Part shown: positions 1-64,000 of the stretch, piece by piece | Layout: each line of letters opens with the position of its first letter | Numbering within the stretch: the first letter of the stretch is position 1 | Assembly: GCF_003633755.1 (NCBI RefSeq) | Contig: NZ_RBIL01000002.1 | Span: forward strand, 1,178,001-1,242,000 | DNA: 64,000 nucleotides | Direction: 5' to 3' | Source of the DNA: Solirubrobacter pauli | GTDB taxonomy: Bacteria; Actinomycetota; Thermoleophilia; Solirubrobacterales; Solirubrobacteraceae | The notes under the pieces: model-generated | The model's database searches: none | What the model was told of the DNA's origin: nothing | Seen by the model: only the letters and a program-made list of their open reading frames with translations | Made by a program: the position numbers and the translations under genes

Positions 1-249
1 GCCGATCGTCTTCGGCTTCGCCGTCGGCATGCCCTCGGGCAGCGGCGTCTGCGGCTTGGCCAGCACCTCCTCGACCGGCACCTCCGGCTCGGGCTGCGCG
101 TTGAGCGGCGCGCCCTGCCCGCTCACCTGCCCGCCCGTCACGAGCAGCACCGCCATGAGTCCGACGGCGGCCGTCAGGCCGACCAACGCGGCCAGCACCG
201 ATCGCCGCGAGAGCCATGCGACGACCCTCCCGTCTGATGGGTCTTTCAT
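1..249 (-). CDS. N-terminal fragment of a secreted or membrane-anchored protein of unknown function
   Basis: Only the first 83 codons are inside the window; the gene runs off the left edge. It starts with ATG, then a basic stretch (WLSRRS) and a hydrophobic segment at about residues 17-37 (LAALVGLTAAVGLMAVLLV), followed by a Pro/Glu-rich linker (QPEPEVPVEEVLAKPQ). This is the layout of a signal anchor or signal peptide with an extracytoplasmic linker. No catalytic domain is visible before the edge, so I assign no function. It is divergent from the Nramp-like gene, with 175 bp between them. That gap holds one short inverted repeat (GTGGT-TTTCG-ACCAC) and the ribosome site of the neighbour, but no promoter I can name. 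Confidence 0.6.
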   Translation of the reverse strand, partial: MKDPSDGRVVAWLSRRSVLAALVGLTAAVGLMAVLLVTGGQVSGQGAPLNAQPEPEVPVEEVLAKPQTPLPEGMPTAKPKTIG

Positions 250-424
250 CCCCCTCATCCCTCGTGAGGACGCCCCGCGACCGCCCCTCAATGCAGCGCG
301 GATGCGCCAGCGCCCATGAGCGCTGGGCGAGATCAAAGCGAACGTGGGATGAGCGAGAAACGGCCGACCGGGCGGTGCTCCGAAGTGTGGTTTTCGACCA
401 CCTGTCCAGAGGGGAGGACGGGGT

Positions 425-1863
425 ATGACCGCCGGAGCCCCGCCACAGGACTTCACGCCGACGCTGCCGAGCAAGCACCTTCCGGAGGTGGAGGTGCGGG
501 AGCTGCCGGAGCCGCCACGATCGATCTGGAAGATCATCGGCCCGGGCGTCGTCGGCGCGGGCGTGGGCCTCGCGTCGGGCGAGTTCATCCTGTGGCCGTA
601 CATCTCCTCGCAGGTCGGGCTGGTGTTCCTGTGGGCCGCGTTCGTCGGCGTCCTCATCCAGTTCTTCCTGAACATGGAGATCGAGCGCTACACGCTCGCG
701 ACGGGCGAGACCGCGCTGACGGGCTTCAGCCGCTACTGGAAGCACTGGGGCCTGTTCTTCGCGGTCCTCATCTACTTCGCGAACCTGTGGCCCGGCTGGG
801 CGACGAGCTCGGCGACGCTGATGACGTACCTGTTCGGCGGCGGCGACCCGGTGGTGATCGCGATCGCGATCCTGCTGCTGGTGGGCGCGGCCCTCACGCT
901 CGCGCCGGTCGTCTACGACGCGCTCGAGCGCGTGATCTTCCTCAAGGTCGCGGTCATCGTGATCTTCTTCGTCGTGGCCGCGATCACCGTGATCAGCGGC
1001 GAGGCGGTCGGCGAGCTGCCCGAGGTGGTCACGAGCTTCGGCCAGTTCCCCGGCTCGATCGACTTCGCGGTGCTGCTCGGCGCGCTCGCCTTCGCCGGCG
1101 CGGGCGGCGGCCAGAACCTGTGCCAGAGCAACTGGATCCGCGACAAGCGCTACGGCATGGGCCGGTACGTGCCGCGGCTCGTGAGCCCGATCACCGGCGA
1201 GGAGGAGGCCGAGGCCGGCACCGGCTACGCGTTCGCGCCGACCGAGCAGAACATGACCCGCTGGCGCGCCTGGTGGAAGTTCGCCAACCTCGAGCAGCTG
1301 TGCACGTTCGTGGCGATCACGATCATCACGATCACGGCCACCTCGCTGCTCGCCTACTCGACCGTGTTCGGCCAGGACGGCCTGACCGACGACATCAGCT
1401 TCCTCCAGGTCGAGGGTGACCGCCTGAGCGACCTCGCCGGCGGCTGGATGGGTCCGCTGTTCTGGGGCATCGGCGCGTTCTCGCTGCTGGCGGCGTCGAT
1501 GGGCATCGTCGACTACACGAGCCGCGTCGCCGCCGACATCCTCAAGGTCAACTACTTCCGCGAGGCCAGATCAGCGAGAGCAAGCTCTACTTCCGCCTCG
1601 TCTGGGGCCTGGTCATCCTCGGCTGCGCGATCCTGCTGATCGGCCTCGACCAGCCGCTGATCCTGCTCGTCATCTCGGCCTGCGTCGGCGGGGTGATGAT
1701 GTTCGTGTACTCGATCCTGCTGCTGATCATGAACCGCCGCTCGCTGCCCGAGCCGATCCGCGTGCGCGGCTACCGGATCGGCGTGCTCGTCTTCTCGGCG
1801 GCCTTCTTCGGCGTGCTCTCGATCATCACGCTGATCGACGAGGGCGGCCAGCTGTTCGAGTGA
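425..1863 (+). pseudogene. Nramp-family-like metal ion transporter, interrupted by a -1 frameshift
   Basis: A polytopic membrane protein of the Nramp-like (COG1914) type. It opens with GPGVVGAGVGLASGEF in the first membrane segment and has about ten hydrophobic helices. The canonical DPGN motif of true Mn/Fe Nramp proteins is absent from helix 1, so the substrate is uncertain. The start is an ATG behind a good GGGGAGGA site. Near 1565 the frame breaks: after NYFRE the original frame runs into a Ser/Ala/Arg-rich shadow tail and stops at 1639. In the -1 frame the protein resumes at once with GQISESKLYFR and two more membrane helices, and ends at 1863 with EGGQLFE. Restoring one G in GAGGCCAG (to GAGGGCCAG) repairs it. 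Either the gene is decayed or the assembly lost one base. Confidence 0.75.
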
Positions 1864-1881
1864 CCGCCTAGGGTCTGGGCC

Positions 1882-2520
1882 GTGATCTCCGGCCTCGACC
1901 CGACCCTGCTGCTGTGGCTGAACCTCGTCGGCGTCTTCGTGTTCGGCCTCAGCGGCGGGCTCGCCGCGGTCCAGGCGCGGCTCGACGTCTTCGGCGTGAT
2001 CGTCTTGTCGGCCGTCGTCGCCTTCACCGGCGGCATCGTCCGCGACCTGCTGATCGGCGTGCCGCCCGAGACCTTCCGCGACTGGCGCTACCTGGCGGCC
2101 GCCGGTGCCGCGGGCGTGGTGTGCTTCTTCGCCGCGCCGTCCATCGACCGGCGCCAGCGCGGCGTCCAGCTCTTCGACGCGATCGGCCTCGGCCTGTTCT
2201 GCGTGAGCGGCGCGAGCAAGGCGCTGGACTTCGGCCTCGGGCCGGTCCAGGCCGTGCTCCTCGGCGCGATCACCGGCATCGGTGGCGGCATGCTCCGCGA
2301 CGTCCTGCTGCGCGAGGTCCCGACCGTGCTGCGCCAGGACCTCTACGCGATCCCGGCGCTGGTCGGCGGGGCGGTCGCCGTGATCGCGCGCGAGGCGGGC
2401 AGCTACAGCGTGTGGTTCCCGCTGCTGGGCGCGGCGGTGTGCTTCGCCGTGCGGATGGCGGGTGTGCACTACAAGATCGAGGCGCCGCGCGAGCCGCCGC
2501 GCCGGCGTTCCTCCGACTAG
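1882..2520 (+). CDS. TRIC-type (UPF0126/YicG) trimeric cation channel family protein
   Basis: A 212-residue membrane protein with the internal duplication of the TRIC/UPF0126 family: two copies of three helices, each with the glycine-rich motif GGxxRD (GGIVRD at about 50-55 and GGGMLRD at about 134-140). The family forms trimeric monovalent cation channels. The bacterial role is not settled; one related E. coli paralogue has been linked to glycine uptake. The GTG start lies 7 nt after a TAGGGT hexamer, so the message is probably leaderless and starts just 18 bp after the stop of the frameshifted transporter. The C-terminus is a short basic cytoplasmic tail (PPRRRSSD). The family call is secure; the transported ion is not. 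Confidence 0.88.
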   Translation: MISGLDPTLLLWLNLVGVFVFGLSGGLAAVQARLDVFGVIVLSAVVAFTGGIVRDLLIGVPPETFRDWRYLAAAGAAGVVCFFAAPSIDRRQRGVQLFDAIGLGLFCVSGASKALDFGLGPVQAVLLGAITGIGGGMLRDVLLREVPTVLRQDLYAIPALVGGAVAVIAREAGSYSVWFPLLGAAVCFAVRMAGVHYKIEAPREPPRRRSSD

Positions 2521-2564
2521 GCGCCGGGTAGGAGCCTCGTAGTCGAACGAAGGAGAGGCGTCCG

Positions 2565-3554
2565 ATGCGCGCTCGTTGGATCGCGGCCGCGGCCTGTGCC
2601 ACGGCGACCATGGCGGCGGCCGCACCCGCGGCGGAGGCGAAGCACGACCGGTGTCCGCGCGGGGCGGGGGACACGACCGTGGACGTGCGGTACGGCGGCA
2701 CGAGCTACCCGGTGCTCGTGTACGTGCCGGACGGGGCGCGCCGGAACGCGCCCGTCGTGTTGAACCTGCACGGCAGCTCGGCCAACGGGCCGGTGCAGAT
2801 GGCGGTCAGCGGCCTGCGCGAGGTCGCCGACGACGAGGGGTTCCTGGTCGCGGCGCCGAGCGCGGCGATCCCCCTGGCGCCCGCGAACCCGCCCGACCCG
2901 AACGGGAGCTGGGCGTGGAACGTGCCCGGGGTGCCGACCACCGCGGGCGAGCTGCCCCCGCCGACCGCGCGCGACGACGTCGCGTTCCTCAGCCGCGTGA
3001 TCGACACGGTGGTGCAGCGGCTGTGCGGCGACGCGCGACGCGTGTACGCGACCGGCCACTCGGGCGGCGGGCGGATGACGTCCGCGCTGGGCTGCCGGAT
3101 CGCGGACAAGCTCGCCGCGATCGCCCCGAACGCCGGCCTGCGGGCCGGGCGGCCGGACCCGGACGATCCGACCGTGCCGGAGGTCGAGGACTGCGAGCCG
3201 AGCCGGCCGCTGCCCGTGCTGACGTTCCACGGGCAGCAGGACACGACGAACCCGTTCACGGGCAACGGCGATCTGCGCTGGGGCTACACGGTGCCGCTCG
3301 CGCTGCAGACGTGGGCGCGGCTGGACGGGTGCCGGCGCGGCCCGAGCGCCACGCCGGTCACCACGAACGTGACCCGGCTCGCCTACGCGCAGTGCCGCGA
3401 CGGCGTGTCGGTCGAGCTGTACCGGGTGGCCAACGGCGGGCACACGTGGCCCGGGTCCGACGGCCCGCCGCACGGCGGCGGGCTCGTCACCCAGGAGATC
3501 GAGGCGTCGCGGATCATGTGGGACTTCTTCGACCGCTATCGCCTGCGCCGTTGA
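2565..3554 (+). CDS. Secreted PHB-depolymerase/feruloyl-esterase-type alpha/beta hydrolase
   Basis: A 329-residue exported hydrolase of the LpqC/polyhydroxybutyrate depolymerase (COG3509) family. It has an Ala-rich signal peptide ending near AAEAK (residue 26) and a serine-hydrolase core. The oxyanion strand is NLHG (about 67-70), the nucleophile Ser166 is in GHSGGG, the acid is probably Asp226 in HGQQD, and the base is His293 in GGHTWPG. Members cleave extracellular ester polymers or feruloyl esters; the true substrate cannot be read here. An AAGGAGAGG ribosome site precedes the ATG. The last 41 bp overlap the convergent antiporter gene, so neither gene has a separate terminator. Six or more cysteines in the mature part fit a disulfide-bonded secreted enzyme. 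Confidence 0.87.
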   Translation: MRARWIAAAACATATMAAAAPAAEAKHDRCPRGAGDTTVDVRYGGTSYPVLVYVPDGARRNAPVVLNLHGSSANGPVQMAVSGLREVADDEGFLVAAPSAAIPLAPANPPDPNGSWAWNVPGVPTTAGELPPPTARDDVAFLSRVIDTVVQRLCGDARRVYATGHSGGGRMTSALGCRIADKLAAIAPNAGLRAGRPDPDDPTVPEVEDCEPSRPLPVLTFHGQQDTTNPFTGNGDLRWGYTVPLALQTWARLDGCRRGPSATPVTTNVTRLAYAQCRDGVSVELYRVANGGHTWPGSDGPPHGGGLVTQEIEASRIMWDFFDRYRLRR

Positions 3555-5382
3555 GGGCGGGCGCGGCGTCGAAGATGTCGATCGCGAGCGCGCCGACGAT
3601 CGTCTGCAGCCACGCCCGCTCGTCCGGGTCGTCGCTGCCGACGCGGCGGCGGGCGTAGGCGGTGACGTCGTCGCGGGAGCCGGCGATCAGCGTCGGCCCC
3701 GTGACGGCGTAGCGCCCGTCCTCGAGCGCCACGAGCGCGCCGGGACGGTCGCGCCGGTCGCGCAGCTTGGCGACGACCGCTTGGCCGAGGATCTCCTCGG
3801 GGTGCTCGAAGTCACCGGTCACGGCGTCCTCGTCACACGGGCGCACGGTGAAGATCGGGGCGCCGCCACGGAGCTTGCGGCGCGGCCGCGGCGGGGCGTG
3901 CATCGGCCCGTGCTGCCAGCGGTCCTGGAGCGCCTCGACCTCACGGGCCACCTCGCGCCGCACGAGGATGTGCAGCCGGTCGCCCGACTTGATGCGCGTG
4001 GAGCCGCGCGGCGCGACCACCTCGTCGCCGCGGACGATCGCGGTGACGAGCGCGTCGCGGGGGAGGTCGAGCTCGCGGACGAACGCCCCCACGACCGCGT
4101 AGTGCGGCTTGACGGGGTACTCGACGGTGTCCGCGCCGAGCCGGCGGATCGCGCCCACCTCGATGATCGAGATCGACTCCTCGGCCTCCGGCATGCGGTC
4201 GCGCTCGTCGGAGTCGGGCGCGAACCAGCGGCGCGGCAGCCAGCTCGCCAGCACGTGCGAGCGGGCGGACGCGAGCGGCGAGATGATCGAGAGCGCGAGC
4301 ACGAACAGCGCGGCGAACGCGGCCACTTTGCTGTTGAGCCCGGCCGCGATCGCCAGCGAGGCGAGGATCAGCTCGAACTCGCCGCGGCTGACGAGCATCA
4401 GCGCCGTGTTGGACGCCGCGAGCCGCCCGTAGCCGTAGATGCGGGCCGCGACGATGCCCGCGACGATGTTCATCACCAGCGTCAGCGCCACGGCGGCGGC
4501 GACGGCGCCGGCGATCTCGCCCAGCGCGCTCGGCGCGATCGTCGTGCCGAACCAGAAGAAGAAGATCGCCGCGAAGACGTCCCGGATCGGGACCAGCAGC
4601 TTCTCGACCCGGTGGCCGAGCCCCGTGCCGGCGACGACCATGCCGGCGAGCAGCGCGCCGACCGCGTCCGACGCCCCGGCGAAGTGCGCGAACCCGGCGA
4701 CGAACACGCCGAAGCCCATCGCGATGATCACCGACAGCTCGGCGTCGCCGGCGGCGAAGAACGGGCGCACCAGCCGTCCGCCCCAGCGCGCCAGCGAGAA
4801 CAGGCCGATCAGGAACGAGAACGCGATCAGGATCGAGACGACGATCTCGCCCGCGCCCTCCTGGCCGCCGAGGATCGGCTGCAGCAGCGCGAGGTAGAAC
4901 GCCAGGAACACGTCCTCGACGACGATGATCCCGAGGATCATCCCCGACTCCGGGCGCTTGATCCGGCGCAGGTCGACCATCAGCTTCGTGACGATCGCCG
5001 TCGACGAGGTACCGATCATGCCCGCCAGGACGAAGATCTCGCGCGTGCCCCAGCCGACCGCCCAGCCGAAGATCAGGCCGACGCCGAACAGCAGGCCGAT
5101 GTAGGACCCGCCCGCCCAGAGCAGCTTGCGGCCGCCTTGCAGCAGCTGGTCGACCGAGAACTCGATGCCGAGGTGGAACAGCAGCAGGACGAGCCCGAGC
5201 GTGGCCAGCAGCTCGAGCTCGTGCGGGTCTTCGAGCAGCACGATGCCGGGCGTCTCGGGCCCGAAGATGATGCCCGCGACGATGAAGAACGGGATGGTCG
5301 GCAGGCCGATGCGCCGACCGAACCGGGCGAACAGCCCGGCGACGATCAACGCTCCGCCGAGGACGGCGAGCTCGTTGTCCAT
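3514..5382 (-). CDS. Kef/KhtU-type cation:proton antiporter (CPA2) with TrkA-C domain
   Basis: A 622-residue protein. Residues 1 to about 385 form the 12-13-helix Na+/H+-exchanger fold with CPA2 hallmarks (GTSSTAIV, a VVED motif in the exchange core, and SRGEFELI). It is followed by a soluble TrkA-C-like (RCK_C) domain at about 400-475 that begins around GAIRRLGADTVEYPV. There is no NAD-binding RCK_N domain, as in KhtTU/YhaU-type K+ exporters rather than KefB/C. The last 130 residues are basic and uncharacterised. It sits 5 bp downstream of the universal stress protein gene and is surely cotranscribed with it, which suggests K+/H+ homeostasis gated by a nucleotide-binding USP. The transported cation is inferred from the family. 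Confidence 0.88.
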   Translation of the reverse strand: MDNELAVLGGALIVAGLFARFGRRIGLPTIPFFIVAGIIFGPETPGIVLLEDPHELELLATLGLVLLLFHLGIEFSVDQLLQGGRKLLWAGGSYIGLLFGVGLIFGWAVGWGTREIFVLAGMIGTSSTAIVTKLMVDLRRIKRPESGMILGIIVVEDVFLAFYLALLQPILGGQEGAGEIVVSILIAFSFLIGLFSLARWGGRLVRPFFAAGDAELSVIIAMGFGVFVAGFAHFAGASDAVGALLAGMVVAGTGLGHRVEKLLVPIRDVFAAIFFFWFGTTIAPSALGEIAGAVAAAVALTLVMNIVAGIVAARIYGYGRLAASNTALMLVSRGEFELILASLAIAAGLNSKVAAFAALFVLALSIISPLASARSHVLASWLPRRWFAPDSDERDRMPEAEESISIIEVGAIRRLGADTVEYPVKPHYAVVGAFVRELDLPRDALVTAIVRGDEVVAPRGSTRIKSGDRLHILVRREVAREVEALQDRWQHGPMHAPPRPRRKLRGGAPIFTVRPCDEDAVTGDFEHPEEILGQAVVAKLRDRRDRPGALVALEDGRYAVTGPTLIAGSRDDVTAYARRRVGSDDPDERAWLQTIVGALAIDIFDAAPALNGAGDSGRRSPT

Positions 5383-5387
5383 GCGCG

Positions 5388-5807
5388 TCAGCCGCTCGGT
5401 GCGATCAGCACCGGCGCCGGAGCAGTCCGGATCAGCGCGCGGTCGAACGCCGGACGCGTGATCGGCTCAGCGGCGGGATCGGCGGCCGGCCCGACCACCA
5501 GCACGGGGCACGACACGCGCTTGGCGACGTAGCGCGCGACGCTGCTCCAGCGCTTGGCGCGCGTGCCGAGCACGACGAGGCTCGCGTTGCGCGCCTCCGC
5601 GGCCTGCACCAGGCGCACGCCGGTCGGCCCGTGCTCGACGATCCGCTCCGTCTCGCCGTCGGCGGTGAACGCCGGGATCTCCGAATCCAGAAGGCTGTTC
5701 GCCACGTGCACCATCAGCACGTCGCCGCCCGTCGCCTTCGCCGCATCGAGCACCGTGTGACCCGCTTCGCTGCGGTCCACGGCGCACAGAACCAGTCCGC
5801 TCGTCAT
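5388..5807 (-). CDS. Universal stress protein (UspA family), single domain
   Basis: A 139-residue single USP domain. It opens with the strand LVLCAVDRSEAG and has the conserved LVVLGTRAKRWSS segment, where the family binds the nucleotide phosphates (GxRG...S pattern, here degenerate as GTRAKRWSSVA). It ends with two PVLVV/PVLIAPSG-type strands. It is the first gene of a two-gene operon with the Kef-type antiporter. The fused or paired USP-antiporter arrangement is common and suggests that the USP senses ATP or adenylate state for the transporter. The start is the ATG just before GLVLCAVD. Upstream lie two palindromes that probably terminate the preceding methyltransferase transcript. Confidence 0.88.
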   Translation of the reverse strand: MTSGLVLCAVDRSEAGHTVLDAAKATGGDVLMVHVANSLLDSEIPAFTADGETERIVEHGPTGVRLVQAAEARNASLVVLGTRAKRWSSVARYVAKRVSCPVLVVGPAADPAAEPITRPAFDRALIRTAPAPVLIAPSG

Positions 5808-5860
5808 GCGGTCCCATGCTCACGGCTGAGTCACCCACGAACCATGGGGAATGGCTCCCA

Positions 5861-5885
5861 ACTTAAAGGCCCTGGGCCTTTAAGT
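5861..5885 (-). terminator. Perfect 12-bp-arm palindrome between methyltransferase and usp genes
   Basis: Two 12-bp arms, ACTTAAAGGCCC and GGGCCTTTAAGT, around a single central base. The outer parts are A/T and the core is GGCCC/GGGCC. It is the second of two tandem palindromes downstream of the methyltransferase. It could act as a terminator hairpin for that gene or as a protein-binding operator upstream of the usp-antiporter operon. There is no long T tract. Confidence 0.5.
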
Positions 5886-5900
5886 GAGGCGCGCCAAAGT

Positions 5901-5919
5901 TAAACGTCCAGGACGTTTA
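5901..5919 (-). terminator. Second palindrome, TAAACGTCC-A-GGACGTTTA, after the methyltransferase stop
   Basis: Nine-bp perfect arms around one base. The architecture matches the neighbouring palindrome: A/T-rich outer part and a GC core ending in CC/GG. It begins 8 bp after the methyltransferase stop codon. Read on the minus strand it is followed by AACTTT. A tandem terminator is the simplest reading. Confidence 0.5.
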
Positions 5920-5926
5920 TCCACCT

Positions 5927-6529
5927 TTATCCACGACGGCGGGCTCGCAGGACGTCGTCGTGGGTCCAGGGGGACCCGGGCGGCGTGGGGCGGACGCGCG
6001 GGCGCTGCTCGTGCACGAGGATCTCCCAGTCGGCGCCGAGCGCGGGCGCGACCGTGTCCGGCAGCAGGTAGTCGGCCGGGTCGAAGCCGCGGGAGCGGGC
6101 GAACTCCGGGTTCGGCGGCCCGTGGCCGACCACGAGCAGCGTCCCGTCGACCGCCACGAGTCCGAGCAGGGCCGCGAGCTCCGGCTCGCCGGGCGAGCGC
6201 TTGATCGCCGGGTAGTGCGCGGCGACGAGGTCGAACGTCCCCGAGGCCTGGGTGACGCCCGCGGCGACCCACTCGACCTGCACGCCCGCGGAACGGGCCG
6301 CCTCGGCGGCACGGCCCAGGGCGACCGTGGACACGTCCAGGCCGGTGACCGTCCAGCCCTGCTGGGCGAGCCAGATCGCGTCGGCGCCCTCACCGCAGCC
6401 CACGTCCAGCGCGCGGCCCGGCCGCAGCCCGGCGACCTCGACCGGCAACGGCCCGTTGACGTTCCCGCTGAAGAGCCCACCCTCGTGGCTCGCGTAACGG
6501 CCTTCCCACTCGGCGACGTCGTCGTGCAT
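5927..6529 (-). CDS. Class I SAM-dependent methyltransferase
   Basis: A 200-residue protein with the SAM-binding motif I ALDVGCGEGADAIWLA, motif II around WTVTGLDVS (the acidic residue that contacts the ribose), and an LLVVGHGPPN strand. It resembles the thiopurine/tellurite-type (TehB-like) group of small methyltransferases, but I would not assign a substrate. I chose the ATG that gives MHDDVAEWEGRY, because this is where homology-like sequence starts. An in-frame extension to 6586 would place a 13-bp terminator hairpin inside the coding region. A GTG three codons upstream is an alternative. It is transcribed away from the M64 peptidase terminator and is followed by two palindromes. Confidence 0.8.
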   Translation of the reverse strand: MHDDVAEWEGRYASHEGGLFSGNVNGPLPVEVAGLRPGRALDVGCGEGADAIWLAQQGWTVTGLDVSTVALGRAAEAARSAGVQVEWVAAGVTQASGTFDLVAAHYPAIKRSPGEPELAALLGLVAVDGTLLVVGHGPPNPEFARSRGFDPADYLLPDTVAPALGADWEILVHEQRPRVRPTPPGSPWTHDDVLRARRRG

Positions 6530-6553
6530 GACGGTCACCGTGGCACCGGCCCA

Positions 6554-6583
6554 CCCCGACGGCAAGTCTCCTTGCCGTCGGGG
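6554..6583 (-). terminator. 13-bp perfect stem, 4-nt loop hairpin after the M64 peptidase
   Basis: Arms CCCCGACGGCAAG and CTTGCCGTCGGGG pair perfectly around TCTC. It lies 18 bp past the peptidase stop codon and before the methyltransferase start. It is very stable, but no U-tract follows, which is usual for terminators in high-GC actinobacteria. Confidence 0.7.
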
Positions 6584-6601
6584 CAAACGGGCCTCGTGGA
6601 G

Positions 6602-9529
6602 CTAGGGCTGCGTCGTCGACAGCGTGAACGTGACCGTCTTGCTGTACGACCCGGTGCGGAGCGGGTCGTTGGCCTTGATCAGCTGCTTGAACGTGATGCC
6701 GACCTGCTCGTTGGAGGTCGGACCGGTCCAGCTGGACTTCGTGAGCTCGATCCGCAGCGGCTCGGCGAGCGTGAACGCGCCGTTGGCCAGCTTGCCGGGC
6801 TCGCTGTGCGTCAGCGTCGCGTCACCCGCCGTCGAGATCACGGTCGCCTGGGCGGTCGACGTGTACTCGCGCTCGGCGCCCGGGACGAACGACCCGAGCG
6901 ACGGGATCGTGCCGATCGACAGCGAGAGCGTCGCCGGGACGCTGCCCGAAGGGGTGCTCTCGCCACCGACCGAGGAGGCCAGCGCGCAGCCGCTGTAGCT
7001 GCTGCCGAGCCGGTTCGCGGCGCCGAAGTCCTTCACGTCGGCGCTGTTGCCGGCGCACACCAGCGCGCCCTTGACCGTGCTGCCGGCCAGGATCGGGCCG
7101 TATGCGCCCGCGAGGCGGGAGTAGCGCTCGTTGGCCGTGACCTGGGTGTTGCCGGTCAGCGTCAGGCCGCCGTTGAACGTCGAGCCGGCGATCGTGACGT
7201 CCTTGGTCGAGCCCTCGACCTTGGCCGCGCCGTTGACCGTCGAGCCGAGGACCTGGACGGCCTCGGCGCCGGTCGCGCTGAGCGAGCCGACCGTGCTGTT
7301 CTTCACCAGCACGGACGCGCCCGCGGCGACCGTGACGGCGCCGCTGACGGTCGCGCCGTCGACGCACGTCACGCCCGTCGTCGCGTTGACCGACGCCTGC
7401 GTGCCCGTGACGGTCGTGCCGCAGGTCAGCGCGGCGCCCGGGAGCGCCGTCGCCGTGTACTCCTCGGGAACGGAGTAGTTGCCGGCCGGGTCGATCGCGC
7501 GGTGCTCGACCTTGTGGGTGCCGAAGCCAGGGATGAACCCGCCGCCCGGGTGGCTGTCGGGCAGATCCTGCTCGAACCCGGCCTTGGAGATGCCGCCCGT
7601 GCCGAGGTTGCCGTAGGTCAGCGCCTTGACGACCTGACCGGAGTGGCGGAACTCGTACGGGGACTCGGGCATCGGCTTCTCCGGGAAGCCGAAGTAGACG
7701 AACCAGCCGTCCTTGTTGAGGCGGAACTGGCCGACCACGGCCGGTGTGCCTTCGTAGCCCGTGGTGTCGTCCTTCGGGTCCAGCCACATGTCCCAGCCGT
7801 TGAAGTAGATCCCGTGCGCGTCCGTGGTGGACTTCGCCGCCGGATCGGACAGACGGCGGTGCGCGGTCGGATCGACGTTGTCGACCCTCCACTCGACCGA
7901 GTCCGACAGCGCGCCGTCGCTGACCTTGGCCACCAGCGTGTGCGTGCCCTCCGGCAGGTTGAGCGTGCCGAGGTCCAGCGTGCGGCCGTTGGTCGGGTTC
8001 GGGATCGCGGTCCCGTTCAGCGTCCAGGTGACGGGGAGCACGCGGTCGTTCGGGTGGTTGGTGTTCACGTACACGATCTCGTCACCCGCGAGCGGGCGGA
8101 CGTTCGCGGTGTGCGCGGTGATGTCCGCCTCGGCGGGGGAGGCCGTGACCGTGCCCTCGCCGACGGTGAACGTGCGTGACTGCACGAAGCGCGAGCCGTT
8201 GAAGCCCGAGTCCGTCGCGCTGTTGTTCGTGGACGGGTTGCGCACCCAGTCGATGCCGTCCGGCCCGACCGGGTCGCGGACCTCGGCGTACACGGTGGTG
8301 CCCGGCGCCAGGTTCAGCGGCTCCAGGTCGAGGTTGCGGCCGGTGCCGAGGATCGCCCCGGTCGGGCCGCCGTTGCGCCAGGTGACGGTGACGGCATGGA
8401 AGCGCGGGTTGCCCGGCTCCACCCACAGCACCTGGTCCTTGGCGACCGTGCCGGCCGTGGTGTTCTGCACGCTCATCTGGCCTGAGTTGCGCATGCCCGT
8501 GACGCGGGCGACCATGTGCTCGAGGCCGACCTGGTCGAAGTCGAAGCCGATCCAGCGCATCATCGAGTGCGAGGACGGGCGCTTCTGGCCGCACGGGTAC
8601 GTGCCGCCGCCCTCATAGGCACCGATCTTCCCGCCGGAGAGGCTCTCCTCGCCGATCCAGCGCCACCACTTCGTCTGGCGCGTCAGCATCTCGGCCGCGG
8701 TGAGGATCGTGTGGTGGAACGAGCTCGGCTCGTTGCCCGTGTAGCAGGGGCGGATCACGTCTCGCGAGGAGTACGGGTACTCGTCGGCGAGCGTGCCGAG
8801 CGAGTGCCCGATCTCGTGCAGGGAGATCAGCGGCCCCTGCGGCGAGCCACCCGAGGTCGTCGCCTGCGTGCCGCCGATGCCGCCGTAGGTGAAGGTGTTG
8901 AAGATCGCCAGCGTCTGGATGTTCTGCGACGTGCGCGGGATGCCCAGCACGGGCGCGACGTACGTGTCCAGGATCCGGTTGTGGGCCTGGTTGCCGGTCT
9001 CGCACGGGTTCACGCCGGCCGGGTAGTAAGCGGCGTCGTTGGCGCAGTTGAGCGGCGCGCCGCCGTAGACGGTGCCACGCGACAGCGGGTCGGCACAACC
9101 GTTCTGGTAGATCATCCGCAGCGCGGTGCGCTTGCCGTCGATCGGGCCCTCGCGGACGCCGGTGTCACGGACCGTGCCGTCGGCGGCGCGGACGCGGCCG
9201 TCGGGGTCACAGCGGACGCCGTAGTCGATCGACGCGAGCTCGACCGCGTAGATGTTGATGTAGTTGCGGTAGGTCCGGAACGGCTCCGTGGCCCACATGA
9301 CCGCCAGGTTGCGATCGAGGTCGCGACGGAACAGCTCCTGCTGGTCCTTCTGGTAGCCGTCGCCCATGATCACGAAGTTCAGGCGCTGGGCGGGCGGCCC
9401 GGTCACCTGGATCGGTACGACCTTCGGATCCGGCAACGGCGCCGGTGGATCCTGCGCCTGCGCCGCGCTCACGAAGGCGCACAGCATCAAGATGGCCGCG
9501 ACCGCGGCCTTTACGCACCTGCTCATCAA
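6602..9529 (-). CDS. Secreted M64-family metallopeptidase with C-terminal adhesion-like and beta-helical regions
   Basis: A 975-residue exported protein. After a signal peptide (about 1-25, ending SAAQAQ) comes a Peptidase_M64 (IgA-peptidase type) domain. Its zinc site HEIGHSLGTLADEY lies at about 238-251, matching the family pattern HExGHxxxxLxDEY. A WxxWxGEES-like segment and paired cysteines follow, then Ig/FN-like modules (about 430-560). Next is a stretch rich in short repeated Gly-Ser/Thr-Val units (about 700-860) that looks like a right-handed beta-helix. A final 110-residue domain resembles those seen on many exported proteins of this lineage. It probably degrades or remodels extracellular protein. 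It is monocistronic, bounded by a strong hairpin downstream and 120 bp from uppP upstream. That gap contains only a small GCCGGA-A-TCCGGC palindrome. Confidence 0.85.
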   Translation of the reverse strand: MMSRCVKAAVAAILMLCAFVSAAQAQDPPAPLPDPKVVPIQVTGPPAQRLNFVIMGDGYQKDQQELFRRDLDRNLAVMWATEPFRTYRNYINIYAVELASIDYGVRCDPDGRVRAADGTVRDTGVREGPIDGKRTALRMIYQNGCADPLSRGTVYGGAPLNCANDAAYYPAGVNPCETGNQAHNRILDTYVAPVLGIPRTSQNIQTLAIFNTFTYGGIGGTQATTSGGSPQGPLISLHEIGHSLGTLADEYPYSSRDVIRPCYTGNEPSSFHHTILTAAEMLTRQTKWWRWIGEESLSGGKIGAYEGGGTYPCGQKRPSSHSMMRWIGFDFDQVGLEHMVARVTGMRNSGQMSVQNTTAGTVAKDQVLWVEPGNPRFHAVTVTWRNGGPTGAILGTGRNLDLEPLNLAPGTTVYAEVRDPVGPDGIDWVRNPSTNNSATDSGFNGSRFVQSRTFTVGEGTVTASPAEADITAHTANVRPLAGDEIVYVNTNHPNDRVLPVTWTLNGTAIPNPTNGRTLDLGTLNLPEGTHTLVAKVSDGALSDSVEWRVDNVDPTAHRRLSDPAAKSTTDAHGIYFNGWDMWLDPKDDTTGYEGTPAVVGQFRLNKDGWFVYFGFPEKPMPESPYEFRHSGQVVKALTYGNLGTGGISKAGFEQDLPDSHPGGGFIPGFGTHKVEHRAIDPAGNYSVPEEYTATALPGAALTCGTTVTGTQASVNATTGVTCVDGATVSGAVTVAAGASVLVKNSTVGSLSATGAEAVQVLGSTVNGAAKVEGSTKDVTIAGSTFNGGLTLTGNTQVTANERYSRLAGAYGPILAGSTVKGALVCAGNSADVKDFGAANRLGSSYSGCALASSVGGESTPSGSVPATLSLSIGTIPSLGSFVPGAEREYTSTAQATVISTAGDATLTHSEPGKLANGAFTLAEPLRIELTKSSWTGPTSNEQVGITFKQLIKANDPLRTGSYSKTVTFTLSTTQP

Positions 9530-9649
9530 CTTCCCCTCTTCCCTCGGTGAACCCGTTCATCTGACGCTAACCGCGCTCACCGCGGGCTCGCATCGGACAA
9601 ACGCCGGAATCCGGCCCGTACGGCGTCGGACAGGGGGAGGATTGGCCGT

Positions 9650-10486
9650 TCAGGTGGCGGCGACGGCGCCGGTCGCGAGCAGGATCAGCACGAGGCTGCC
9701 GAGCGCGACGCGGTACACGATGAACACCGTGTAGGTGTGATGGGCGATGAAGCGCAGCAGCCACGCGACCGCGGCGTAGGCGACGACGAAGCTGGTGAAG
9801 GTGGCGACGAGCGTGGCGGTCCAGCCGACCCCGTCGGCGATCTCGTCGAACTTGGTCACGGCCTGGAGGAGCGTCGCGCCGGTGAGCGCCGGGATCGACA
9901 GGAAGAAGGCCATCTTCGTGGCGGTCACGCGGTCCAGCCCGCGCAGCAGGCCGGCGGACATCGTCGCGCCCGAGCGCGAGATCCCGGGGATCACCGCGAG
10001 GCACTGGGCGACGCCGATGATCAGCGTGTCGCGCCAGGTGACCTGCTCCTCGGAGCGCGTCTGCGTGGCGGTGCGGTCGGCGAACAGCATCACGAAGCTG
10101 AAGCCGATCAACGCGCAGCCCACGAACCACAGGTTGCGCAGCGTCGTCTCGATCGCGTCCTGGAACAGCAGGCCGACGATGCCGATCGGGATCGTGCCGA
10201 GGATCAGCGCCCAGGCGAACTTGTAGTCGGCGTCCCCGCGCTCGGCGGGGGAGCGGATCCCGCGGAACCAGGCGGTCAGGAACCGCCACAGGTCGCGGCG
10301 GAAGAACAGCAGCGTGGCCAGCACGGCGCCGCTCTGGATGATCGCCGTGAAGGCGGTGATGTCAGGGTCGTCGATCTGGTAGCCGAGGAGCTTCTCGAGC
10401 ACGGTCAGGTGGCCGGTGCTGGAGATCGGCAGGAACTCGGTCAGGCCTTCGACGGCGCCGAGCAGGATGGCTTCGAGCACGTTCAT
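9650..10486 (-). CDS. uppP: Undecaprenyl-diphosphatase (BacA/UppP)
   Basis: A 278-residue polytopic membrane enzyme that recycles undecaprenyl pyrophosphate to the monophosphate carrier for peptidoglycan and wall polymer synthesis. Diagnostic motifs are present: EGLTEFLPISSTGH (residues 13-26, with catalytic Glu17 and His26) and PGISRSG (167-173, with the phosphate-contacting Arg171). Length and helix count fit the family. The start ATG lies a few bases downstream of a TAGGAT hexamer read on the minus strand, so the leader is short. It is divergent from the giant subtilase, with 93 bp between them. In other bacteria extra copies confer bacitracin tolerance. Nothing here suggests anything but housekeeping use. 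Confidence 0.95.
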   Translation of the reverse strand: MNVLEAILLGAVEGLTEFLPISSTGHLTVLEKLLGYQIDDPDITAFTAIIQSGAVLATLLFFRRDLWRFLTAWFRGIRSPAERGDADYKFAWALILGTIPIGIVGLLFQDAIETTLRNLWFVGCALIGFSFVMLFADRTATQTRSEEQVTWRDTLIIGVAQCLAVIPGISRSGATMSAGLLRGLDRVTATKMAFFLSIPALTGATLLQAVTKFDEIADGVGWTATLVATFTSFVVAYAAVAWLLRFIAHHTYTVFIVYRVALGSLVLILLATGAVAAT

Positions 10487-10579
10487 CGGGCGGGCCGATC
10501 CTAGAAGGCGCTCTCGGACACCCGCTGAGAGGCGCTCATCTGGATCCGTCCCTCACGCCCAACGGTCGATGACCAGGGG

Positions 10580-13500
10580 GTGACGATCGGACGGAGTCGA
10601 TTCCTTGTGGTGCTCGCGACCTGCGTCGCGGCGTGCGTGCCCACGGCCACGGCCGACGCGGCCGTTGACCCCCAGCAGCTCGAGGCGCTCGACCGCCAGG
10701 GCGCGACGGAGATCGTCGTCCGGCGCGAGCCGGGCCTGACCGCGGCCGAGCGCGCGGACGTCCGCGCGGACGCGGACGTCGAGCTCGAGCGGCGCAGCCC
10801 GATCGTCGACACCGAGCTCGTGACCGCCGAGCCGGGTGGCCTCGCGGAGGCCGTCGCCGCGCTCAACCGCGACCCCGACGTCGTCTACGCCGAGCCCGTG
10901 ACCGTGATGACGGCGCAGACCGCCGACTCCTACTACGGCTCGCTGTGGGGCCTGGAGAACACCGGCCAGCGCATGTACGTCCCCAACGGCGGCGGCGCGT
11001 ACTACCCGTCCGGCACGATCGACGCCGACATGGACGTGCCCGAGGCCTGGGCCTCGGCCACCGGCACCGGCGTCACGGTCGGCATCGTCGACACCGGCGT
11101 GCTCACGACGCACCCGGACCTCGCGAGCCAGGTCATCACCAACACGGCCGACCCGGTCAACGGCGTCGACGACGACGGCAACGGCTACGTCGACGACTGG
11201 CAGGGCTGGGACTTCGTCACCGAGAACGCCGGGATGGGCGTGAGCGAGGGCGACGCCACCCCGGGCCCCGACAACCTGCCGCAGGACAACCACGGCCACG
11301 GCACGCACGTCGCCGGCACGGTCGCCGCGCAGGCCAACAACAACGAGGGCATCACCGGCGTCGCCTACGGCGCGAAGATCATGCCGCTGCGCGCCCTCGG
11401 CGCGTCCGGCCGCGGCTCCAGCCTCGCGATCGCCGAGGCCTTCGACTACGCCGGCAAGATGGGCGTGCGGATCGTCAACGCGAGCCTCGGCGGCCCGGGC
11501 CTGGACCAGACGCAGCTCGCGGCCGTCCAGGCGCACCCGAACACGCTCTACGTGATCGCGGCGGGCAACGACAACGTCAACAACGACGCGACGCCGTACG
11601 GCCCGTGCGCGCTGCCGGCGGCGAACATCCTCTGCGTCGGCGCGTCCGACGAGAACGACCGCAAGGCGTCCTTCTCCAACTACGGCGCGCAGAGCGTCGA
11701 CGTCTTCGCGCCCGGCACCGCGATCCTCTCGACGCACATCTCCTCGCCGTACGCGTACCTGCAGGGCACGTCGATGGCCAGCCCGAACACGGCCGGCGTG
11801 GCCGCGCTCGTGCTGTCGGCGCGGCCGGGGATGACCGCGCTGGACATCAAGAACGCGATCATGGCGTCGGTCGACGCGAAGGCGGACCTGACCGGCCGCG
11901 CGGTCACCGGCGGCCGGGTGAACGCCGAGCGCGCGCTCGCCGGCACGCTCGGGGGCGCGCCGACCAACAGCTCGCCGCCGGTCATCTCCGGCACCCCGCG
12001 CCAGGGCGCGACGCTGACGGCGTCCACGGGCTACTGGGACCCGGCGGGCACCAGCTACGGCTACGTCTGGCAGCGCTCGACCGACTCCGGTGCGAGCTGG
12101 ACGTCGATCCCGGGCGCCACCACCTCGACCTACATCCCGGGGCAGTCGGACATCGGCGCGACGTTGCGCGTGACCGTTGTGGCGACGAACCCGTTCGGCG
12201 TCGCGAGCGCGACGTCGGCGTCCGTCGGCCCGGTCACCTCCGGTGTGCCGGTCAACATCGTGCAACCGACGATCACCGGCGTCCTCCGCCGCGGCCAGAC
12301 GCTGTCCACCAGCGCGGGCTGGAGCCCGGGCGGCACGACCTACGCCTACCAGTGGCAGCGCTCCACCGACGGCGTGACCTGGACCCCGATCGGCACGAGC
12401 AACGCCAGCTTCACGCTCACGACGGCCGAGCGCAACACGCGGATCCGCGTGACCATCACCGCCATCAACCCGTACGGGCAGGCGTCGGCGACGAGCGACC
12501 CGACCGCGGTCGTGATCGCCGACCCGCCGGTCAACACCGCCGCGCCGACGCTCTCCGGAACGACCCGCCGCACGTTCGAGCTGACCGCCGCCGTCGGCGC
12601 CTGGGACGGCTCGAGCAACGACTACACGTACGAGTGGCAGCGCGAGGACGCCGGCGGAAGCTCGTGGTCGGCGATCCCGGGCGCGACGACGGCCACGTAC
12701 CGGCTCGCCAAGGACGACGAAGGCGTGCGCGTGCGCGTGCTCGTCACCGGCACCAACCCGGACGGCACCGCCTCGGTGGCCAGCGACCCGACCGCGCTGC
12801 CGGTCTCCCCGTTCCCGCCCGCCAACGTGACGCCGCCGCAGCTGAGCGGCACGCCGCAGCGCGGGAAGACGCTGAGCGCGACGCGCGGCTCCTGGACCGG
12901 GCCGGACAACGTCTACAGCCACCAGTGGCAGCGCGACTTCGGCGAGGGCTACGTGGACATCGCCGGCGCGACCGGCGCCTCCTACACGCTCGTCGCCGCG
13001 GACGTCGACGCGCTCGTGCGCGTGGTCGTGACGGCCACCAACCCGGACGGGACGATCGTGGAGGCGAGCGCGGCCACGCCGCCGGTGCTGGCCTCGGGCC
13101 CGCTCAACCAGGCGTTGCCGACGATCAGCGGGACGGCGCAGCGCGGGCTCACGCTCAGCGGCCTGCCGGGCACGTGGAGCGGGTCCAACAACGCGTACGC
13201 GTACCAGTGGCAGTGGTCGGCCGACGGCACGACGTGGGCGGACATCGCCGGTGCGCGGGCGAGCGCCTACCAGCTGTCCCCGACCGAGATCGGCCGCTTC
13301 GTGCGCCTGCAGGTGATCGTCACCAACCCGGACGGCACCGGCCGGGCCGAGAGCGCCGCGAGCGTCCGCGTGCTCGCCTCGCCGGCGGCCAACACCGTGG
13401 CGCCGGCGATCAGCGGCACCGTCCAGCGCGCCTCCGCGCTGACGGCCTCGCGCGGCACGTGGGCCGGCAACGGCAACACCTACGCCTACCAGTGGCAGCG

Positions 13501-16500
13501 CGACGGCGTGAACATCTTCGATGCGACCGGCACGGCCTACACGCCGACGGTCGCCGACGTCGGCAAGCAGCTGCGCGTCGTGGTGACGGCGACGAACCCC
13601 GAGGGCAGCGTGGCCGCCACCAGCGCCGCGACGATCGCGGTGCCGAGCTCGCCGCCGGTCAACAGCGCGCGGCCGGTCGTCACGGGCTCCGCCACGCGCG
13701 GCTCGCAGCTGACGGGCACCAACGGCACCTGGACGGGGATCGGCAACCAGGCGACCTACCAGTGGCAGTCGTCGCTGGACGGCACGACCTGGACGGCGAT
13801 CGCCAACGCCACGTCGTCGGCGCGCACGCTGACCGCGAGCGACGTCGGCCGCTTCATCCGCCTGCTGGTGACGATGACCAACCCGGAGGGCACGGTCAGC
13901 GTCGCGAGCGTGGCCACCGCGCAGGTGGTCGCCACGCCCCCCACGAACACCGCCCGGCCGACGATCAGCGGGACCGTCCAGCGCGCCCAGACGCTGGTCG
14001 GCACGCTCGGCACGTGGACCGGCGCGGACACGGTCTACGACTACCAGTGGCAGCGCTCGACGGACGGCTCGACGTGGACCGCGATCAGCGGCGCGACGCG
14101 GCCGTCCTACGACCTCGGGGTCGCGGACGTGGGCGCGACGGTGCGCCTGCTGATCACGGCGTCTAACGCGGACGGCGTCGGCACCGCGACGAGCCTCCCG
14201 ACGACCACGGTGCCGAGCGCGGCGCCGGTCAACACGGTCCAGCCGTCGGTCTCGGGCACCGCCAAGCGCGGCGCGACGCTGACCGCGAGCTCCGGCACGT
14301 GGGCGGGCATCGGCAACACGACGGCGCGCCAGTGGCAGCGGTCGACCGACAACGGCAGCACCTGGCAGGACATCCTCGGCGCGACCGGCACGACCTACGT
14401 GCTGGCCGTCGCGGACATCGGCGCGCTGGTCCGCGTGTTCGTGACCACGACCAACCCGGAGGGGAGCGCGACGGCGACGAGCGCCGCGACCGCACAGGTG
14501 GTCAGTGACGGCCCGGTGAACATGCTGTCCCCGGCCTTCACGGGCAACGCGCGGCGCGGCTCGGTGCTGACCGCGGTGCCCGGCACCTGGGGCGGCGTCG
14601 GCAACGCCTTCGCCTACCAGTGGCAGCGCTCGGGCGACGGCGGCACCACCTGGGCGCCGATCGCGGGCGCCGACCGTGCCGACTACGAGCTGGCCGCCGG
14701 TGACGTCGGTGGGATCGTGCGCGTGCTCGTGACCGCGACGAACCCGGACGGGTCCGCCTCGCGGGCGAGTGCGGCGAGCGTGGTCGTGGCGGCCTCGGCG
14801 CCGGTGAACACCGTCACGCCGACGGTCACCGGCGCGGCCCTGCGCGCCACGACGCTGACCGCCTCGACCGGCTCCTGGACGGGGACGGGCAACACGTACG
14901 CCCTGCAGTGGCAGCGTGACCCGGGCACCGGATTCGTGGACATCGCCGGCGCGACCGGGATGAGCTACGTGCTCGGCGTCGCCGACGTCGGCTCGCGGAT
15001 CCGCGTGCGGGTCACCGCGTCCAACCCGGACGCGACGGTGGCCGCGTACAGCATCGGCTCGGCCGTCGTGGCCGCCGGCCCGCCGGTCGCCCGCGTGGCG
15101 CCGACGATCTCCGGCACCGCGCGCCGCGCCTCCACCTTGACCTCGACCCGCGGCGAGTGGCTCGGGATCGAGAACGAGTACGCCTACCAGTGGCAGCGCC
15201 GCGCCTCGGGCGCGCCGCAGTTCACCGACATCGCGGGCGCGACCGGCGTCTCCTACGTGCTCGACGCGGCGGACGTCGGCGCGCAGGTGCGACTCGTGAT
15301 CACCGCCTCCAACGCGGACGGCAGCGCCGCCGCGGCGACGACGCCGACCGCGTCGGTCACGGCCGCGCCGCCGCAGAACGTGCTGCCGCCGACGGTCACC
15401 GGCGCGGCGAAGGTCGGCGCGCAGCTGACGGCGTTCCGCGGCGAGTGGAGCCCGATCGGCCCCGCGGTCGAGTACGCCTGGCAGCGCGACGGCGTCGACA
15501 TCCCGGGCGCGACGGGCGCGACCTACGTGCTCACCGCCGGCGACGTCGGCGCGGTCGTGCGCGTGAAGGTCACCGCCATCAACGCGGACGGGCGCACGAG
15601 CGTGACGTCGGCGGGCACGGCGCGGATCGCCACGCCGCCGGCGAACACGGTCGTCCCGGTCGCGCCGACCGGCACGACCCGCGAGGCGTCCACGCTCACG
15701 GCCGTCCCGGGCAGCTGGGACACACCGGGCGCGACCTTCACGTACACCTGGTACCGCTGCGCCCCGGCGGCGACGTCGCTGGCGGACGCCTCCTGCGAGC
15801 GCGTCGGCGTCGGCGCGACCTACACGCTGGGCGAGGCGGACGTCGGGCTGCGCGTCGGCGTGCGGGTCGTGGCCTCGAGCGTCGGCGGTGACGCCGTCGC
15901 GGACGGCGCGCTGTCCGCCGTGATCGGCGCGCTCGCGCTGACCAACACCGGCGTGCCGACGATCAGCGGCGCCGCGTACACGGGTGAGTTCCTGCTCGGC
16001 GACCCGGGGCGCTGGACGTTCCCGTCGCCGCGCTACGCCTACGACTGGCAGCGCTGCGCCGCCGACGGGGTCACCGGCTGCGTGTCGGTCGGTGACGGGC
16101 AGTCGCGCTACCGCGCGATCGCCGACGACGCGGGCCACTCGCTCGTGCTCGAGGTGACGGCGCTGTGGAGCGGCCAGAGCGCGACGGCCCGCAGCGCGCC
16201 GTTGGCGATCAAGGCCCGGCCGGTGCCGAGCGTGACCGTCGCCCCGGCCGTGAACGGCATCGCCAAGCGCGGCCAGACGCTGACCGCGACGACTGGCACC
16301 TGGTCGAACAACCCGACGGGCTACGCGTTCCAGTGGCTGCGTTGCGCGAACGGCGACTGCACGCAGATCCCGGATGCCACCACGGACCGCCACACGCTCA
16401 CGCCGTCGGACACCGGGTTCGCGATCGCGGTCGAGGTGACCGCGCGCAACCCGTGGGGGACGGCCGTCAGCCGCTCGGCGCCGACCGCCACCGTGGTCCC

Positions 16501-17398
16501 CGGCCCGCCCGTGAGCTCGAGCCCGCCGGTGATCTCGAGCCCGAGCCCGATCATCCAGCAGGGCGTGACGCTGAGCGTCGGCGGCTACGCCTGGGAGGCG
16601 ACGCCGGACACCGTCTACAGCCTCTCGTGGGAGCGCTGCGACGCCAACGGCTGCGCGGCGATCCCGGGCGCCACCGGTGATCGCTACCTGCTGGTGGCGG
16701 CGGACGTCGGTGCGCGGATCGTGGCCGTGAGCACCGCCTCGAACATCGACGGCACGGTCTCCGCCCGCTCCGCCGAGACCGTCGCGGTGACGCTCGCCGG
16801 CCCGCGCTGGAAGACGCTCCCGACGATCGCGGGCGCCTCGGCCCGCGTCGGCGACGACGTGACCATGACGCCCGGCACCTGGAGCGGCCCGCCGGTCGTC
16901 ACCGACACCACCGAGCTGATGCGCTGCACCAACGTCTGCGTGTCCCGTGGAACGCCTTCGCCGTACACGATCGTCACGGGCGACCTCGGCGCGATCCTGC
17001 GCGTGCGCGAGACGGCGACCAACACCGGCGGCACGACGGTCGTGTGGTCGGCCAAGTACGTCGGCCCGGTCGTCTCGGCCTCCGCGGGCTCGCTGACCCT
17101 GTCGTCGCGCGAGGCGCCGGTGCGCAACGCCGACGGCTCGACGCTCGCGTTCGCCCGCCTGTCGGGCGGCGCCGTGGCGGCCGCGGCCAAGCCGAAGAAG
17201 CCGAGCGGCCCGAAGGTCGCGCTGCGCCGTCCCGGCAAGGTCAAGGGCAAGCTCGTGGCCTGGGCGTGCCCGGTCGCGGTGGGCGAAGGCGCGCCGGCGC
17301 CCTGCAGCACCAAGGTGACGCTGAAGAAGAAGGCCACGCTGGCCCTGCCGGCGGGCACGGCGGGCAAGGTGCGCGTGGTGGTCGTCCGCGGCAAGTAG
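10580..17398 (+). CDS. Giant secreted subtilase (S8 family) with 18 C-terminal Ig-like repeats
   Basis: A 2,272-residue protein. It has a signal peptide (about 1-28, ending ATADAA), an inhibitor-I9-like propeptide with the subtilase hallmark DPDVVYAEPV (about 98-107), and a complete S8 catalytic domain: Asp171 (IVDTGV), His240 (HGTHVAGT), oxyanion Asn330 (AAGND) and Ser398 (GTSMASP). Eighteen tandem units of about 95 residues follow, each with PTISGT, a W.G turn, YAYQWQR and a DVG..VRV..TATNPDG signature. The tail is Lys-rich (KPKKPSGPKVALRRPGKVKGK). There is no LPXTG signal, so surface retention would rely on charge. The GTG start has an AGGGGG site. Arrays like this are probably spacer stalks; the substrate is unknown. 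A 10-bp-arm hairpin follows the stop. Confidence 0.92.
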   Translation: MTIGRSRFLVVLATCVAACVPTATADAAVDPQQLEALDRQGATEIVVRREPGLTAAERADVRADADVELERRSPIVDTELVTAEPGGLAEAVAALNRDPDVVYAEPVTVMTAQTADSYYGSLWGLENTGQRMYVPNGGGAYYPSGTIDADMDVPEAWASATGTGVTVGIVDTGVLTTHPDLASQVITNTADPVNGVDDDGNGYVDDWQGWDFVTENAGMGVSEGDATPGPDNLPQDNHGHGTHVAGTVAAQANNNEGITGVAYGAKIMPLRALGASGRGSSLAIAEAFDYAGKMGVRIVNASLGGPGLDQTQLAAVQAHPNTLYVIAAGNDNVNNDATPYGPCALPAANILCVGASDENDRKASFSNYGAQSVDVFAPGTAILSTHISSPYAYLQGTSMASPNTAGVAALVLSARPGMTALDIKNAIMASVDAKADLTGRAVTGGRVNAERALAGTLGGAPTNSSPPVISGTPRQGATLTASTGYWDPAGTSYGYVWQRSTDSGASWTSIPGATTSTYIPGQSDIGATLRVTVVATNPFGVASATSASVGPVTSGVPVNIVQPTITGVLRRGQTLSTSAGWSPGGTTYAYQWQRSTDGVTWTPIGTSNASFTLTTAERNTRIRVTITAINPYGQASATSDPTAVVIADPPVNTAAPTLSGTTRRTFELTAAVGAWDGSSNDYTYEWQREDAGGSSWSAIPGATTATYRLAKDDEGVRVRVLVTGTNPDGTASVASDPTALPVSPFPPANVTPPQLSGTPQRGKTLSATRGSWTGPDNVYSHQWQRDFGEGYVDIAGATGASYTLVAADVDALVRVVVTATNPDGTIVEASAATPPVLASGPLNQALPTISGTAQRGLTLSGLPGTWSGSNNAYAYQWQWSADGTTWADIAGARASAYQLSPTEIGRFVRLQVIVTNPDGTGRAESAASVRVLASPAANTVAPAISGTVQRASALTASRGTWAGNGNTYAYQWQRDGVNIFDATGTAYTPTVADVGKQLRVVVTATNPEGSVAATSAATIAVPSSPPVNSARPVVTGSATRGSQLTGTNGTWTGIGNQATYQWQSSLDGTTWTAIANATSSARTLTASDVGRFIRLLVTMTNPEGTVSVASVATAQVVATPPTNTARPTISGTVQRAQTLVGTLGTWTGADTVYDYQWQRSTDGSTWTAISGATRPSYDLGVADVGATVRLLITASNADGVGTATSLPTTTVPSAAPVNTVQPSVSGTAKRGATLTASSGTWAGIGNTTARQWQRSTDNGSTWQDILGATGTTYVLAVADIGALVRVFVTTTNPEGSATATSAATAQVVSDGPVNMLSPAFTGNARRGSVLTAVPGTWGGVGNAFAYQWQRSGDGGTTWAPIAGADRADYELAAGDVGGIVRVLVTATNPDGSASRASAASVVVAASAPVNTVTPTVTGAALRATTLTASTGSWTGTGNTYALQWQRDPGTGFVDIAGATGMSYVLGVADVGSRIRVRVTASNPDATVAAYSIGSAVVAAGPPVARVAPTISGTARRASTLTSTRGEWLGIENEYAYQWQRRASGAPQFTDIAGATGVSYVLDAADVGAQVRLVITASNADGSAAAATTPTASVTAAPPQNVLPPTVTGAAKVGAQLTAFRGEWSPIGPAVEYAWQRDGVDIPGATGATYVLTAGDVGAVVRVKVTAINADGRTSVTSAGTARIATPPANTVVPVAPTGTTREASTLTAVPGSWDTPGATFTYTWYRCAPAATSLADASCERVGVGATYTLGEADVGLRVGVRVVASSVGGDAVADGALSAVIGALALTNTGVPTISGAAYTGEFLLGDPGRWTFPSPRYAYDWQRCAADGVTGCVSVGDGQSRYRAIADDAGHSLVLEVTALWSGQSATARSAPLAIKARPVPSVTVAPAVNGIAKRGQTLTATTGTWSNNPTGYAFQWLRCANGDCTQIPDATTDRHTLTPSDTGFAIAVEVTARNPWGTAVSRSAPTATVVPGPPVSSSPPVISSPSPIIQQGVTLSVGGYAWEATPDTVYSLSWERCDANGCAAIPGATGDRYLLVAADVGARIVAVSTASNIDGTVSARSAETVAVTLAGPRWKTLPTIAGASARVGDDVTMTPGTWSGPPVVTDTTELMRCTNVCVSRGTPSPYTIVTGDLGAILRVRETATNTGGTTVVWSAKYVGPVVSASAGSLTLSSREAPVRNADGSTLAFARLSGGAVAAAAKPKKPSGPKVALRRPGKVKGKLVAWACPVAVGEGAPAPCSTKVTLKKKATLALPAGTAGKVRVVVVRGK
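11957..17077 (+). repeat. Eighteen tandem ~285-bp units encoding Ig-like repeats
   Basis: I count 18 units by eye, each starting near PVNT..PTISGT. Units 1-13 are closely alike. Units 14-18 diverge: they gain a paired-cysteine form (WQRCAADGVTGC, WLRCANGDC, WERCDANGC) in which two Cys frame a short loop, and probably form a disulfide. Similarity is at the protein level with many synonymous changes, so this is an old array and not a recent DNA amplification. Confidence 0.85.
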
Positions 17399-17412
17399 CG
17401 CCCGTGCGGCGA

Positions 17413-17437
17413 GCACGCCCGCCACGAGCGGGCGTGC
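17413..17437 (+). terminator. Hairpin after the giant subtilase
   Basis: Arms GCACGCCCGC and GCGGGCGTGC pair perfectly over 10 bp around a 5-nt loop, 14 bp past the subtilase stop. There is no T tract. It ends just before the start region of the next methyltransferase gene. Confidence 0.65.
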
Positions 17438-17454
17438 GCGCCGCCGTGATCGTC

Positions 17455-18117
17455 ATGCTCACTCGCGTGGACCTGCCGCACCCACGCTTCGCGCGCCTCT
17501 ATCCGCGCGCCGCCGCCCGCGCCGACGCTCGCGGCGCCGCCAGCCACCGCTCGCGGCTCGTCGCCGACCTCAGCGGCCGGGTCGTCGAGATCGGCGCCGG
17601 GCATGGGGCGAACTTCGTCCACTATCCGCCGACGGTCACCGAGGTCGTCGCGATCGAGCCCGAGCCGACCCTGCGGGCGCTCGCGACGCAGGCCGCCGCC
17701 GCGCACATGCCGGTGCCGATCTCGGTCCGGCCGGGCACGGCCGAGGCGCTGCCCTTCGCCGACCACGAGCTCGACGCCGCGGTCGTCAGCCTCGTGCTGT
17801 GCAGCGTGCCCGACCAGGCGCGGGCGCTCGACGAGATCCGGCGCGTCCTCAAGCCGGGAGGCGAGCTGCGGTTCTACGAGCACGTCATCCCGCGGGGCGG
17901 GGTCAAGCGGATGCTGCTGCAGGCCGCCGACCGCTCCGGGGCGTGGCCCGCCCTCGCCGGCGGATGCCATCCCGCGCGGGACACCGCCGCCGCGATCGAA
18001 CGCGCGGGGTTCACGATCGAGGCGTGCGAGCGGATCGACTTCAGCGCGGCCGCGATCGAGCCGACGATCCCGTACCTGCTCGGACGAGCGCGTAGTGGAC
18101 TCGTCGGTCCGTGGTAG
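17455..18117 (+). CDS. Class I SAM-dependent methyltransferase (METTL7/UbiE-like)
   Basis: A 220-residue methyltransferase. Motif I VVEIGAGHGANFVHY binds SAM, AIEPEPTLR follows as motif II, and GTAEALPFADHELDAAVVSLVLCSV and RVLKPGGELRFYEH form the later strands of the Rossmann fold. The pattern resembles METTL7/UbiE-type enzymes that act on small lipophilic substrates. A C-terminal helix region GGCHPARDTAAAIERAGF fits substrate binding. I used the ATG giving MLTRVDLPHPRF; a GTG three codons upstream is possible. The gene stands between the subtilase terminator and a STAS gene and has no obvious partner. The substrate is unknown. Confidence 0.82.
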   Translation: MLTRVDLPHPRFARLYPRAAARADARGAASHRSRLVADLSGRVVEIGAGHGANFVHYPPTVTEVVAIEPEPTLRALATQAAAAHMPVPISVRPGTAEALPFADHELDAAVVSLVLCSVPDQARALDEIRRVLKPGGELRFYEHVIPRGGVKRMLLQAADRSGAWPALAGGCHPARDTAAAIERAGFTIEACERIDFSAAAIEPTIPYLLGRARSGLVGPW

Positions 18118-18181
18118 CTTGGCGTCAACTTCGCGGGCTCTGGCGCATCGGAAGCCGGGGTTCGCGGGTAGCTCCCGCGCC

Positions 18182-18493
18182 GTGCACGAACCGACGATCA
18201 TCTCGCCGCCCGATGAGCTGGACGTCGCGACCCTGGACGAGTTCCGCGAGTCGCTCGACGCTGCGCTGCGGACGAACGGCACACGGGTCATCGTCGACCT
18301 GAGCGAGGTCGGGTTCATCGACTCGACCGCGCTGGCCTCGATCATCCACGCGAACCGCGAGCTGCGCCGTGAGCAGCGGGAGCTCGCGATCGTCGCGCCG
18401 CGCGGCACCGCCGCGGCCGTGCTCCTGACGCTGTCCGGCCTGCGGTCGGCGCTCGCGGTGTACGACTCGCGCAGCGCGGCGCTGCGCGACTGA
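18182..18493 (+). CDS. STAS-domain anti-sigma factor antagonist
   Basis: A 103-residue single STAS domain of the SpoIIAA/RsbV type. The phosphorylatable serine is in GFIDSTAL, within the conserved DLSEVGFIDSTALASII helix start. Such proteins release sigma factors by binding an anti-sigma kinase when dephosphorylated. No kinase or sigma gene lies nearby, so the partner is elsewhere. I chose the GTG giving VHEPTIISPPDELD. A small hairpin (CGCGGG-TAGCT-CCCGCG) ends 2 nt before this codon and could hinder initiation. Alternatively a TAGCTC hexamer 7 nt upstream marks a leaderless start. Longer in-frame starts exist but add unconserved sequence. Confidence 0.82.
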   Translation: MHEPTIISPPDELDVATLDEFRESLDAALRTNGTRVIVDLSEVGFIDSTALASIIHANRELRREQRELAIVAPRGTAAAVLLTLSGLRSALAVYDSRSAALRD

Positions 18494-18567
18494 CTGCGGC
18501 TTTCCCGCAGCCCGGACCCGGGCTTGCCCCGGAGGGCAACCGCGCGTCCCGGACCGATCCTGGACGC

Positions 18568-19731
18568 ATGCCCACCACCGTCCTGATCGCCGGCGGCGGC
18601 CCGGCCGCGATCGAAGCCGCGCTCGCCCTCGATCGCCTTGCCGCAGGCCGCGTCGCCATGACGCTGCTCGCGCCCGAAGCCGACTTGACGTACCGGCCGC
18701 TGAGCGTGCTGTCGCCGTTCGCGGCTGGTGGGGCGACCACGTACCCGCTCGACAAGATCGCCGCCGACGTCGGCTTCACGCACGTCCGCGGCCGGCTCGC
18801 GGCCGTCGATCCCGACGCGCACGTGGTCACCACCGTGGCCGGCGAGCGGCTCGCCTACGACGTGCTGTTGATCGCGTCGGGCGCGCGCCCGGTCGAGCCG
18901 TTCCCCGCGGCCACGGCGTTCACCGGCTCGCTGACCGACCAGGAGCGCCTGCACGGGATCGTCCAGGACATCGAGGAGGGCTACCTGCGCAAGATCGCCT
19001 TCGTCGTCCCGCCCGGGAGCACGTGGCCGCTGCCGCTGTACGAGCTGGCGCTGATGCTGGCCGAGCGCGCGTTCCAGATGGGCGCGAACGCCGAGATCCA
19101 CCTCGTCACGCCCGAGCAGGCCCCGCTGGAGATCTTCGGCGAGGACGCGTCGGCCGAGCTGTCCTTCCTGCTCGCCGAGGCGGGGATCATGGTGCACTCG
19201 GGCGTCGATGCGGTGATCGAGGCGCCCGGGCGCCTGCGCGCCGGTGACACGACGATCGAGGTCGAGCGGATCGTGTCCGCGCCGCGCCTGGCCGGCCCGA
19301 AGCTCGCCGGCCTCCCGCAGGACCCCGACGGCTTCCTCCCCACGGACCCGCTGGCACGCGTGATCGGCGCCCCCGACGTGTACGCCGCCGGCGACGTCAC
19401 CGACTACCCGGTCAAGCAGGGCGGGATCGCCTGCCAGCAGGCCGACGCCGCGGCGTCGGACATCGCGGCGCGCGCCGGCGCGCCCGTCACCCCCGAGCCG
19501 TTCACGCCCGTCCTGCGCGGGATGCTCCTGACCGAGCGCTGGGCGCGCTACATGCGCAGCGGCGAGGTCGCCGGCCGCGCGCTGTGGTGGCCGCCGGCCA
19601 AGATCGCCGGCCGCGAGCTCGCCGGCTACCTCGAAGGCCTCGACGCCGCCGCGGGCCGCCCGGCCGGCACCCCCGTCAACGTCGCCCTGGGCACCGGCAC
19701 CGCCGGCGTCGAGGTCCTGAGCCTGCACTGA
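18568..19731 (+). CDS. SQR/NDH-2-like FAD-dependent pyridine nucleotide-disulfide oxidoreductase, copy 1
   Basis: A 387-residue flavoprotein of the sulfide:quinone-reductase/type II NADH dehydrogenase fold. The N-terminal Rossmann motif GGGPAAIEAA binds FAD, and the second FAD motif PDVYAAGDVTDYPVKQGG lies near residue 270. [19 protein letters not shown] matches the C-terminal FAD-contact helix typical of SQR-like enzymes. The active-site disulfide cysteines of genuine SQR are not evident, so it may oxidise NADH or another donor and pass electrons to quinone. It is followed after 2 nt by a paralogue of the same architecture, so the two form an operon and may form a heterodimer. The ATG follows a GATCCT element by 6 nt. 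Confidence 0.82.
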   Translation: MPTTVLIAGGGPAAIEAALALDRLAAGRVAMTLLAPEADLTYRPLSVLSPFAAGGATTYPLDKIAADVGFTHVRGRLAAVDPDAHVVTTVAGERLAYDVLLIASGARPVEPFPAATAFTGSLTDQERLHGIVQDIEEGYLRKIAFVVPPGSTWPLPLYELALMLAERAFQMGANAEIHLVTPEQAPLEIFGEDASAELSFLLAEAGIMVHSGVDAVIEAPGRLRAGDTTIEVERIVSAPRLAGPKLAGLPQDPDGFLPTDPLARVIGAPDVYAAGDVTDYPVKQGGIACQQADAAASDIAARAGAPVTPEPFTPVLRGMLLTERWARYMRSGEVAGRALWWPPAKIAGRELAGYLEGLDAAAGRPAGTPVNVALGTGTAGVEVLSLH

Positions 19732-19733
19732 CG

Positions 19734-20795
19734 ATGCCCGCCGCGCCGCACATCGTCGTCGTCGGAGGCGGCATCGCCGCGGTCGAGTTCATCCTCGCCC
19801 TCGACGAGGCGGCGGGCACCCGCGTGCGGACGACGCTCGTGGCGCCGGACGAGGAGCTGCTCGTCCGGCCCACGCTCGTCGCCGCGCCGTCGCAGCACTT
19901 CCCACTGCAGACGATCGCGGACGACATCGGCTTCACCTTCGTGCGTGCGGCGCTGGACGCCGTCGAGCCGCGGCGGATCCGCCTGCGCGGCGGCGGGACG
20001 CTCGAGTACGACACGCTCGTGCTCGCGCCCGGCGCGCGCCGGCTCCCCGCGTTCGACGACGCCCTGCAGCTGCCGGACGAGCTGCACGTGCTGCATGAGG
20101 AGATCGACCGCGGCGCCGTGACCGACGTCGCGTTCGTCGTCCCGACCCTGCGCGGCTGGGTGCTGCCCGCGTATGAGGCGGCGCTGCTGACCGGTCACCG
20201 CCACCCGGACCTCGCGATCACGCTGGTCAGCCCCGAGCCGACCCCGCTGGCGATGTTCGGGCTGGAGGCGAGCGTGCAGGTCGCGGCGGCTCTGGACCGC
20301 GTCGGCGTGCACCGCACCGCCGAGCTGCCCGAGGGCGCGCGCGTGGTCGCGCTGCCGCTGCTGCGCGGCCCGGAGATCTCCGGCGTGCCGCGCACCGGCC
20401 TCTACGGGCTGATCCCGGTCGACGAGCACCTGCGCGTGCGCGGGCTCCAGCGCGTCTACGCGCTCGGCGACGCCACCGACTTCCCGCTCAAGCACGGCGG
20501 CATCGCCTGCCAGCAGGCCGACGCCGCCGCGGCGCACATCGCCGCACCGCTCACCGCGGCGCCGTTCACGCCCCGCCTGGAAGCGATCCTGCTCACGGGC
20601 GAGGAGCCGATCGTCCTCGGCGGCGCCCCGGCCAAGGTCCCGGGGCGCCTGCTCGCGCCCTACCTCGAGACCGCGGCCGCGCGCTCCTCGATCAGCGACA
20701 CGTCGCGGATGGCGCCGCGGTCGGCGGACGTCGCCATGGCCGCGTACGCCCGCAGGGCGGGGGACACCACGCGGTCGCGGCCGACCGGCGAGTAG
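19734..20795 (+). CDS. SQR/NDH-2-like FAD-dependent oxidoreductase, copy 2
   Basis: A 353-residue paralogue of the preceding gene. It has GGGIAAVEF at the FAD Rossmann turn, [30 protein letters not shown] as the second FAD-binding region, and little in between that looks like an NAD(P)-binding GxGxxG. It begins 2 nt after the upstream stop with no ribosome site, so it is probably coupled. The last 40 or so codons read antisense through the 3' end of ilvD (136-bp overlap) and become Arg/Thr-rich. This tail is probably not conserved and may result from loss of an earlier stop. The pair resembles duplicated SQR-like proteins in which one partner is regulatory or structural. Confidence 0.8.
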
Positions 20796-22531
20796 CCGGT
20801 CCCCGCCTCCAGCGCTTCGCGGCGCGCGTCGAGCTCGGCGTCGGTCACCGCGAGCGAGATCGTGCGGTTCGGGATGTCGATGTCGATCCGGTCGCCCTCC
20901 TCGACGAGGGCGATCGCGCCGCCGGCCGCCGCCTCGGGGGAGACGTGCCCGATCGAGAGCCCGCTCGTCCCGCCGCTGAACCGGCCGTCGGTGATCAGCG
21001 CGCAGGCCTTGCCGAGCCCGCGGCCCTTCAGGTAGGACGTCGGGTAGAGCATCTCCTGCATGCCCGGTCCGCCCTTCGGCCCCTCGTAGCGGATGACGAT
21101 CACGTCGCCCTCGCGCACGCCGCCGCGGAGGATCAGCTCGACCGCCGCGTCCTGGGACTCGACGACCCGCGCGGGGCCGGAGAACGTCAGGATCGACTCG
21201 TCGACGCCGGCGGTCTTCACGACGCAGCCGTCGAGCGCGATGTTGCCGTAGAGGATCGCGAGCCCACCGTCCTTGGAGTGCGCGTGCTCGACGTCGCGGA
21301 TGCACCCGTTCGCGGCGTCGGTGTCCAGCGACTCCCAGCGCTCGGACTGCGAGAACGCCTGCGCGCTGCGCTTGCAGCCCGGCGCGGCGTGGAACAGCTC
21401 GATCGCCTCGGCGGTCGCCGTCCCGCCGCGGATGTCCCACTCGGCCAGCCAGCGCTCGAACGTCGAGTGGACCGTGTGGACGTCGGTGTGCAGCAGCCCC
21501 GCGCGGTGCAGCTCGCCGAGGATGGCCGGGATGCCGCCGGCGCGGTGGCAGTCCTCCATCAGGTACGTCCCGTTCGGCGCGAGCTTGCTCAGGCACGGCA
21601 CGCGGCGGGAGATCTCGTCGATGTCCTGCATCGTGAACTCGAGCTCGGCCTCCTGGGCCGCCGCGAGCAGGTGCAGCACGGTGTTGGTCGAGCCACCCAT
21701 GGCGACGTCGAGCGTCATGGCGTTCTCGAACGCTTCGCGCGTGGCGACGTTGCGCGGGAGCACGGAGGCGTCGTCGCCGTCGTAGTAGCGGTGGGTGATG
21801 TCGACGACCGCGCGGCCGGCGGCGCGGTAGAGGTCGGCGCGGGCGGTGTGCGTGGCCAGCACGGAGCCGTTGCCGGGCAGCGCGAGGCCCAGCGCCTCCG
21901 TCAGGCAGTTCATCGAGTTGGCGGTGAACATCCCCGAGCACGACCCGCAGGTCGGGCAGGCGGACTCCTCGATGATCGCGATGTCCTCGTCGCTGACCTG
22001 GTCGGCGACCGCGTCCGCGATCGCGGTGATGAGGTTCACGCGCGTGCGCACCGTGCCGTCGACGAGGACGGCCGTGCCGCCCTCCATCGGGCCGCCGGAC
22101 ACGAACACCGTCGGGAGGTTCAGGCGCAGCGCCGCGTTGAGCATCCCCGGCGTGATCTTGTCGCAGTTGGAGATGCAGATCAGCGCGTCGGCGCAGTGCG
22201 CGTTGACCATGTACTCGACGCTGTCGGCGATCAGGTCGCGCGACGGCAGCGAGTAGAGCATGCCGCCGTGGCCCATCGCGATCCCGTCGTCGACGGCGAT
22301 CGTGTTGAACTCGCGCGGGATGCCGCCCGCCTCGATGATCGCCTCGGCCACGATCTCGCCGACCGGCTTGAGGTGCGTGTGCCCGGGCACGAACTGCGTG
22401 TAGCTGTTGGCTACCGCGATGATCGGCTTGCGTCCGAGGTCGTCCTTCTCGACGCCCGCGGCACGGAGGAGCGCGCGGGCACCGGCCATGTTGCGGCCGT
22501 GGGTGACGGTTCGGGATCGAAGCGCGGGCAT
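20660..22531 (-). CDS. ilvD: Dihydroxy-acid dehydratase
   Basis: A 623-residue IlvD/Edd-family enzyme. It dehydrates 2,3-dihydroxy acids to 2-keto acids in valine, isoleucine and pantothenate synthesis. The Fe-S and Mg motifs are visible: [13 protein letters not shown] near the N-terminus, [12 protein letters not shown] with the cluster cysteine, and [16 protein letters not shown] with another. Length fits the actinobacterial long form. I chose the ATG giving [15 protein letters not shown]. Its start lies only 18 bp from the divergent tetR start, so the two promoters must overlap. Other ilv/leu genes are not nearby. The 3' end overlaps the convergent flavoprotein gene by 136 bp. Confidence 0.95.
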
Positions 22532-22546
22532 GCTCGGTAAGGTAGC

Positions 22547-22560
22547 GGAATGACCATTCC
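22547..22560. promoter_or_regulatory. Palindrome GGAATG-AC-CATTCC over the tetR start, possible TetR operator
   Basis: Perfect 6-bp arms with a 2-bp centre cover the ATG of the TetR gene. The upstream TAAGGT at 22538-22543 fits a leaderless -10 element. A repressor bound here would block its own transcription and, across the 18-bp gap, that of ilvD. Confidence 0.45.
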
Positions 22561-23095
22561 GGCGTGGGCCGAGTTGAGCAGCGACGAGAAGGTGGCGCGC
22601 ACGCTCGCCGCCGCCGACGCCCTGTTCGCCCGTGACGGCCTCGACGTCGCGATGCCCGTCCTGGCTGCCGCGGTCGGCGCCGGCGTGGGCAGCATCTACC
22701 GCCAGGTCGGCGCGAAGGAGGACGTCGTCGCGGCGCTCGTGATCGCTCGTGCGCAGCGGCTGGTGGAGCGGTTCACCGCGGCGCTCGAGGAGGACGACGC
22801 CTGGGGCGCGCTCGAGCGCGCGACGTTCGTCACCGCGGAGGAGGGCGCGACGGACTTCCTGTCGCAGTCGGCGTGGGACGACGCGGCGGCCCGCCGGGCG
22901 GACGTGGCGGCGGCGCGTGCGGCGGCGACGGACGCGCTGCGCGCCCTGGTCGAGCGGGCGCGGCCGGTGCTGCGCGAGGACGCCTCGCACGAGGACCTGC
23001 GGCTCGTCTTCAAGTCCACGCGCGAGGCGGGCGCGCTCGATCCGTCGGGCGCGCGGCGGCTGGCCGAGCTGGTGCTGCGCGGCATGCGGGCGTGA
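22550..23095 (+). CDS. TetR-family transcriptional regulator
   Basis: A 181-residue regulator. The N-terminal TetR helix-turn-helix reads [49 protein letters not shown] (in segments), with the [13 protein letters not shown] hallmark of the recognition helix. The C-terminal ligand domain is Ala/Glu/Arg-rich and has no recognisable ligand signature. The ATG lies 6 nt after a TAAGGT hexamer, fitting a leaderless transcript. It diverges from ilvD with 18 bp between starts, and a palindrome covers its own start codon. Control of ilvD or autoregulation is therefore likely, though not proven. Downstream is a tandem USP gene with its own leaderless promoter. Confidence 0.85.
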
Positions 23096-23115
23096 CCCCC
23101 TTGTAGGTTGAAGGC

Positions 23116-24117
23116 ATGGCCGTCCAGCTCGCCATCGCCTACGACGGGTCGCCCAGCGCGGCCAACGCGGTCCGCGTCACGGGCGCGCTCTTCCCCGCGA
23201 CTCCCACGACGATCGTCACCGTGCCCGCCCCGCTGCCGCCGGCGGTCCGCGATCCCTCCCGCTGGTTGGTGAACTTCCCGTCCGGCAGCCTCGAGCGCGT
23301 CGAGACGCAGCTGGAGGCCGAGCTCGTCGAAGCGGCGGGCGAGATCGCGGCCGAGGGTGTCGCCCAGGCGCAGGCGGGCGGCCTGGAGGCCGAGCCGGTC
23401 GTCACGCGGCCGCACGCGCCCCCGTGGGAGGTCCTGCTCGCGGCCGCGCGCCGGGTCGGTGCCGAGGCGCTCGTGTGCGGCGCCCGCGGACGCGGCGAGC
23501 TCGCCCGCGCGGTCCTCGGCTCGACCTCGATCAGCCTGCTCCACCACGCGGACCTGCCGTTGATCGTCGTCCCGGACGACGTCGATGTCTCGCCCGGCGG
23601 GCTCGCATCGATGGAACCCCTCGCCCAGGGGGCTCCGGCTTTCGCCGCCCCCGGGTACCGGCCCGACGGCCGAATCCTGATCGCCTACGACGGCTCTGCG
23701 GCCGCCGACCGCGCGATCGACACCGCCGGCCGGCTGCTGCCCGGCCGGGAAGCCACCATCGTCCACGTGTGGGAGTCCCAGTACCGGCGCAGCCGCGCGG
23801 TGTCGGCGATCGCGCGCGGCGAGGTGGGAGAGGTCGTCTCGGCCCTCGACCAGGCGCTGGCCGACGAAGCCGACGAGACGACCGCCGCGGGTGTGCGGCG
23901 GGCGCAGGCGGCCGGGCTCGACGCCACGGGCGAGGCCGTCGAGGCGGACCGGGGGGTGTGGCGCACGGTGCGCGCGCTCGCGACCGATCGCGGCGCCTCC
24001 CTGATCGTCACCGGCGCCCGCGGGATCGGTGGCGCGCGGTCGGCGCTGCTCGGCTCGGTGTCGTCCGGGCTGGTGCACAACGCCGACACCCCTGTGCTCG
24101 TCGTCCACGCACCCTGA
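23116..24117 (+). CDS. Universal stress protein with two USP domains
   Basis: A 333-residue tandem UspA protein. Each half starts with an IAYDGS strand ([14 protein letters not shown] at the N-terminus and [15 protein letters not shown] near residue 195). Each also ends with a nucleotide-binding loop: [18 protein letters not shown] in the first half and [32 protein letters not shown] in the second. The second loop matches the ATP-binding consensus GxxGxxxxxxGSVS closely. The ATG lies 6 nt after TAGGTT, so a leaderless message is likely. Soluble, presumably an ATP-binding stress protein. It shares no operon with the neighbours: a leader region of about 240 bp separates it from the next gene. 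Confidence 0.9.
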
Positions 24118-24139
24118 CGCAAACCTCGGGGTAATGATT

Positions 24140-24171
24140 GGGGGTGCTCCCTGATGTAAGGGGGCTCCCTG
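24140..24171 (+). repeat. Imperfect direct repeat in the leader of the second subtilase
   Basis: GGGGGTGCTCCCTG (24140-24153) and GGGGGCTCCCTG (24160-24171) recur within 32 bp. They lie in the 244-bp gap before the secreted subtilase, where no ORF is convincing. They may be a regulator binding site; I cannot name the regulator. Confidence 0.35.
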
Positions 24172-24361
24172 GGGGTCAGTATCCGGGTCATGCTCTCGCT
24201 GCCCACCCGGATGGCCCCGCCGCGCCGCCTGCGCACGGCCGGTCATCGTGTCCCGGAGCCCTCCGACGAGGCGCCCCACACGCCCCAAGGAACGGCCAAC
24301 CGGACCCCAAGGCGCCCACGGGACGCTCCCGGCCGTGACCATGCGGCAACAGGAGGACCCA

Positions 24362-25690
24362 GTGGGCAAGCAGATCGTGCGACGCATCGTGCTCGCATTG
24401 ACGGCGGTGCTCGCGGCGCTCGGCATGAGCGCCGGCGCGGCCGCCGCCGCTGACCTTCCGCGACAGTGGGACCGCAAGGCGGTCGCCGTCAACCACGACC
24501 CCGAGAACACCTTCCTGCTGCGGCCGGGCCAGATCCTCGTCGGCCCCGGCGACGCGGCCGACGCCCAGCGCGTCCTCACCGAGTACAAGCCGCGCGAGCA
24601 GCGCCCCTTCGGCCTCACGCTCCTCACCACCACGCCGAAGACCAAGGACCCCGCGCGCGAGGTGCTCGACGCGCTCGCCCGCGTCCGCAAGGCCACGGCC
24701 AACCGGCCCGAGGGCCCCGTGCAGGTCGCGCCCAACCACGTCTTCGTCGGCGAGTCCAGCGCGATCAACTTCCAGGGCGAGCCGCGCATCCAGGGCGGCC
24801 CGGGTTCGACCGTCCGGCCCGCGGCGCTTCCGGCCGCGCTCCCGCAGCGCACCTCCCAGGTGGCCGACGGCACCGGCGCGAAGATCGCCGTCCTCGACAC
24901 CGGCCTGTTCGACCACGAGTGGCTGCGCGACGTCGTCCGCGCCCCCGGCAGCGCGGACACGTGGGACGCGAACGGCGACGGCTACGGCGACGCCGAGGCC
25001 GGTCACGGCACGTTCATCGCCGGCCTGATCCGCCAGGTCGCGCCCGCCGCGGAGATCTACGCCGCCAAGGTGCTGGACTCGCACGGCGTCGGCGACGACT
25101 TCGGCGTCGCCGCGGCGATGGCCCTGCTGCCGGCGGACACCGACGTGATCAACCTGTCGCTCGGCGGCTACACCGACCGCGACCAGCCGCCGCTGGCGAT
25201 CCTCAACGCCATGCGCCAGCTCGGCGGCAAGCGCGCCGTCGTCGCGGCCGCGGGCAACCACGGCTCCAGCCGCCCGTTCTGGCCGGCCGCGTTCGGCCCG
25301 GTCCTCGGCGTCGGCGCGGTGGAGGGCGGCGAGGGCAAGTGGGCGCGCGCCCCGTACTCCAACTCCGGCCGCTGGGTCGACGCCACCGCCCGCGGCTCCC
25401 AGCTGCAGTCGACGTTCACGCGCGCGAAGACGCTGCTCGCGCTCGGCACCAGCCCCAGCCCGCTGGACCCGACGATCGCGTTCGACGGCTGGGCGACCTG
25501 GGACGGGACGTCGTTCGCGACCCCGATCGCTTCGGCCATGATCGCCCGCACGATGAGCCGCGCCGGCCTGGGCACCGGCGCCGAGGCGCAGCTCCAGCTG
25601 ACGCTCACCGCTCCGCCCACGCCCGCCCCGGAGTTCCCGCGCGCCGTCCTGCTGGACGAGCTCGAGGGCAAGGGCGAGCCGGCGTCCTAG
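24362..25690 (+). CDS. Secreted subtilisin-like serine protease (S8, compact)
   Basis: A 442-residue exported S8 peptidase. It has a signal peptide (about 1-30, ending AGAAAAA), a propeptide-like region to about 165, then the triad Asp179 (IAVLDTG), His215 (GHGTFIAG) and Ser384 (GTSFATP), with oxyanion Asn299 (AAGNHG). It lacks the Ig repeats of the giant subtilase and has no C-terminal membrane helix, so it is not a mycosin of a type VII secretion system. The GTG start is fixed by an AGGAGG site 5 nt upstream; an upstream in-frame ATG would add a basic shadow sequence. The stop codon shares CTAG with the convergent response-regulator gene. Confidence 0.9.
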   Translation: MGKQIVRRIVLALTAVLAALGMSAGAAAAADLPRQWDRKAVAVNHDPENTFLLRPGQILVGPGDAADAQRVLTEYKPREQRPFGLTLLTTTPKTKDPAREVLDALARVRKATANRPEGPVQVAPNHVFVGESSAINFQGEPRIQGGPGSTVRPAALPAALPQRTSQVADGTGAKIAVLDTGLFDHEWLRDVVRAPGSADTWDANGDGYGDAEAGHGTFIAGLIRQVAPAAEIYAAKVLDSHGVGDDFGVAAAMALLPADTDVINLSLGGYTDRDQPPLAILNAMRQLGGKRAVVAAAGNHGSSRPFWPAAFGPVLGVGAVEGGEGKWARAPYSNSGRWVDATARGSQLQSTFTRAKTLLALGTSPSPLDPTIAFDGWATWDGTSFATPIASAMIARTMSRAGLGTGAEAQLQLTLTAPPTPAPEFPRAVLLDELEGKGEPAS

Positions 25691-26049
25691 CCGGCCGCGG
25701 CGGCGACCGCGCGGAGGACGCTCGTCACCCGCGCGGAGTCGCCCTTGCCGAACCAGTGGTCGGCCTCGTGCTCGTCCTCGGGCGGCTGGCTGGAGACGAC
25801 GATCACCGGGATCGTGCTGAGCGCGACGTTCTCACGCACGCGCTTGATCAGCGCGTGGCCGTCGAGCTTGGGCATCTCGATGTCGGTGACGATCACCGCC
25901 GGCTTGAGGCCGGACAGCAGGATCCGGTGGGCCTGGAGGCCGTCGGTGGCCGTGGCCGGCTTCAGGCCCGCACCGGTGGCCCAGGCGGACAGCAGCATGA
26001 GGGAGACCGGGTCGTCGTCGACGACCAACGCGGACGGGAGCTCGGGCAT
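25687..26049 (-). CDS. Stand-alone response-regulator receiver (CheY-like)
   Basis: A 120-residue receiver domain. The acidic pocket is DDD at 11-13, the phosphoacceptor is Asp56 in VTDIEMP, and the signalling Ser/Thr and Lys fall in VVSS (84-87) and Lys102 (GKGD, replacing the usual KP). There is no output domain, so it must act by protein contact. It lies 45 bp downstream of the large GGDEF-EAL protein on the same strand and is probably part of the same transcript. This suggests it takes part in a phosphorelay feeding c-di-GMP control. No histidine kinase is nearby. It converges with the subtilase with a shared CTAG. Confidence 0.88.
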   Translation of the reverse strand: MPELPSALVVDDDPVSLMLLSAWATGAGLKPATATDGLQAHRILLSGLKPAVIVTDIEMPKLDGHALIKRVRENVALSTIPVIVVSSQPPEDEHEADHWFGKGDSARVTSVLRAVAAAAG

Positions 26050-26094
26050 GCCGAGTGCATCGTCAGCGGACCTCGCGGTCCGGTCAATGGCGCG

Positions 26095-28812
26095 TCAAGA
26101 GACGGTCAAGCTGGGCGGCGCCGAGGCGGCGGCGCGCGGCATCGGCTCCGGCCGGCCGTAGTGGTAGCCCTGCGCGTGGTCGACGCCGTGCTCGCGCAGC
26201 CGGGCGACGGTCTCCGCGTCCTCCACGAACTCGGCGATCGTCTTCAGCCCGAGCCCGCGCGCGATGTCCACCATCGCCTTCACGACGACCTGGTCGGTGT
26301 CGCTGGTCGTGAGGCCCTTGACGAAGTCGCCGTCGATCTTCAGGTAGTCGAGCGGCAGGTGCTTGAGGTAGTAGAAGGAGGCGAAGCCGGCGCCGAAGTC
26401 GTCGAGCGCGAAGCGGCAGCCGAGCTGCTTGAGGCGCTCCGCGAACGTCTGCGCGTCGCGCATGTTGGTGATCGCGGCGGTCTCGGTGATCTCGAACACG
26501 AGCCGGGCCGGGTCGATCCCGGTGAGCGCGATCTCGCGCTCGATCAGCTCGGGCAGCTCCGGGTCGCCGATCGAGCGGCCCGAGAGGTTGACCTCGATCC
26601 GCAGCCCGTCCGCGACGCGGCCGTCGGCGAGCGCGTGGATGGCGTTCTTGACGACCCAGCGGTCCAGTTCCCCGATCAGCCCGAAGTGCTCGGCGGGCTC
26701 GATGAACGCGCCCGGCGGGATGATCTTGCCGTCGCTGGACACCATGCGCAGCAGCAGCTCGTAGTGGGTGGCGTGGCCGCTGGCGAGCTCGACGATCGGC
26801 TGCCAGTACAGGACGAACCGGTCCTCGTCGAGCGCGCGACGGACCTGGTCGGCCCAGTCGAGGCGGGCCTGCATGCCGGCGACGCGGTCGTCGTTGCGGT
26901 CGGTGACGTGGTACCCGTCGCCGCCCGCCTCCTTGGCGGCGTACATTGCGAGGTCGGCGGCGGCGAGGACGCTCTCCGGCGCGGTGTCGTTGGTCCGGAA
27001 CGGGACGACGCCGACGGACGCGGTGATCGAGACGGCGATCGTCCCGAGCGTGATCCGCTGCTCGCGGACGGCGCTGACCACGGCGACCGCGGTGCGCTCG
27101 GCGGCGTCACGGTCGGCGCCGTCGAGCAGGATCGCGAACTCGTCGCCACCCAGGCGCGCCACGACGGCGTCGTCGCCGAGGACGGTGTGCAACGCGCCGG
27201 CGATCGTGCGGACCATCGCGTCGCCGGCGGTGTGGCCGTGGACGTCGTTGATGTACTTGAAGCGGTCGAGGTCGAGCAGGAGCATCGCGCCGTGCTGGTC
27301 GCGCCGCTGGGCGTAGGCGGCGAGCTCCTCCTCGAAGCGGCGGCGGTTGAACAGCCGCGTGATGTGGTCGTGGTCGGCCTGGTGGCGGAGCTGCGCCTCG
27401 AAGCGGCGGCGCTCGGTGACGTCGCGCAGGATGCACGTGGCGACGGCGTCCTCGTCGTCGGTGACGGCGCCGAAGGTGACCTCGAGCGGGAACTCGTGCC
27501 CGTCCTTGCGGCGGCCGGTCAGCTCGACGCCCGGCGCCAGCGGCAGCTCGCGCGAGCTCGCGGCGAACAGCTCCTGCACGGGGCGGCCGACCAGCTCGCT
27601 GCGGCCGTAGCCGAACAGCTGCTCGGTGCGCGCGTTGGCGAGCACGATGTTGCCGGAGGCGTCGACCTCGACGATCGGGTCCGGCGCGGTCTCCAGCACG
27701 CGGGCCTGCTCCTCGGCCCGGACGCGGTCGGAGATGTCGCGGATGATGCCGCCGAAGAAGCGGCCCTCGTCCTCGTCCCAGCAGGACAGCGACAGCTCGA
27801 TCGGGAACTCGCTGCCGTCGGCGCGCATGCCCACGACCTCGACGGTGCGGCCCATGATCCGCGCGTCGGCGCGGTTGGCGGAGACGCGGCGCAGGCCGGC
27901 GTCGTGGGCCGCGCGGAAGCGCTCGGGCATCAGGACGGACAGCGGCTTGCCGACCATCTCCCGGCGGTCGGTGCCGAACATGCGCTCGGCGGCGGAGTTC
28001 CAGGAGACGATCAGGCCGGAGCTGTCGGCGGTGATGATCGCGTCGCTGGTGGACTCGCGGAAGGAGGTGAAGCGGTCCTCGGACGCGCGCAGCGCCTTCG
28101 CGCTGCGCATCCCGGCGATCCGGCGCCCGACCTGGCGGCCGATGTGCGAGGCGACCTCGAGCAGGCGGTCGTCCGGCGCCACGGTGCGCGTCGAGAAGCA
28201 CTCGATCACCGCGACGATCTCCCCCGCGCTGGAGATCGGGAAGGAGAACGCGCCGCGCAGGCCCGCCTCGGCGGCGACCGCGTTGCGGGGGAAGTTGGCG
28301 TCGCAGCTGAGGTCGACGATCCACTCGGCGCGGCCGCTCTCGAGCACGCGGCCGGGCAGACCCACGCCCCGGACCATCGGCATCCGCTCGGTCTCCGTGC
28401 GGAAGCCGGCGTAGCGCGTGACGTCACCGAGGTACCAGAGCGAGGAGGACAGCAGGCGTTCGCGGCGGTGCGGGTCGGCGACGTAGACGTGCCCGACGGG
28501 CCAGCCCGTCCAGCGGCACAGCTGGTCCACGCAGGCGCGCAGCACGTCGTCGACGCGCGTGGCGCGGTCCGTCGCCTCCGCGACCCGCTCGATCAGGCCG
28601 ACCAGCGCGGAGTCGCCGGCGGCGGGCGCGGCGGGCACATCGGACGTGGCCTTGCGGGACCGCGACAGCGAGATCGCGGCCGCCCCCGCGCTGACTGCGG
28701 CCGCGAGGGCAGCGACGCGCGCTTCTGGAGTGCTCGACCGAGACATCGCTCTGGACATCGGCACAAGCACCTTCGCCCTGAAGGCGGAAACGTCCCATGA
28801 TTGACCGTTCAT
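26095..28812 (-). CDS. GAF-PAS-PAS-GGDEF-EAL c-di-GMP turnover protein
   Basis: A 905-residue signalling protein. A weakly hydrophobic N-terminal segment (about 33-50) is followed by a GAF domain (about 60-215), two PAS domains (about 245-460; VSWNSAAERMFG and VLANARTEQLFGYGRSELVG), a GGDEF domain with an intact RLGGDEF near 554, and an EAL domain. In the EAL domain the signature is ELLLR near 684, with NLSG, EITE, LDDFGAG (near 803), LKIDG, AEFVE and QGYHYGRP all present. Catalytic residues for both cyclase and phosphodiesterase look intact. The RxxD inhibitory site upstream of GGDEF is absent. It is bifunctional or regulated between activities, and is followed by a receiver gene in the same direction. 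Confidence 0.93.
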   Translation of the reverse strand: MNGQSWDVSAFRAKVLVPMSRAMSRSSTPEARVAALAAAVSAGAAAISLSRSRKATSDVPAAPAAGDSALVGLIERVAEATDRATRVDDVLRACVDQLCRWTGWPVGHVYVADPHRRERLLSSSLWYLGDVTRYAGFRTETERMPMVRGVGLPGRVLESGRAEWIVDLSCDANFPRNAVAAEAGLRGAFSFPISSAGEIVAVIECFSTRTVAPDDRLLEVASHIGRQVGRRIAGMRSAKALRASEDRFTSFRESTSDAIITADSSGLIVSWNSAAERMFGTDRREMVGKPLSVLMPERFRAAHDAGLRRVSANRADARIMGRTVEVVGMRADGSEFPIELSLSCWDEDEGRFFGGIIRDISDRVRAEEQARVLETAPDPIVEVDASGNIVLANARTEQLFGYGRSELVGRPVQELFAASSRELPLAPGVELTGRRKDGHEFPLEVTFGAVTDDEDAVATCILRDVTERRRFEAQLRHQADHDHITRLFNRRRFEEELAAYAQRRDQHGAMLLLDLDRFKYINDVHGHTAGDAMVRTIAGALHTVLGDDAVVARLGGDEFAILLDGADRDAAERTAVAVVSAVREQRITLGTIAVSITASVGVVPFRTNDTAPESVLAAADLAMYAAKEAGGDGYHVTDRNDDRVAGMQARLDWADQVRRALDEDRFVLYWQPIVELASGHATHYELLLRMVSSDGKIIPPGAFIEPAEHFGLIGELDRWVVKNAIHALADGRVADGLRIEVNLSGRSIGDPELPELIEREIALTGIDPARLVFEITETAAITNMRDAQTFAERLKQLGCRFALDDFGAGFASFYYLKHLPLDYLKIDGDFVKGLTTSDTDQVVVKAMVDIARGLGLKTIAEFVEDAETVARLREHGVDHAQGYHYGRPEPMPRAAASAPPSLTVS

Positions 28813-29328
28813 CGCCTTACCGATCCGTAGGCTTCCTGCCGGTGGTGAGCGCTCTGCAGGTGATCCGTCGGCTGGTCGGCCTGGAGGTGGTCACACCGAT
28901 CGCCGGCGGCCTCGATCACCGTGCTATCTGGTCGGAAGCGACCTCGTGACGCGGTTCGGCGCGGGTTCGCGCGAGGCGGCGGCGGTGCTCACGGCGTCCC
29001 CTCGTCGGCTGCCACTTCCCGTCCCCGTCCCCGTCACGTCGACGAGAACGTCGGGTGCTTGGTCGTCTGGAGCGTGTGCGGTACGTCACTCCTGGACGTC
29101 CCGTCCCCCACGAAGGGGAGCTTCGCGCCCGCGATGGTGAGGTTCGCGGCGGCGGGGCACGCGCTCGACGGCGCGGCGTCCCCGGGGGCGGGTTCGCCGC
29201 GCGAACGTCGAGTTTTGTACCTATGCGGTCGGTTTCGCGACGTTCGCGTGCCGGACGCCGCGGGCGCGGGTTGGCCTCGCCCAGACGCGGCAGCGCACCC
29301 GAGCGCGTCCGGCGCGGAGCTCCACGCC
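28813..29328. other. 516-bp gap with no convincing gene
   Basis: The stretch is less coding-like than its neighbours. On the plus strand a TAGGCT at 28828-28833 precedes a 35-codon GTG frame (28842-28949, VVSALQVIRRLVGLEVV...) that could be a tiny leaderless ORF, but nothing supports it further. An 11-bp inverted repeat lies at 29200-29210/29238-29248. No RNA gene is recognisable. Confidence 0.4.
29200..29248. repeat. 11-bp inverted repeat with 27-nt spacer
   Basis: CGCGAACGTCG and CGACGTTCGCG flank a locally T-rich spacer (it contains GTTTTGTACC). It lies about 80 bp from the 3' end of the ROK gene. It could be part of a terminator or a binding site; the long loop argues against a simple terminator. 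Confidence 0.35.
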
Positions 29329-30402
29329 CTACGCCGCCGCAGCCGCCACGAGCGCATCGCGCAGCGCGTCCAACGCCGCCGCCCGGGCTGCCGTCAACGC
29401 CGGCTCGACCGTCACGGCCGCCGCCTCGACCGGAACGGCCCGCGGCTCGGCCGCGACCATCTCGTGCAGCGCCGGGGCAATCGCCGGTCCCCACGGGCCG
29501 CCGACGAGCACGACCGCAGGGTCGACGAGCGCGACGACCGCCGACAGCACACCGGCCAGCGCTCGCGCCAGCGCCGGGTGCGTCTCGGTCGCGTCGAGCA
29601 GCTTCGGGACGTCGATCGCCGTCGAGCCGGGCCGGCGCAGGCCGAGGGCCGCGAAGACGTCGGTCAGGCGTGTCGCCGAGCCGTCCGGGCCGGTGGTGAG
29701 CACGTGCGCGATCTCGCCGGCCAGGCCGGCGTGGCCGCGGCGGACCGCTTCGTCGCTCACGACCGCCAGGCCGAGGCCCTCGCCGAGGTAGAGGTAGGCG
29801 AAGTCGCGCCCACCGTCCTCGGCGCGCGCCGCCCAGTTGACGTCGTTGTCGACCGTGACCGGGCCGGCGACGAGATCCGCGAGCACCGCCGGGGCGTCCA
29901 GCGCGCCGAGCAGGAACGGCAGGTCGGGCAGCTCGACCAGCCGACCGGAGGCACGGTCGACCGGGTCGGCCGCGCTCACGACCGCAAGCCGGAACCGCCC
30001 GGCCGCCCCCGCCACCTTGGCCGCCACGTCTCGCAGCGCGCTCGCCACGCGGCCCGCGGCCGGGACGGGGGAGACCGCCCGCGCGACGACGTCGCCGTAC
30101 GCGTCGACGGCCTCGGCGACGAGCCCGTCGGGTGCCAGCGACACGACGAGCGCGCGGCCGCTGGTCGGCGCGAGCGCGTAGTAGGTCCCGACGCGGCCGC
30201 GGCCCGTGGTGCGCTCACCCGTGTCGACGACCGCGCCGCTCTCGCCCAGGCGGCGCACGCTCTCGGAGACCGTCGGCTTCGACAGGCCCGTCAGCGCGGC
30301 GAGCTCCGCCCGGGTCGCGCGCCGCGCACCCATCAGCGCGCGCAGGACGTGCTCGTCCGACAACGAGCGGAGCAGGTCGAGCGTGGGCTTGGTCGGGGCC
30401 AC
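29329..30402 (-). CDS. ROK-family transcriptional repressor
   Basis: A 357-residue ROK protein. It has an N-terminal MarR-like winged helix (LSDEHVLRALMGARRATRAELAALTGLSKPTVSESVRRL in segments) and a C-terminal ROK domain with VDNDVNWAARAE and GHAGLAGEIAHV. The family's zinc-ligand motif CxCGxxGC is missing: the region after GEIAHV reads TTGPDGSATR. The sugar-kinase fold is kept but metal-dependent inducer binding may differ. The GTG start lies 7 nt after TAAAGT on the minus strand (leaderless). It is divergent from a DUF1479 gene, and two copies of a 21-bp pseudo-palindrome lie between them, the likely ROK operators. Confidence 0.88.
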   Translation of the reverse strand: MAPTKPTLDLLRSLSDEHVLRALMGARRATRAELAALTGLSKPTVSESVRRLGESGAVVDTGERTTGRGRVGTYYALAPTSGRALVVSLAPDGLVAEAVDAYGDVVARAVSPVPAAGRVASALRDVAAKVAGAAGRFRLAVVSAADPVDRASGRLVELPDLPFLLGALDAPAVLADLVAGPVTVDNDVNWAARAEDGGRDFAYLYLGEGLGLAVVSDEAVRRGHAGLAGEIAHVLTTGPDGSATRLTDVFAALGLRRPGSTAIDVPKLLDATETHPALARALAGVLSAVVALVDPAVVLVGGPWGPAIAPALHEMVAAEPRAVPVEAAAVTVEPALTAARAAALDALRDALVAAAAA

Positions 30403-30412
30403 GACGCGAACT

Positions 30413-30433
30413 TTAGGAAGGACTCTTGCCCAA
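30413..30433. promoter_or_regulatory. Putative ROK operator 1
   Basis: A 21-bp pseudo-palindrome containing TAGGAAGGACTCTTGCC. It overlaps the -10 (TAAAGT) of the ROK gene itself, so it suits autorepression. The same sequence pattern, TAG(G/T)AAG-A-TC-TGCC, recurs 48 bp away. Confidence 0.6.
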
Positions 30434-30460
30434 AGCGAGCGAGCACGGTATCTTGCAGTT

Positions 30461-30481
30461 CTAGTAAGCAGTCCTGCCTAG
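30461..30481. promoter_or_regulatory. Putative ROK operator 2
   Basis: A 21-bp pseudo-palindrome beginning CTAGTAAG and ending CTGCCTAG. It sits immediately upstream of the AGGAGAGA ribosome site of the DUF1479 gene, within its leader or start site. Binding here should block the oxygenase gene. Confidence 0.6.
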
Positions 30482-30496
30482 AGGAGAGACGCACCG

Positions 30497-31774
30497 ATGG
30501 CGACCACCACCGAGCTTCCGCACTGGGAGACCACACCCGAGGACCTGAAGGCCGCGACCCGCGAGATCAAGGCCGCGATCCGCGCGCGCATCGAGGCGTC
30601 GGGGCGCACGGTGGAGGAGATCTGGGACGTGATCACGACCCAGCTGACCGAGCGCGTCGAGGAGATCGAGGCGGCCAAGGCCCGCGGCGAGAACGTCTGG
30701 CCGGTCGTCGAGTACGCCGACATCGAGGCCGGCCGGGTCACGCCGGAGCAGCTCGCCAACTTGAAGAAGCGCGGGTGCGTGGTCATCCGCGGCCACTTCC
30801 CGCGTGAGCAGGCGCTCCGCTGGGACCAGGACATCGTCGACTACGTCGAGCGCAACCACTTCTTCGAGGACTACAAGGGCCCGGGGGACGACTTCTTCGG
30901 CAGCGTCGGCTCGAAGCCCGAGATCTTCCCGGTCTACTGGTCACCCGCCCAGATGGAGGCGCGCCAGAGCGACCGGATGGCCAGCGTGCAGTCGTTCCTC
31001 AACCACCTGTGGACGTACGAGTCCGAGGGCACGCGGTGGTTCGACCCGGACCGCGACTCGCTGTACCCGGACCGCATCCGCCGCCGCCCGCCCGGAGCGA
31101 GCTCCGGCGGTCTCGGCGCACACCTCGATCCGGGCACGCTCGACCTGTGGATGACCGAGGCCTACCAGCAGGCCTTCCGCCACCTGTTCGACGGCTCGAT
31201 CGAGCAGTACGACCCGTGGGACGCGTCCTACCGCACGTCCGGCCCGCAGTACCCGGGCACGACGATGTGCAGCGTCTTCCGCACCTTCCAGGGCTGGACC
31301 GCGCTCAGCGACATGGCGCACGACCAGGGCGTCCTGCACACCGTCCCGATCCCCGAGGCGATGGCGTACCTGATGCTGCGCCCGCTGCTGGACGACGTCG
31401 CCGACGACGACATGTGCGGCACGACCGTCAACCAGGTCTTCCCGGCGATCGAGAAGTGGCATCCGCTGCTGATGCGCGCGCTCGTCGGCATCCCGGACGT
31501 GCAGGCCGGCGACTCCGTCTGGTGGCACTGCGACATGATCCACGCCGTCGCGCCGGTCACCGACCAGCAAGGTTGGGGCAACGTGATGTACATCCCGGCC
31601 GCGCCGTGGTGCCCGCGCAACGAGCGCTACGCCGAGAAGGTCCGCGCCGCGTTCGAAGCCGGCGAGAGCCCGAGCGACTTCCCCGAGGAGCACTACGAGC
31701 GCACGTGGCCGGACCGCTTCCAGCCCGAGCAGCTCAACGCGACCGGCCGCCGCGGCCTCGGCATGGAGGACTAG
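30497..31774 (+). CDS. DUF1479 (YbiU-type) putative Fe(II)/2-oxoglutarate-like oxygenase
   Basis: A 425-residue protein of the YbiU/DUF1479 family, a branch of the double-stranded beta-helix (cupin-like) oxygenases. Candidate iron ligands are His209 and Asp211 in GAHLDPGTLDLW (the HxD motif) and a distal His in GDSVWWHCDMIHAVAPV (His344 or His349). The substrate is unknown. Control by an adjacent ROK repressor with two operator copies suggests induction by a sugar or sugar-like compound, so a sugar or sugar-acid substrate is a reasonable guess. It starts with ATG after AGGAGAGACGCACCG. The stop codon shares CTAG with the convergent amidotransferase gene. Confidence 0.85.
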   Translation: MATTTELPHWETTPEDLKAATREIKAAIRARIEASGRTVEEIWDVITTQLTERVEEIEAAKARGENVWPVVEYADIEAGRVTPEQLANLKKRGCVVIRGHFPREQALRWDQDIVDYVERNHFFEDYKGPGDDFFGSVGSKPEIFPVYWSPAQMEARQSDRMASVQSFLNHLWTYESEGTRWFDPDRDSLYPDRIRRRPPGASSGGLGAHLDPGTLDLWMTEAYQQAFRHLFDGSIEQYDPWDASYRTSGPQYPGTTMCSVFRTFQGWTALSDMAHDQGVLHTVPIPEAMAYLMLRPLLDDVADDDMCGTTVNQVFPAIEKWHPLLMRALVGIPDVQAGDSVWWHCDMIHAVAPVTDQQGWGNVMYIPAAPWCPRNERYAEKVRAAFEAGESPSDFPEEHYERTWPDRFQPEQLNATGRRGLGMED

Positions 31775-32619
31775 ACCGCCGCGGGCACCGCCGGGGTGAA
31801 CGGCAGCTGCTCGTCCACGCCGCGCTGGATGATCAGCGCGGTCGCCTCCGGCACCTCGACCCAGACGCCGGGCAGCTCCTCGTTGAGCGGCTCGGAGACC
31901 ACGACCCGGTCCTCGTCGCTCAGGTGCGACAGCCGCGCGTTGTCGGGATACAACGCGCGGACGGTCGCGCCGTCGACCGACTCGTACAACGTGCGCGACC
32001 GGCCCTCGCTCGAATAGCGGACGGCGTACAGCCGCTCGCCGTCGCTCAGCCCGAGCGTCATCTGGATCGGATGCTCCACGCCGTGCGCCCGGCCGACCGC
32101 TTCCACGAACCCGACGGCCCGCTCGACGCCGCCGAGCGGGTCGTCCTCCAGGCCGAACGTCAGCGCCAGGTAGAAGAGCGTCTCGGAGTCCGTGGACCCG
32201 TGGATGCCGTCGAACAGGGACGGCTCGACGGCCAGCAGCAGCTCGCGCCGGATCACGTGGAAGTCCTCGATCAGCCCGTTGTGGACGAACAGCCACCGGC
32301 CGTGCTTGAAGGGATGCGAGTTGGTCTGCTGGACGGGCGTGCCGGTGGTCGCGCGGATGTGGGCGAGGAACAGCGGTGAGCGGATCTCGGCCGCGAGGTC
32401 GCGCAGGTTGGGGTCGTTCCACATCGGGTTGACGCTGCGGTAGCGGCGCGGGACGCCGTCGCCGTGCTCGGGGTACCAGCCGAGGCCGAACCCGTCCCCG
32501 TTGGTCGCCTCCACGCCCTGGCGGGCGTGCAGGCTCTGGTCGATCAGGCTGTGCTTCGTGCGGAACAGCAGCTCCTCGATCGCGAGCGGCTGCCCGAAGT
32601 AGGCGTTCCAGCGGCACAT
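31771..32619 (-). CDS. Class II glutamine amidotransferase (YafJ/EgtC-like)
   Basis: A 282-residue Ntn-hydrolase. The catalytic nucleophile is Cys2, exposed after Met removal (MCRWNAYFG). The glutamine-binding loops are NGDGFGLGWY (about 40-49), HIRATTGTPVQQTNSHPF and FVHNGLIEDF, and GSTDSETLFYL supplies the Asp that binds the substrate amine. This matches YafJ/EgtC-type stand-alone amidotransferases, which hydrolyse gamma-glutamyl amides. EgtC acts in ergothioneine synthesis, but no egtB or egtD is nearby. A specific pathway is therefore not assigned. The ATG start is fixed by the requirement for Cys2. Confidence 0.88.
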   Translation of the reverse strand: MCRWNAYFGQPLAIEELLFRTKHSLIDQSLHARQGVEATNGDGFGLGWYPEHGDGVPRRYRSVNPMWNDPNLRDLAAEIRSPLFLAHIRATTGTPVQQTNSHPFKHGRWLFVHNGLIEDFHVIRRELLLAVEPSLFDGIHGSTDSETLFYLALTFGLEDDPLGGVERAVGFVEAVGRAHGVEHPIQMTLGLSDGERLYAVRYSSEGRSRTLYESVDGATVRALYPDNARLSHLSDEDRVVVSEPLNEELPGVWVEVPEATALIIQRGVDEQLPFTPAVPAAV

Positions 32620-32689
32620 GCGGGCGACGATCGCAGCGCGGCGGACGGGCGCGCCTCACCCGCGGCGGATGACCCGCTATCAACCAGGC

Positions 32690-33376
32690 ATGTCCGACAC
32701 TCGTGTCTTCGTGATCACCGGCGCCAGCTCCGGCATCGGCGCGGCCACCGCCCGCCGGGCCGTCGAGGCCGGCTACCGCGTCGTGCTCGGCGCGCGCTCG
32801 CAGGACAAGCTCGACGCGCTCGTCGGGGAGCTGGGGGAGGGCAACGCGCTCGCGGTCCCCACCGACGTCACCCGCTGGGAGGACAACGAGGCGCTGATCG
32901 GCGCCGCCAAGGACACGTTCGGCAGCGTCGACGTGGTCTTCGCCAACGCCGGCTTCGGCGCCGCCCGCGGCTGGCTCAACGAGACGCCCGAGCACTGGCG
33001 CGACATGGTGCTCACCAACGTGCTCGGCGCGGCCTACACCGTTCGGGCGGCGATCCCGGAGCTGAAGGCGAGCAAGGGCCACGTGCTGCTCACGGGCTCG
33101 GTCGCCGGGCGCAAGGCGCTGCCCGGCAGCCTGTACTCGAGCACGAAGTGGGCGGTGACCGGGATGTCGGAGTCCATCCGCCAGGACCTCAACGGCACCG
33201 GCGTGCGCACGACGTTGATCTCGCCCGGAGGCGTCGAGACGCCGTTCTTCGACAACCCGTCGCAGGACCGCCTGGAGCCCGACGACATCGCGCGCGCCGT
33301 GCTGTACGCCGTGTCACAGCCGCCTCACGTGGACATCAACGAGATCTTCGTGCGTCCCATCGCGCAGGAGGGCTAG
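32690..33376 (+). CDS. Short-chain dehydrogenase/reductase (SDR), copy 1
   Basis: A 228-residue classical SDR. The cofactor motif GASSGIGAAT is at about 11-20, NAG is in VVFANAGFG, and the catalytic Ser, Tyr and Lys are in GSVAGRK and SLYSSTKWAV. YSSTK gives the Tyr-x-x-x-Lys pair. Arg residues after strand 2 (LGARSQDKL) hint at NADPH preference. It resembles the second SDR at about 36.5 kb (SSGIGEATARELAARG), so these are paralogues. The substrate is unknown. I chose the ATG giving MSDTRVFVITGASS. It is divergent from the amidotransferase, with 70 bp between them. The stop shares CTAG with the convergent LuxR gene. Confidence 0.88.
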   Translation: MSDTRVFVITGASSGIGAATARRAVEAGYRVVLGARSQDKLDALVGELGEGNALAVPTDVTRWEDNEALIGAAKDTFGSVDVVFANAGFGAARGWLNETPEHWRDMVLTNVLGAAYTVRAAIPELKASKGHVLLTGSVAGRKALPGSLYSSTKWAVTGMSESIRQDLNGTGVRTTLISPGGVETPFFDNPSQDRLEPDDIARAVLYAVSQPPHVDINEIFVRPIAQEG

Positions 33377-34464
33377 GCCGCCGCGGCGTGCATCGCCGCC
33401 GACAGCCCGTCGTAGTAGTGGTCGGCGAACATCTTGGCCACGAGCTCGCCGCGGCTGGAGACGCCGGCCTTCTCGTAGACGGACTTCAGGTGGTCCTGCA
33501 CGGTGTAGCGGGACAGGTGCAGCTCGCGGGCGATCTCGGTCGTGGCCAGCCCGCGCGCGAGCGCGCGCGTGACGTCGACCTCGCGCGGGGTGAGCTCGTA
33601 GGCGTCGACGATCAGCGGCGCGACCTCGCTCGCCTTGGCCGGCTCGATCACGACCGCCGCGGCGTCGCCGTCGTGCAGGCAGGACGCGTGCACGAGCAGC
33701 CAGACGCCGCTGTCGGTCCGCACCCGCGTGCGCGTGGCGGTGCCGCGGGCACGCGCCTCCGCGGCCGCGATCATCACCTCGCAGGGCACGTCCACGCCCA
33801 GCACCGGGTCCGGCAGGCGGTACGTGGACTCGACGTCCTCGAACCAGGCGAGGGCCTCGGGCGTGGCACTCACGATCCGGTGGTCGGCCGCGACGATCGC
33901 CATGCCCGGCCCGCGGCCTCCGGCGTCCCGCCCCGGGTGGGTGACGAGCGAGGCGCGCAGCGCCCGCCCGACGACCGGGGCGATCGTCGCCACGAGCTCC
34001 TGCTCGGCCGTGTCGAAGCCCGACGTCCCACCCGCCCGGTTCATGTGCAGGATGCCCCACCCGCGCCCGCCCGCGTTGAACGTCGCGCGCAGCTCGGCGT
34101 CGGAGTCCATCAGCGTGCGCAGGTGCCGCCAGCGGGCGCTGCGCTCGGGGCGGCCGCCGGTCGCGGCGTGCAGGTCGGAGACCGGCCGCGGCGCGCGGGC
34201 GAGGTCCGCGAACTTGTTGAAGTCCGGCACCTCGAACTCGTACTCCCAGAACGGCGCGCACACGGTGTGCGGCATGCCCTGCGCGATGCCCGCGCCGAGC
34301 CCGAGCATCGTGTCCGGGTCGGTGGCGGCCAGCACGAGGGCGTCGACCGGCATCGCGGCTCGCAGCACCGTCGCGACACCCTCGAGGAGCTGCTGGGCTG
34401 GAAGCTGCTCGGCGGCGAGGGCGTCGATCCGTCGCGCCGCTCGCGCGAAGGGGAACGCTGTCAT
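33373..34464 (-). CDS. LuxR-type transcriptional regulator with GAF/PAS-like sensor region
   Basis: A 363-residue regulator. The C-terminal LuxR helix-turn-helix (about 290-350) reads YELTPREVDVTRALARGLATTEIARELHLSRYTVQDHLKSVYEKAG in segments. The N-terminal 270 residues look like a GAF-type domain plus a PAS-like segment (MAIVAADHRIVSATPEALAWFEDVEST). There is no receiver or kinase domain, so it likely binds a small ligand. It is divergent from the berberine-bridge-type oxidase with 161 bp between, and is the obvious candidate to control it. The stop is shared as CTAG with the convergent SDR. Confidence 0.85.
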   Translation of the reverse strand: MTAFPFARAARRIDALAAEQLPAQQLLEGVATVLRAAMPVDALVLAATDPDTMLGLGAGIAQGMPHTVCAPFWEYEFEVPDFNKFADLARAPRPVSDLHAATGGRPERSARWRHLRTLMDSDAELRATFNAGGRGWGILHMNRAGGTSGFDTAEQELVATIAPVVGRALRASLVTHPGRDAGGRGPGMAIVAADHRIVSATPEALAWFEDVESTYRLPDPVLGVDVPCEVMIAAAEARARGTATRTRVRTDSGVWLLVHASCLHDGDAAAVVIEPAKASEVAPLIVDAYELTPREVDVTRALARGLATTEIARELHLSRYTVQDHLKSVYEKAGVSSRGELVAKMFADHYYDGLSAAMHAAAA

Positions 34465-34625
34465 AGCGCGACGTTACGCGCCTGCGCCACCGCCGCGATA
34501 GGCGGGTAGCTCGACAGCCCGCGGGGGTTGCCCGCACACCCCCTGAAACGCGGGGGGAAGCGTGCGCCAAGTCCCCGCACTTATGGGATCGACGCACGCG
34601 GGCGGGAACCGCACCATCCCCGCTC

Positions 34626-35954
34626 ATGCTCTCGGCCACGCTCCCCTCGCTCTCCGCCGGCTTCGTCTACCCGGGTGACCCCGGGTGGGACGAGGCGCGC
34701 TCGGCGTTCAACCTGACGCTCGACCAGCACCCCGCCGCGATCACCCTGCCGGTCACCGCGCGCGACGTCGCCGCCGCGGTGCGTTACGCCCGCGCGGCCG
34801 GCTGGCGCGTCGCCCCGCAATCCACGGCGCACAACCAGGGCGCGCTCGGCGACCTCTCGGACACGCTGCTGCTGAACGTGCAGGGCCTCCAGGACGTGCA
34901 CGTGGACCCGGGCGCGCTGCGCGTGCGGGTGGGGGCGGGGGTCAGGTGGGAGCGTGTCGTCGGCCGCCTCAACGCCTACGGCTTGGCGGCGCTGCACGGC
35001 TCCTCGCCCGACGTCGGCGTGACCGGGTACTCGCTCGGGGGCGGGATCGGCTGGTTGTCGCGCCGATACGGCATGCAGGCGAACGCGGTGACGGCGATCG
35101 AGCTCGTGACCGCCGACGGCGCGCTGGTGCGCTGCGACCACGCCCACCACGCCGACCTGTTCTGGGCGCTGCGCGGCGGAGGCGGGAACTTCGGCGTCGT
35201 GACCGCGCTCGAGTTCGCCGTCCATCCGGTCGACGAGCTGTACGCGGGCGCGCTGTTCTTCCCGTACGAGCGCGCGGCGGACGTCCTCCACGCCTGGACC
35301 CGGATGCTCCCGCACCTGCCGGACGCGCTGATGACGTGGGTCACCCTCGGCCACTTCCCGCCGATCCCGGACGTGCCCGCGTTCGCCCGCGGCCGCTCGT
35401 TCGCGATCGTCCAGGGCGCCTTCCTGGGCGCCGAGGGCGACGGCTGGGAGCTCCTGCGGCCGCTGCGCGAGCTCGGCCCGATCCGCGACACGTTCGCGAA
35501 CGTCCCGCCGATCGTCCTCGCCGACCTCGCCATGGACCCGCTCGACCCGCTCCCGTTCCACCTCACGCACCACCTGGTGGACGCGCTCCCGATCGAAGCG
35601 CTGCTTCAGCGCTCGGACCTGTCGCTGATGCAGTTCCGCCACATGGGCGGCGCGCTGCACCGCGCGACGGCGGACGCGGGCGTGCGCGCCACGCTCCCGG
35701 GTGAGATCTGCGCGATGGCGCTCGGCGTCGTGATGGACGAGGACTCCGGACGCGCGGTCCGGCGGTCGCTCGACGCGTTCGACGCCGCGCTGCAGCCGTA
35801 CCGGGCCGGCGACTACCCGAACTTCGTCGAGGAGCCCAGCGACGGCAGCCGCTACTTCGCGCCCGAGGACTGGCAGCGGCTGCGCGCGATCAAGCGCGAC
35901 TACGACCCGACCGACGTGTTCGCCGGGAACATCCGGATCGCGCCCGCCAGCTGA
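34626..35954 (+). CDS. FAD-linked oxidase of the berberine-bridge (BBE/PCMH) family
   Basis: A 442-residue flavoenzyme. The FAD PCMH-type domain covers about 33-205; His69 in PQSTAHNQG is a candidate for covalent FAD attachment (the usual motif is RSGGH). SLGGGIGWLSRRYG and RGGGGNFGVVT are typical isoalloxazine and pyrophosphate contacts. The C-terminal BBE motif reads YFAPEDWQRLRAIKRDYDPTDVFAGN. Enzymes of this family oxidise sugars, alkaloids or secondary metabolites with O2. It faces the LuxR regulator across 161 bp. Its last 55 bp overlap the convergent TetR gene. It is cytosolic, as I see no signal peptide. Confidence 0.88.
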   Translation: MLSATLPSLSAGFVYPGDPGWDEARSAFNLTLDQHPAAITLPVTARDVAAAVRYARAAGWRVAPQSTAHNQGALGDLSDTLLLNVQGLQDVHVDPGALRVRVGAGVRWERVVGRLNAYGLAALHGSSPDVGVTGYSLGGGIGWLSRRYGMQANAVTAIELVTADGALVRCDHAHHADLFWALRGGGGNFGVVTALEFAVHPVDELYAGALFFPYERAADVLHAWTRMLPHLPDALMTWVTLGHFPPIPDVPAFARGRSFAIVQGAFLGAEGDGWELLRPLRELGPIRDTFANVPPIVLADLAMDPLDPLPFHLTHHLVDALPIEALLQRSDLSLMQFRHMGGALHRATADAGVRATLPGEICAMALGVVMDEDSGRAVRRSLDAFDAALQPYRAGDYPNFVEEPSDGSRYFAPEDWQRLRAIKRDYDPTDVFAGNIRIAPAS

Positions 35955-36478
35955 GCCCGCGCCTCCGCGAGCTGCTCGCGGAGGGTGCCGGCCTCGGCGG
36001 CCAGCCAGCGGTCGTACGCCACGCTCAACAGCGCGATGGCGACCGGGGCCGACAGCTCCGCCTCGCGCGCGGCGACCCCGCGGTCGCGCAGGGCCGCCGC
36101 CAGCGCCTGCGCCGTGTCGGCCTGCTTGATCAGCTCGCGCTCGCGCAGGGCGGGGTGGGAGGCGATCAGCCCGGCGCGCCGCCGGAGCTCCTCGCGGCGC
36201 GGCTCGAGCTCGGCGGCGACGGCGTCGAGCCCGTGCGCCAACGGGTCGCGGTCCGCGTCGCGCACGCCGGCCACCAGGGCGGCCTGCATCGCCGCCTCGC
36301 CGGCGAACAGCACCTCGCGCTTGTCGGCGAAGTGGCGGAAGAAGGTGCGCTCGGTCAGGCCGGCGGCCGCGGCGATCTCGGCCGTGGTCGTCTGCTCATA
36401 GCCGCGCTCGGCGAACAGGTCGAGCGCGGCGTCCTGCAGCCGGCGGCGGGCGTTGGGTTCCCAGCGGGCGATGACCAC
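35900..36478 (-). CDS. TetR-family transcriptional regulator
   Basis: A 192-residue TetR regulator. The DNA-binding region is ARRRLQDAALDLFAERGYEQTTTAEIAAAAGLTERTFFRHFADKREVLF in segments, a near-consensus AcrR/TetR helix-turn-helix with the TFFRHFADK recognition helix. The C-terminal region is Ala/Arg/Glu-rich and unassigned. I take the GTG giving VVIARWEPNARRRL; longer in-frame extensions run antisense through the SDR gene. It is divergent from that SDR with 42 bp between. An 8-bp-arm inverted repeat over the SDR start is the likely operator. The 3' end overlaps the BBE oxidase by 55 bp. Confidence 0.87.
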   Translation of the reverse strand: MVIARWEPNARRRLQDAALDLFAERGYEQTTTAEIAAAAGLTERTFFRHFADKREVLFAGEAAMQAALVAGVRDADRDPLAHGLDAVAAELEPRREELRRRAGLIASHPALRERELIKQADTAQALAAALRDRGVAAREAELSAPVAIALLSVAYDRWLAAEAGTLREQLAEARAQLAGAIRMFPANTSVGS

Positions 36479-36511
36479 ATGATGACAGCCACTGACGTCG
36501 GACGCGCTACG

Positions 36512-36534
36512 TTGATGTCTGTGACTGACATCAA
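36512..36534. promoter_or_regulatory. Inverted repeat TTGATGTC-N7-GACATCAA, likely TetR operator
   Basis: Perfect 8-bp arms 7 bp apart. It overlaps the SDR start and the last base pairs of its -10 (TACGTT, 36508-36513), so repressor binding would block SDR transcription. The size and location, between divergent tetR and its neighbour, suit a TetR dimer. Confidence 0.65.
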
Positions 36535-37243
36535 GAACAAGGTAGTCGCGCTCACGGGCGCCAGCAGCGGGATCGGCGAGGCGACGGCGCGCGAGCTCGC
36601 GGCGCGCGGAGCGAAGGTCGTGCTCGGCGCCCGGCGCGAGGACCGGCTGCGCGCGCTGGCCGAGGAGCTCGGCGGGGCGTACGCTGCGATCGACGTGACG
36701 CGCCGCGAGGACCTCGCGCGGCTCGTCGGGCTCGCGCAGGAGCGCTTCGGACGGCTCGACGTGCTCGTGAGCAACGCCGGCGTGATGCCGATCAGCCCGC
36801 TCGACGACCTCGACGTCGACGCGTGGGAGCAGATGGTCGACGTGAACCTCAAAGGCGTGCTGTTCGGGATCGCGGCGGCGCTCCCGGTGTTCCGGGCGCA
36901 GGGGTCGGGGCACTTCGTCGCCACCGCGTCGACGGCCGCCTACAAGGTCGTGCCGAGCCAGGCGGTGTACTCGGGCACGAAGGCCGCGGTGCGCATGGTC
37001 TACGAGGGGCTGCGCCAGGAGGCCGGGCCGGACCTGCGCGTGACGATCGTCTCGCCGGGGTTCGTGCACACCGACTCGCCCGGCCACGTGAGCAACCCGG
37101 AGGTGCGCGAGCAGATCCGAGCGGCGCGCGACCGCATGGCGATCCCGCCCGCGGCGATCGCCCGCGCGATCGCGTTCGCGGTCGAGCAGCCGCGCGAGGT
37201 GGACGTCAACGAGGTCGTTGTGAGACCTACGGCACAGATGTAG
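36521..37243 (+). CDS. Short-chain dehydrogenase/reductase (SDR), copy 2
   Basis: A 240-residue SDR starting VTDIKNKVVALTGASSGIGEATA. The cofactor site is GASSGIGEA, the SNAG strand is LVSNAGVM, and the catalytic region is STAAYKV and AVYSGTKAAV (Tyr-x-x-x-Lys). I prefer the GTG 7 nt after TACGTT as a leaderless start; an ATG two codons earlier (36515) is in frame and gives MSVTDIKN. The likely TetR operator covers this site, so expression should be inducible. Such TetR/SDR pairs often handle xenobiotic or quinone-type substrates. The paralogue at 32.7 kb shares the C-terminal ending VDVNEVVVRP-like (VDINEIFVRP). Confidence 0.87.
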   Translation: MTDIKNKVVALTGASSGIGEATARELAARGAKVVLGARREDRLRALAEELGGAYAAIDVTRREDLARLVGLAQERFGRLDVLVSNAGVMPISPLDDLDVDAWEQMVDVNLKGVLFGIAAALPVFRAQGSGHFVATASTAAYKVVPSQAVYSGTKAAVRMVYEGLRQEAGPDLRVTIVSPGFVHTDSPGHVSNPEVREQIRAARDRMAIPPAAIARAIAFAVEQPREVDVNEVVVRPTAQM

Positions 37244-37271
37244 TTGCACTTGCAAACACATTGGCTATAGT
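37244..37271 (+). promoter_or_regulatory. yceI-operon promoter with MarR-type palindrome TTGCA-CT-TGCAA
   Basis: TTGCAC (37244-37249) and TATAGT (37266-37271) form -35 and -10 boxes 16 bp apart. The palindrome TTGCACTTGCAA (37244-37255) overlaps the -35, and a second GTTG/CAAC element lies downstream of the -10. MarR-family regulators bind TTGCnnnnGCAA-like sites. The operon encodes a MarR protein, so autoregulation is likely. Confidence 0.6.
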
Positions 37272-37300
37272 TGCTCTCACAACAACTTGGAAGGAACTCC

Positions 37301-37834
37301 ATGAGCACCGCCACGACCCCCTTCACCGGCACCTACACCGTCGATCCCGTCCACTCCAGCTTCGGCTTCGCGGTCCGCTACCAGGGCGTCTCCGTCTTCA
37401 AGGGCACGCTGGCCGAGGTCGACGCCAAGCTCGTCGACGGCAAGCTCGAGGGCACCGCGCAGGTCGAGTCGATCTCGATCAAGTCGCCGGCCCCGTTCCG
37501 CCAGCACGTGCTGAGCGCCGAGTTCTTCGACGCGGAGAACCACCCGCAGGTGACGTTCGTCTCCGAGGACATCCAGCTCGCCGACGACGGCACCGCGAAG
37601 GTCGACGGCCAGCTGACGATCAAGGGCATCACGCAGCCCGTCGTCGCCACCGGCACCTACGTCGCCCCGGCCGCCGACGCCTTCGGCAACACCCGCGGGC
37701 ACCTCAACCTCGAGGCGCAGATCGACCGCACGCAGTACGAGATGAACTGGAACGCCCCGCTGCCCTCCGGCGGCAAGGCGCTCGCCAACGAAGTCACCCT
37801 GATCGTCGAGCTCTCGCTCGTCGCGGAGGCCTAA
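37301..37834 (+). CDS. YceI-family lipid-binding protein
   Basis: A 177-residue YceI-like lipocalin-fold protein. It starts with TGTYTVDPVHSSFGFAVRY (the YceI signature), continues through FKGTLAEVDAKL, and has HPQVTFVSEDI, LTIKGITQPV and the final EVTLIVELSLVA strand. YceI proteins bind polyprenoid or quinone-like lipids in a barrel. There is no signal peptide, so it is cytosolic here. It has an AAGGAACTCC ribosome region. It is the first gene of a four-gene operon with an FMN reductase, a MarR regulator and a ring-cleaving dioxygenase. This set points to handling of quinones or other electrophilic aromatics. Confidence 0.9.
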   Translation: MSTATTPFTGTYTVDPVHSSFGFAVRYQGVSVFKGTLAEVDAKLVDGKLEGTAQVESISIKSPAPFRQHVLSAEFFDAENHPQVTFVSEDIQLADDGTAKVDGQLTIKGITQPVVATGTYVAPAADAFGNTRGHLNLEAQIDRTQYEMNWNAPLPSGGKALANEVTLIVELSLVAEA

Positions 37835-37838
37835 GACC

Positions 37839-38384
37839 ATGCGGATCCTGGGGATCTCCGGCAGCGCACGCCGGGACTCGCACAACACGAAGCTGCTCCG
37901 GGCGGCGGCCGACGCGCTGCCGGCCGGGGTGGAGCTGGTCGAGTGGGAGGGTCTGACCGCGCTGCCGATCTTCGACGAGGACCTCGAGGCCGAGCAGCCG
38001 GCCGCGGTTGCCGATCTGCTGGACGCGATCGCCGCGGCCGACGCGGTCCTCATCGCCACGCCGGAGTACAACCACTCGATCCCGGGCGGGCTCAAGAACG
38101 CGCTCGACTGGGCCAGCCGGCCGTACGAGACGAACCCGCTGCGCAACAAGCCGGCGCTGGTCATCGGTGCCAGCACCGGCCTGTTCGGCGCCGTGTGGGC
38201 CCAGGCGGAGACCCGCAAGGTGCTCGCCACGACCGGCGCGAGGGTGCTCGACACCGAGCTCGGAGTCGGTCTCGCGGACGACGCGTTCGCGGACCACGGC
38301 GGGCTCGCCGACCCGGACGCGCACGAGCGCCTGGCCGCCGCGCTGGCCGAGCTGCACGACGCCCGGGAGCTGGTCGCCGCGTGA
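37839..38384 (+). CDS. NADPH-dependent FMN reductase/quinone reductase
   Basis: A 181-residue flavodoxin-like NAD(P)H:FMN (or quinone) reductase. It has the phosphate-binding loop GISGSARRDSHNTKLL (GSxRxxSxN) and the family motif TPEYNHSIPGGLKNALDW, in which PEYN contacts the flavin. It lies 4 bp after yceI and its TGA stop overlaps the GTG of marR, so it is cotranscribed and likely coupled. Reduction of quinones to hydroquinones before ring cleavage by the following dioxygenase would make a coherent pathway. This is an inference from gene order. Confidence 0.9.
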   Translation: MRILGISGSARRDSHNTKLLRAAADALPAGVELVEWEGLTALPIFDEDLEAEQPAAVADLLDAIAAADAVLIATPEYNHSIPGGLKNALDWASRPYETNPLRNKPALVIGASTGLFGAVWAQAETRKVLATTGARVLDTELGVGLADDAFADHGGLADPDAHERLAAALAELHDARELVAA

Positions 38385-38836
38385 CCGCGATGGCCGCCGA
38401 TCGCCTGAGCGCCACCGAGCTCGCCGCCTGGCGCGGGATGCTCGAGGCCCATGCTCGCGTGACGCGCGCGCTGGACGCGCAGATGCGCAGCGAGCATGGG
38501 CTGCCGGTCTCGTCCTACGAGGTGCTGATGTTCCTCGCGGACGCGCCCGGCCACCGGCTGCGCATGTCCGAGATCGCCGACCGCGTGCTGCTCTCGCGCA
38601 GCGGCCTCACCCGCTTGGTGGACCGGCTCGAGCACCTCGGATTCGTCAGCCGCTGCGGCGTGGAGACCGACGGCCGGGGCGCCTACGCCCAACTCACCGA
38701 CGCGGGCCTGGACGAGTCCCGCGCCGCCCGCCGCACGCACCTGGAAGGCGTGCGCCGCTTCTTCCTCGACCGCTTGACCGAAGACGACCAGGAGGCGCTC
38801 GCCGCCGTCTGGGACCGTCTGGAACGGAGCCACTGA
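38381..38836 (+). CDS. MarR-family transcriptional regulator
   Basis: A 151-residue MarR protein. The winged-helix region reads MRSEHGLPVSSYEVLMFLADAPGHRLRMSEIADRVLLSRSGLTRLVDRLEHLGFVSR in segments, with the wing DGRGAYAQLTDAG. The GTG start overlaps the preceding TGA, and its own stop overlaps the ATG of the dioxygenase (TGATG). An alternative ATG lies three codons in. The only Cys is in the wing region (SRCGVETD), so a one-cysteine thiol switch is possible, as in some OhrR/YodB proteins. The palindrome at the operon promoter is the probable operator. Confidence 0.9.
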   Translation: MTAMAADRLSATELAAWRGMLEAHARVTRALDAQMRSEHGLPVSSYEVLMFLADAPGHRLRMSEIADRVLLSRSGLTRLVDRLEHLGFVSRCGVETDGRGAYAQLTDAGLDESRAARRTHLEGVRRFFLDRLTEDDQEALAAVWDRLERSH

Positions 38837-39738
38837 TGCAGCTCGACGGCATGCACCACATCACGATGATCACCGGCGACGCGACGCAGAACGTCGCCTT
38901 CTACGCCGACGTGCTCGGCCTGCGGCTCGTCAAGAAGACGGTGAACTTCGACGCGCCCGAGGCCTACCACCTGTACTTCGGGGACGAGACCGGCGCGCCC
39001 GGCACGATCCTCACGTGGTTCGAGTTCGCCGGCGCGCAGCCGGGCCGCGCGGGCGCCGGCATGATCCACACGATCGAGCTGGGCGTGCCGTCCGCGGCCT
39101 CGCTGGACTTCTGGGCTGACCGCCTGGAGGCCAAGGGCTACGCGACCGAGCGCACCGACGACGGCCTGACCTTCGCCGACTACGACGGCTTGCGCTTCCG
39201 CCTCGTCGTGAGCGGCGTCGACCGCGCGGGCGCCGTGCACCCCGAGGTGCCGGCCGAGCACGCGATCCGCGGCGTCGTCGGCGCGCGCGCCTACCGCGCC
39301 CAGGAGCTGGACGCCGACCGCGCGCTGCTCACGGAGACGCTCGGCTTCTCCGAGACCGGGCCGGGCGAGTACGACCTGGCCGGCTTCCGCTGGGCCTACG
39401 ACCCCGCGACCGAGTACGGGTACCAGGGGGCCGGCACGGTCCACCACATCGCCTGGCACTCGCGCGACGAGGACCACGTCGCCTGGCAGCGGCGCGTGGC
39501 TCAGGCGGGCATGCAGGTCACGCCCGTGATCGACCGCGACTACTTCGACGCGATCTACTTCCAGCAGCCGCAGGGCGTGCTGTTCGAGATCGCGACCACG
39601 TCGCCCGGCTTCGCCGTCGACGAGGACCCCGACCACCTGGGCGAGGCGCTGCGGCTCCCGAAGCAGCACGAACGGCTGCGTCCGGCGCTCGAGCAGCACC
39701 TCACCCCGCTGGTCAACCCGCGCACGGTCACGGCCTAG
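38836..39738 (+). CDS. VOC-family ring-cleaving dioxygenase (MhqO/LinE-like)
   Basis: A 300-residue protein made of two vicinal-oxygen-chelate halves. The N-half starts GMHHITMITGDATQNVAFYADVLGLRLVKKTVNFD, with a first metal-ligand His in HHITM. The C-half has the second His in GTVHHIAWHSRDEDH and a ligand Glu in GVLFEIATTSPGF. This is the MhqO/hydroquinone-type dioxygenase pattern. In Bacillus the MarR protein MhqR controls such dioxygenases with reductases in quinone detoxification, and the present operon has the same parts. The start overlaps the marR stop by one base. The stop shares CTAG with the convergent lipoprotein gene. Confidence 0.9.
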   Translation: MQLDGMHHITMITGDATQNVAFYADVLGLRLVKKTVNFDAPEAYHLYFGDETGAPGTILTWFEFAGAQPGRAGAGMIHTIELGVPSAASLDFWADRLEAKGYATERTDDGLTFADYDGLRFRLVVSGVDRAGAVHPEVPAEHAIRGVVGARAYRAQELDADRALLTETLGFSETGPGEYDLAGFRWAYDPATEYGYQGAGTVHHIAWHSRDEDHVAWQRRVAQAGMQVTPVIDRDYFDAIYFQQPQGVLFEIATTSPGFAVDEDPDHLGEALRLPKQHERLRPALEQHLTPLVNPRTVTA

Positions 39739-41003
39739 CTGCTCGGCGCCTCCACCGTGTGGTCGAACACCATCGCGCCGTCGGCGATCTTGTAGACGCC
39801 GTACGGCGTGAGGGTGATGTCGCCGTTCTTGTCGATCGAGTACGTGCCGAACACGCCCTCGCGGTCCTTGGTCGTGAGCAGCCGCTGGGCGACGGCCTGG
39901 CGGTCGGCGCCGTCAGGTCCGGCACGCCGGATCGCGTCGAGCAGCAGCATCATCGACTCGTAGCCGTAGACGGCGTACCGGTCCGGATTCTTCTCGCCGA
40001 ACTTGGCCGTGTAGGCGGCGAGGAACTCCTTGCCGGCCGGCGGGTACTCCTCGGGCGCCACGCCGGGGATGGTGATCCGCACGCGTGACGCGACGTCGGC
40101 GGGCAGGCCGCCCTCCTTGGGATCGAAGAAGCCGCTCTCGCCGACGCCCTCGGGGCCGAGCAGCGGTGCGTCGGGCAGCGCGGCGGCGACGTCCTTGAAG
40201 ATCTGGACGGCGTTGTTGGCCGTGATCCCGCTGTAGATGAAGCACTGGGCGCCGGAGGACTTGATGTTCGAGGCGACCGAGCGGTAGTTGGCCGCGTTCT
40301 TGTCGATGCCCTCGTTGCCCTTGATGTCGAGGCCCTGCTTCTGCGCCGAGAGCTCGACGTTCTTGGCCAGGCCGGCGCCGTAGACCTCCTTGTCGTTGAG
40401 CACGAAGGCCGACGTGCAGCCTTCCTCCTTGGCGAGCGCGACGAGCGCGGCGCCCTGGTAGGTGTCTTTGGGCAGGACGCGGGCGTAGGTGCGCACGCCG
40501 CTCGGGTAGTACTTGTCCGGCTCGCCGGGCTCGGAGCCGGGGTCGTTCGTGGTGATGCCGACCGCCGTGTTGCCCGGGCTGACCTGCGCGATGCCGGCCT
40601 CGTTGAGGATCGGCAGCGAGACCGCGGTCGCACCCGAGTTGAACTCCCCGATGTAGCCGATCGTGGAGTCGTCGCCCGCGGCCTTGAGCGCGTTGGCGGA
40701 GGTCACGCCCGGTTCCCAGCCGCCCTGCTGCGCGGTCGAGTCGTCGAGCGACTCGTACTTGATCTTGTAGGCACCCGCCTTGCCGCCCGACTGCTCGAGC
40801 GCGAGCTTGGCGCCGTTGACCGCCGCCAGGGACTGCGTGCGCGCGGCGCCCTGGAGCGGCAGCGACGAGTAGATGGTGAGCGTCTTGCCGCCGCCTTCGT
40901 CACCGCCTGCGCTCCCGCTGCCGCTGCCACCCTCGTCGTCGCCGCAGGCTCCGACGGCCAGTGCCGTCGCCGCGAGCACTGCCGTGATCGTCCACCTCGT
41001 CAT
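39735..41003 (-). CDS. ABC transporter substrate-binding lipoprotein (branched-chain amino acid/amide type)
   Basis: A 422-residue LivK-like periplasmic-binding-fold protein. The lipobox is LAVGAC with the lipidated Cys at 20, then a Gly/Ser/Asp linker. The mature domain begins LTIYSSLPLQGAARTQ (the family's small-molecule loop) and has IGEFNSGATAVSLPILNEAGI and YYPSGVRTYARVLP. There are no permease or ATPase genes nearby, so it is an orphan receptor working with a distant Liv/Urt-type transporter. It follows the HisD-like gene by 15 bp with a very strong GGGAGGAGAGGG site and is in the same operon. This suggests it feeds that enzyme's substrate. Ligand unknown. Confidence 0.87.
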   Translation of the reverse strand: MTRWTITAVLAATALAVGACGDDEGGSGSGSAGGDEGGGKTLTIYSSLPLQGAARTQSLAAVNGAKLALEQSGGKAGAYKIKYESLDDSTAQQGGWEPGVTSANALKAAGDDSTIGYIGEFNSGATAVSLPILNEAGIAQVSPGNTAVGITTNDPGSEPGEPDKYYPSGVRTYARVLPKDTYQGAALVALAKEEGCTSAFVLNDKEVYGAGLAKNVELSAQKQGLDIKGNEGIDKNAANYRSVASNIKSSGAQCFIYSGITANNAVQIFKDVAAALPDAPLLGPEGVGESGFFDPKEGGLPADVASRVRITIPGVAPEEYPPAGKEFLAAYTAKFGEKNPDRYAVYGYESMMLLLDAIRRAGPDGADRQAVAQRLLTTKDREGVFGTYSIDKNGDITLTPYGVYKIADGAMVFDHTVEAPSS

Positions 41004-41018
41004 ATCCCTCTCCTCCCG

Positions 41019-42329
41019 TTAGCGCGCGCCCACACGCGCGAGCCGCTTCGCCGCCGTCGCACCGTGCGCGGCCAGGCCTTCGGTCGCCGAGATCGCGACG
41101 ACGGCTTCCGCGATCGGCGTCGTCGCCGTCTCGTCCTCGATCCGCTGGTAGGTCAGCGGCTTGAGGAAGCGGGCGACCGACAGCCCGCCCGTGTATCGCG
41201 CCGCGTGCCCGGTCGGCAGCACGTGGTTGGTACCCGTCACGCCCTTGTCCGAGAACGCCACCGTCGCCCGCTCGCCGAGGAACAGCGAGCCGTAGTTGCG
41301 CAGACGCGCGTGGTACCAGTCGTCGTCCGACGTCTGCACCTCCAGATGCTCGGGAGCGAGCTGATCGCTCACCGCCGCGGCGCGCTCGCGGTCCGGAGCG
41401 ACGATGATCGCGCCGTGGTCGCGCCAGGCCGCGCCGGCCACCTCGGCGGTCGCGAGCTCCTCGAGCTGGCGGGCGACCTCGGCCCGTACCGCGCGGCCCA
41501 GCTCCTCGGACGTGGTGACGAGCGCGACGGGGGAGGTGGGGCCGTGCTCGGCCTGGCCGAGCAGGTCCGCCGCCACCAGCTCGGAGTCGGCGGTCTCGTC
41601 GGCGAGCACGGCGACCTCCGACGGGCCGGCCAGCAGGTCGATGCCGACGCGCCCGTAGAGCTGGCGCTTGGCCTCGGCCACGTAGGCGTTGCCCGCGCCG
41701 ACCACCATGTCGACCGGCTCGATCCCGCCCAGCCCGAACGCCATCGCCGCGAGCGCCTGCACGCCGCCGAGGGCGAAGATGCGGTCGGCCCCGCAGATCG
41801 CGGTCGAGTAGACGAGCGACGGGTGGATGGTGCCGTCGCGCCGCGGCGGCGCGCACGCGACGACGGTCCCGACCCCGGCGACCTTGGGCACCAGCACGGT
41901 CATGAACGGCGAGGCGAGCAGCGGGACCCGGCCGGCGGGGAGGTACGCGCCGACGTGCGCGACGGGAATGAGCCGGTGCCCGGCGATCACCCCTGGCGCC
42001 ACCTCGACCTCGAGGTCGGTCAGCGTCGTCCGCTGGGCGCGGGCGAACGCCTCCACGCGTTCGCGGGACCGTTGCAGGTGCTCGCGCAACGCCTCCGGCA
42101 CGAGTGTCTCCGCGCTCTCGATCTCGCCCCGGGTGAGCTCGAACGAGTCGCCGTCCCAACCGTCGAGCTCGCGCGCGTACCGGCGCAGCGCGTCCTCGCC
42201 GCCGCGCTCGATGTCGAGCAGGATCTCGCTCACGCGGGTCGCGATCGCCGGGTCCTCGCCTACGCGCTCGACCTCTGGCCGCTTGAGGAACAGCAGCTCC
42301 GGGTCGTCGAGCAATCGCCTCGTGATCAT
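41019..42329 (-). CDS. Histidinol dehydrogenase family protein (HisD-like)
   Basis: A 436-residue NAD-dependent alcohol dehydrogenase of the HisD fold. HisD hallmarks include VGAYLPAGRVPLLAS, GPSEVAVLAD, LLGQAEHGPTS (Zn-site His) and LAPEHLEVQT (catalytic Glu-His). It is isolated from his genes, sits in an operon with a solute-binding lipoprotein and faces a LysR regulator. HisD paralogues in such settings can oxidise other diols; HpsN, for example, acts on dihydroxypropane sulfonate. I therefore do not call it hisD: it could be biosynthetic, but context favours catabolism. The ATG gives MITRRLLDDPELLFL. The 72-bp divergent gap contains LysR-type repeats. Confidence 0.85.
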   Translation of the reverse strand: MITRRLLDDPELLFLKRPEVERVGEDPAIATRVSEILLDIERGGEDALRRYARELDGWDGDSFELTRGEIESAETLVPEALREHLQRSRERVEAFARAQRTTLTDLEVEVAPGVIAGHRLIPVAHVGAYLPAGRVPLLASPFMTVLVPKVAGVGTVVACAPPRRDGTIHPSLVYSTAICGADRIFALGGVQALAAMAFGLGGIEPVDMVVGAGNAYVAEAKRQLYGRVGIDLLAGPSEVAVLADETADSELVAADLLGQAEHGPTSPVALVTTSEELGRAVRAEVARQLEELATAEVAGAAWRDHGAIIVAPDRERAAAVSDQLAPEHLEVQTSDDDWYHARLRNYGSLFLGERATVAFSDKGVTGTNHVLPTGHAARYTGGLSVARFLKPLTYQRIEDETATTPIAEAVVAISATEGLAAHGATAAKRLARVGAR

Positions 42330-42331
42330 GA

Positions 42332-42371
42332 GGCACGATCCTGTCGGTCCGTGCCGTTCGGCACAATCCTG
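42332..42371. promoter_or_regulatory. LysR-type operator region between hisD-like gene and lysR
   Basis: A direct repeat, GGCACGATCCTG (42332-42343) and GGCACAATCCTG (42360-42371), is spaced 28 bp start to start. An internal GTGCC-GTTC-GGCAC dyad lies at 42351-42364. A repeated dyad in a divergent LysR gap is the usual form of recognition plus activation sites. Confidence 0.55.
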
Positions 42372-42401
42372 CTTTGCCACTGCGTAGCGAAGGCTGAGCC
42401 T

Positions 42402-43328
42402 TTGACCCTCCAACAGCTCCGGTACTTCCTGGCCACCGCCCGGCACGGCTCGTTCGCCGGAGCGGCCGACGAGCTGCTGCTCAAGCAGCCGTCCGTGGCC
42501 GAGCAGATCCGGCGGCTCGAGGCCGAGCTCGGGGTGCCGTTGTTCGCGCGCACCAAGCGCCGGCTGACGCTGACCGCGGCGGGCGATGCGCTGCGGCCGT
42601 ACGCCGAGCAGGCGCTCGCGACCTGTCGAGACGGCGCCGACGCCGTCCGCGCGCACCGGACGCTCCGTGGCGGCGTCGCCTCGTTCGGGCTCCCGCGCAA
42701 CGCCGAGCTGTACGCGCTCACCGACCTGGCGGCCGAGATGCACGCGCGCCACCCGCTGGTCGGCATGCGGCTGATCGGCCAGAACTCGGCGGAGGTGGCC
42801 GAGGCGATCCGTGGCGGCGCGCTGGAAGCCGGGCTCGTGGTGCTGCCGGTCGACGACGAGGGCCTGGACATCGAGCCGGTCATCCGCGACGAGGTGCTCT
42901 ACGCGACGGCGGACGCCGGCCGCGCGGCGACGCCGATGACGACCGACCGCCTGCTGGAGCAGCCGCTCGTCCTGTACGACGCCCACTACGGCAACGCCGA
43001 TCCGACCCGTCGCCAGCTCAACGAGCGCCTCCAGCAGCACGGCGGGCGGCTGGAGCCGCACATCGAGGTCGAGTACCTGGCGGGCGCGCTGCGGCTGGCG
43101 GCGCAGGGCGTGGGGGACACGATCGTGGCGCGTGCGGCCCTGGATGCCGGCTACCTGCCCGAGGACCTGCACACGACGCCGTTCGCCGAGCCGCTGTACG
43201 ACACGCTGGCCGTCGCCAAGCAGCGCAACCTGCCCCTCTCGCCGGCGACGCGCGAGCTCGTCTCGATCGCGCTCGAGCGGCTCGCCGCGTTCGATCGCGC
43301 CCGGAACCGGACCATTCCGACGGTGTGA
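42402..43328 (+). CDS. LysR-family transcriptional regulator
   Basis: A 308-residue LysR protein. It starts LTLQQLRYFLATARHGSFAGAADELLLKQPSVAEQIRRLEAELGVPLFART in segments, the standard winged HTH, followed by an effector domain. The predicted start is TTG; no ATG or GTG is nearer to the conserved start, and GAAGG lies upstream. It is divergent from the HisD-like gene and its operon, which it probably controls in response to the substrate or an intermediate. Its TGA stop overlaps the GTG of the next gene (the RTX-like protein), though that gene is functionally unrelated. Confidence 0.88.
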   Translation: MTLQQLRYFLATARHGSFAGAADELLLKQPSVAEQIRRLEAELGVPLFARTKRRLTLTAAGDALRPYAEQALATCRDGADAVRAHRTLRGGVASFGLPRNAELYALTDLAAEMHARHPLVGMRLIGQNSAEVAEAIRGGALEAGLVVLPVDDEGLDIEPVIRDEVLYATADAGRAATPMTTDRLLEQPLVLYDAHYGNADPTRRQLNERLQQHGGRLEPHIEVEYLAGALRLAAQGVGDTIVARAALDAGYLPEDLHTTPFAEPLYDTLAVAKQRNLPLSPATRELVSIALERLAAFDRARNRTIPTV

Positions 43329-44713
43329 ATGCAATGCTCCGAGCCATGACGTTCTGCCGGACCCTGCTCCTCACCGTGGCCGCGTGGGCCGTCTTCGCCG
43401 CTACCGCCCAGGCGGGCACCATCTCCGCCTCCGGCACCACGATCACCTTCCGGGCGGGTCCGGGCGAGGCGAACTTCTTCACCGTCAACTGGGGCAACTC
43501 CAGCGCCGGGCCGGACTTCGTGCCGACGTTCGACGACCACGTCGACATCCAGTACAGCCCGGGCTCGGGGTGCGAGGACTTCGCCGGCGGCGTCGCGGTC
43601 ACGTGCACGTCGGCGGGCACCAACCCGACGATCCTCGTCTACCTCGGCGACGGCAACGACTTCGCGCAGTCGATCAACGACCGCGCGGTCGGCCACAGCG
43701 TCAGCTTCTTCGGCGAGGACGGCGACGACGACTTCGACAGCGACGGCAGCTCCGACGTGCTCGACGGCGGCCCCGGCAACGACGAGTTCTCGCCCGACGA
43801 CAACGACCCCGGCCCGGGTGACGTCGTCCGCGGCGGCCCGGGCATCGACACGCTGCAGACCGGCAACCCGACCGGCGCGATGGGGCCGATCACGGTCGCC
43901 TTCGACGACCAGCCCAACGACGGCTACCCCGGCGAGGGCGACAACTACGCGAGCGACCTCGAGAACCTCTCGGCGACCTCGACGTCGCCGTCGATCAACT
44001 TCGTCGGCAACGACGCGCCGAACGTCGTCCAGCTGCGTAGCGAGTCGGCGGACACCGTCAAGGGCCTCGGCGGCAACGACACGATCGACGGCGCCAACGG
44101 CAACGACCAGCTCGACGGCGGCGACGGCGACGACACCATCTACGGCGGCGGCAACGACGACGTGATCGTCGGCGGACCGGGCACGGACTCGCTCTCGGGC
44201 GAGGGCTCGGCGAGCGGCCTGTTCATCTCCGTGGCGGGCAACGACACGATCGACGCGCGCGACGGCATCCGCGAGGCGCTCAACTGCGGCCCCGGCGCCG
44301 ACACGGCGATCGTCGACGCGCTGGACGTGGTCCCGCAGGACCCGGGCTCGCTGTGCGAGGCGGTGGACCGGCCGCTCGCGGTCGTGGCCGCCACCGTGCG
44401 GTCGTCGAGCCTGAAGGCGCAGAGCCGCAAGCGCGTCTCGTTGAAGCTCGCGTGCCCGCAGGGCGTCGCCACCTGCACGGGCAAGGTGACGCTCAAGACC
44501 GCATCGAAGGTCCGCGTCGGCCGCAAGCGCGCGGTCATCACGATCGGCAGCGCGAAGTACTCGATCGCCGCGGGCGCGTCCAAGTCCGTGCGGGTGAACC
44601 TGTCCGCGAAGGCGCGCTCGCTGCTCAAGCGGTCCAAGAAGGTCCGCGTGAAGCTCACGGTCGCGCCCACGTCGGGCGCCGCGGCGACGAAGACGGTCAC
44701 GCTCAAGCGCTGA
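43325..44713 (+). CDS. Secreted RTX-like calcium-binding repeat protein
   Basis: A 462-residue exported protein. The signal peptide (MTFCRTLLLTVAAWAVFAATAQA) is followed by acidic Gly/Asp-rich repeats, FFGEDGDDDFDSDGSSDVLDGGPGNDE and KGLGGNDTIDGANGNDQLDGGDGDDTIYGGGNDD in segments. These match the RTX nonapeptide GGxGxDxxx, which coils round Ca2+. The C-terminal 110 residues form a Lys/Arg-rich beta domain ending VTLKR, seen also on the subtilase tail (KVTLKKKATL). GTG at 43325 is the longest start; ATGs at 43334 and 43346 are alternatives, and 43346 gives a tidy signal peptide. Role unknown: structural or adhesive is likely. It is not exported with type I genes. Confidence 0.85.
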   Translation: MNAMLRAMTFCRTLLLTVAAWAVFAATAQAGTISASGTTITFRAGPGEANFFTVNWGNSSAGPDFVPTFDDHVDIQYSPGSGCEDFAGGVAVTCTSAGTNPTILVYLGDGNDFAQSINDRAVGHSVSFFGEDGDDDFDSDGSSDVLDGGPGNDEFSPDDNDPGPGDVVRGGPGIDTLQTGNPTGAMGPITVAFDDQPNDGYPGEGDNYASDLENLSATSTSPSINFVGNDAPNVVQLRSESADTVKGLGGNDTIDGANGNDQLDGGDGDDTIYGGGNDDVIVGGPGTDSLSGEGSASGLFISVAGNDTIDARDGIREALNCGPGADTAIVDALDVVPQDPGSLCEAVDRPLAVVAATVRSSSLKAQSRKRVSLKLACPQGVATCTGKVTLKTASKVRVGRKRAVITIGSAKYSIAAGASKSVRVNLSAKARSLLKRSKKVRVKLTVAPTSGAAATKTVTLKR

Positions 44714-44728
44714 CTAACATCGGAGGCC

Positions 44729-45187
44729 ATGGCCAGCACCGAGGCGCCGCGATGGACGGCGTACGCGAACGAACGCCTCGCCGGTGAGGGCTACCGGCGC
44801 GGCGGCGGCCGTGCGGCCGTGATCGACCTGCTCGACGCGCAGGAGTGCGCCCTGTCGGCGCAGGAGATCGAGGACCGCCTTCGCGAAGGTGAGCGCCGGG
44901 TCGGCCGCGCGACGGTCTACCGCGTCCTCGACGAGCTGGTCGAGCTGCACCTGCTGTCCAAGGTCGAGATCGGCGACGGGGTCGCGCGCTTCGAGCGCGT
45001 GTTCCCCGAAGGCACGCATCATCACCACCACTTCGTGTGCCGCGACTGCGGGAGGCTGATCCCCTTCGAGGACGACGAGCTCGAGCGCGTCCTGCGGCGG
45101 ATCGCACGCCGCGAGGGCGTGGCCATGGACGGGCACGACGTGACGCTGCGCGGGCGCTGCCCCGACTGCGCGCCTGCCGCCGGCTAG
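44729..45187 (+). CDS. Fur-family metalloregulator (Fur/Zur-type)
   Basis: A 152-residue FUR-family repressor. The DNA-binding domain has GYRRGGGRAAVIDLLDAQECALSAQEIEDRLREGERRVGRATVYRVLDEL in segments, with the recognition helix before VYRVLDEL. The metal site reads GTHHHHHFVCRDCGRL (His97-101, Cys104, Cys107) with a second CPDC (144-147), so the structural Zn site is complete. It is close to the zinc-type transporter cluster at 50.8-54.1 kb and could be its Zur; proof would need a site match, and I see no clear Fur box. The TAACAT hexamer 8 nt upstream may make it leaderless. The stop shares CTAG with the convergent MocR gene. Confidence 0.9.
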   Translation: MASTEAPRWTAYANERLAGEGYRRGGGRAAVIDLLDAQECALSAQEIEDRLREGERRVGRATVYRVLDELVELHLLSKVEIGDGVARFERVFPEGTHHHHHFVCRDCGRLIPFEDDELERVLRRIARREGVAMDGHDVTLRGRCPDCAPAAG

Positions 45188-46620
45188 TCAGGCCCCAGCA
45201 CGTCGCAGAGCGCGCTCAACGCCGCTCCCCATCCGCTGTCGGAGACCGCGGAGAAGTTCACGACGAGCCCGTCCGGCCCGGGTGCCTTCCGTTCCGCGTC
45301 TGCGTGGCGGAAGGCGGCCAGCCCACTGACCATCAGCCCCCGGTCGGCCGCGGCCCGGAGGACCGACGCCTCGGTTCCGGGAGCGAGCTCCAGCACCGCC
45401 TGCAGCCCCGCCGCCATGCCCAGCATCCGCACCGCAGGCGCCTGCCGCGCGAGCGCCGCGGCCAACTCCTTCCGCCGGCGCCCGTACCGCTGTCGCCGTG
45501 CGCGGACGTGGCGGTCGAAGGCCCCGGAGGTGATGAGCTCCGCGAGCGTCAGCTGGTCCAGCGCGCTGACCCGCTCGACGGGGCCCTTCGCGGCCGCCAC
45601 GTCCGCGAGCAGCGGCTCGGGAACCACCATCCAGCCGACACGGAGCGCGGGGGCCAGTGACTTGCTCGCGGTGCCGAAGTAGACGACCCGCTCGGGATCG
45701 AGGCCTTGCAGCGCGCCCACCGGCCTGCGGTCGTAGCGGAACTCCCCGTCGTAGTCATCCTCGAGGATCACGCCGCCCGTCGAGCGTGCCCAGTCGATCG
45801 CCGCCGCCCGGCGCTCGGGCGCCAGCGCGACCCCCGTCGGGAACTGATGCGCGGGTGTGAGCAGCACGGCGTCCACAGCGGTCCGGCGTGCCAACTCGTC
45901 GGTCCGTGCACCGTCCTCGTCGACCTCGAGCGGCGGGATGCGGAGGCCGGCGTCGGTCAGCAGCGTGCGGTACAGATCCAAGCCGTAGGACTCGACCGCC
46001 ACCGCCCGGGCACCACGTGCCGCGAGTGCCCGGGCGGTCAGCCCCAGCCCGTGGTGGAACCCCGAGCAGATCACGATCCGCTCGGGCTCGGCGTGCACGC
46101 CGCGGACGCGGGACAGGTAGTCGGCGAGTGCGGCGCGCAGCTCCGCGCGGCCCAGCGGGTCCCCGTAGCCGAACGCGGTCGGTGAAGCCACCGCCAGAAC
46201 GCGACGAGCGGCGGCCAGCCACTGCGTGCGTGGGAAGTCCGCGAAGTCCTCCGCGCCGGGCAGCAGCCGGTGCGCGGGGCGGTGACGACCGGATCGAGCG
46301 GGTGGGGGAGCGGTGGCGGCCGAGCCCGGCGTGGCGCGCTCGGCCACGCGCGTGCCGGACCCTTGGCGGGCCGTCAGCCAGCCTTCGGCCACCAGCTCGG
46401 CGTAGCACTCCGTGACGGTGCTGCGGGCGAGGCCGAGGTCCGCCGCGAGCGTGCGGGACGCGGGCAGACGAGTCCCCGGCGCCAGCCGTCCCGAGCGCAC
46501 GGCGTCGCGCAGCGCGTTGGTCAGGCCGGCGCGCCGCCCGGGCCCTGTCAGCTCCAGATGGAGGTCGACGCCGGAGCCGGCGTCACGTCCCGGCGCGGAA
46601 TTGGTCCGGGAACTCGGCAT
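45184..46620 (-). CDS. MocR/PdxR-type regulator (GntR HTH fused to aminotransferase)
   Basis: A 478-residue MocR protein. A GntR winged helix (LTNALRDAVRSGRLAPGTRLPASRTLAADLGLARSTVTECYAEL in segments) precedes a fold-type-I aminotransferase domain. The PLP lysine lies in YFGTASKSLAPALRVGW. The acid that pairs with the PLP ring nitrogen is in DDYDGEFRYD. These proteins sense PLP or amino compounds. It is divergent from an MFS gene and an epimerase across 46 bp and likely controls them. I use the ATG giving MPSSRTNSAPG, because a TAAGGT hexamer 8 nt before it would otherwise be inside the gene. Confidence 0.9.
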   Translation of the reverse strand: MPSSRTNSAPGRDAGSGVDLHLELTGPGRRAGLTNALRDAVRSGRLAPGTRLPASRTLAADLGLARSTVTECYAELVAEGWLTARQGSGTRVAERATPGSAATAPPPARSGRHRPAHRLLPGAEDFADFPRTQWLAAARRVLAVASPTAFGYGDPLGRAELRAALADYLSRVRGVHAEPERIVICSGFHHGLGLTARALAARGARAVAVESYGLDLYRTLLTDAGLRIPPLEVDEDGARTDELARRTAVDAVLLTPAHQFPTGVALAPERRAAAIDWARSTGGVILEDDYDGEFRYDRRPVGALQGLDPERVVYFGTASKSLAPALRVGWMVVPEPLLADVAAAKGPVERVSALDQLTLAELITSGAFDRHVRARRQRYGRRRKELAAALARQAPAVRMLGMAAGLQAVLELAPGTEASVLRAAADRGLMVSGLAAFRHADAERKAPGPDGLVVNFSAVSDSGWGAALSALCDVLGPD

Positions 46621-46666
46621 GGATGTGGACCTTACAGGCAGACCGCTTGCCACCTACCGTGACCCC

Positions 46667-47961
46667 ATGCCCACCGACGACACGCACGGCGACGCGAGCG
46701 CCCCGCGCAAACGGCGCGCGCTTCCCGCCGGCCTGGCCCTGGCGGGTACGGCGACCGCGTTCGCGAGCATGTACCTCGCGGCCGGGGCCCTGACACCGCT
46801 GCTGGTGGTCTACCGCGAGCAGTGGGACTTCGCGCCCGTGCTGCTGACGGTGGCCTTCGCCGTGTACGCGATCGGCTTCCTCGCCGCCGCGCTGACCGTC
46901 GGCGCACTGTCGGATCACATCGGTCGGCGGCCGGTGCTGATCGGCGCCCTGCTCGTCCAGCTGGTGTCCAACCTCATGTTCCTGGGCGCGTCCGACGTCG
47001 GATGGGTGATCGCGGGGCGCGTCGTGCAAGGTCTCGCGAGTGGCGCGGCGACCGGAGCCTTCACCGCGGCGCTCGTGGAGCTCGCACCGCCGCACCGCGG
47101 GCGGCTGGGAACGATCCTCGCCAGCGTCGGTCTGACCGGCGGCCTTGCCGGTGGTTCGTTGCTCGCCGGCATCGCGATCCAGCTGACGTCGTCGGCGAGC
47201 ACGATCGCGTTCGTCGCCCTCAGCGCGCTCACCGTCGCCGGTGGCGCGGCGGTCGTCGCCTCGCCGGAGACCGCCGGCGGGGACCCGGGCGCGCTCCGCT
47301 CGCTGATCCCGCGGATCTCGGTCCCGCCCGTCGTACGGCGACCCTTCCTCGCTTCCGCGCCCGTGGTGGCGGCCGTGTGGATGCTCGCGGGGCTCTCCGG
47401 GGGCCTGGCTCCGAGCATGGTGCACAGCGTGTTCGGCCGCGAGAGCGGCCTGCTCGACGGGGTCGCCGGCTTCATCGCGCCGGCGGTCTCGGTGGTCGCC
47501 GGCGTGGCGCTCGCGCGGGTGCCACCACGGTCGGCGTTGACCATCGGGATCTCTGCGTCCGTGATCGGGACGCTCGGCATCGTCGGCGGCGCGTCGGCAG
47601 GCAGCCGGGCGTTGATGTTCGGCGGGCAGGCCGTCGCCGGGCTCGCGTTCGGTGCCGCGTTCACCGCGGCCCTCGCCCTGATCGTCCCGCCCGTGCCCGC
47701 CGACCGGCGTGCGGGCGTCGTCGCTGCGATCTACGTCGTCTCGTACCTCAGCCTGGGCGCGCCGGTCGTCGCTGCCGGCCGGCTCGCCGATGTCCTCGGC
47801 GTCGTGCCCACCGTCACCGGTACGGCGCGGTCGTCGTCCTGCTCGCCCTCGCAAGCCTCGCCGCTCAGCAGCGGCAGAAGCATCGTCAACCATCGAGAAC
47901 GGAGACCCCATGCCCGCATCCCACACCCACCGCGTGTTCCTCGCCGGAGCGTCCGGCGTGA
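46667..47961 (+). pseudogene. MFS transporter (DHA-like drug/solute exporter), frameshifted near its 3' end
   Basis: An MFS permease with 11 intact helices (LPAGLALAGTATAFASMYLAAGAL onward, with the loop-2 motif GALSDHIGRRPVL). The ATG lies 6 nt after TACCGT and looks leaderless. Near 47820 (ACCGGTACGG) the frame is lost: the upstream frame runs on as Arg/Pro/His-rich shadow across the next gene. The -1 frame gives the missing helix YGAVVVLLALASLAA and stops at 47961. Adding one G (CCGGGTACGG) restores the protein. The repaired end overlaps the epimerase start by 52 bp. It is divergent from the MocR gene, its likely regulator. Confidence 0.75.
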
Positions 47962-48509
47962 TCGGACAGCGCATGATCCCCAAGCTCATCGACGCCGGAC
48001 ACGTCGTGGGCGGCATGACCCGCTCCGCGGGCAAGACGGACCTGCTCCGTCAGCTGGGCGCCGAGCCGATCGTCTGCGACGTCTTCGACCGGACGGCCGT
48101 GATCCAGGCCGTGCGGGCGTTCGCGCCGGACGTGCTCGTCAACCAGCTCACCGACCTGCCCGACGACTTCGCGGACATCCCCGCCCACGGGGGACGCAAC
48201 GCCCGCATCCGCACCGAAGGCAACCGGAACCTGATCGAAGCGGCACGCCAATGCGGCTCGCCGAAGCTGTTGGTGCAGTCGGTCGCGTGGCCGCTGCCCG
48301 AGGGCCCGGACGCCCAGGCCGTGGAGACGCTCGAGCGGTCCGTCCTGGCGGAGGGCGGGGTGGTGCTGAGCTACGGCCAGTTCTACGGGCCGGGCACCTA
48401 CAACGAGCGGGAGCTCCCCGCCGAGCCACGGGTGGAGATCGACCACGCTGCCCAGCGCACGGTCCAGCTGTTGGACGCGCCGTCCGGCGTGGTCGTCATC
48501 ACCGACTGA
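47910..48509 (+). CDS. NAD(P)-dependent epimerase/dehydratase-like protein
   Basis: A 199-residue extended-SDR-like protein. The Rossmann glycine motif is GASGVIGQ (residues 12-19), followed by GMTRSAGKTDLLRQLGAEPIVCDVFD and VNQLTDLPDD. SYGQFYGPGTYNE contains the Tyr-rich active-site region, but the usual YxxxK is not obvious. It is short for the extended class and ends at GVVVITD, as in atypical SDRs. GGAGA lies 6 nt before the ATG. It belongs with the broken MFS gene under the MocR regulator. The function may be modification of the compound exported or imported by that permease. No substrate can be named. Confidence 0.8.
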   Translation: MPASHTHRVFLAGASGVIGQRMIPKLIDAGHVVGGMTRSAGKTDLLRQLGAEPIVCDVFDRTAVIQAVRAFAPDVLVNQLTDLPDDFADIPAHGGRNARIRTEGNRNLIEAARQCGSPKLLVQSVAWPLPEGPDAQAVETLERSVLAEGGVVLSYGQFYGPGTYNERELPAEPRVEIDHAAQRTVQLLDAPSGVVVITD

Positions 48510-48523
48510 GCGACCTCATATAA

Positions 48524-48538
48524 CCGACAACTTGTAGG
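48524..48538 (+). promoter_or_regulatory. BlaI-type box A (CCGACAA-C-TTGTAGG) with -10 TACGAT
   Basis: A 15-bp near-palindrome with one mismatch. It ends 2 bp before TACGAT (48541-48546), which is 6 nt from the ATG of the 52-residue peptide gene. The same arrangement recurs at the other sites. Confidence 0.7.
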
Positions 48539-48552
48539 AGTACGATGGTCGC

Positions 48553-48711
48553 ATGTGCGCGACCTGTGCCTTCACCGCCGCGGCGGGCGCCGCCGGCTTC
48601 CGCACCTGGCTGCAGACCCGCGGTTGGGCGTGGCTCACGCCGCGCCGGCTGCGCCGCCTCACGGTCGTCTCCGTGATCGCGGCGTTCGCCGGCATGACGA
48701 TCACGTTCTGA
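48553..48711 (+). CDS. 52-residue CxxC membrane peptide, leaderless, BlaI-box controlled
   Basis: A short gene that is easy to overlook. Its 52-residue product begins MCATCAFTAAAGAAGF, giving a CxxC pair at positions 2 and 5. A basic middle (WLTPRRLRRL) and a hydrophobic C-terminus (TVVSVIAAFAGMTITF) follow. The predicted topology is one membrane helix with an N-terminal thiol pair, suited to metal binding. Support comes from context: a TACGAT -10 lies 6 nt before the ATG, and a BlaI-type palindrome lies directly upstream. The same operator-promoter unit drives its convergent neighbour operon (a COG0701 permease) from the far end. The TGA stop abuts the TIGR03943 stop (TGATCA). I infer a small metal-handling or regulatory partner. 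Homologues need a search. Confidence 0.7.
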   Translation: MCATCAFTAAAGAAGFRTWLQTRGWAWLTPRRLRRLTVVSVIAAFAGMTITF

Positions 48712-49389
48712 TCAACTGTAGGGGTTGCTCGGCTGCGCGACCTCGGTCACGGCACTCGCCGAGACCTTCAGGTCGGTGCCGGGCGTCCCGATCAGCGTGC
48801 CCTTCACGTGGACCCACGTGTCGACCGGGAGGTTCGGCGCGCCGGTGACCTTGGCGCTGAACGCGTTCGCGTCCGCGGCGCAGCAGCCGACCATGAACCG
48901 GGACACCTCGAGCTCACCGTTGCCGTCGAGCTGCTTGGAGACGAACGCGACGAAGTCGACGGGCGTGCCCTCGCCGAGCTCGTTGTAGTCGGCGTACTCC
49001 TTGGACTCGGCCGCCCAGGCGATCTCGTACAGGCGGACGTCGCCCTCGATCGCGGTCTCCAGCGGTGCGGCGACGTTCTTGGTGCGCTTGTTCTCGACCG
49101 CGAGCGCGCCGAGCGACGGTGCCGGGACCATCAGCGTGAGCAGGATCGGCGCCACGAGCAATCCGTTCGCGCCGAGCTCACGCACGGACGGCGCACGCTT
49201 GTGCCCGCGGGCGCCCCACAGGTAGGCGAGCGCGACGAGCGGCAGCGTGAGCGCACCGAGCGACACCACCCACCACGTCTTCGGCCCGATGTACGTGGTC
49301 GCGCGCCCGCTCACCCAGAGATAGATGAAGAACACGCCCCACGCCGCGATCGCCACCGCTCGGAGCGTGCGCGTCCAGTCCCACCTCAT
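48712..49389 (-). CDS. TIGR03943/DUF1980-family putative permease subunit
   Basis: A 225-residue protein. Three hydrophobic segments occupy the first 100 residues (AIAAWGVFFIYLWV and two more), with a soluble C-terminal domain from about 110 that holds RFMVGCCAADA, a Cys-Cys pair conserved in this family. The Bacillus homologue pairs with a COG0701 permease next to zinc-regulated genes, and here the same pair occurs: its ATG overlaps the permease stop by 4 bp (ATGA). It is probably a subunit of an ion or metal translocating complex. The operon is transcribed from the box-B promoter. Its stop codon abuts that of the 52-residue peptide gene. Confidence 0.85.
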   Translation of the reverse strand: MRWDWTRTLRAVAIAAWGVFFIYLWVSGRATTYIGPKTWWVVSLGALTLPLVALAYLWGARGHKRAPSVRELGANGLLVAPILLTLMVPAPSLGALAVENKRTKNVAAPLETAIEGDVRLYEIAWAAESKEYADYNELGEGTPVDFVAFVSKQLDGNGELEVSRFMVGCCAADANAFSAKVTGAPNLPVDTWVHVKGTLIGTPGTDLKVSASAVTEVAQPSNPYS

Positions 49390-50732
49390 GAGATCACCGC
49401 CTGGAAGAGCATGGAGCCCGTCACCACGACGGGCACGATCACCAACGCCAACTTGACGACGAAGGCACGGCCGAAGGTGCCGCCGTACAGCAGCACCAGC
49501 TTCGTGTCGAGCACCGGCCCGGCCGCCAGGAACGCGAGCTGCGGACCGGGCGGGAACTGGATGAACGACACCGCGACGAAGGCGTCCGCCTCCGAGCACA
49601 AGGACAGGAAGAACGCCAGCACGATCATCAGCAGCGCGCCGACGAACGGGGACGTGAGCACTCCGGTGAAGACGCTCTGCGGCACGATCGTCTGCAGGGC
49701 GGCGGCGATCGCCGCGCCGAGCACGATGAACTTGCCCATCAGCAACAGGTCCGACATCAGGTGGTCGACGAACCCGCGCAGCTTGTTGTGGCTGTGGTCG
49801 TGCTCGTGGCTGGGCTCGGACTTCCTGGCGTGGGCGACCAGGTTGCCCCCGCCCCGGCGCGCGATCAGCGTGCCGGCGACGATCGCGAGCAGGAGGCCGA
49901 GGCCGAGCCGGCCGAGCACCATCTCGGTCGCGCCGCGCCCGGAGTAGGCGACGGCGGTCGAGAACAGCACGATCGGGTTGATCACCGGCGCCGCGAGCAT
50001 GAAGGCGATGCCGGCGGCGGGATGGACGCCACGCACGATCAGGCGTCGCGCGACGGGCACGGAGCCGCACTCGCATACAGGCATCGCCACGCCCGACAGC
50101 GCGACGGCCGGGATCTGCAGCGGGAGCGGGAGGCGCGCGATCCGCTCGAACCAGCGGGCCGGGACGAACACCTCGATCGCCGCGGAGACCGCCGCTCCCA
50201 GGAGCACGAACGGCAGCGCCTCCAGCGCGATCGACGTGCCGATGACGAGGAACGTCTGCATCCGCGCGGCCTCCCCGACTTCACCGACGCGGCCGGCGAC
50301 GATCACCAGCGCGAGCAGCGCCAGGATCGCGACGAGCAGCGGACGGCTGACCTTGCCGCCGTCCCGGGGGTGGGCGCGCAGGCCCCAGGCGCCGATCACC
50401 GCCAGCGACAGCAGGCCGGGCAGCGCCAGGCCGACGCGCTCGGAGTTGTCGGTGAACGACTGGGTGAGCGCGACGGTCGCGACCGTGCCGGCCACGAGCG
50501 CGGCGGTGAAGGCCGCGCCGCCGAGGCGTCCGAGCTTGCCCGCGGCGAACGCCAACACCAGGAACGGGAGCCAGCACCACAGGTGGAACGGGACGTAGCC
50601 CAGCGAGAAGCCGGTCGCGCGCCACGTGTCTTGCCACGCGTACGGCGACAGCACCGTGACGGCGCCCAGCAGCGCGATTCCCGGCGCGAGCACGCGTGCT
50701 CGCCGGCCGACCCTCATCGAAATCGTCCCCAT
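49386..50732 (-). CDS. COG0701 permease with CxC and His-rich loops
   Basis: A 448-residue polytopic protein of the COG0701 (UPF0718/ArsP-like) permease family. The hallmark is AMPVCECGSVPVARR with Cys220 and Cys222, repeated in kind by LSLCSEADAFVAVSF in the second half. A cytoplasmic loop SEPSHEHDHSHNK (His309-315) is an obvious metal-binding stretch. The partner subunit TIGR03943 is coupled by a 4-bp overlap. The start is the first ATG; a second ATG (50717) follows after five codons. The -10 TAGGCT (50744-50749, minus strand) leaves a leader of only a few bases. The BlaI-type box B lies 2 bp upstream of it. A metal-linked, repressible exporter or importer is likely. Confidence 0.88.
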   Translation of the reverse strand: MGTISMRVGRRARVLAPGIALLGAVTVLSPYAWQDTWRATGFSLGYVPFHLWCWLPFLVLAFAAGKLGRLGGAAFTAALVAGTVATVALTQSFTDNSERVGLALPGLLSLAVIGAWGLRAHPRDGGKVSRPLLVAILALLALVIVAGRVGEVGEAARMQTFLVIGTSIALEALPFVLLGAAVSAAIEVFVPARWFERIARLPLPLQIPAVALSGVAMPVCECGSVPVARRLIVRGVHPAAGIAFMLAAPVINPIVLFSTAVAYSGRGATEMVLGRLGLGLLLAIVAGTLIARRGGGNLVAHARKSEPSHEHDHSHNKLRGFVDHLMSDLLLMGKFIVLGAAIAAALQTIVPQSVFTGVLTSPFVGALLMIVLAFFLSLCSEADAFVAVSFIQFPPGPQLAFLAAGPVLDTKLVLLYGGTFGRAFVVKLALVIVPVVVTGSMLFQAVIS

Positions 50733-50751
50733 AACCGGCGGCGAGCCTAGT

Positions 50752-50766
50752 CCGACATCATGTAGG
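50752..50766 (-). promoter_or_regulatory. BlaI-type box B, upstream of the COG0701 permease operon
   Basis: Plus-strand CCGACAT-C-ATGTAGG, read on the minus strand as CCTACATGATGTCGG. It is followed after 2 bp by the TAGGCT -10 of the permease operon, the spacing seen at boxes A and E. Confidence 0.65.
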
Positions 50767-50877
50767 GGTCAAGGGCGAGACCCGTTAGCTGGACGTCTGT
50801 ACGGCCAAATTGGTGTTCCTAGCGGTTGTCGGACCAAATACTCGCGCCCACGTTCCCGAGTCGCTAGCCTAGTGGGA

Positions 50878-51702
50878 ATGAGTCTCATCGGTGTGTACGC
50901 CTTCGAGCAGCGGGCGCTGCTCGAGGTGCTGCTCGTGAGCGTGGGCGCCGGGCTGCTCGGCACGTGGATCGTGCTGCGCGGGCTGGCGTTCTACACGCAT
51001 GCGGTGGCGGCCGCCGCATTCCCTGGGCTGGTGCTCGCGGCCGGGCTGTCCTTCCCACCGATGGCGGGGGCGCTCGGCACGGGCGCGGTCGTCGCGGCGG
51101 GCGTCGGTGGGCTCTCGACGCGCCGGCGGGCGCGCTACGACGTGGCGACGGCGCTGGCCCTCGTCGGCGCGCTCGTGGTGGGCGTGGTGCTCGCCTCGAA
51201 CGTGTTCCACTCGGGCGCGCAGGTCGACTCGCTGCTGTTCGGCAGCCTGTTCGCGCTGACCGACACGGACCTCGTGTTGGGCGCCGTAGCGTCGATTCTT
51301 GCTTTGGCGGGGACGCTCGCGCTTGGCCCACGCTGGTTGGCGGTCGGGTTCGACGCGAGCGGCGCGAGGGCCGTCGGCGTGCGCTCGAAGGCGCCCGACC
51401 TCGTGTTGCTCGCGCTGGTCGGCTTCGCGTCCGTGGCGACGCTCGCCGCCGTCGGCGCCCTGCTCGCCACCGCGTTGCTCGTCGTCCCCGCGGCCACGGC
51501 GCGGCTGTGGACGAACCGGCTGCTCCCGTGGCAGTGCCTGAGCGTCGTGCTCGTGGCGCTGGAAGGGCTGGCCGGTGTGTGGCTCGCCGTGCGCACGAAC
51601 GCCCCGCCCGGGGCGACGGTGGCTGCGCTCGGTGGCGGCGTGTTCCTGTTGTCGGTCTTTGCTAATGAGATCTTGTCGCGAAATGGTCGTGAGAATGCGT
51701 AA
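50878..51702 (+). CDS. Metal (Zn/Mn-type) ABC transporter permease 1
   Basis: A 274-residue ABC-3 family (ZnuB/MntB-like) permease. It has about eight helices: VGAGLLGTWIVLRGLAFYTHAVAAAAFPGLVLA carries the family's cytoplasmic coupling region, and LLATALLVVPAATARLW lies near the C-terminus. The ATG lies 7 nt after TAGCCT, so the message is probably leaderless. It is the first gene of four: permease 1 - binding protein - ATPase - permease 2. Having two different permeases, one at each end, suggests a heterodimeric channel or recently duplicated specificity. No Zur or MntR box is evident in the short upstream region; an 11-bp palindrome ATGAGTCTCAT covers the start codon. Confidence 0.9.
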   Translation: MSLIGVYAFEQRALLEVLLVSVGAGLLGTWIVLRGLAFYTHAVAAAAFPGLVLAAGLSFPPMAGALGTGAVVAAGVGGLSTRRRARYDVATALALVGALVVGVVLASNVFHSGAQVDSLLFGSLFALTDTDLVLGAVASILALAGTLALGPRWLAVGFDASGARAVGVRSKAPDLVLLALVGFASVATLAAVGALLATALLVVPAATARLWTNRLLPWQCLSVVLVALEGLAGVWLAVRTNAPPGATVAALGGGVFLLSVFANEILSRNGRENA

Positions 51703-52681
51703 GTCAGTGATCCTGCTCCTCGCCCTGCCCCTGCTCGTCACCGCGTGTGGGGGCGAGGACGAAGGCGGCGCCCCGGCCCGTTCCGGCCCCGCCGAGCGTC
51801 CCGTCGTGGTCGCCACGACGACGCAGCTCGGGGACGTCGTCCGCCAGGTCGCGGGCGACGCCGCCGAGGTGCACCAGGTGCTGCAGGCCAACACCGATCC
51901 GCACGAGTACGAGCCGCGGCCGGACGACGTGAAGGCCGTGGCGGGCGCGAAGGTCGTCTTCGAGTCGGGCAACGCGCTCGACCACTGGATGGAGGAGCTG
52001 GTCGAGCAGGCGGGCGGCAGCCCCACCGAGGTGGAGATCGCGCCCGACCACACGCCGCACAAGGTCGAGGGCGAGCACCACCAGGAAGGCGACGACGAGC
52101 ACGGGCACGAGGAGTCCGAGCTCGACCCGCACTGGTGGCACGACCCGCGCAACGTCGAGGCGGCCATCCCGGTGATCGAGGCGCAGCTGGCCAAGGCGGC
52201 GCCCGCCAACGCGGCGACCTACAAGGCGAACGCCGCCGCCTACCTCGAGAAGGTGCAGACGCTCGACCGGGGCATCGAGACGTGCATGAGCGCCGTGCCG
52301 GCCGCCGAGCGCAAGCTGGTCACGAGCCACGACGCGTTCGGCTACTTCACCGCCCGCTACGGGATCACCGTCGTCGGCGCCGCGATCCCGTCGCAGTCGA
52401 CCGAGGCGCAGCCGTCCGCGGGCGAGATCGCCAAGCTCGCGGACGTCGTCCGCCGCGAAGGCGTGCGGGCGATCTTCCCGGAGAGCTCGATCAACCCACA
52501 GCTGGCCGAGACGCTGGCGCGCCAGACCGGCGCGAAGGCCGACTACGTCCTCTACGGCGACTCGCTCGGCCCCGAGGGCTCGCCCGGCGCGACCTACCTC
52601 GGCATGGAGGCCGCGAACGCCGACGCGATGGTCAAGGGCTTCACGGGAGGCGAGCGGGGATGCACGATCGCCGGCCTGTGA
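51695..52681 (+). CDS. Metal ABC transporter substrate-binding lipoprotein (ZnuA-like)
   Basis: A 328-residue cluster-9 metal-binding protein. The lipobox LVTAC carries the lipidated Cys18. Metal ligands expected in this family are visible: His70 in TDPHEYEP, His146/149 in the loop, a later His in TSHDAFGYF, and an acidic residue in FPESSI. The loop at about 119-149 is His/Glu/Asp-rich (DHTPHKVEGEHHQEGDDEHGHEE), the trait that marks zinc-type ZnuA proteins. The ATG at 51695 overlaps the permease stop; 51683 is an in-frame alternative. Zinc is the likely ion; manganese is possible. Confidence 0.92.
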   Translation: MRKSVILLLALPLLVTACGGEDEGGAPARSGPAERPVVVATTTQLGDVVRQVAGDAAEVHQVLQANTDPHEYEPRPDDVKAVAGAKVVFESGNALDHWMEELVEQAGGSPTEVEIAPDHTPHKVEGEHHQEGDDEHGHEESELDPHWWHDPRNVEAAIPVIEAQLAKAAPANAATYKANAAAYLEKVQTLDRGIETCMSAVPAAERKLVTSHDAFGYFTARYGITVVGAAIPSQSTEAQPSAGEIAKLADVVRREGVRAIFPESSINPQLAETLARQTGAKADYVLYGDSLGPEGSPGATYLGMEAANADAMVKGFTGGERGCTIAGL

Positions 52682-53328
52682 TCGCGGCGCGCGAGCTGGC
52701 CGTCGGCTATCCGGGCGGACCGGTCGTGCTGTCGGACCTCACCTTCGCGGTCGCGCCGGGTGAGCGCGTCGGCGTGCTCGGGCCCAACGGCGGCGGCAAG
52801 ACGACGCTGATGCGCGCGCTGCTGGGCGAGCTCGAGCCGCGCGCCGGCACGCTGGTCGTGGAAGGCCGGCCGGGCACCGTCCCGCAGACCGACCGCTCGC
52901 GGCTCGACTACCCCGTGTCCGCCCTGGACGTCGTCCTGATGGGGGCGCTGTCGCGCAGCCCGTGGTGGCGGCGCCCCGGCCGGTCCGAGCGCGCGGCCGC
53001 GTTGGCGGCGCTCGGGCGCGTCGGCCTGGCCGACCGCGCGAGGACGACCTTCGGCGAGCTGTCCGGCGGTCAGCGCCAGCGCGTCCTCGTCGCCCGCGCG
53101 CTGCTCCAGGACGCCGACATCGTGCTCTTCGACGAGCCGTTCACCGGGCTCGACGCGGCGAGCACCGACCGGCTGATGGCGCTGATCGACGACCTCGCCG
53201 GGGAAGGTCGCTGCGTGCTCGTCTCCACGCACGACGTCGCGCAGGCCGGCGCCTGGGATCACGTCCTGCGCGTCGATCGCCGGATGCTGGACTACGGCCC
53301 GCCCGAGCCGGTGCTCGTCCATGCTTGA
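52660..53328 (+). CDS. Metal ABC transporter ATPase (ZnuC-like)
   Basis: A 222-residue ABC ATPase. Walker A is GPNGGGKTT (41-49), the Q-loop is VPQTD (74-78), the signature is LSGGQRQR (134-141), Walker B is IVLFDEPF (154-161) and the H-loop is STHD (189-192). The ATG is preceded by a GGGAGGCGAGCGGGG ribosome region and overlaps the znuA-like gene by 22 bp. A GTG six codons later is an alternative. It energises the permease pair encoded on either side. The 3' end overlaps permease 2 by 8 bp, so the cluster is translationally coupled. Confidence 0.93.
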   Translation: MHDRRPVIAARELAVGYPGGPVVLSDLTFAVAPGERVGVLGPNGGGKTTLMRALLGELEPRAGTLVVEGRPGTVPQTDRSRLDYPVSALDVVLMGALSRSPWWRRPGRSERAAALAALGRVGLADRARTTFGELSGGQRQRVLVARALLQDADIVLFDEPFTGLDAASTDRLMALIDDLAGEGRCVLVSTHDVAQAGAWDHVLRVDRRMLDYGPPEPVLVHA

Positions 53329-54142
53329 CGCGCTGCTCGAGCCGTGGCACGAGCCGATCCTGCGCGAGGCGTTGCTCGAGGTCGTGTTCGTCGGGCTGGC
53401 GTGCGGCGCGCTCGGCGTCTGGGTGGTGCTCTACGGGCGCGCCTACAGCGCCGAGTCGCTCTCGCACGCGATGTTCCCGGGGCTCGTGGTGGCGGCGCTG
53501 ATCGGCGTGCCGGTCGTGCTCGGCGGCGCGGTCGGGCTGGTCGTCGCGGCGTTGGCGATCGCGGCCGCCGGGCGGGTGCGCACCCTCGGAGCCGACAACG
53601 CGGTGGCGGTGGTGATCACGAGCCTGCTGGGTCTCGGGACGCTCCTGGCGCTGTCGGCCGACTCGCCACCCGGCCTCGGCGCGCTGCTGTTCGGCGACGT
53701 CCTGGCGACGAGCCCTTCGGGCCTGCTGCTCGCGGGTGGGCTCGCCGCCCTGGTCCTCGCGGGATCGTGGGTGGCGTACCCGCGCCTGCTCGCGGTCGGC
53801 TTCGACCCGGGCAGCGCGCGGGCGCTGGGCCTGCGGGCGTACAGCGCGGAGGCCACGCTCGCCGTCCTGCTGACGCTCGCCGTGCTCGTGGGCGTGCAGG
53901 CGCTCGGGAACCTGTTGGTCGTGGCCGCGCTGATCGCGCCGGCCGTGGTCGCGGGCACGTTCACGCGGCGGGTGCCGCCGATGATCGTCGCGGCGTGCGC
54001 GGTGGGCGTGGCGTGCGGCGTCGGCGGGCTGTACCTCTCCTACTACGCGGGCGTGGCGGCGGGCGCGGCGATCGCCGGGCTGCTCGTGAGCGCGGCGGCG
54101 ACCGCCGCGGGGCTGAAGCAGATCCACACCGTCGCCGTCTAG
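53321..54142 (+). CDS. Metal ABC transporter permease 2
   Basis: A 273-residue ABC-3 permease, clearly related to permease 1 but distinct: VFVGLACGALGVWVVLYGRAYSAESLSHAMFPGLVVAAL corresponds to its coupling region, and QALGNLLVVAALIAPAVVAGTFTRRVPP to its C-terminal half. It overlaps the ATPase gene by 8 bp. It closes the four-gene operon. Downstream, 88 bp hold the box-C palindrome before the convergent M56 gene. It is the only convergent junction in this window with real intergenic space. Confidence 0.9.
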   Translation: MLDALLEPWHEPILREALLEVVFVGLACGALGVWVVLYGRAYSAESLSHAMFPGLVVAALIGVPVVLGGAVGLVVAALAIAAAGRVRTLGADNAVAVVITSLLGLGTLLALSADSPPGLGALLFGDVLATSPSGLLLAGGLAALVLAGSWVAYPRLLAVGFDPGSARALGLRAYSAEATLAVLLTLAVLVGVQALGNLLVVAALIAPAVVAGTFTRRVPPMIVAACAVGVACGVGGLYLSYYAGVAAGAAIAGLLVSAAATAAGLKQIHTVAV

Positions 54143-54180
54143 CGCCCCGCTCGCGCGCCGGGCTCGCTGACCGTTATGAT

Positions 54181-54195
54181 CCTACAAAAGGTAGG
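54181..54195. promoter_or_regulatory. BlaI-type box C (CCTACAA-A-AGGTAGG), orientation unclear
   Basis: Palindromic outer half-sites CCTAC/GTAGG. A TATGAT hexamer (54175-54180) abuts it on the plus strand and an AGGAGGAAA sequence follows, but no start codon is at a workable distance. On the minus strand the expected -10 position reads CATAAC. It may be a decayed promoter unit, a transcription roadblock or an antisense promoter. Confidence 0.45.
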
Positions 54196-54230
54196 AGGAA
54201 ACGACGACGCCCGGGAGCTGCCGGAGATGC

Positions 54231-55178
54231 CTACACGACGTCTGAGGTCTGGCACGTGTGCGGCGTGCCGAGCCGGTGCTTCTCGTGGTAGCCCGCATGG
54301 GCGGCGAAGGGGAGTGCGAGCGCGGCCGTGACCACCAGCGCGGCCATCGCCGGGGCGAGCGCCACGAGGCCGGGGTGGGGGCGCGGAGCCTTGGCCCCCG
54401 GGTCGGCTTCGAGCAGGAGGCGGGCCCGCCGGGTGACGACGCCCCCGCCGAGGGAGAGCGCCGGTGCGGCGAACGCACCGCGGGCGGCCTTGCAGATCGC
54501 GCTCGCGAGCACGGCCGGCTCGTGGCGCTGGGCGAGCGCGTAGCTGTCCGCGTGGCGCTCGAGCGCGAACGTCAGCTCGCGCGCGGCCGCGGTCGTCCCC
54601 GGGAGGAACCGGCCGACCGCCCGCGCGAGCTCGCCCGCCACGAGCAGGTACCGGTGGCGGAGAGCGATGTGGCCGCGCTCGTGGTCGAGCCCCGCGCGCA
54701 GCTCGGCGTCGTCGAGCTCGACGAGCGCGCCCGCGGACACGACCACCTGCGGGCGGCGCAGGCCGGCCGCCGCGACGAGCAGCGCGCCGTCCGACAGGAC
54801 GACGCTGCCACCGGGGCCGGGGCCGATCGCGGTGTCACGGACGAGCCCGCGCACGCGCCGCGCGGCGACCACGAGCCCGTACGCGCTGACCAGCAGCGAG
54901 CCGGCGAGCGCCAGCGCGGGCAGAGCGAAGACGGCGTCCGTGACCGTGTGGCTGGACACCGCGCCGACGCACCACGCGCCGGACGGCTCGAGCGGACCGG
55001 CAACCGGCAGGTACACCTCGACCGCCACGGCCACCCCGACCGACGCGAGCGCACGCAGCAGCAGGGCGCTGAGCCAGATCGCGCCGACGAACCCCGCGGG
55101 CGCGCGATCCAGCCGGAGCACGTGCGGGAGCGCGATCGCGACCGCAAGCAGCCCGGCGGCGACGGCCAGCAGCGTCAC
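54231..55178 (-). CDS. M56 (BlaR1/MecR1-like) membrane metallopeptidase
   Basis: A 315-residue protein with several membrane segments and a zinc-peptidase motif HERGH (His166-Glu167-His170), then LERHADSYAL, which supplies the third ligand region. It lacks the extracellular penicillin-binding sensor of BlaR1, so it senses something else. Its GTG start overlaps the BlaI stop (GTGA), so the pair is coupled. In the BlaR1/BlaI model, the protease cleaves the repressor on signal. The C-terminus ends HTCQTSDVV. Given the neighbours, a metal-related signal is plausible. This is an inference. Confidence 0.88.
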   Translation of the reverse strand: MTLLAVAAGLLAVAIALPHVLRLDRAPAGFVGAIWLSALLLRALASVGVAVAVEVYLPVAGPLEPSGAWCVGAVSSHTVTDAVFALPALALAGSLLVSAYGLVVAARRVRGLVRDTAIGPGPGGSVVLSDGALLVAAAGLRRPQVVVSAGALVELDDAELRAGLDHERGHIALRHRYLLVAGELARAVGRFLPGTTAAARELTFALERHADSYALAQRHEPAVLASAICKAARGAFAAPALSLGGGVVTRRARLLLEADPGAKAPRPHPGLVALAPAMAALVVTAALALPFAAHAGYHEKHRLGTPHTCQTSDVV

Positions 55179-55555
55179 GCGCGCCGGTCGCGCGCCTGGC
55201 GCGCGAGCTCCTCGAGCTCGGACAGCTCCTCGGGGCGCAGGCCGCCGATGATGCTGGCCAGCGCCGCCTGGCGCGCGTCGCTCGAAGCGCCCGCCAGCGT
55301 GCGGCGGATGCTGCCGGACAGGTACTCGGCCTCGGTGACGCGCGGCCGGTACACGAACCCGCGACCTTCGCGCTTGCGCTCGAGCAAGCCGCGGGTCGCG
55401 AGCCGGTTGAGCACGGTCTGGACGGTGTTGTACGCGCCCTGGTAGCGCGGCGGGAGCTCCTCGCGCACCTGCTCGACCGTCCCCGAGCCGACACGCCACA
55501 GCGCGGCCATCACCTGGCTCTGCAGCTCACCTTGGATCGACTGGGAGTCAGCCAC
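55175..55555 (-). CDS. BlaI/MecI/CopY-family transcriptional repressor
   Basis: A 126-residue winged-helix repressor. The N-terminal DNA-binding part has LQSQVMAALWRVGSGTVEQVREELPP and AYNTVQTVLNRLATRGLLERKREGRGFVYRPRV, the pattern shared by BlaI, MecI and CopY, whose cleavage site lies just after this domain. The GTG is 6 nt after TATACT (minus strand), and a BlaI-type box lies 3 bp upstream of that, so it is leaderless and autoregulated. In known BlaI systems the box is a TACA-N(2)-TGTA-type palindrome, which fits the boxes here. Proposed targets are the permease operon, the 52-residue peptide, itself and the molybdoenzyme transcript. Confidence 0.92.
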   Translation of the reverse strand: MADSQSIQGELQSQVMAALWRVGSGTVEQVREELPPRYQGAYNTVQTVLNRLATRGLLERKREGRGFVYRPRVTEAEYLSGSIRRTLAGASSDARQAALASIIGGLRPEELSELEELARQARDRRA

Positions 55556-55570
55556 AGCACGAGTATAAGT

Positions 55571-55585
55571 CCTACGACCTGTAGA
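55571..55585 (-). promoter_or_regulatory. BlaI-type box D at the blaI promoter
   Basis: Plus strand CCTACGACCTGTAGA; on the minus strand it is followed after 3 bp by the TATACT -10 (55562-55567) of blaI. This is the direct link between the motif and the BlaI protein through autoregulation. Confidence 0.65.
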
Positions 55586-55618
55586 GCCAGGCCGAGATCC
55601 GTCCGCGCGGACTTGATA

Positions 55619-55633
55619 CCTACAAGTTGTAGG
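55619..55633 (+). promoter_or_regulatory. BlaI-type box E, perfect palindrome, with -10 TACTGT
   Basis: CCTACAA-G-TTGTAGG, perfect over 15 bp. It ends 2 bp before TACTGT (55636-55641), matching box A base for base through TTGTAGGAGTAC. Transcription should begin near 55648, giving a leader of about 146 nt to the molybdopterin oxidoreductase ATG. Confidence 0.72.
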
Positions 55634-55690
55634 AGTACTGTGGCTGCCGGCTGGGCGACGTGGAACCCCGCTCGGTCAATAGACCCGCTC

Positions 55691-55726
55691 GCGGGCCGCG
55701 CTCCCCCCGACCTGAGCGCGGCCCGC
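55691..55726 (+). other. 13-bp perfect hairpin in the leader of the molybdoenzyme gene
   Basis: GCGGGCCGCGCTC (55691-55703) pairs with GAGCGCGGCCCGC (55714-55726) around a 10-nt loop. It lies downstream of the box-E promoter and 67 bp before the coding start. It could be an attenuator, a processing site or the terminator of an unseen short transcript. Confidence 0.6.
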
Positions 55727-55793
55727 AGGCCCCGCTCGTCCCGAAGATGAGACGGCCGCGCTGAACTCGCGTGCGGATGGGAAGTGACCCGGC

Positions 55794-58085
55794 ATGGACC
55801 GGATCGCTGACCCTTGGGGCCCGCGCACCCCGTACGGCCGCGGCGAGCGCTGGCCAGTGCGCGTGGACGAGCATGTGACCGACGAGGCCGACGCCTGGGT
55901 GCCGACGGCGTCGATCCTGCACTCGAACGGGGACGGCATCGACGTCGCCGTGCGCGACGGCCGGATGGTCGGCGTGCGCGGACGCGCCGACAGCCGCGTC
56001 AACCACGGCCGGCTCGGGCCGAAGGACCTGTTCGGCTGGCAGGCGAACAACTCGCGGGACCGGCTCACCACGCCGCTCATCCGCCGCGACGGCGAGCTCG
56101 TCGAGTGCGACTGGGACACCGCGATGGACGCCATGGTCGCGCGCTCCCGCCAGCTCCTCGACGAGGTCGGGCCGAGCGCGCTCGGGCTCTACACCAGCGG
56201 GCAGCTCTTCCTCGAGGAGTACTACACGCTCGCGGTTATCGCCCGGGCCGGCCTCGGCACGAACCACCTGGACGGCAACACGCGCCTGTGCACCGCCACG
56301 GCGGCGGAGGCGCTCAAGGAGAGCTTCGGGTGCGACGGGCAGCCGGGCTCGTACACCGACGTCGACCACACCGACGTGCTCCTCCTCGTCGGCCACAACG
56401 TCGCGGCGACGCAGGTCACGTTGTGGGCGCGCATGCTCGACCGGCTCGCGGGCCCGCACCCGCCGAAGCTGATCGTCATCGACCCGCGACGGACGCCGCC
56501 GGCCGAGCACGCCGACGTGCACCTGGCGCCGCGGTCGGGCACGAACGTCGCGCTGCTCAACGCGATCCTGCACGAGCTGATCGCGCGCGACGCCGTGGAC
56601 CGCGCGTTCGTCGACGCCCGGACGGTCGGCTTCGAGCAGATGGCCGAGATCGTCGCGCCATGCACGCCGGAGTGGGCGGCGGAGATCTGCGGGGTGGAGG
56701 CGAGCGCGATCCGCGCGGCGGCGGACATCCTCGCCGGTCACGACCGGATCCTGTCCACCTGTCTCCAAGGCGTCTACCAATCGCACCAGGCGACCGCGGC
56801 CGGCGTGCAGGTCAACAACATCAACCTCCTTCGAGGCGCGCTGGGCCGGCCGGGCGCGGGCGTGCTGCAGATGAACGGGCAGCCGACCGCCGAGAACACG
56901 CGCGAGTGCGGCGCCAACGGCGACCTGCCGGCGTTCCGGAACTGGGCCAACGATGACCACGTCGCGGAGCTGGCGGAGCTGTGGAAGGTCGACGTGGCCA
57001 CGATCCCGCACTTCGGACCGCCGACGCACGCGATGCAGATCTTCCGCTACGCCGAGCAGGGCTCGATCCGCTGGCTGTGGATCACGGCCACCAACCCCGC
57101 GGTGTCGCTGCCCGACCTCGCGCGGATCCGCCGCATCCTCGCGCGGGAGGACCTGTTCGTCGTCGTCCAGGACCTGTTCCTCACCGAGACGGCCGAGTTC
57201 GCGGACGTCGTGCTGCCGGCCGGCACCTGGGGTGAGAAGGAGGGCACGTTCACGAACGCCGACCGCACCGTCCACCACTCCGACAAGGCCGTCGAGCCAC
57301 CGGGCCAGGCCCGAGGCGACCTGGACATCATGCTCGACTACGCCCGCCGGATGGACTTCCGGGACCGTGACGGCGCGCCGCTGATCAAGTGGCACGACGC
57401 CGAGTCGGCGTTCCGCGCCTGGCAGGCCTGCAGCGCGGGCCGACCCTGCGACTACACGGGCCTGTCCTACGAGAAGCTCCGCGCGGGCGGCGAGACGCAG
57501 TGGCCCTGCAACGAGCGCTACCCGGACGGCCGCGAGCGGCTCTACGACGAGGGCGACTTCTGGGCGGCCGCGGACATCGCCGAGACCTACGGCAAGGACC
57601 TGCTGACGGGCGTCGACGTCGAGGAGAGCGACTATCGCGCCTTCAACCCCGAAGGGCGGGCGATGTTCAAGGGCGCGGAGTACCTGCCGCCCGCTGACGC
57701 GCCCGACGACGAGTTCCCGCTGCGGCTGAACACGGGCCGCAGCCTCTACCACTTCCACACGCGGACGAAGACCGGCCGCGCGCCGGAGCTGGCGGCGGCC
57801 GCGCCGGACGTGTGGGTCGAGGTCTCGGCCGACGACGCGCGGGCGTACGGGGTGGGCGAGGGCGACGTGGTCGACGTGATCTCGGCGCGCGGCCGCGTGC
57901 GCGCGCCGGTGCGCGTGACGGGCATCCGCGAGGGCGTCGTGTTCATCCCGTTCCACTACGGCTACTGGGACGCGCCGGACCGGGATGACCGCGCCGCCAA
58001 CGAGCTGACGATCACCGCCTGGGACGCCTGCTCGAAGCAGCCGATCTTCAAGACCTCGGCGTGCCGGCTGGAGCGGGTCGCATGA
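55794..58085 (+). CDS. Molybdopterin oxidoreductase lacking the [4Fe-4S] cysteines
   Basis: A 763-residue DMSO-reductase-superfamily enzyme. The conserved core is present: NTRLCTATA with Cys166 as the probable Mo ligand, QMNGQPTAENTRECGANGDLPAF, WGEKEGTFTNADRTV, and a C-terminal molybdopterin dinucleotide domain starting LRLNTGRSLYHFHTRTKTGR. Relatives have a CxxCxxxC cluster motif near the N-terminus; here the aligned stretch ASILHSNGDGID has Ser40, His43 and Asp47, and the distal GRLCPKG site reads GRLGPKD. No other cysteine is available, so the cluster appears to be lost. It is coupled by ATGA to the next gene. A BlaI-type box and a hairpin precede it. The substrate is unknown (formate or nitrate-reductase-like). 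Confidence 0.9.
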   Translation: MDRIADPWGPRTPYGRGERWPVRVDEHVTDEADAWVPTASILHSNGDGIDVAVRDGRMVGVRGRADSRVNHGRLGPKDLFGWQANNSRDRLTTPLIRRDGELVECDWDTAMDAMVARSRQLLDEVGPSALGLYTSGQLFLEEYYTLAVIARAGLGTNHLDGNTRLCTATAAEALKESFGCDGQPGSYTDVDHTDVLLLVGHNVAATQVTLWARMLDRLAGPHPPKLIVIDPRRTPPAEHADVHLAPRSGTNVALLNAILHELIARDAVDRAFVDARTVGFEQMAEIVAPCTPEWAAEICGVEASAIRAAADILAGHDRILSTCLQGVYQSHQATAAGVQVNNINLLRGALGRPGAGVLQMNGQPTAENTRECGANGDLPAFRNWANDDHVAELAELWKVDVATIPHFGPPTHAMQIFRYAEQGSIRWLWITATNPAVSLPDLARIRRILAREDLFVVVQDLFLTETAEFADVVLPAGTWGEKEGTFTNADRTVHHSDKAVEPPGQARGDLDIMLDYARRMDFRDRDGAPLIKWHDAESAFRAWQACSAGRPCDYTGLSYEKLRAGGETQWPCNERYPDGRERLYDEGDFWAAADIAETYGKDLLTGVDVEESDYRAFNPEGRAMFKGAEYLPPADAPDDEFPLRLNTGRSLYHFHTRTKTGRAPELAAAAPDVWVEVSADDARAYGVGEGDVVDVISARGRVRAPVRVTGIREGVVFIPFHYGYWDAPDRDDRAANELTITAWDACSKQPIFKTSACRLERVA

Positions 58086-58501
58086 AGCCCGCGCTGGACG
58101 AGGCCCTCGCGGCCGAGCGCGCGTTGAGCCACGCGCTGCGGGCGGTCGGCGAGCATCACCGCGACGACCACGACATCTTCCACATGACGCGGACGCTCGC
58201 CGCCTGGAGCGAGCGCAACGCGGAGCGGCTCGAGCGCTGCGGCGCCGAGGCGGGCGTCCCGCCGGAGGTCGTCTTCAACGACGGGCCGCTCGCGCTCGTG
58301 CTCGACCTACGCGACGTCCACCTCGTCGCGACACGCGCCTCCGTCGCCTGGACCGTGCTCGGCCAGGGCGCCCAAGCCGTCCGCGACGCCGAGCTGCTGG
58401 ACACGGTGACCGCGTCCCACCCCGAGACCATCCGTGCCATGCGCTGGGCCCTGCAACGCCTGAAGGAGGCGACCCCACAGCTGATCGCCGGCGAGCGCTA
58501 G
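58082..58501 (+). CDS. Helical hypothetical protein coupled to the molybdoenzyme
   Basis: A 139-residue, Ala/Glu/Arg-rich, apparently all-helical protein. It starts MKPALDEALAAERALSHALRAVGEHHRDDHDIFHMTRTLAAWSERN in segments; the clustered His/Asp/Glu (GEHHRDDHDIFH) is suggestive of a metal or four-helix-bundle protein, but I recognise no family. The ATG overlaps the molybdopterin enzyme stop (ATGA), so the products are made together. It could be a chaperone or an electron-transfer partner for the cluster-less enzyme. No function is claimed. Confidence 0.75.
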   Translation: MKPALDEALAAERALSHALRAVGEHHRDDHDIFHMTRTLAAWSERNAERLERCGAEAGVPPEVVFNDGPLALVLDLRDVHLVATRASVAWTVLGQGAQAVRDAELLDTVTASHPETIRAMRWALQRLKEATPQLIAGER

Positions 58502-58511
58502 GCTCGCCGCC

Positions 58512-59345
58512 ATGGACGTTCCGGCGCCGCTGGTGCGCGGCGCCGCCCTCCTGCGGTGCCCGGTCTGCTCGGCCCCGCTCCGGGTGCACGAGCGCTCACT
58601 CGTGTGCGACCAGCGCCACACCTACGACATCGCCCGCCACGGCCACGTCACCCTCGCCCGCGCCCCTGCCCCGGGAGACGACGCGCCCATGGTCGCCGCC
58701 CGCGCCGCGGTGTTCGACGCGGGCCACTACGCGCCCCTGACGACCGCGCTGGCCCGAGCCGCCGAGGAGTCCCTGAGCGACGGGCGCGTCGTCCTCGACA
58801 TCGGCGCGGGCACCGGCCACCATCTCGCGGGCGTGCTGCGCGCCTCGCCGGGCGCGCTCGGGTTCGCGCTGGACACGTCGCGGCCCGCGTTGCGGTTGGC
58901 GGCGCGGGCGCACCCGGAGATCGCCGCGGTGGTGGGTGACGTGTGGGAGGCGTTGCCGTTCCAGGACGGGGTCGTGGACCTCGCGCTCGTGGTGTTCGCA
59001 CCCCGCAACGGAGCCGAGATCGCGCGCGTGCTCGCCCCCGGCGGGACGGCCCTCGTCGTGATCCCCACGCCTGAGCATCTCGCGGAGCTCGCGCATCTGC
59101 ACGGTGTCCAGGTCGACCCGGAGAAGCCCGAGCGGCTCGAGCGCACGCTCGGCGCGCACCTCGCGCACGAGGCGACCACACGCGTGCGATGGACCATGGA
59201 GCTGTCGGCGGATGACGTCGAGCAGGTCATCCGCATGAGCCCGGCGGGCGCGCACCGCGGCGAGGGGGAGGCGCGCGCCACGACCGTCACCGGGTCGGTC
59301 GAGCTGCGGACCTACCGCTCACCAGACGTCCGCGGCGGCGGCTGA
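58512..59345 (+). CDS. RlmA-type rRNA guanine-N1 methyltransferase
   Basis: A 277-residue protein. A zinc finger at the N-terminus (LRCPVCSAPLRVHERSLVCDQRHTYDIARHGHV, CxxC...CxxxH) precedes a SAM-dependent methyltransferase domain with motif I VLDIGAGTGHHLAGVL. This is the RlmA/RrmA layout that methylates a guanine in the 23S rRNA hairpin; TlrB-like members give macrolide resistance in producers, so I do not assign the exact nucleotide. The ATG lies 7 nt after a TAGGCT that overlaps the preceding stop codon, so it is probably leaderless. The 3' end overlaps the convergent small ORF by 27 bp. Confidence 0.88.
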   Translation: MDVPAPLVRGAALLRCPVCSAPLRVHERSLVCDQRHTYDIARHGHVTLARAPAPGDDAPMVAARAAVFDAGHYAPLTTALARAAEESLSDGRVVLDIGAGTGHHLAGVLRASPGALGFALDTSRPALRLAARAHPEIAAVVGDVWEALPFQDGVVDLALVVFAPRNGAEIARVLAPGGTALVVIPTPEHLAELAHLHGVQVDPEKPERLERTLGAHLAHEATTRVRWTMELSADDVEQVIRMSPAGAHRGEGEARATTVTGSVELRTYRSPDVRGGG

Positions 59346-59435
59346 GCGTGGCGGCGTGATCTCGCGGACGACGGGCGTCGCATAAGCGTGGCCGGTCGGG
59401 CGGCGGCGGGCGGTGGGGGTGGCGAGGACGGTCAT
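59319..59435 (-). CDS. Possible 38-residue ORF coupled to the MFS gene
   Basis: A short frame encoding MTVLATPTARRRPTGHAY... and ending AAADVW. It is supported only by context: a GGAG ribosome site 7 nt before its ATG, and TGATG coupling to the stop of the upstream MFS transporter. The product is basic and proline-rich, with no signal or cysteine. It may be a small peptide of unknown role or an artefact of high GC. It overlaps the 3' end of the convergent rRNA methyltransferase gene by 27 bp. Codon bias alone cannot decide. Confidence 0.35.
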   Translation of the reverse strand: MTVLATPTARRRPTGHAYATPVVREITPPRSAAAADVW

Positions 59436-60634
59436 CACGAGCTCCGTTCGGTGGGTTCGGGGATAAGACGACCGGGAGCCGCGGAACTCATCGGCGCCGG
59501 CGCGCGCAACGCGCCGGACACGAGCAGGCCGAGCGCGACCAGCCCGCCGGTCACCGTCAGCGCGCGCAACGTGCCGACGTCGTCGGCGAGGAACCCGATC
59601 AGCGGCGGGCCCGCCAGGAAGGCCACGTAGCCCACGGTCGCGACCACGCTGACCCGTGCCGCCGCGTGGGCCGGCTCGTCGCTCGCCGCGCTCATCCCGA
59701 CCGGGAACCCGAGCGCGGTTCCAAGGCCCCACAACACCGCGCCCGCCATCGCCACCGGCAGGCTGCCGCCGAACACGACGAGCGCCAACCCCACGAGCGC
59801 GGTCACCGACAGCACCCGCAGCGTCGCCACGCGCCCGTAGCGGTCCAGCACGGCCGGCCCGAACCAGCGGCCGAGCGTCATCGCCGACAGGAACAGCGCG
59901 AAGGTGAACGTGCCGAGGGCGTTCGCGGCGTCGTAGCCGTCGATCGTCGCGACCGCCAGCCAGTCGTTGCCGGTGCCCTCGGTGAACGCGGCCGCGAACA
60001 CGAACACGCCGATCAGCAGGGTGCGCGGCTCCGTCCACGCGGCGAGCGGGTTCCCGACGCGCTCCTCGTGCTCCTCGGTGCCGCCGAGGAAGGCGCGCAC
60101 CGCGGCCGGCGCCGCGATCGCGATCACCAGCGCGACCCCGATCAGGTGCGCGGCGGGGGACACGCCGAGCGCGACCATCCCCGACCCCAGCAGCGCACCC
60201 GTCACCGTCCCGACGCTGAACCCCGCGTGGAAGCGCGGCATGATCGCCTTCCCGAGCTGCTGCTCGACCGCCGAGCCCTCGACGTTCATCGCGACGTCCC
60301 AGGTGCCGTTGCCCGCGCCGAACAGGAAGAGGCCCGCGACCACGGGCAGGATGCCGATCGACTGCCCGACGCCCGCCAGCGCGAGCCCGGTCGCGCCGAT
60401 CAGCGCCATCACGGTGATCGTCCGCGCCGTGCCGAGCCGGCCGACGACGACGCCGGCGAGCGGCATCGCGATCACCGACCCGACCGCCATGGCGAGCAGC
60501 ACGAGCCCGAGCGAACGAGGGGAGAGGTCCAGGCTGTCGCGCACGGACGGGATCCGTGACGCCCAGCTCGCGAACGCGAACCCGCTGAGGATGAAGACGG
60601 CGTAGACGGCGCGCGTGGCGGCGGAGAGGTTCAC
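59435..60634 (-). CDS. MFS transporter
   Basis: A 399-residue permease with 12 predicted helices. It starts VNLSAATRAVYAVFILSGFAFASWASRIPSVRDSLDLSPRSLGLVLLAMAVGSVIAMPLAG in segments; FASWASRIPxVRDxL is a recognised signature of YbjJ/FucP-like MFS proteins. Loop 2-3 motif GRLGTART follows. The GTG start overlaps the stop of the DeoR gene (GTGA), so they are one operon. Substrate is unknown; regulation by a DeoR protein suggests a sugar or sugar phosphate. The 38-residue ORF follows directly. Confidence 0.88.
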   Translation of the reverse strand: MNLSAATRAVYAVFILSGFAFASWASRIPSVRDSLDLSPRSLGLVLLAMAVGSVIAMPLAGVVVGRLGTARTITVMALIGATGLALAGVGQSIGILPVVAGLFLFGAGNGTWDVAMNVEGSAVEQQLGKAIMPRFHAGFSVGTVTGALLGSGMVALGVSPAAHLIGVALVIAIAAPAAVRAFLGGTEEHEERVGNPLAAWTEPRTLLIGVFVFAAAFTEGTGNDWLAVATIDGYDAANALGTFTFALFLSAMTLGRWFGPAVLDRYGRVATLRVLSVTALVGLALVVFGGSLPVAMAGAVLWGLGTALGFPVGMSAASDEPAHAAARVSVVATVGYVAFLAGPPLIGFLADDVGTLRALTVTGGLVALGLLVSGALRAPAPMSSAAPGRLIPEPTERSS

Positions 60635-61374
60635 GGGCGCACCAGCTCGACGCCGGCCTGCGCGTAGGCGTCCAGCGCCGAGGCGGGCGCGTCGGTCACC
60701 AGCGTGTCCACGCGCTCGGAGACCACGTAGGGCGCGGCCGTGCCGAGCTTCTCGGCGGTGGCGAGCGCCACGACGCGGCGAGAGCGCTCCACGAGCGCGC
60801 GCATGACCTGCGCCTCTTCGCGCTCCCGCATCGTCAGGCCGACCTCGGGGTGGATCGAGCACGCGCCGATGACGCACATATCCGGCCGCAGCGTCTGGAT
60901 CTGCGCGATCGTGTCCGCGCCGACGAGCGTCTGGCTCGTGCGGTCCAGCGTCCCGCCGAGCACGATCACGTCCACGTCCGGCAGGTCGCGCAGCGCGAGC
61001 GCGACGTCCGGGCTCGCGGTCACGATCGTCGAGGCCGAGTCCGGCGCGAGGCGACGTGCGAGCGCGAGCGTCGTCGTCCCGCCGCCGACCGCCACCACCT
61101 CGCCGCGGCGGATCAGCCCGGCGGCCAGCGCGGCCACCGCGGCCTTGCCGCCCGCGTCCCGGTCGACGCGCTCCGTGAACCGCCGCGGCCCGGGCGCCGG
61201 CCGCACCGCGCCACCGTGCACCCGCCGCAGGTGCCCGGAGGACTCCAGCTCCAACAGGTCACGACGCACGGTGTCCACGGACACGCCGAGTCGCTCCGCG
61301 ACCTCGGCCGTCGCGACCGTGCCGTGATGCGCGAGGGTGCCGAGGATGGCTTCGTGCCGCGACGGTGCAAGCAT
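60631..61374 (-). CDS. DeoR-family transcriptional regulator
   Basis: A 247-residue DeoR repressor. The HTH is RHEAILGTLAHHGTVATAEVAERLGVSVDTVRRDLLELESSGHLRRVHGGAV in segments, the family signature, with RRVHGGA at its end. The sugar-phosphate-binding DeoRC domain has VGGGTTTLALARRL and VIGACSIHPEVGLTMRE. The ATG lies 6 nt after TACGGT on the minus strand, so it is leaderless. A direct repeat AACCTGCA(C/G)G lies 25-45 bp upstream and may be an operator. It probably represses itself and the coupled MFS transporter in response to a phosphorylated sugar. Confidence 0.92.
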   Translation of the reverse strand: MLAPSRHEAILGTLAHHGTVATAEVAERLGVSVDTVRRDLLELESSGHLRRVHGGAVRPAPGPRRFTERVDRDAGGKAAVAALAAGLIRRGEVVAVGGGTTTLALARRLAPDSASTIVTASPDVALALRDLPDVDVIVLGGTLDRTSQTLVGADTIAQIQTLRPDMCVIGACSIHPEVGLTMREREEAQVMRALVERSRRVVALATAEKLGTAAPYVVSERVDTLVTDAPASALDAYAQAGVELVRP

Positions 61375-61562
61375 GCGCACACCGTAGCAAGACGCCGCAA
61401 AAACCTGCACGAACCTGCAGGCGACCCGAACGCCACGGGGCAGCTCCGACCGCACTGCGCGATCCGGCGCCCGCCGCGTGGGCGATCCGCACCCGGCAGA
61501 CCGCGGGGTGCGCGCTCGCGCTTCGCACCGGACTGGTGGCCTGAACGCTCTAGGCTGGCTGG

Positions 61563-62513
61563 GTGCGCGTGCTCGACCTGGTCTTGCTGCATCGCTCGCG
61601 CGGCGCCAGCGAGCCATCGCTGGCGCCGTCCCGGACGATCGAGTTGCACGGCCAGACCGTGAGCTTCGTCGAGGCCGGAAGCGGGCCGGTGCTCCTGCTC
61701 CTGCACGGGATCACCTCCAGCTCGCGCACCTGGGGCGCGGTGCTGCCGCGGCTGGCGGAGCGCTTCACCGTCCTCGCCCCTGACCTGCTCGGCCACGGCG
61801 CGTCCGGCAAGCCGCGCGGCGACTACTCGCTCGGCGCGTACGCCAGCTCGATCCGCGACCTGCTGCTCGCGCTCGGCCACGAACGCGCGACGGTGCTCGG
61901 GCACTCGCTCGGCGGCGGCGTCGCCCTGCAGTTCGCCTACCAGTTCCCCGAGCGCCTCGAGCGCCTCATCCTGGTCTCCAGCGGCGGGCTCGGACGGGAG
62001 GTCAGCATCCTCCTGCGCGCCGCGACGCTCCCGGGTGCGGAGTACGTCCTGCCGGTGCTCTCGGGCCGGCCGGTGCGGGACGTCACCGCGGCGTCGCTGC
62101 GGGCCCTGGGCAAGCTCGGGCTGCGCCCGAACGCCGACGGCATCGGCATCGGCGAGGGCTTCGGGTCGCTCGGAGACGTCGAGGCGCGGCGCGCGTTCCT
62201 GCACACGGCGCGCTCGATCATCGAGCCGTCGGGCCAGCGGGTGAGCGCCGCCGACCGCCTCTATCTCGCGGCCTGGCTGCCGACGCTGATCGTCTGGGGC
62301 GAGCGCGACCGCATGATCCCGGTCGCCCACGGCCGCGCGGCCGCCGAGGCGATGCCCGAGAGCCGCCTGGAGATCTTCGAGGACGCGGGCCACTTCCCGT
62401 TCAACGACGACCCGGAGCGGTTCGCGCGCGTCGTGACCGACTTCATGGGCACGACGCAGCCGCCGCCGTTCGACGCGGACCGCCTGCGCGACCTGCTGCG
62501 TCCGCCGTCCTAG
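61563..62513 (+). CDS. Alpha/beta hydrolase
   Basis: A 316-residue alpha/beta-hydrolase of the haloperoxidase/esterase group. The oxyanion motif is LLHGITSSS, the nucleophile is in LGHSLGGG, the acid in VWGERDRM and the base in EDAGHFPFND. It has no signal peptide. The GTG lies 6 nt after TAGGCT, so it is leaderless. It is divergent from deoR (188 bp). The lid sequence between about 160 and 230 is variable and gives no substrate hint. The stop codon shares CTAG with the convergent carbonic anhydrase gene. Confidence 0.88.
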   Translation: MRVLDLVLLHRSRGASEPSLAPSRTIELHGQTVSFVEAGSGPVLLLLHGITSSSRTWGAVLPRLAERFTVLAPDLLGHGASGKPRGDYSLGAYASSIRDLLLALGHERATVLGHSLGGGVALQFAYQFPERLERLILVSSGGLGREVSILLRAATLPGAEYVLPVLSGRPVRDVTAASLRALGKLGLRPNADGIGIGEGFGSLGDVEARRAFLHTARSIIEPSGQRVSAADRLYLAAWLPTLIVWGERDRMIPVAHGRAAAEAMPESRLEIFEDAGHFPFNDDPERFARVVTDFMGTTQPPPFDADRLRDLLRPPS

Positions 62514-63001
62514 GAGACTTCGCGCAGCCTGCCGGTCTCGACCGCGTAGACGAACCCGCGGATCGCGTCCTTCTTGGGCACGAACGGGCTCGCCCGGATG
62601 CGCGCGACGCTCTGGCGGACGTCCTCATCGAGGTCCGGGAACGACTCCGCCGCCCACTCGGGCTTCACGCCGGTCTCGTCCTGGATCGAGCGCTTGAACT
62701 CGTCGTCCGTGAACGTGAGCATGCCGCAGTCGGTGTGGTGGATGAGGATGATCTCCTCGGTGCCGAGCAGGCGCTGGGAGATCGCGAGGCTGCGGATCTC
62801 GTCGTCGGTCACGACCCCGCCGGCGTTGCGGATGACGTGCGCTTCGCCCGGCGCGAGGCCGAGGATCGCGTGGACGTCCAGCCGCGCGTCCATGCACGCG
62901 ACGACGGCGAGCTTCTTGGCCGGAGGCAACGGCAGCTCGCCGTGTTCGAAGGAGGCGGCGTAGGCCTCGTTGTTGCGCAGGAGCTCGTCGGTGACGGTCA
63001 T
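62510..63001 (-). CDS. Beta-class carbonic anhydrase
   Basis: A 163-residue beta-carbonic anhydrase. The zinc ligands are Cys36, His89 and Cys92 with Asp38/Arg40 as the dyad: VVACMDARLD and IHHTDCGM. VIRNAGGVVTDDEIRSLAISQRLLGT matches the actinobacterial (Rv1284-like) subclass. It hydrates CO2 to bicarbonate for carboxylases and pH balance. The ATG follows TATTTT by 7 nt, so the message is leaderless. An in-frame TTG 3 codons upstream is unlikely. The stop is shared with the alpha/beta hydrolase as CTAG. Confidence 0.93.
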   Translation of the reverse strand: MTVTDELLRNNEAYAASFEHGELPLPPAKKLAVVACMDARLDVHAILGLAPGEAHVIRNAGGVVTDDEIRSLAISQRLLGTEEIILIHHTDCGMLTFTDDEFKRSIQDETGVKPEWAAESFPDLDEDVRQSVARIRASPFVPKKDAIRGFVYAVETGRLREVS

Positions 63002-63288
63002 GCCTCGCAAAATACTCCAAAGCGGGTCGGAATTGCGATGGTTGACTGAAGTTGGGTGGACGAACCCATAGCCGTCTCACCACCGAACCGCGAACCTGTG
63101 TGACGTGTTCCAAATCCCGCGAGCGGCCCTGACCGTCCCGTCACCGCCGCCCGCCTGACGCCGGCGGGGATCGCCTCCGAGCTGGGGAGCTGCGAAGCCG
63201 GTCCCCGCCGCGCGTCTTCTGCGCGTGTCTCGGCACGGTTTCGTCGGAGCTGCGTCTTGTTCCGTGCCCGTAGTCGGCTGGAAGCTGT

Positions 63289-63337
63289 GGGGTATGCCCG
63301 CTCAGTCGCCTCACAGGAAGCTGGCGGGGCATACCCC
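63289..63337 (+). promoter_or_regulatory. Inverted repeat over the start of the AbiEi/DUF559 gene
   Basis: GGGGTATGCCC (63289-63299, containing the ATG) and GGGCATACCCC (63327-63337), 27 nt apart. An 11-bp RNA stem would bury the start codon; as DNA it could be an operator for autoregulation. Confidence 0.5.
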
Positions 63338-64000
63338 TCGCCAGATCGCCGCTCGACAGCGCGATCTCATCACCTACGAGCAGCTCATCGCGCTCGGCCT
63401 CACCCGCGGCGCGATCTCCAAGGGGGCGCAGCGCGGCGAGCTTCGGCGGGTCTTTCGCTGCGTCTACACGACCGCGCAGGCGCCGCTCTCGCGCGAGGCG
63501 CTGTGGCTCGCGGCCGTCCTGGCCTGCGGGGAGGGCGCGGGGCTCAGCCACTACGCCGCCGGGACCCTGCTCGACGTCTCGCGCTTCCGCTCGCCTCTCA
63601 TCGATGTCGTCTCCCCGCGCAAGCGCACCCTCGACGGCGCCCGCGTCCACTACTGCCGAACGCTCGACGCTCGGGACATCACGACGGTCAAGGGCATTCC
63701 CGTGACCCGGATCTCGCGCCTCTACGCGGACTTCGCCGACGTCCTCACGCCCTTCCAGCTCGCGAACGTCGTCCACCGAGCCGCGTTCAAGGGCCTCCCG
63801 ACGTGGCTTCCGGAAGCCCCCGGCCGTCACGGCGTGGCGACCCTCAAGAAGGCGTTCGACCTGCATGCGGGCGGCAGCGCCGGCACGCGTTCGACCGCCG
63901 AAGACGTGTTCCTGACCTTCGCGCTGCCCGAGCCGCTCGTCAACGTCGTCCATCTCGGGTTCGAGGTCGACTTTCGCTGGCCGGACCGGCTCGTGGCCGT
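63294..64000 (+). CDS. AbiEi/DUF559-type protein (type IV TA-like antitoxin domain), C-terminus cut off
   Basis: At least 235 residues; the frame is open to the right edge. The N-terminal part has RQIAARQRDLITYEQLIALGLTRGAISKGAQRGELRRVFRCVYTT in segments, the AbiEi-like winged helix region. The last part (LVNVVHLGFEVDFRWPDRLVAV) matches the start of the DUF559 VSR-like nuclease core, where the D of VDF and the following acidic residues coordinate metal. Proteins like this are numerous in Thermoleophilia and are usually alone, without an AbiEii toxin, and no toxin gene is visible upstream. The inverted repeat over its ATG may control it. Confidence 0.78.
   Translation, partial: MPAQSPHRKLAGHTPRQIAARQRDLITYEQLIALGLTRGAISKGAQRGELRRVFRCVYTTAQAPLSREALWLAAVLACGEGAGLSHYAAGTLLDVSRFRSPLIDVVSPRKRTLDGARVHYCRTLDARDITTVKGIPVTRISRLYADFADVLTPFQLANVVHRAAFKGLPTWLPEAPGRHGVATLKKAFDLHAGGSAGTRSTAEDVFLTFALPEPLVNVVHLGFEVDFRWPDRLVA

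What the first reader, a model, noticed from the sequence alone, without database searches (positions are those of the whole stretch)
48553..48711. A 52-residue leaderless CxxC membrane peptide that short-ORF filters would miss
The reading frame has a Cys-x-x-Cys at its very N-terminus, a basic middle and one hydrophobic helix. It has a perfect leaderless promoter (TACGAT, 6 nt, ATG) behind a BlaI-type box, and its stop codon directly abuts the TIGR03943 gene. A metal-sensing or metal-delivery partner for the permease complex is plausible.
Basis: partly seen in the sequence, partly recalled or inferred. Interest (0 to 1): 0.72.

Follow-up and report, generated by a model that had tools for sequence, protein, structure and literature searches.

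The report
Tiny zinc-linked CxxC membrane protein family
A 52-residue protein that gene finders could easily overlook belongs to an undescribed family found across one order of soil bacteria, always starting with a Cys-x-x-Cys motif and usually sitting beside the genes for zinc uptake, so it is probably a small membrane part of the cell's zinc supply line.

Summary
In detail: 48553-48711 (+) encodes a 52-residue Met-Cys-x-x-Cys membrane peptide, with a TACGAT hexamer 6 nt before the ATG. It is a real gene. I examined 65 homologous loci in 26 genera, all in the order Solirubrobacterales. CxxC is present in 65/65. A TANNNT hexamer lies 5-9 nt before the start in 45/65 and at no other offset. dN/dS is 0.24-0.29 among Solirubrobacter orthologues.

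The peptide is convergent (tail-to-tail) with TIGR03943, not co-transcribed with it, and this adjacency was seen only in Solirubrobacter. Elsewhere the peptide sits next to YibE/F (12 genera), ZnuA (9), ZnuB-type permeases (6), COG0523/CobW GTPase (5) and Zur. A zinc gene lies within 1.5 kb in 44/65 loci and 20/26 genera. In several genomes a Zur-type box lies upstream. In the window the promoter instead carries a BlaI-type operator, shared with the ArsP-TIGR03943 and blaI promoters.

No Pfam or NCBIfam family matches. Best reading: a small zinc-regulon membrane protein whose paired Cys bind Zn at the membrane and assist or gate a zinc permease. Zinc association is well supported; the mechanism is inferred.

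The parts
48553..48711 (+). 52-codon CxxC membrane peptide gene, stop included
   Evidence: homologues; dN/dS 0.24-0.29
48541..48546 (+). -10 hexamer TACGAT, 6 nt before ATG (leaderless promoter)
   Evidence: sequence; offset conserved across the family
48526..48538 (+). BlaI-type operator GACAACTTGTAGG just upstream of the -10 element
   Evidence: same position (-27) in G135 and G138
48712..49389 (-). TIGR03943/DUF1980 protein, convergent with the peptide
49386..50732 (-). ArsP_1 permease (PF03773), probable operon with TIGR03943
50754..50766 (.). BlaI-type operator GACATCATGTAGG in the ArsP promoter
   Evidence: conserved in G135 and G138
50872..50888 (.). Zur-type box GTGGGAATGAGTCTCAT at the start of the znu operon
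50878..51702 (+). ZnuB-type permease (ABC-3, PF00950)
51683..52681 (+). ZnuA zinc-binding protein (PF01297)
52660..53328 (+). ZnuC-type ABC ATPase
53321..54142 (+). second ZnuB-type permease (ABC-3)
54231..55175 (-). membrane metalloprotease (Pfam M48; BlaR1/M56-like partner of blaI by position)
   Evidence: start not determined
55175..55555 (-). BlaI/MecI-type repressor (PF03965)
55572..55584 (.). second, weaker BlaI-type site in the blaI promoter (CTACGACCTGTAG)
55620..55632 (.). palindromic BlaI-type site CTACAAGTTGTAG upstream of blaI
44729..45187 (+). Fur-family regulator, Zur-like
   Evidence: PF01475; Zur assignment from its neighbours

Best explanation
The ORF is a real leaderless gene for a small inner-membrane protein of the zinc-uptake regulon of Solirubrobacterales. 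Its basic middle segment sits on the cytosolic side, a C-terminal helix crosses the membrane, and the N-terminal Cys-x-x-Cys lies at or in the membrane. Most likely it forms a homo-oligomeric or shared Zn(II) thiolate site next to a zinc permease (YibE/F, ZnuB or ArsP, depending on the lineage). There it either hands zinc on towards the COG0523 chaperone or signals zinc status to the permease. In Solirubrobacter its transcription is probably controlled by the neighbouring BlaI-type repressor together with ArsP-TIGR03943; in several other genera a Zur-type box is found upstream. Shown: the gene, the family, the leaderless arrangement, the CxxC, the zinc neighbourhood, and the boxes as sequence. 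Inferred: topology, zinc binding, partner, regulation and direction of effect.
For: Family and CxxC invariance; no charge between Met1 and the conserved Arg in 65/65, about 5 positive charges in the middle, Cys conserved only at positions 2 and 5. Zinc genes within 1.5 kb in 44/65 loci and 20/26 genera; ZnuA within 5 kb in 21 of 47 against 0.27 expected. Adjacent YibE/F in 12 genera, ZnuA in 9, COG0523 in 5, with family assignments by Pfam on representatives. Zur-type box: 26 sites with at most 2 mismatches in 0.88 Mb against 0 in four simulated stretches of half that length, nearly all upstream of zinc genes, four of them in the upstream region of an intact peptide gene. BlaI-type sites clustered in the window. 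Purifying selection.
Against: In six genera (g2, g4, g14, g27, g34, g38) no zinc gene was found in the fetched stretch of up to 8 kb either side. No single partner is constant: YibE/F is absent from 31 of the 58 genomes of the family that have the peptide. Most upstream regions show no Zur box; in the window itself none lies near the peptide, and where boxes occur a divergent zinc gene often shares them. No metal-binding, expression or interaction data exist. The predicted structure is low confidence (pLDDT 66.6), so the side on which the Cys pair lies is open.
Confidence: 0.5

Rival explanations
1. Specific subunit or metal-delivery partner of the TIGR03943-ArsP permease complex.
For: Tail-to-tail next to TIGR03943 in five Solirubrobacter genomes; the peptide promoter and the ArsP promoter carry the same BlaI-type operator in three of them.
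Against: TIGR03943 is absent from nearly all other genomes of the family that have the peptide; outside the family only two loci (L070, L082) have a weakly similar gene, about 7 kb away; G136 has TIGR03943 but no detectable peptide; the genes are convergent, not an operon.
Confidence: 0.12
2. Thiol redox protein or membrane redox sensor (the CxxC forms a disulfide), with the zinc linkage indirect.
For: CxxC is the classic redox motif; some members lie beside a CtaG-type gene (L057, L060) or beside genes that look like cytochrome c biogenesis/thioredoxin genes (L043, judged by eye).
Against: The xx residues are mostly MQ, VQ or AG, not those of thioredoxins; zinc genes are by far the commonest neighbours.
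Confidence: 0.15
3. Leaderless short ORF acting in cis as an attenuator of a downstream gene, like the cysteine-responsive short ORFs of mycobacteria (from memory).
For: Leaderless, short, Cys codons at the start; in seven loci ZnuA follows on the same strand.
Against: In the window and in 13 YibE/F loci the downstream gene is convergent; the whole protein, including the C-terminal helix, is conserved with dN/dS below 1.
Confidence: 0.05
4. Small hydrophobic toxin of a type I toxin-antitoxin pair.
For: Size and one hydrophobic helix.
Against: Broad distribution over an order, invariant CxxC, zinc neighbourhood. Antisense RNA was not searched for.
Confidence: 0.03

Closest known systems
Small membrane proteins that modulate transporters (AcrZ, KdpF, MgtS type; from memory)
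   Same: About 50 residues, one clear membrane helix, encoded next to or with a transporter.
   Different: As far as I recall those lack an invariant N-terminal CxxC; no sequence relation was tested; this family is leaderless and zinc-linked.
Zur regulon components (ZnuABC, COG0523 GTPases; PMC2770081, PMC2823685)
   Same: Same gene neighbourhood, and Zur-type boxes in several genomes.
   Different: No small CxxC membrane peptide turned up in the literature searches made here, which cover only the open papers held.
YibE/F (PF07907) and ArsP_1/TIGR03943 permeases
   Same: Recurrent direct neighbours, often tail-to-tail.
   Different: Large polytopic proteins, not homologues of the peptide; I found no paper that establishes their substrates.
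Two-C(P)XCG zinc micro-proteins of Haloferax (PMC10716476)
   Same: Very small proteins with Cys pairs, one of them studied as a zinc binder.
   Different: Two Cys pairs; here there is one pair plus a membrane helix.

Membership tests
Zinc (Zur) regulon member | Genomic linkage to zinc uptake genes beyond chance | tested here: met
   44/65 loci within 1.5 kb; ZnuA within 5 kb in 21 of 47 against 0.27 expected
Zinc (Zur) regulon member | Zur-type operator upstream of the gene | tested here: inconclusive
   Present in L034, L061, L063, L090 and the broken copy L056 (at most 2 mismatches), weaker in L062 and L127; absent near the peptide in the window
Zinc (Zur) regulon member | Induction on zinc limitation | not testable with these tools
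   needs RNA or protein data
TIGR03943/ArsP complex partner | Co-occurrence and conserved adjacency with TIGR03943 | tested here: not met
   Adjacent only in Solirubrobacter; G136 lacks the peptide
BlaI-controlled gene | Operator shared with the blaI promoter and conserved in position | tested here: met
   GACANNNTGTAGG at -27 in G000, G135 and G138, also at ArsP; palindromic form at blaI. In G133/G134 the sites have diverged
BlaI-controlled gene | Canonical BlaI/CopY core TACANNTGTA | tested here: not met
   Spacing here is ACA-N3-TGT, one base longer than the core given in PMC7253601
BlaI-controlled gene | Repressor binding in vitro | not testable with these tools
   needs EMSA or footprint
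Known protein family | Match over cut-off in Pfam or NCBIfam | tested here: not met
   No Pfam match for the window peptide; no significant NCBIfam match for six members
Leaderless gene | -10 hexamer about 6-9 nt before the start codon | tested here: met
   TANNNT 5-9 nt before the start in 45/65, none at other offsets

The most novel reading that the evidence does not exclude
An order-wide family of leaderless micro-proteins forms an intramembrane or membrane-surface Cys-pair zinc site that serves as an interchangeable accessory for different zinc permeases (YibE/F, ZnuB, ArsP-TIGR03943), with control of its gene switched from Zur to a BlaI-protease pair in Solirubrobacter.
Probability: 0.3. 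Interest if true: 0.8.

Novelty: new variant of a known kind. Interest (0 to 1): 0.62.

Why it matters
It would add a small-protein component to bacterial zinc uptake, tie two poorly understood permease families (YibE/F and ArsP_1-TIGR03943) to zinc in this order, and give a clean test case of leaderless micro-proteins with a fixed promoter-to-start geometry. It also suggests a BlaI-protease pair that controls metal genes rather than beta-lactam resistance.

Tried and rejected
An alternative 43-codon ORF from ATG 48545, with an AGGAG in front, was rejected: the ATG is not kept in G135, G138 or G134. TIGR03943 as obligate partner was rejected. The actinobacterial Zur consensus as I recall it (TGAAAATGATTTTCA) has no close match upstream of the peptide genes; the order shows ATGAGAnTsAnTCTCAT instead. 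The first related-loci run failed because the alignment was too diverse; a narrower alignment gave 17 loci with organism names. A phylum-wide profile search found the family only in genomes of the window's own family; the class search had found it in four families of the order, with only weak partial hits outside it. My first frames for some window genes were wrong and gave no Pfam result or an error; corrected. Literature searches for YibE or TIGR03943 with zinc gave nothing useful.

Full report
Observation. The 52-codon ORF at 48553-48711 is present exactly as described: CxxC at residues 2-5, a basic middle, one clear C-terminal hydrophobic helix, TACGAT six nucleotides before ATG, and the box GACAACTTGTAGG just upstream. 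Its stop touches the stop of the TIGR03943/DUF1980 gene on the other strand, so the two genes converge; they cannot share a promoter.

Is it a gene? A protein search of 146 genomes of the same family gave strong matches in many genera, and a profile search of 399 genomes of the class found members in four families of the order. Named records include Solirubrobacter phytolaccae, Conexibacter arvalis and other Conexibacter, Solirubrobacteraceae MAGs and a Thermoleophilaceae MAG. A search spread over the phylum found nothing outside the window's own family, so the family looks restricted to this order at this sensitivity. In 65 loci from 26 genera the CxxC is at 2-5 in every one; starts are ATG (56) or GTG (9); lengths are 52-89 residues; a TANNNT hexamer lies 5-9 nt before the start in 45 loci and never elsewhere in the 0-29 nt range; a Shine-Dalgarno-like run is seen in only 6. 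dN/dS is 0.24-0.29 in three Solirubrobacter pairs and 0.04-0.69 in seven other pairs. Together these settle that it is a translated, mostly leaderless gene family.

Shape. No member has a charged residue between Met1 and the conserved Arg; the middle carries about five positive charges; Cys is conserved only at 2 and 5. By the positive-inside rule the middle is cytosolic and the C-terminus outside. The N-terminal stretch is only marginally hydrophobic. AlphaFold2 gives two helices, 2-22 and 30-51, at low confidence (pLDDT 66.6). Whether the Cys pair lies at the cytosolic surface or in a hairpin towards the outside is open.

Neighbours. Zinc genes dominate. ZnuA (PF01297), ABC-3 permeases, COG0523/CobW GTPase and YibE/F (PF07907) were confirmed with Pfam on representatives and mapped by similarity in all loci. 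A zinc gene is within 1.5 kb in 44 of 65 loci and 20 of 26 genera; ZnuA is within 5 kb in 21 of 47 loci against 0.27 expected. By genus, within 1.5 kb: YibE/F 12, ZnuA 9, permease 6, COG0523 5, Zur 3, TIGR03943/ArsP 1. I count YibE/F as a zinc gene because of the company it keeps here; its substrate is not established. YibE/F is most often convergent and downstream (13 loci), the slot that TIGR03943 fills in Solirubrobacter. Several of these YibE/F proteins end in His-rich tails. In the family the peptide and YibE/F co-occur (27 genomes with both; Fisher p = 1e-6, not corrected for phylogeny). Six genera showed no zinc gene within the fetched stretch.

Regulation. A palindrome ATGAGAnTsAnTCTCAT occurs 26 times with at most two mismatches in 0.88 Mb, against none in four first-order simulated stretches of half that length, nearly always upstream of znu, zur or COG0523 genes. 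Because it sits at these genes and is a Fur-type palindrome, I read it as the Zur box of the order. It lies upstream of the intact peptide gene in L034, L061, L063 and L090 (at most two mismatches), in L062 and L127 with three, and at the broken second copy in L056. In many of these the same box may serve a divergent zinc gene. The window has one at the znu operon (50872-50888) and none near the peptide. There the promoter instead has GACAACTTGTAGG; the same motif lies in the ArsP promoter and, as a palindrome, upstream of the blaI gene at the end of the cluster. About 11 places in the 7.1 Mb genome match KACANNNTGTAGG, no more than the reversed control, yet three of them lie within about 7 kb, each in a promoter of this cluster. 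The peptide and ArsP sites are at the same positions in G135 and G138. That this BlaI is the binder is an inference from the sites in its own promoter; the spacing differs from the TACANNTGTA core of the CopY/BlaI literature (PMC7253601).

Mechanism. The best reading is a small zinc-regulon membrane protein that binds Zn through its Cys pair, probably shared between subunits or with a permease, and assists or gates zinc passage. The zinc association is strong; binding, topology, partner and direction are inference. The varied permease neighbours argue for an accessory that can serve more than one transporter, or for a function in zinc handling at the membrane that does not need one fixed partner.

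Evolution. G133 and G134 carry a second, frame-broken copy beside a Zur box, COG0523 and a znu operon, while an intact copy lies next to TIGR03943. This fits an ancestral Zur-controlled position and a move to the BlaI-type promoter in Solirubrobacter, but the direction was not tested with a tree.

Verdict.

Noticed in passing
window 54231-55632: A blaI gene with a membrane metalloprotease gene behind it has two BlaI-type sites in its own promoter, and the same motif lies in promoters of metal genes nearby; it looks like a BlaI-protease pair that is not about beta-lactams.
   Followed up: partly
L056, around 8000: G133 and G134 hold a second, frame-broken copy of the peptide gene beside a Zur-type box, COG0523 and a znu operon.
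   Followed up: partly
YibE/F genes in L044, L048, L068, L070, L078: YibE/F proteins next to the peptide end in His-rich tails, which suggests metal handling by this poorly known family.
   Followed up: no
L052 and L055, -6.3 to -2.5 kb from the peptide: A second, diverged znuABC-like gene set lies on the other side of the peptide in G134 and G138.
   Followed up: no
L057 and L060: In some members of genus g19 the peptide follows a CtaG-type (PF09678) gene instead of zinc genes.
   Followed up: partly

Follow-up and report, generated by a model that had tools for sequence, protein, structure and literature searches.

In nearly all Cys-ligated Mo/W-bisMGD enzymes the N-terminal cluster serves as the gate for electrons; what, then, is an enzyme of this type that has kept its molybdenum ligand and lost every cysteine of the cluster? 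The question is raised by a gene on the forward strand of Solirubrobacter pauli at positions 55794–58085 of the window, the whole 64,000-nucleotide stretch of DNA (contig NZ_RBIL01000002.1) that was analyzed. Its open reading frame begins with ATG and encodes 763 residues, which Pfam, comparison with the nitrate reductase NapA, and 104 orthologues point to being a cluster-free Mo-bisMGD oxidoreductase of the MopB family; public orthologues are auto-annotated as "nitrate reductase". When the enzyme was aligned to D. desulfuricans NapA by phmmer, Ser40, His43, Asp47, and Gly75 faced NapA Cys13, Cys16, Cys20, and Cys47; Lys77, Asp78, and Cys166 faced Lys49, Gly50, and Cys140; and Thr167, Gln363, and Arg370 faced Met141, Gln346, and Arg354. 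The former CxxCxxxC motif thus reads Ser40-I-L-His43-S-N-G-Asp47 (55911–55934, + strand) and the former distal cysteine site Gly75-Pro76-Lys77-Asp78 (56016–56027, + strand), with GRLGPKD in place of GRLCxKG. Direct reading of the DNA placed the codons at 55911 (Ser40), 55920 (His43), 55932 (Asp47), 56016 (Gly75), and 56025 (Asp78), and both this reading and the NapA alignment agree with the initial annotation, which had assigned these residues to the cluster ligand sites.

The same annotation had considered the molybdenum ligand kept and the remainder of the enzyme intact, and both points held. Cys166 (56289–56291, + strand; followed by Thr167) is the predicted Mo ligand from its position opposite NapA Cys140 and its conservation among orthologues. 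The Mo-cofactor domains score far above their Pfam cut-offs (Molybdopterin, 188.9 against 24 bits; Molydop_binding, 97.2 against 26.8 bits), whereas the Fe4S4 domain falls below its own (18.9 against 22.7 bits). The closest PDB relatives are NapA structures (2nap/2v45), matched over the whole length of the fold with a Z of 41 and 665–668 residues; with NapA and NasA/NarB the enzyme shares the Cys Mo ligand and the equivalents of Lys49, Gln346, and Arg354, but it differs from them in lacking Fe-S ligands, in having Thr where NapA has Met141, and in the addition of a ferritin-like partner. By these alignments it is a member of the NapA/Nas/Fdh-type Cys-ligated branch in which Gln363 and Arg370, channel residues of the NapA type, have been retained.

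A genome scan of species returned 583 relatives, of which the best 80 of the 583 were all titled actinobacteria and were 65–78% identical to the window enzyme; additional copies were found in further genomes of the same phylum. The clade-wide counts given here refer to 104 full-length actinobacterial orthologues from independent genomes. None of them has any of the four cysteines of CxxCxxxC and the distal site (0-Cys enzymes), which sets them apart from the [4Fe-4S] MopB (CISM) enzymes and establishes, as had been proposed for checking by alignment, that the motif is lost throughout a clade. Position 40 is Ser in 76, Ala in 19, and Thr in 9 of these sequences, and position 75 is Gly or Asp, with one Glu, Asp75 being found in mycobacteria; His43, Asp47, Lys77, Asp78, and Cys166 are each present in 104/104. 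Among the three- and four-Cys relatives compared, positions 43 and 47 are Cys in 16/16, and the Cys166 equivalent is Cys in 18/18 relatives. Cys166, Thr167, Lys77, Gln363, and Arg370 are invariant in alignments of the family, as are the MGD-binding motifs. Sequencing error was rejected as the cause of the missing motif, because 104 orthologues from independent genomes agree, and so was chance, given that His43, Asp47, and Asp78 occur in every one.

A conserved substitute set of cysteines elsewhere in the protein, which the initial annotation had named as grounds for abandoning its claim, was looked for among the 104 orthologues, and no other Fe-S-type cysteine cluster was seen; the conserved cysteines (166, 299, 546, 552, and 572) are scattered, and most are shared with Cys-bearing relatives. 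Residues 33–95, which hold the former cluster site, form the best conserved stretch of the enzyme (79% mean pairwise identity), and this, together with a replacement fixed in 104 orthologues, argues against decay. The alignments identify the cluster loss as a selected, stable state, and the enzyme is very probably cluster-free. Because His/Asp-ligated Fe-S clusters exist, a degenerate cluster held by non-Cys ligands is conceivable.

How the cysteines were lost can be read from living relatives. The next homologues, at 37–42% identity, have all four cysteines. Closer relatives, about 59–62% identical, come from Deinococcus, Hymenobacter, Halomonas, Curtobacterium, one Streptomyces, and two more actinobacterial genomes, and these 3-Cys enzymes retain CxxCxxxC with a distal site that reads GRLGPKG, so that Gly75 is already present; a Staphylococcus saprophyticus relative (42% identical) likewise combines CxxCxxxC with GRLGPKG. 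The pattern with only the fourth Cys replaced was found at loci L014, L119, L126–L128, L130, L131, L133, and L136, and is absent from the window protein. In arsenite oxidase AioA, Cys21-X2-Cys24-X3-Cys28-X70-Ser99 binds a 3Fe-4S cluster (PMC3758308), and by analogy the 3-Cys relatives probably hold a [3Fe-4S] cluster as well, since they share CxxCxxxC and a replaced fourth Cys with AioA and the iodate reductase IdrA. The window protein differs from both in having no cluster Cys and no Rieske subunit, and in its Cys Mo ligand, which is absent in AioA. Besides the exchange of Cys40 for a small residue, the only fixed differences between the 0-Cys and 3-Cys groups are Pro7, His43 and Asp47 in place of Cys, and Asp78 in place of Gly.

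In a quick tree the 0-Cys group formed one clade (SH-aLRT 98) within a paraphyletic 3-Cys set. When the motif columns were masked, the 0-Cys sequences were no longer a single clade in the trees; a single 0-Cys clade was nevertheless unrejected by the masked data (p-AU 0.64), with the constrained tree 4.7 log units better. In the masked careful tree the root fell inside the 0-Cys group, which probably stems from the long outgroup branch. A single loss event for the 0-Cys group appears likely. The most economical reading, and one that we consider probable since the 3-Cys/distal-Gly state survives in relatives, is a loss in two steps: the distal Cys would have changed to Gly while CxxCxxxC stayed, likely with a [3Fe-4S] cluster, and the remaining three would then have given way, in a lineage of actinobacteria, to Ser/Ala/Thr, His, and Asp, with Asp78 becoming fixed.

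The gene immediately downstream (58082–58501, + strand) encodes a 139-residue protein whose start overlaps the enzyme stop by 4 bp (ATGA). The protein is an obligate partner of the enzyme: a homologue adjoins the enzyme gene in 84 of 86 loci, with the 4-bp overlap in 76, and no other conserved neighbour was found across the 86-locus sample. Its AF2 model (pLDDT 92) is a four-helix bundle that matches the bacterioferritin fold with a Z of 17.6 and an rmsd of 2.0 over 132 residues, a match of a predicted model that concerns fold only, and on that model we predict that the protein belongs to the ferritin-like superfamily. It resembles ferritin and bacterioferritin (and YciE/DUF892) in this predicted fold, but it has no detectable sequence relationship to them, is dedicated to a molybdoenzyme, and is not expected to carry a complete diiron ligand set. 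Profiles of Pfam, NCBIfam, and the PDB gave sub-threshold matches only, some of them to DUF2383, DUF892, and 2oh3, and a profile comparison of the partner family with E. coli bacterioferritin gave no match. The only residues invariant family-wide are L72, D75, L76, Q95, and Q133. Among the putative diiron positions E12 is conserved, but the window protein has T, N, and T where the family consensus reads D38, H46, and E91, so that a metal centre is not assured there.

The initial annotation had described this protein as His-rich and translationally coupled and had suggested that it might replace the role of the cluster. The two genes do overlap, by 4 bp; "His-rich" overstates the composition (about 7 His, 5%), and the partner family contains no invariant His. 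The proposed substitution finds no support and was rejected, because the partner also lies beside 3-Cys enzymes (in Deinococcus, Hymenobacter, Curtobacterium, and at L119), and two such enzymes, from Halomonas KO116 (L128) and Streptomyces BHT-5-2 (L131), carry it as a C-terminal fusion. Since 3-Cys enzymes carry it, two of them as fusions, the partner predates the cluster loss, and the fusions to the enzyme C-terminus speak for a physical subunit; that the protein is a physical partner of the enzyme can be held with high confidence.

The regulation of many family members points to stress. The mycobacterial SigF consensus GTTT-N15/16-GGGTA occurs in the 150 bp upstream of the gene in 32 of 121 members of the family, as against 28 of 803 other genes at the same loci, in a comparison that ignores kinship; no such box is present upstream of the window enzyme gene. 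The M. smegmatis SigF-dependent list includes MSMEG_2837, "nitrate reductase NarB", and MSMEG_2838, "conserved hypothetical", both lowered in the sigF mutant, with a listed GTTT-N16-GGGTA box 42 nt upstream (PMC4694148). An MspA probe picked out a close relative, G574, as the best genome and not M. smegmatis itself. In a close M. smegmatis relative (L140) a family gene that is followed by the partner carries exactly this GTTT-N16-GGGTA, 43 nt ahead of its ATG. MSMEG_2837/2838 resemble the module in being an adjacent SigF-dependent pair with a promoter box at a matching distance in the close relative, and on these indirect grounds they very likely are the enzyme and its partner; they differ in that MSMEG_2837 is annotated as a nitrate reductase, with cluster loss unmentioned in the excerpted passages. 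The enzyme appears to be part of a SigF/SigB-type general stress response in many actinobacteria.

An ordinary NarB/NasA-like nitrate reductase that tolerates the loss of its cluster, as the automatic annotation would have it, accords with the nearest solved relatives being NapA, with the match of Arg370 and Gln363 to NapA Arg354 and Gln346, and with some of the neighbouring genes. A gene of the HPP family, of which the Arabidopsis member AtNITR2;1 transports nitrite (PMC4137279), follows in the same orientation at 10 loci spanning the 0-Cys and 3-Cys subfamilies (five of one 0-Cys actinobacterial family, two of Deinococcus, and one each of Halomonas, Gloeothece, and Curtobacterium), and formate/nitrite-transporter genes are also among the neighbours; an HPP neighbour is absent at the window locus. 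The window enzyme, however, lies far under every NCBIfam nitrate reductase cut-off (NapA, 346.6 against 904 bits; NasC, 392 against 1100; NasA_Halo, 385 against 1000), and NapA Met141 is replaced by Thr167. Moreover, a study of M. smegmatis reports that deletion of narB, the presumed orthologue, had no effect on either nitrate assimilation or nitrate reductase activity, and also that narB transcript was undetected in the cultures tested (PMC7816997); the missing phenotype counts against a nitrate substrate, tempered by the missing expression. We consider an ordinary nitrate reductase unlikely, and a formate dehydrogenase-type enzyme far more so: the top NCBIfam score is that of Fdh-alpha (TIGR01591), but its 455 bits fall short of the cut-off of 666; the Halomonas copy has an fdhD gene nearby, but that gene precedes a true fdhF; and invariant Thr167 stands where formate dehydrogenases have His after Cys/Sec, which argues against formate. 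Non-catalytic MopB proteins that have lost the Mo cofactor do exist (PMC10100899), and the window enzyme might be such a scaffold or pseudo-enzyme, like FhcB or ActB; the invariance of Cys166, Lys77, the active-site Arg and Gln, and the MGD motifs, with very high conservation overall, makes this reading at least as improbable as formate, and the enzyme is in all likelihood a catalytically active Mo enzyme, as judged from these residues.

The vacated site itself admits another reading, in which His43, Asp47, and Asp78 bind a mononuclear metal such as Fe, Mn, or Zn as a one-electron relay or a structural plug; in mycobacteria Asp75 could join them. These three residues are invariant; two of them fall on former Cys ligands, and the third directly follows the conserved Lys of the fourth-Cys loop. 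Only Pro7 and the loss of Cys40 join them as fixed differences from the 3-Cys group. A salt-bridge or hydrogen-bond plug predicts an equal pattern, however; about 40% of columns are invariant in a 28-sequence alignment, so that invariance by itself argues little for a metal; and the AF2 model of the enzyme reaches a pLDDT of just 70. A metal site of this kind seems to us improbable. Still more doubtful is its most novel form, in which the Fe-S cluster would have been replaced, via a [3Fe-4S] intermediate, by a mononuclear His43/Asp47/Asp78 metal site that acts as an oxygen-tolerant electron relay, with the ferritin-like subunit docked, for general-stress use in many actinobacteria.

The explanation we favour, with moderate confidence, is a two-protein module composed of an active enzyme of the MopB (DMSO reductase) family and a small ferritin-like subunit, operating without an Fe-S relay. 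With all four cluster ligands lost, we infer that a different electron path is required. BisC and DorA are cluster-free enzymes, and DorA, TorA, and BisC resemble the window enzyme as MopB enzymes that function without an N-terminal cluster; they differ in their Ser Mo ligand and belong to another branch, whereas the window family is Cys-ligated and NapA/Nas/Fdh-like, with Cys166 in all members and TorA and bisC model scores far below cut-off for the window enzyme. By analogy to these enzymes, a soluble donor might reduce the Mo-pterin directly by two electrons, a mechanism that we put forward tentatively. An oxyanion or N/S-oxide-type substrate would then be reduced at Mo without an Fe-S relay, oxyanion reductase-like chemistry being a serious candidate that falls slightly short of an even chance, and the ferritin-like subunit would serve docking or assembly.

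Several other features were observed in the window and in related genomes. Downstream of the partner gene, 58512–59345 encodes an RlmA-like 23S rRNA guanine methyltransferase, whose best NCBIfam matches, Erm(32), MyrA, and ChrB of the macrolide-resistance type, are all below cut-off. Judged by their translations, 54231–55555 carries two overlapping genes, for a BlaI/MecI-type repressor and a membrane metallopeptidase, which diverge from the gene of the molybdoenzyme; 48712–54142 together with 44729–46620 forms an apparent zinc-homeostasis island (a Fur-type regulator, a GTPase-like protein, a two-gene permease pair, a ZnuA-like lipoprotein, an ABC ATPase, and two permeases); and 43325–44713 encodes a protein with GGxGxD-type repeats, RTX-like and calcium-binding. 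Elsewhere in the same genome (C1:3379207-3380880; L007, L008) lies a second MopB gene that contains a single in-frame TGA, flanked as ARI-TGA-H; this matches the selenocysteine-His site known from formate dehydrogenases, and the gene is a putative Sec-containing member of that family. On the Gloeothece plasmid Cy782201 (L129, 4001–7126) the module is apparently decayed, with the enzyme start missing and the enzyme unannotated as a CDS, the partner present as two split ORFs, and the HPP gene intact.

Searches of the open-access literature turned up no description of a cluster-free NapA-like family, and the alignments identify here a real cluster-free subfamily of Cys-ligated MopB enzymes that is undescribed there. 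Its living 4-Cys, 3-Cys, and 0-Cys relatives constitute a natural series for the loss of the cluster and its replacement, and an undescribed ferritin-like family gains a concrete partner. The annotation "nitrate reductase" (NarB) in actinobacteria, mycobacteria among them, is probably misleading, and the enzyme occurs widely, in many soil bacteria.
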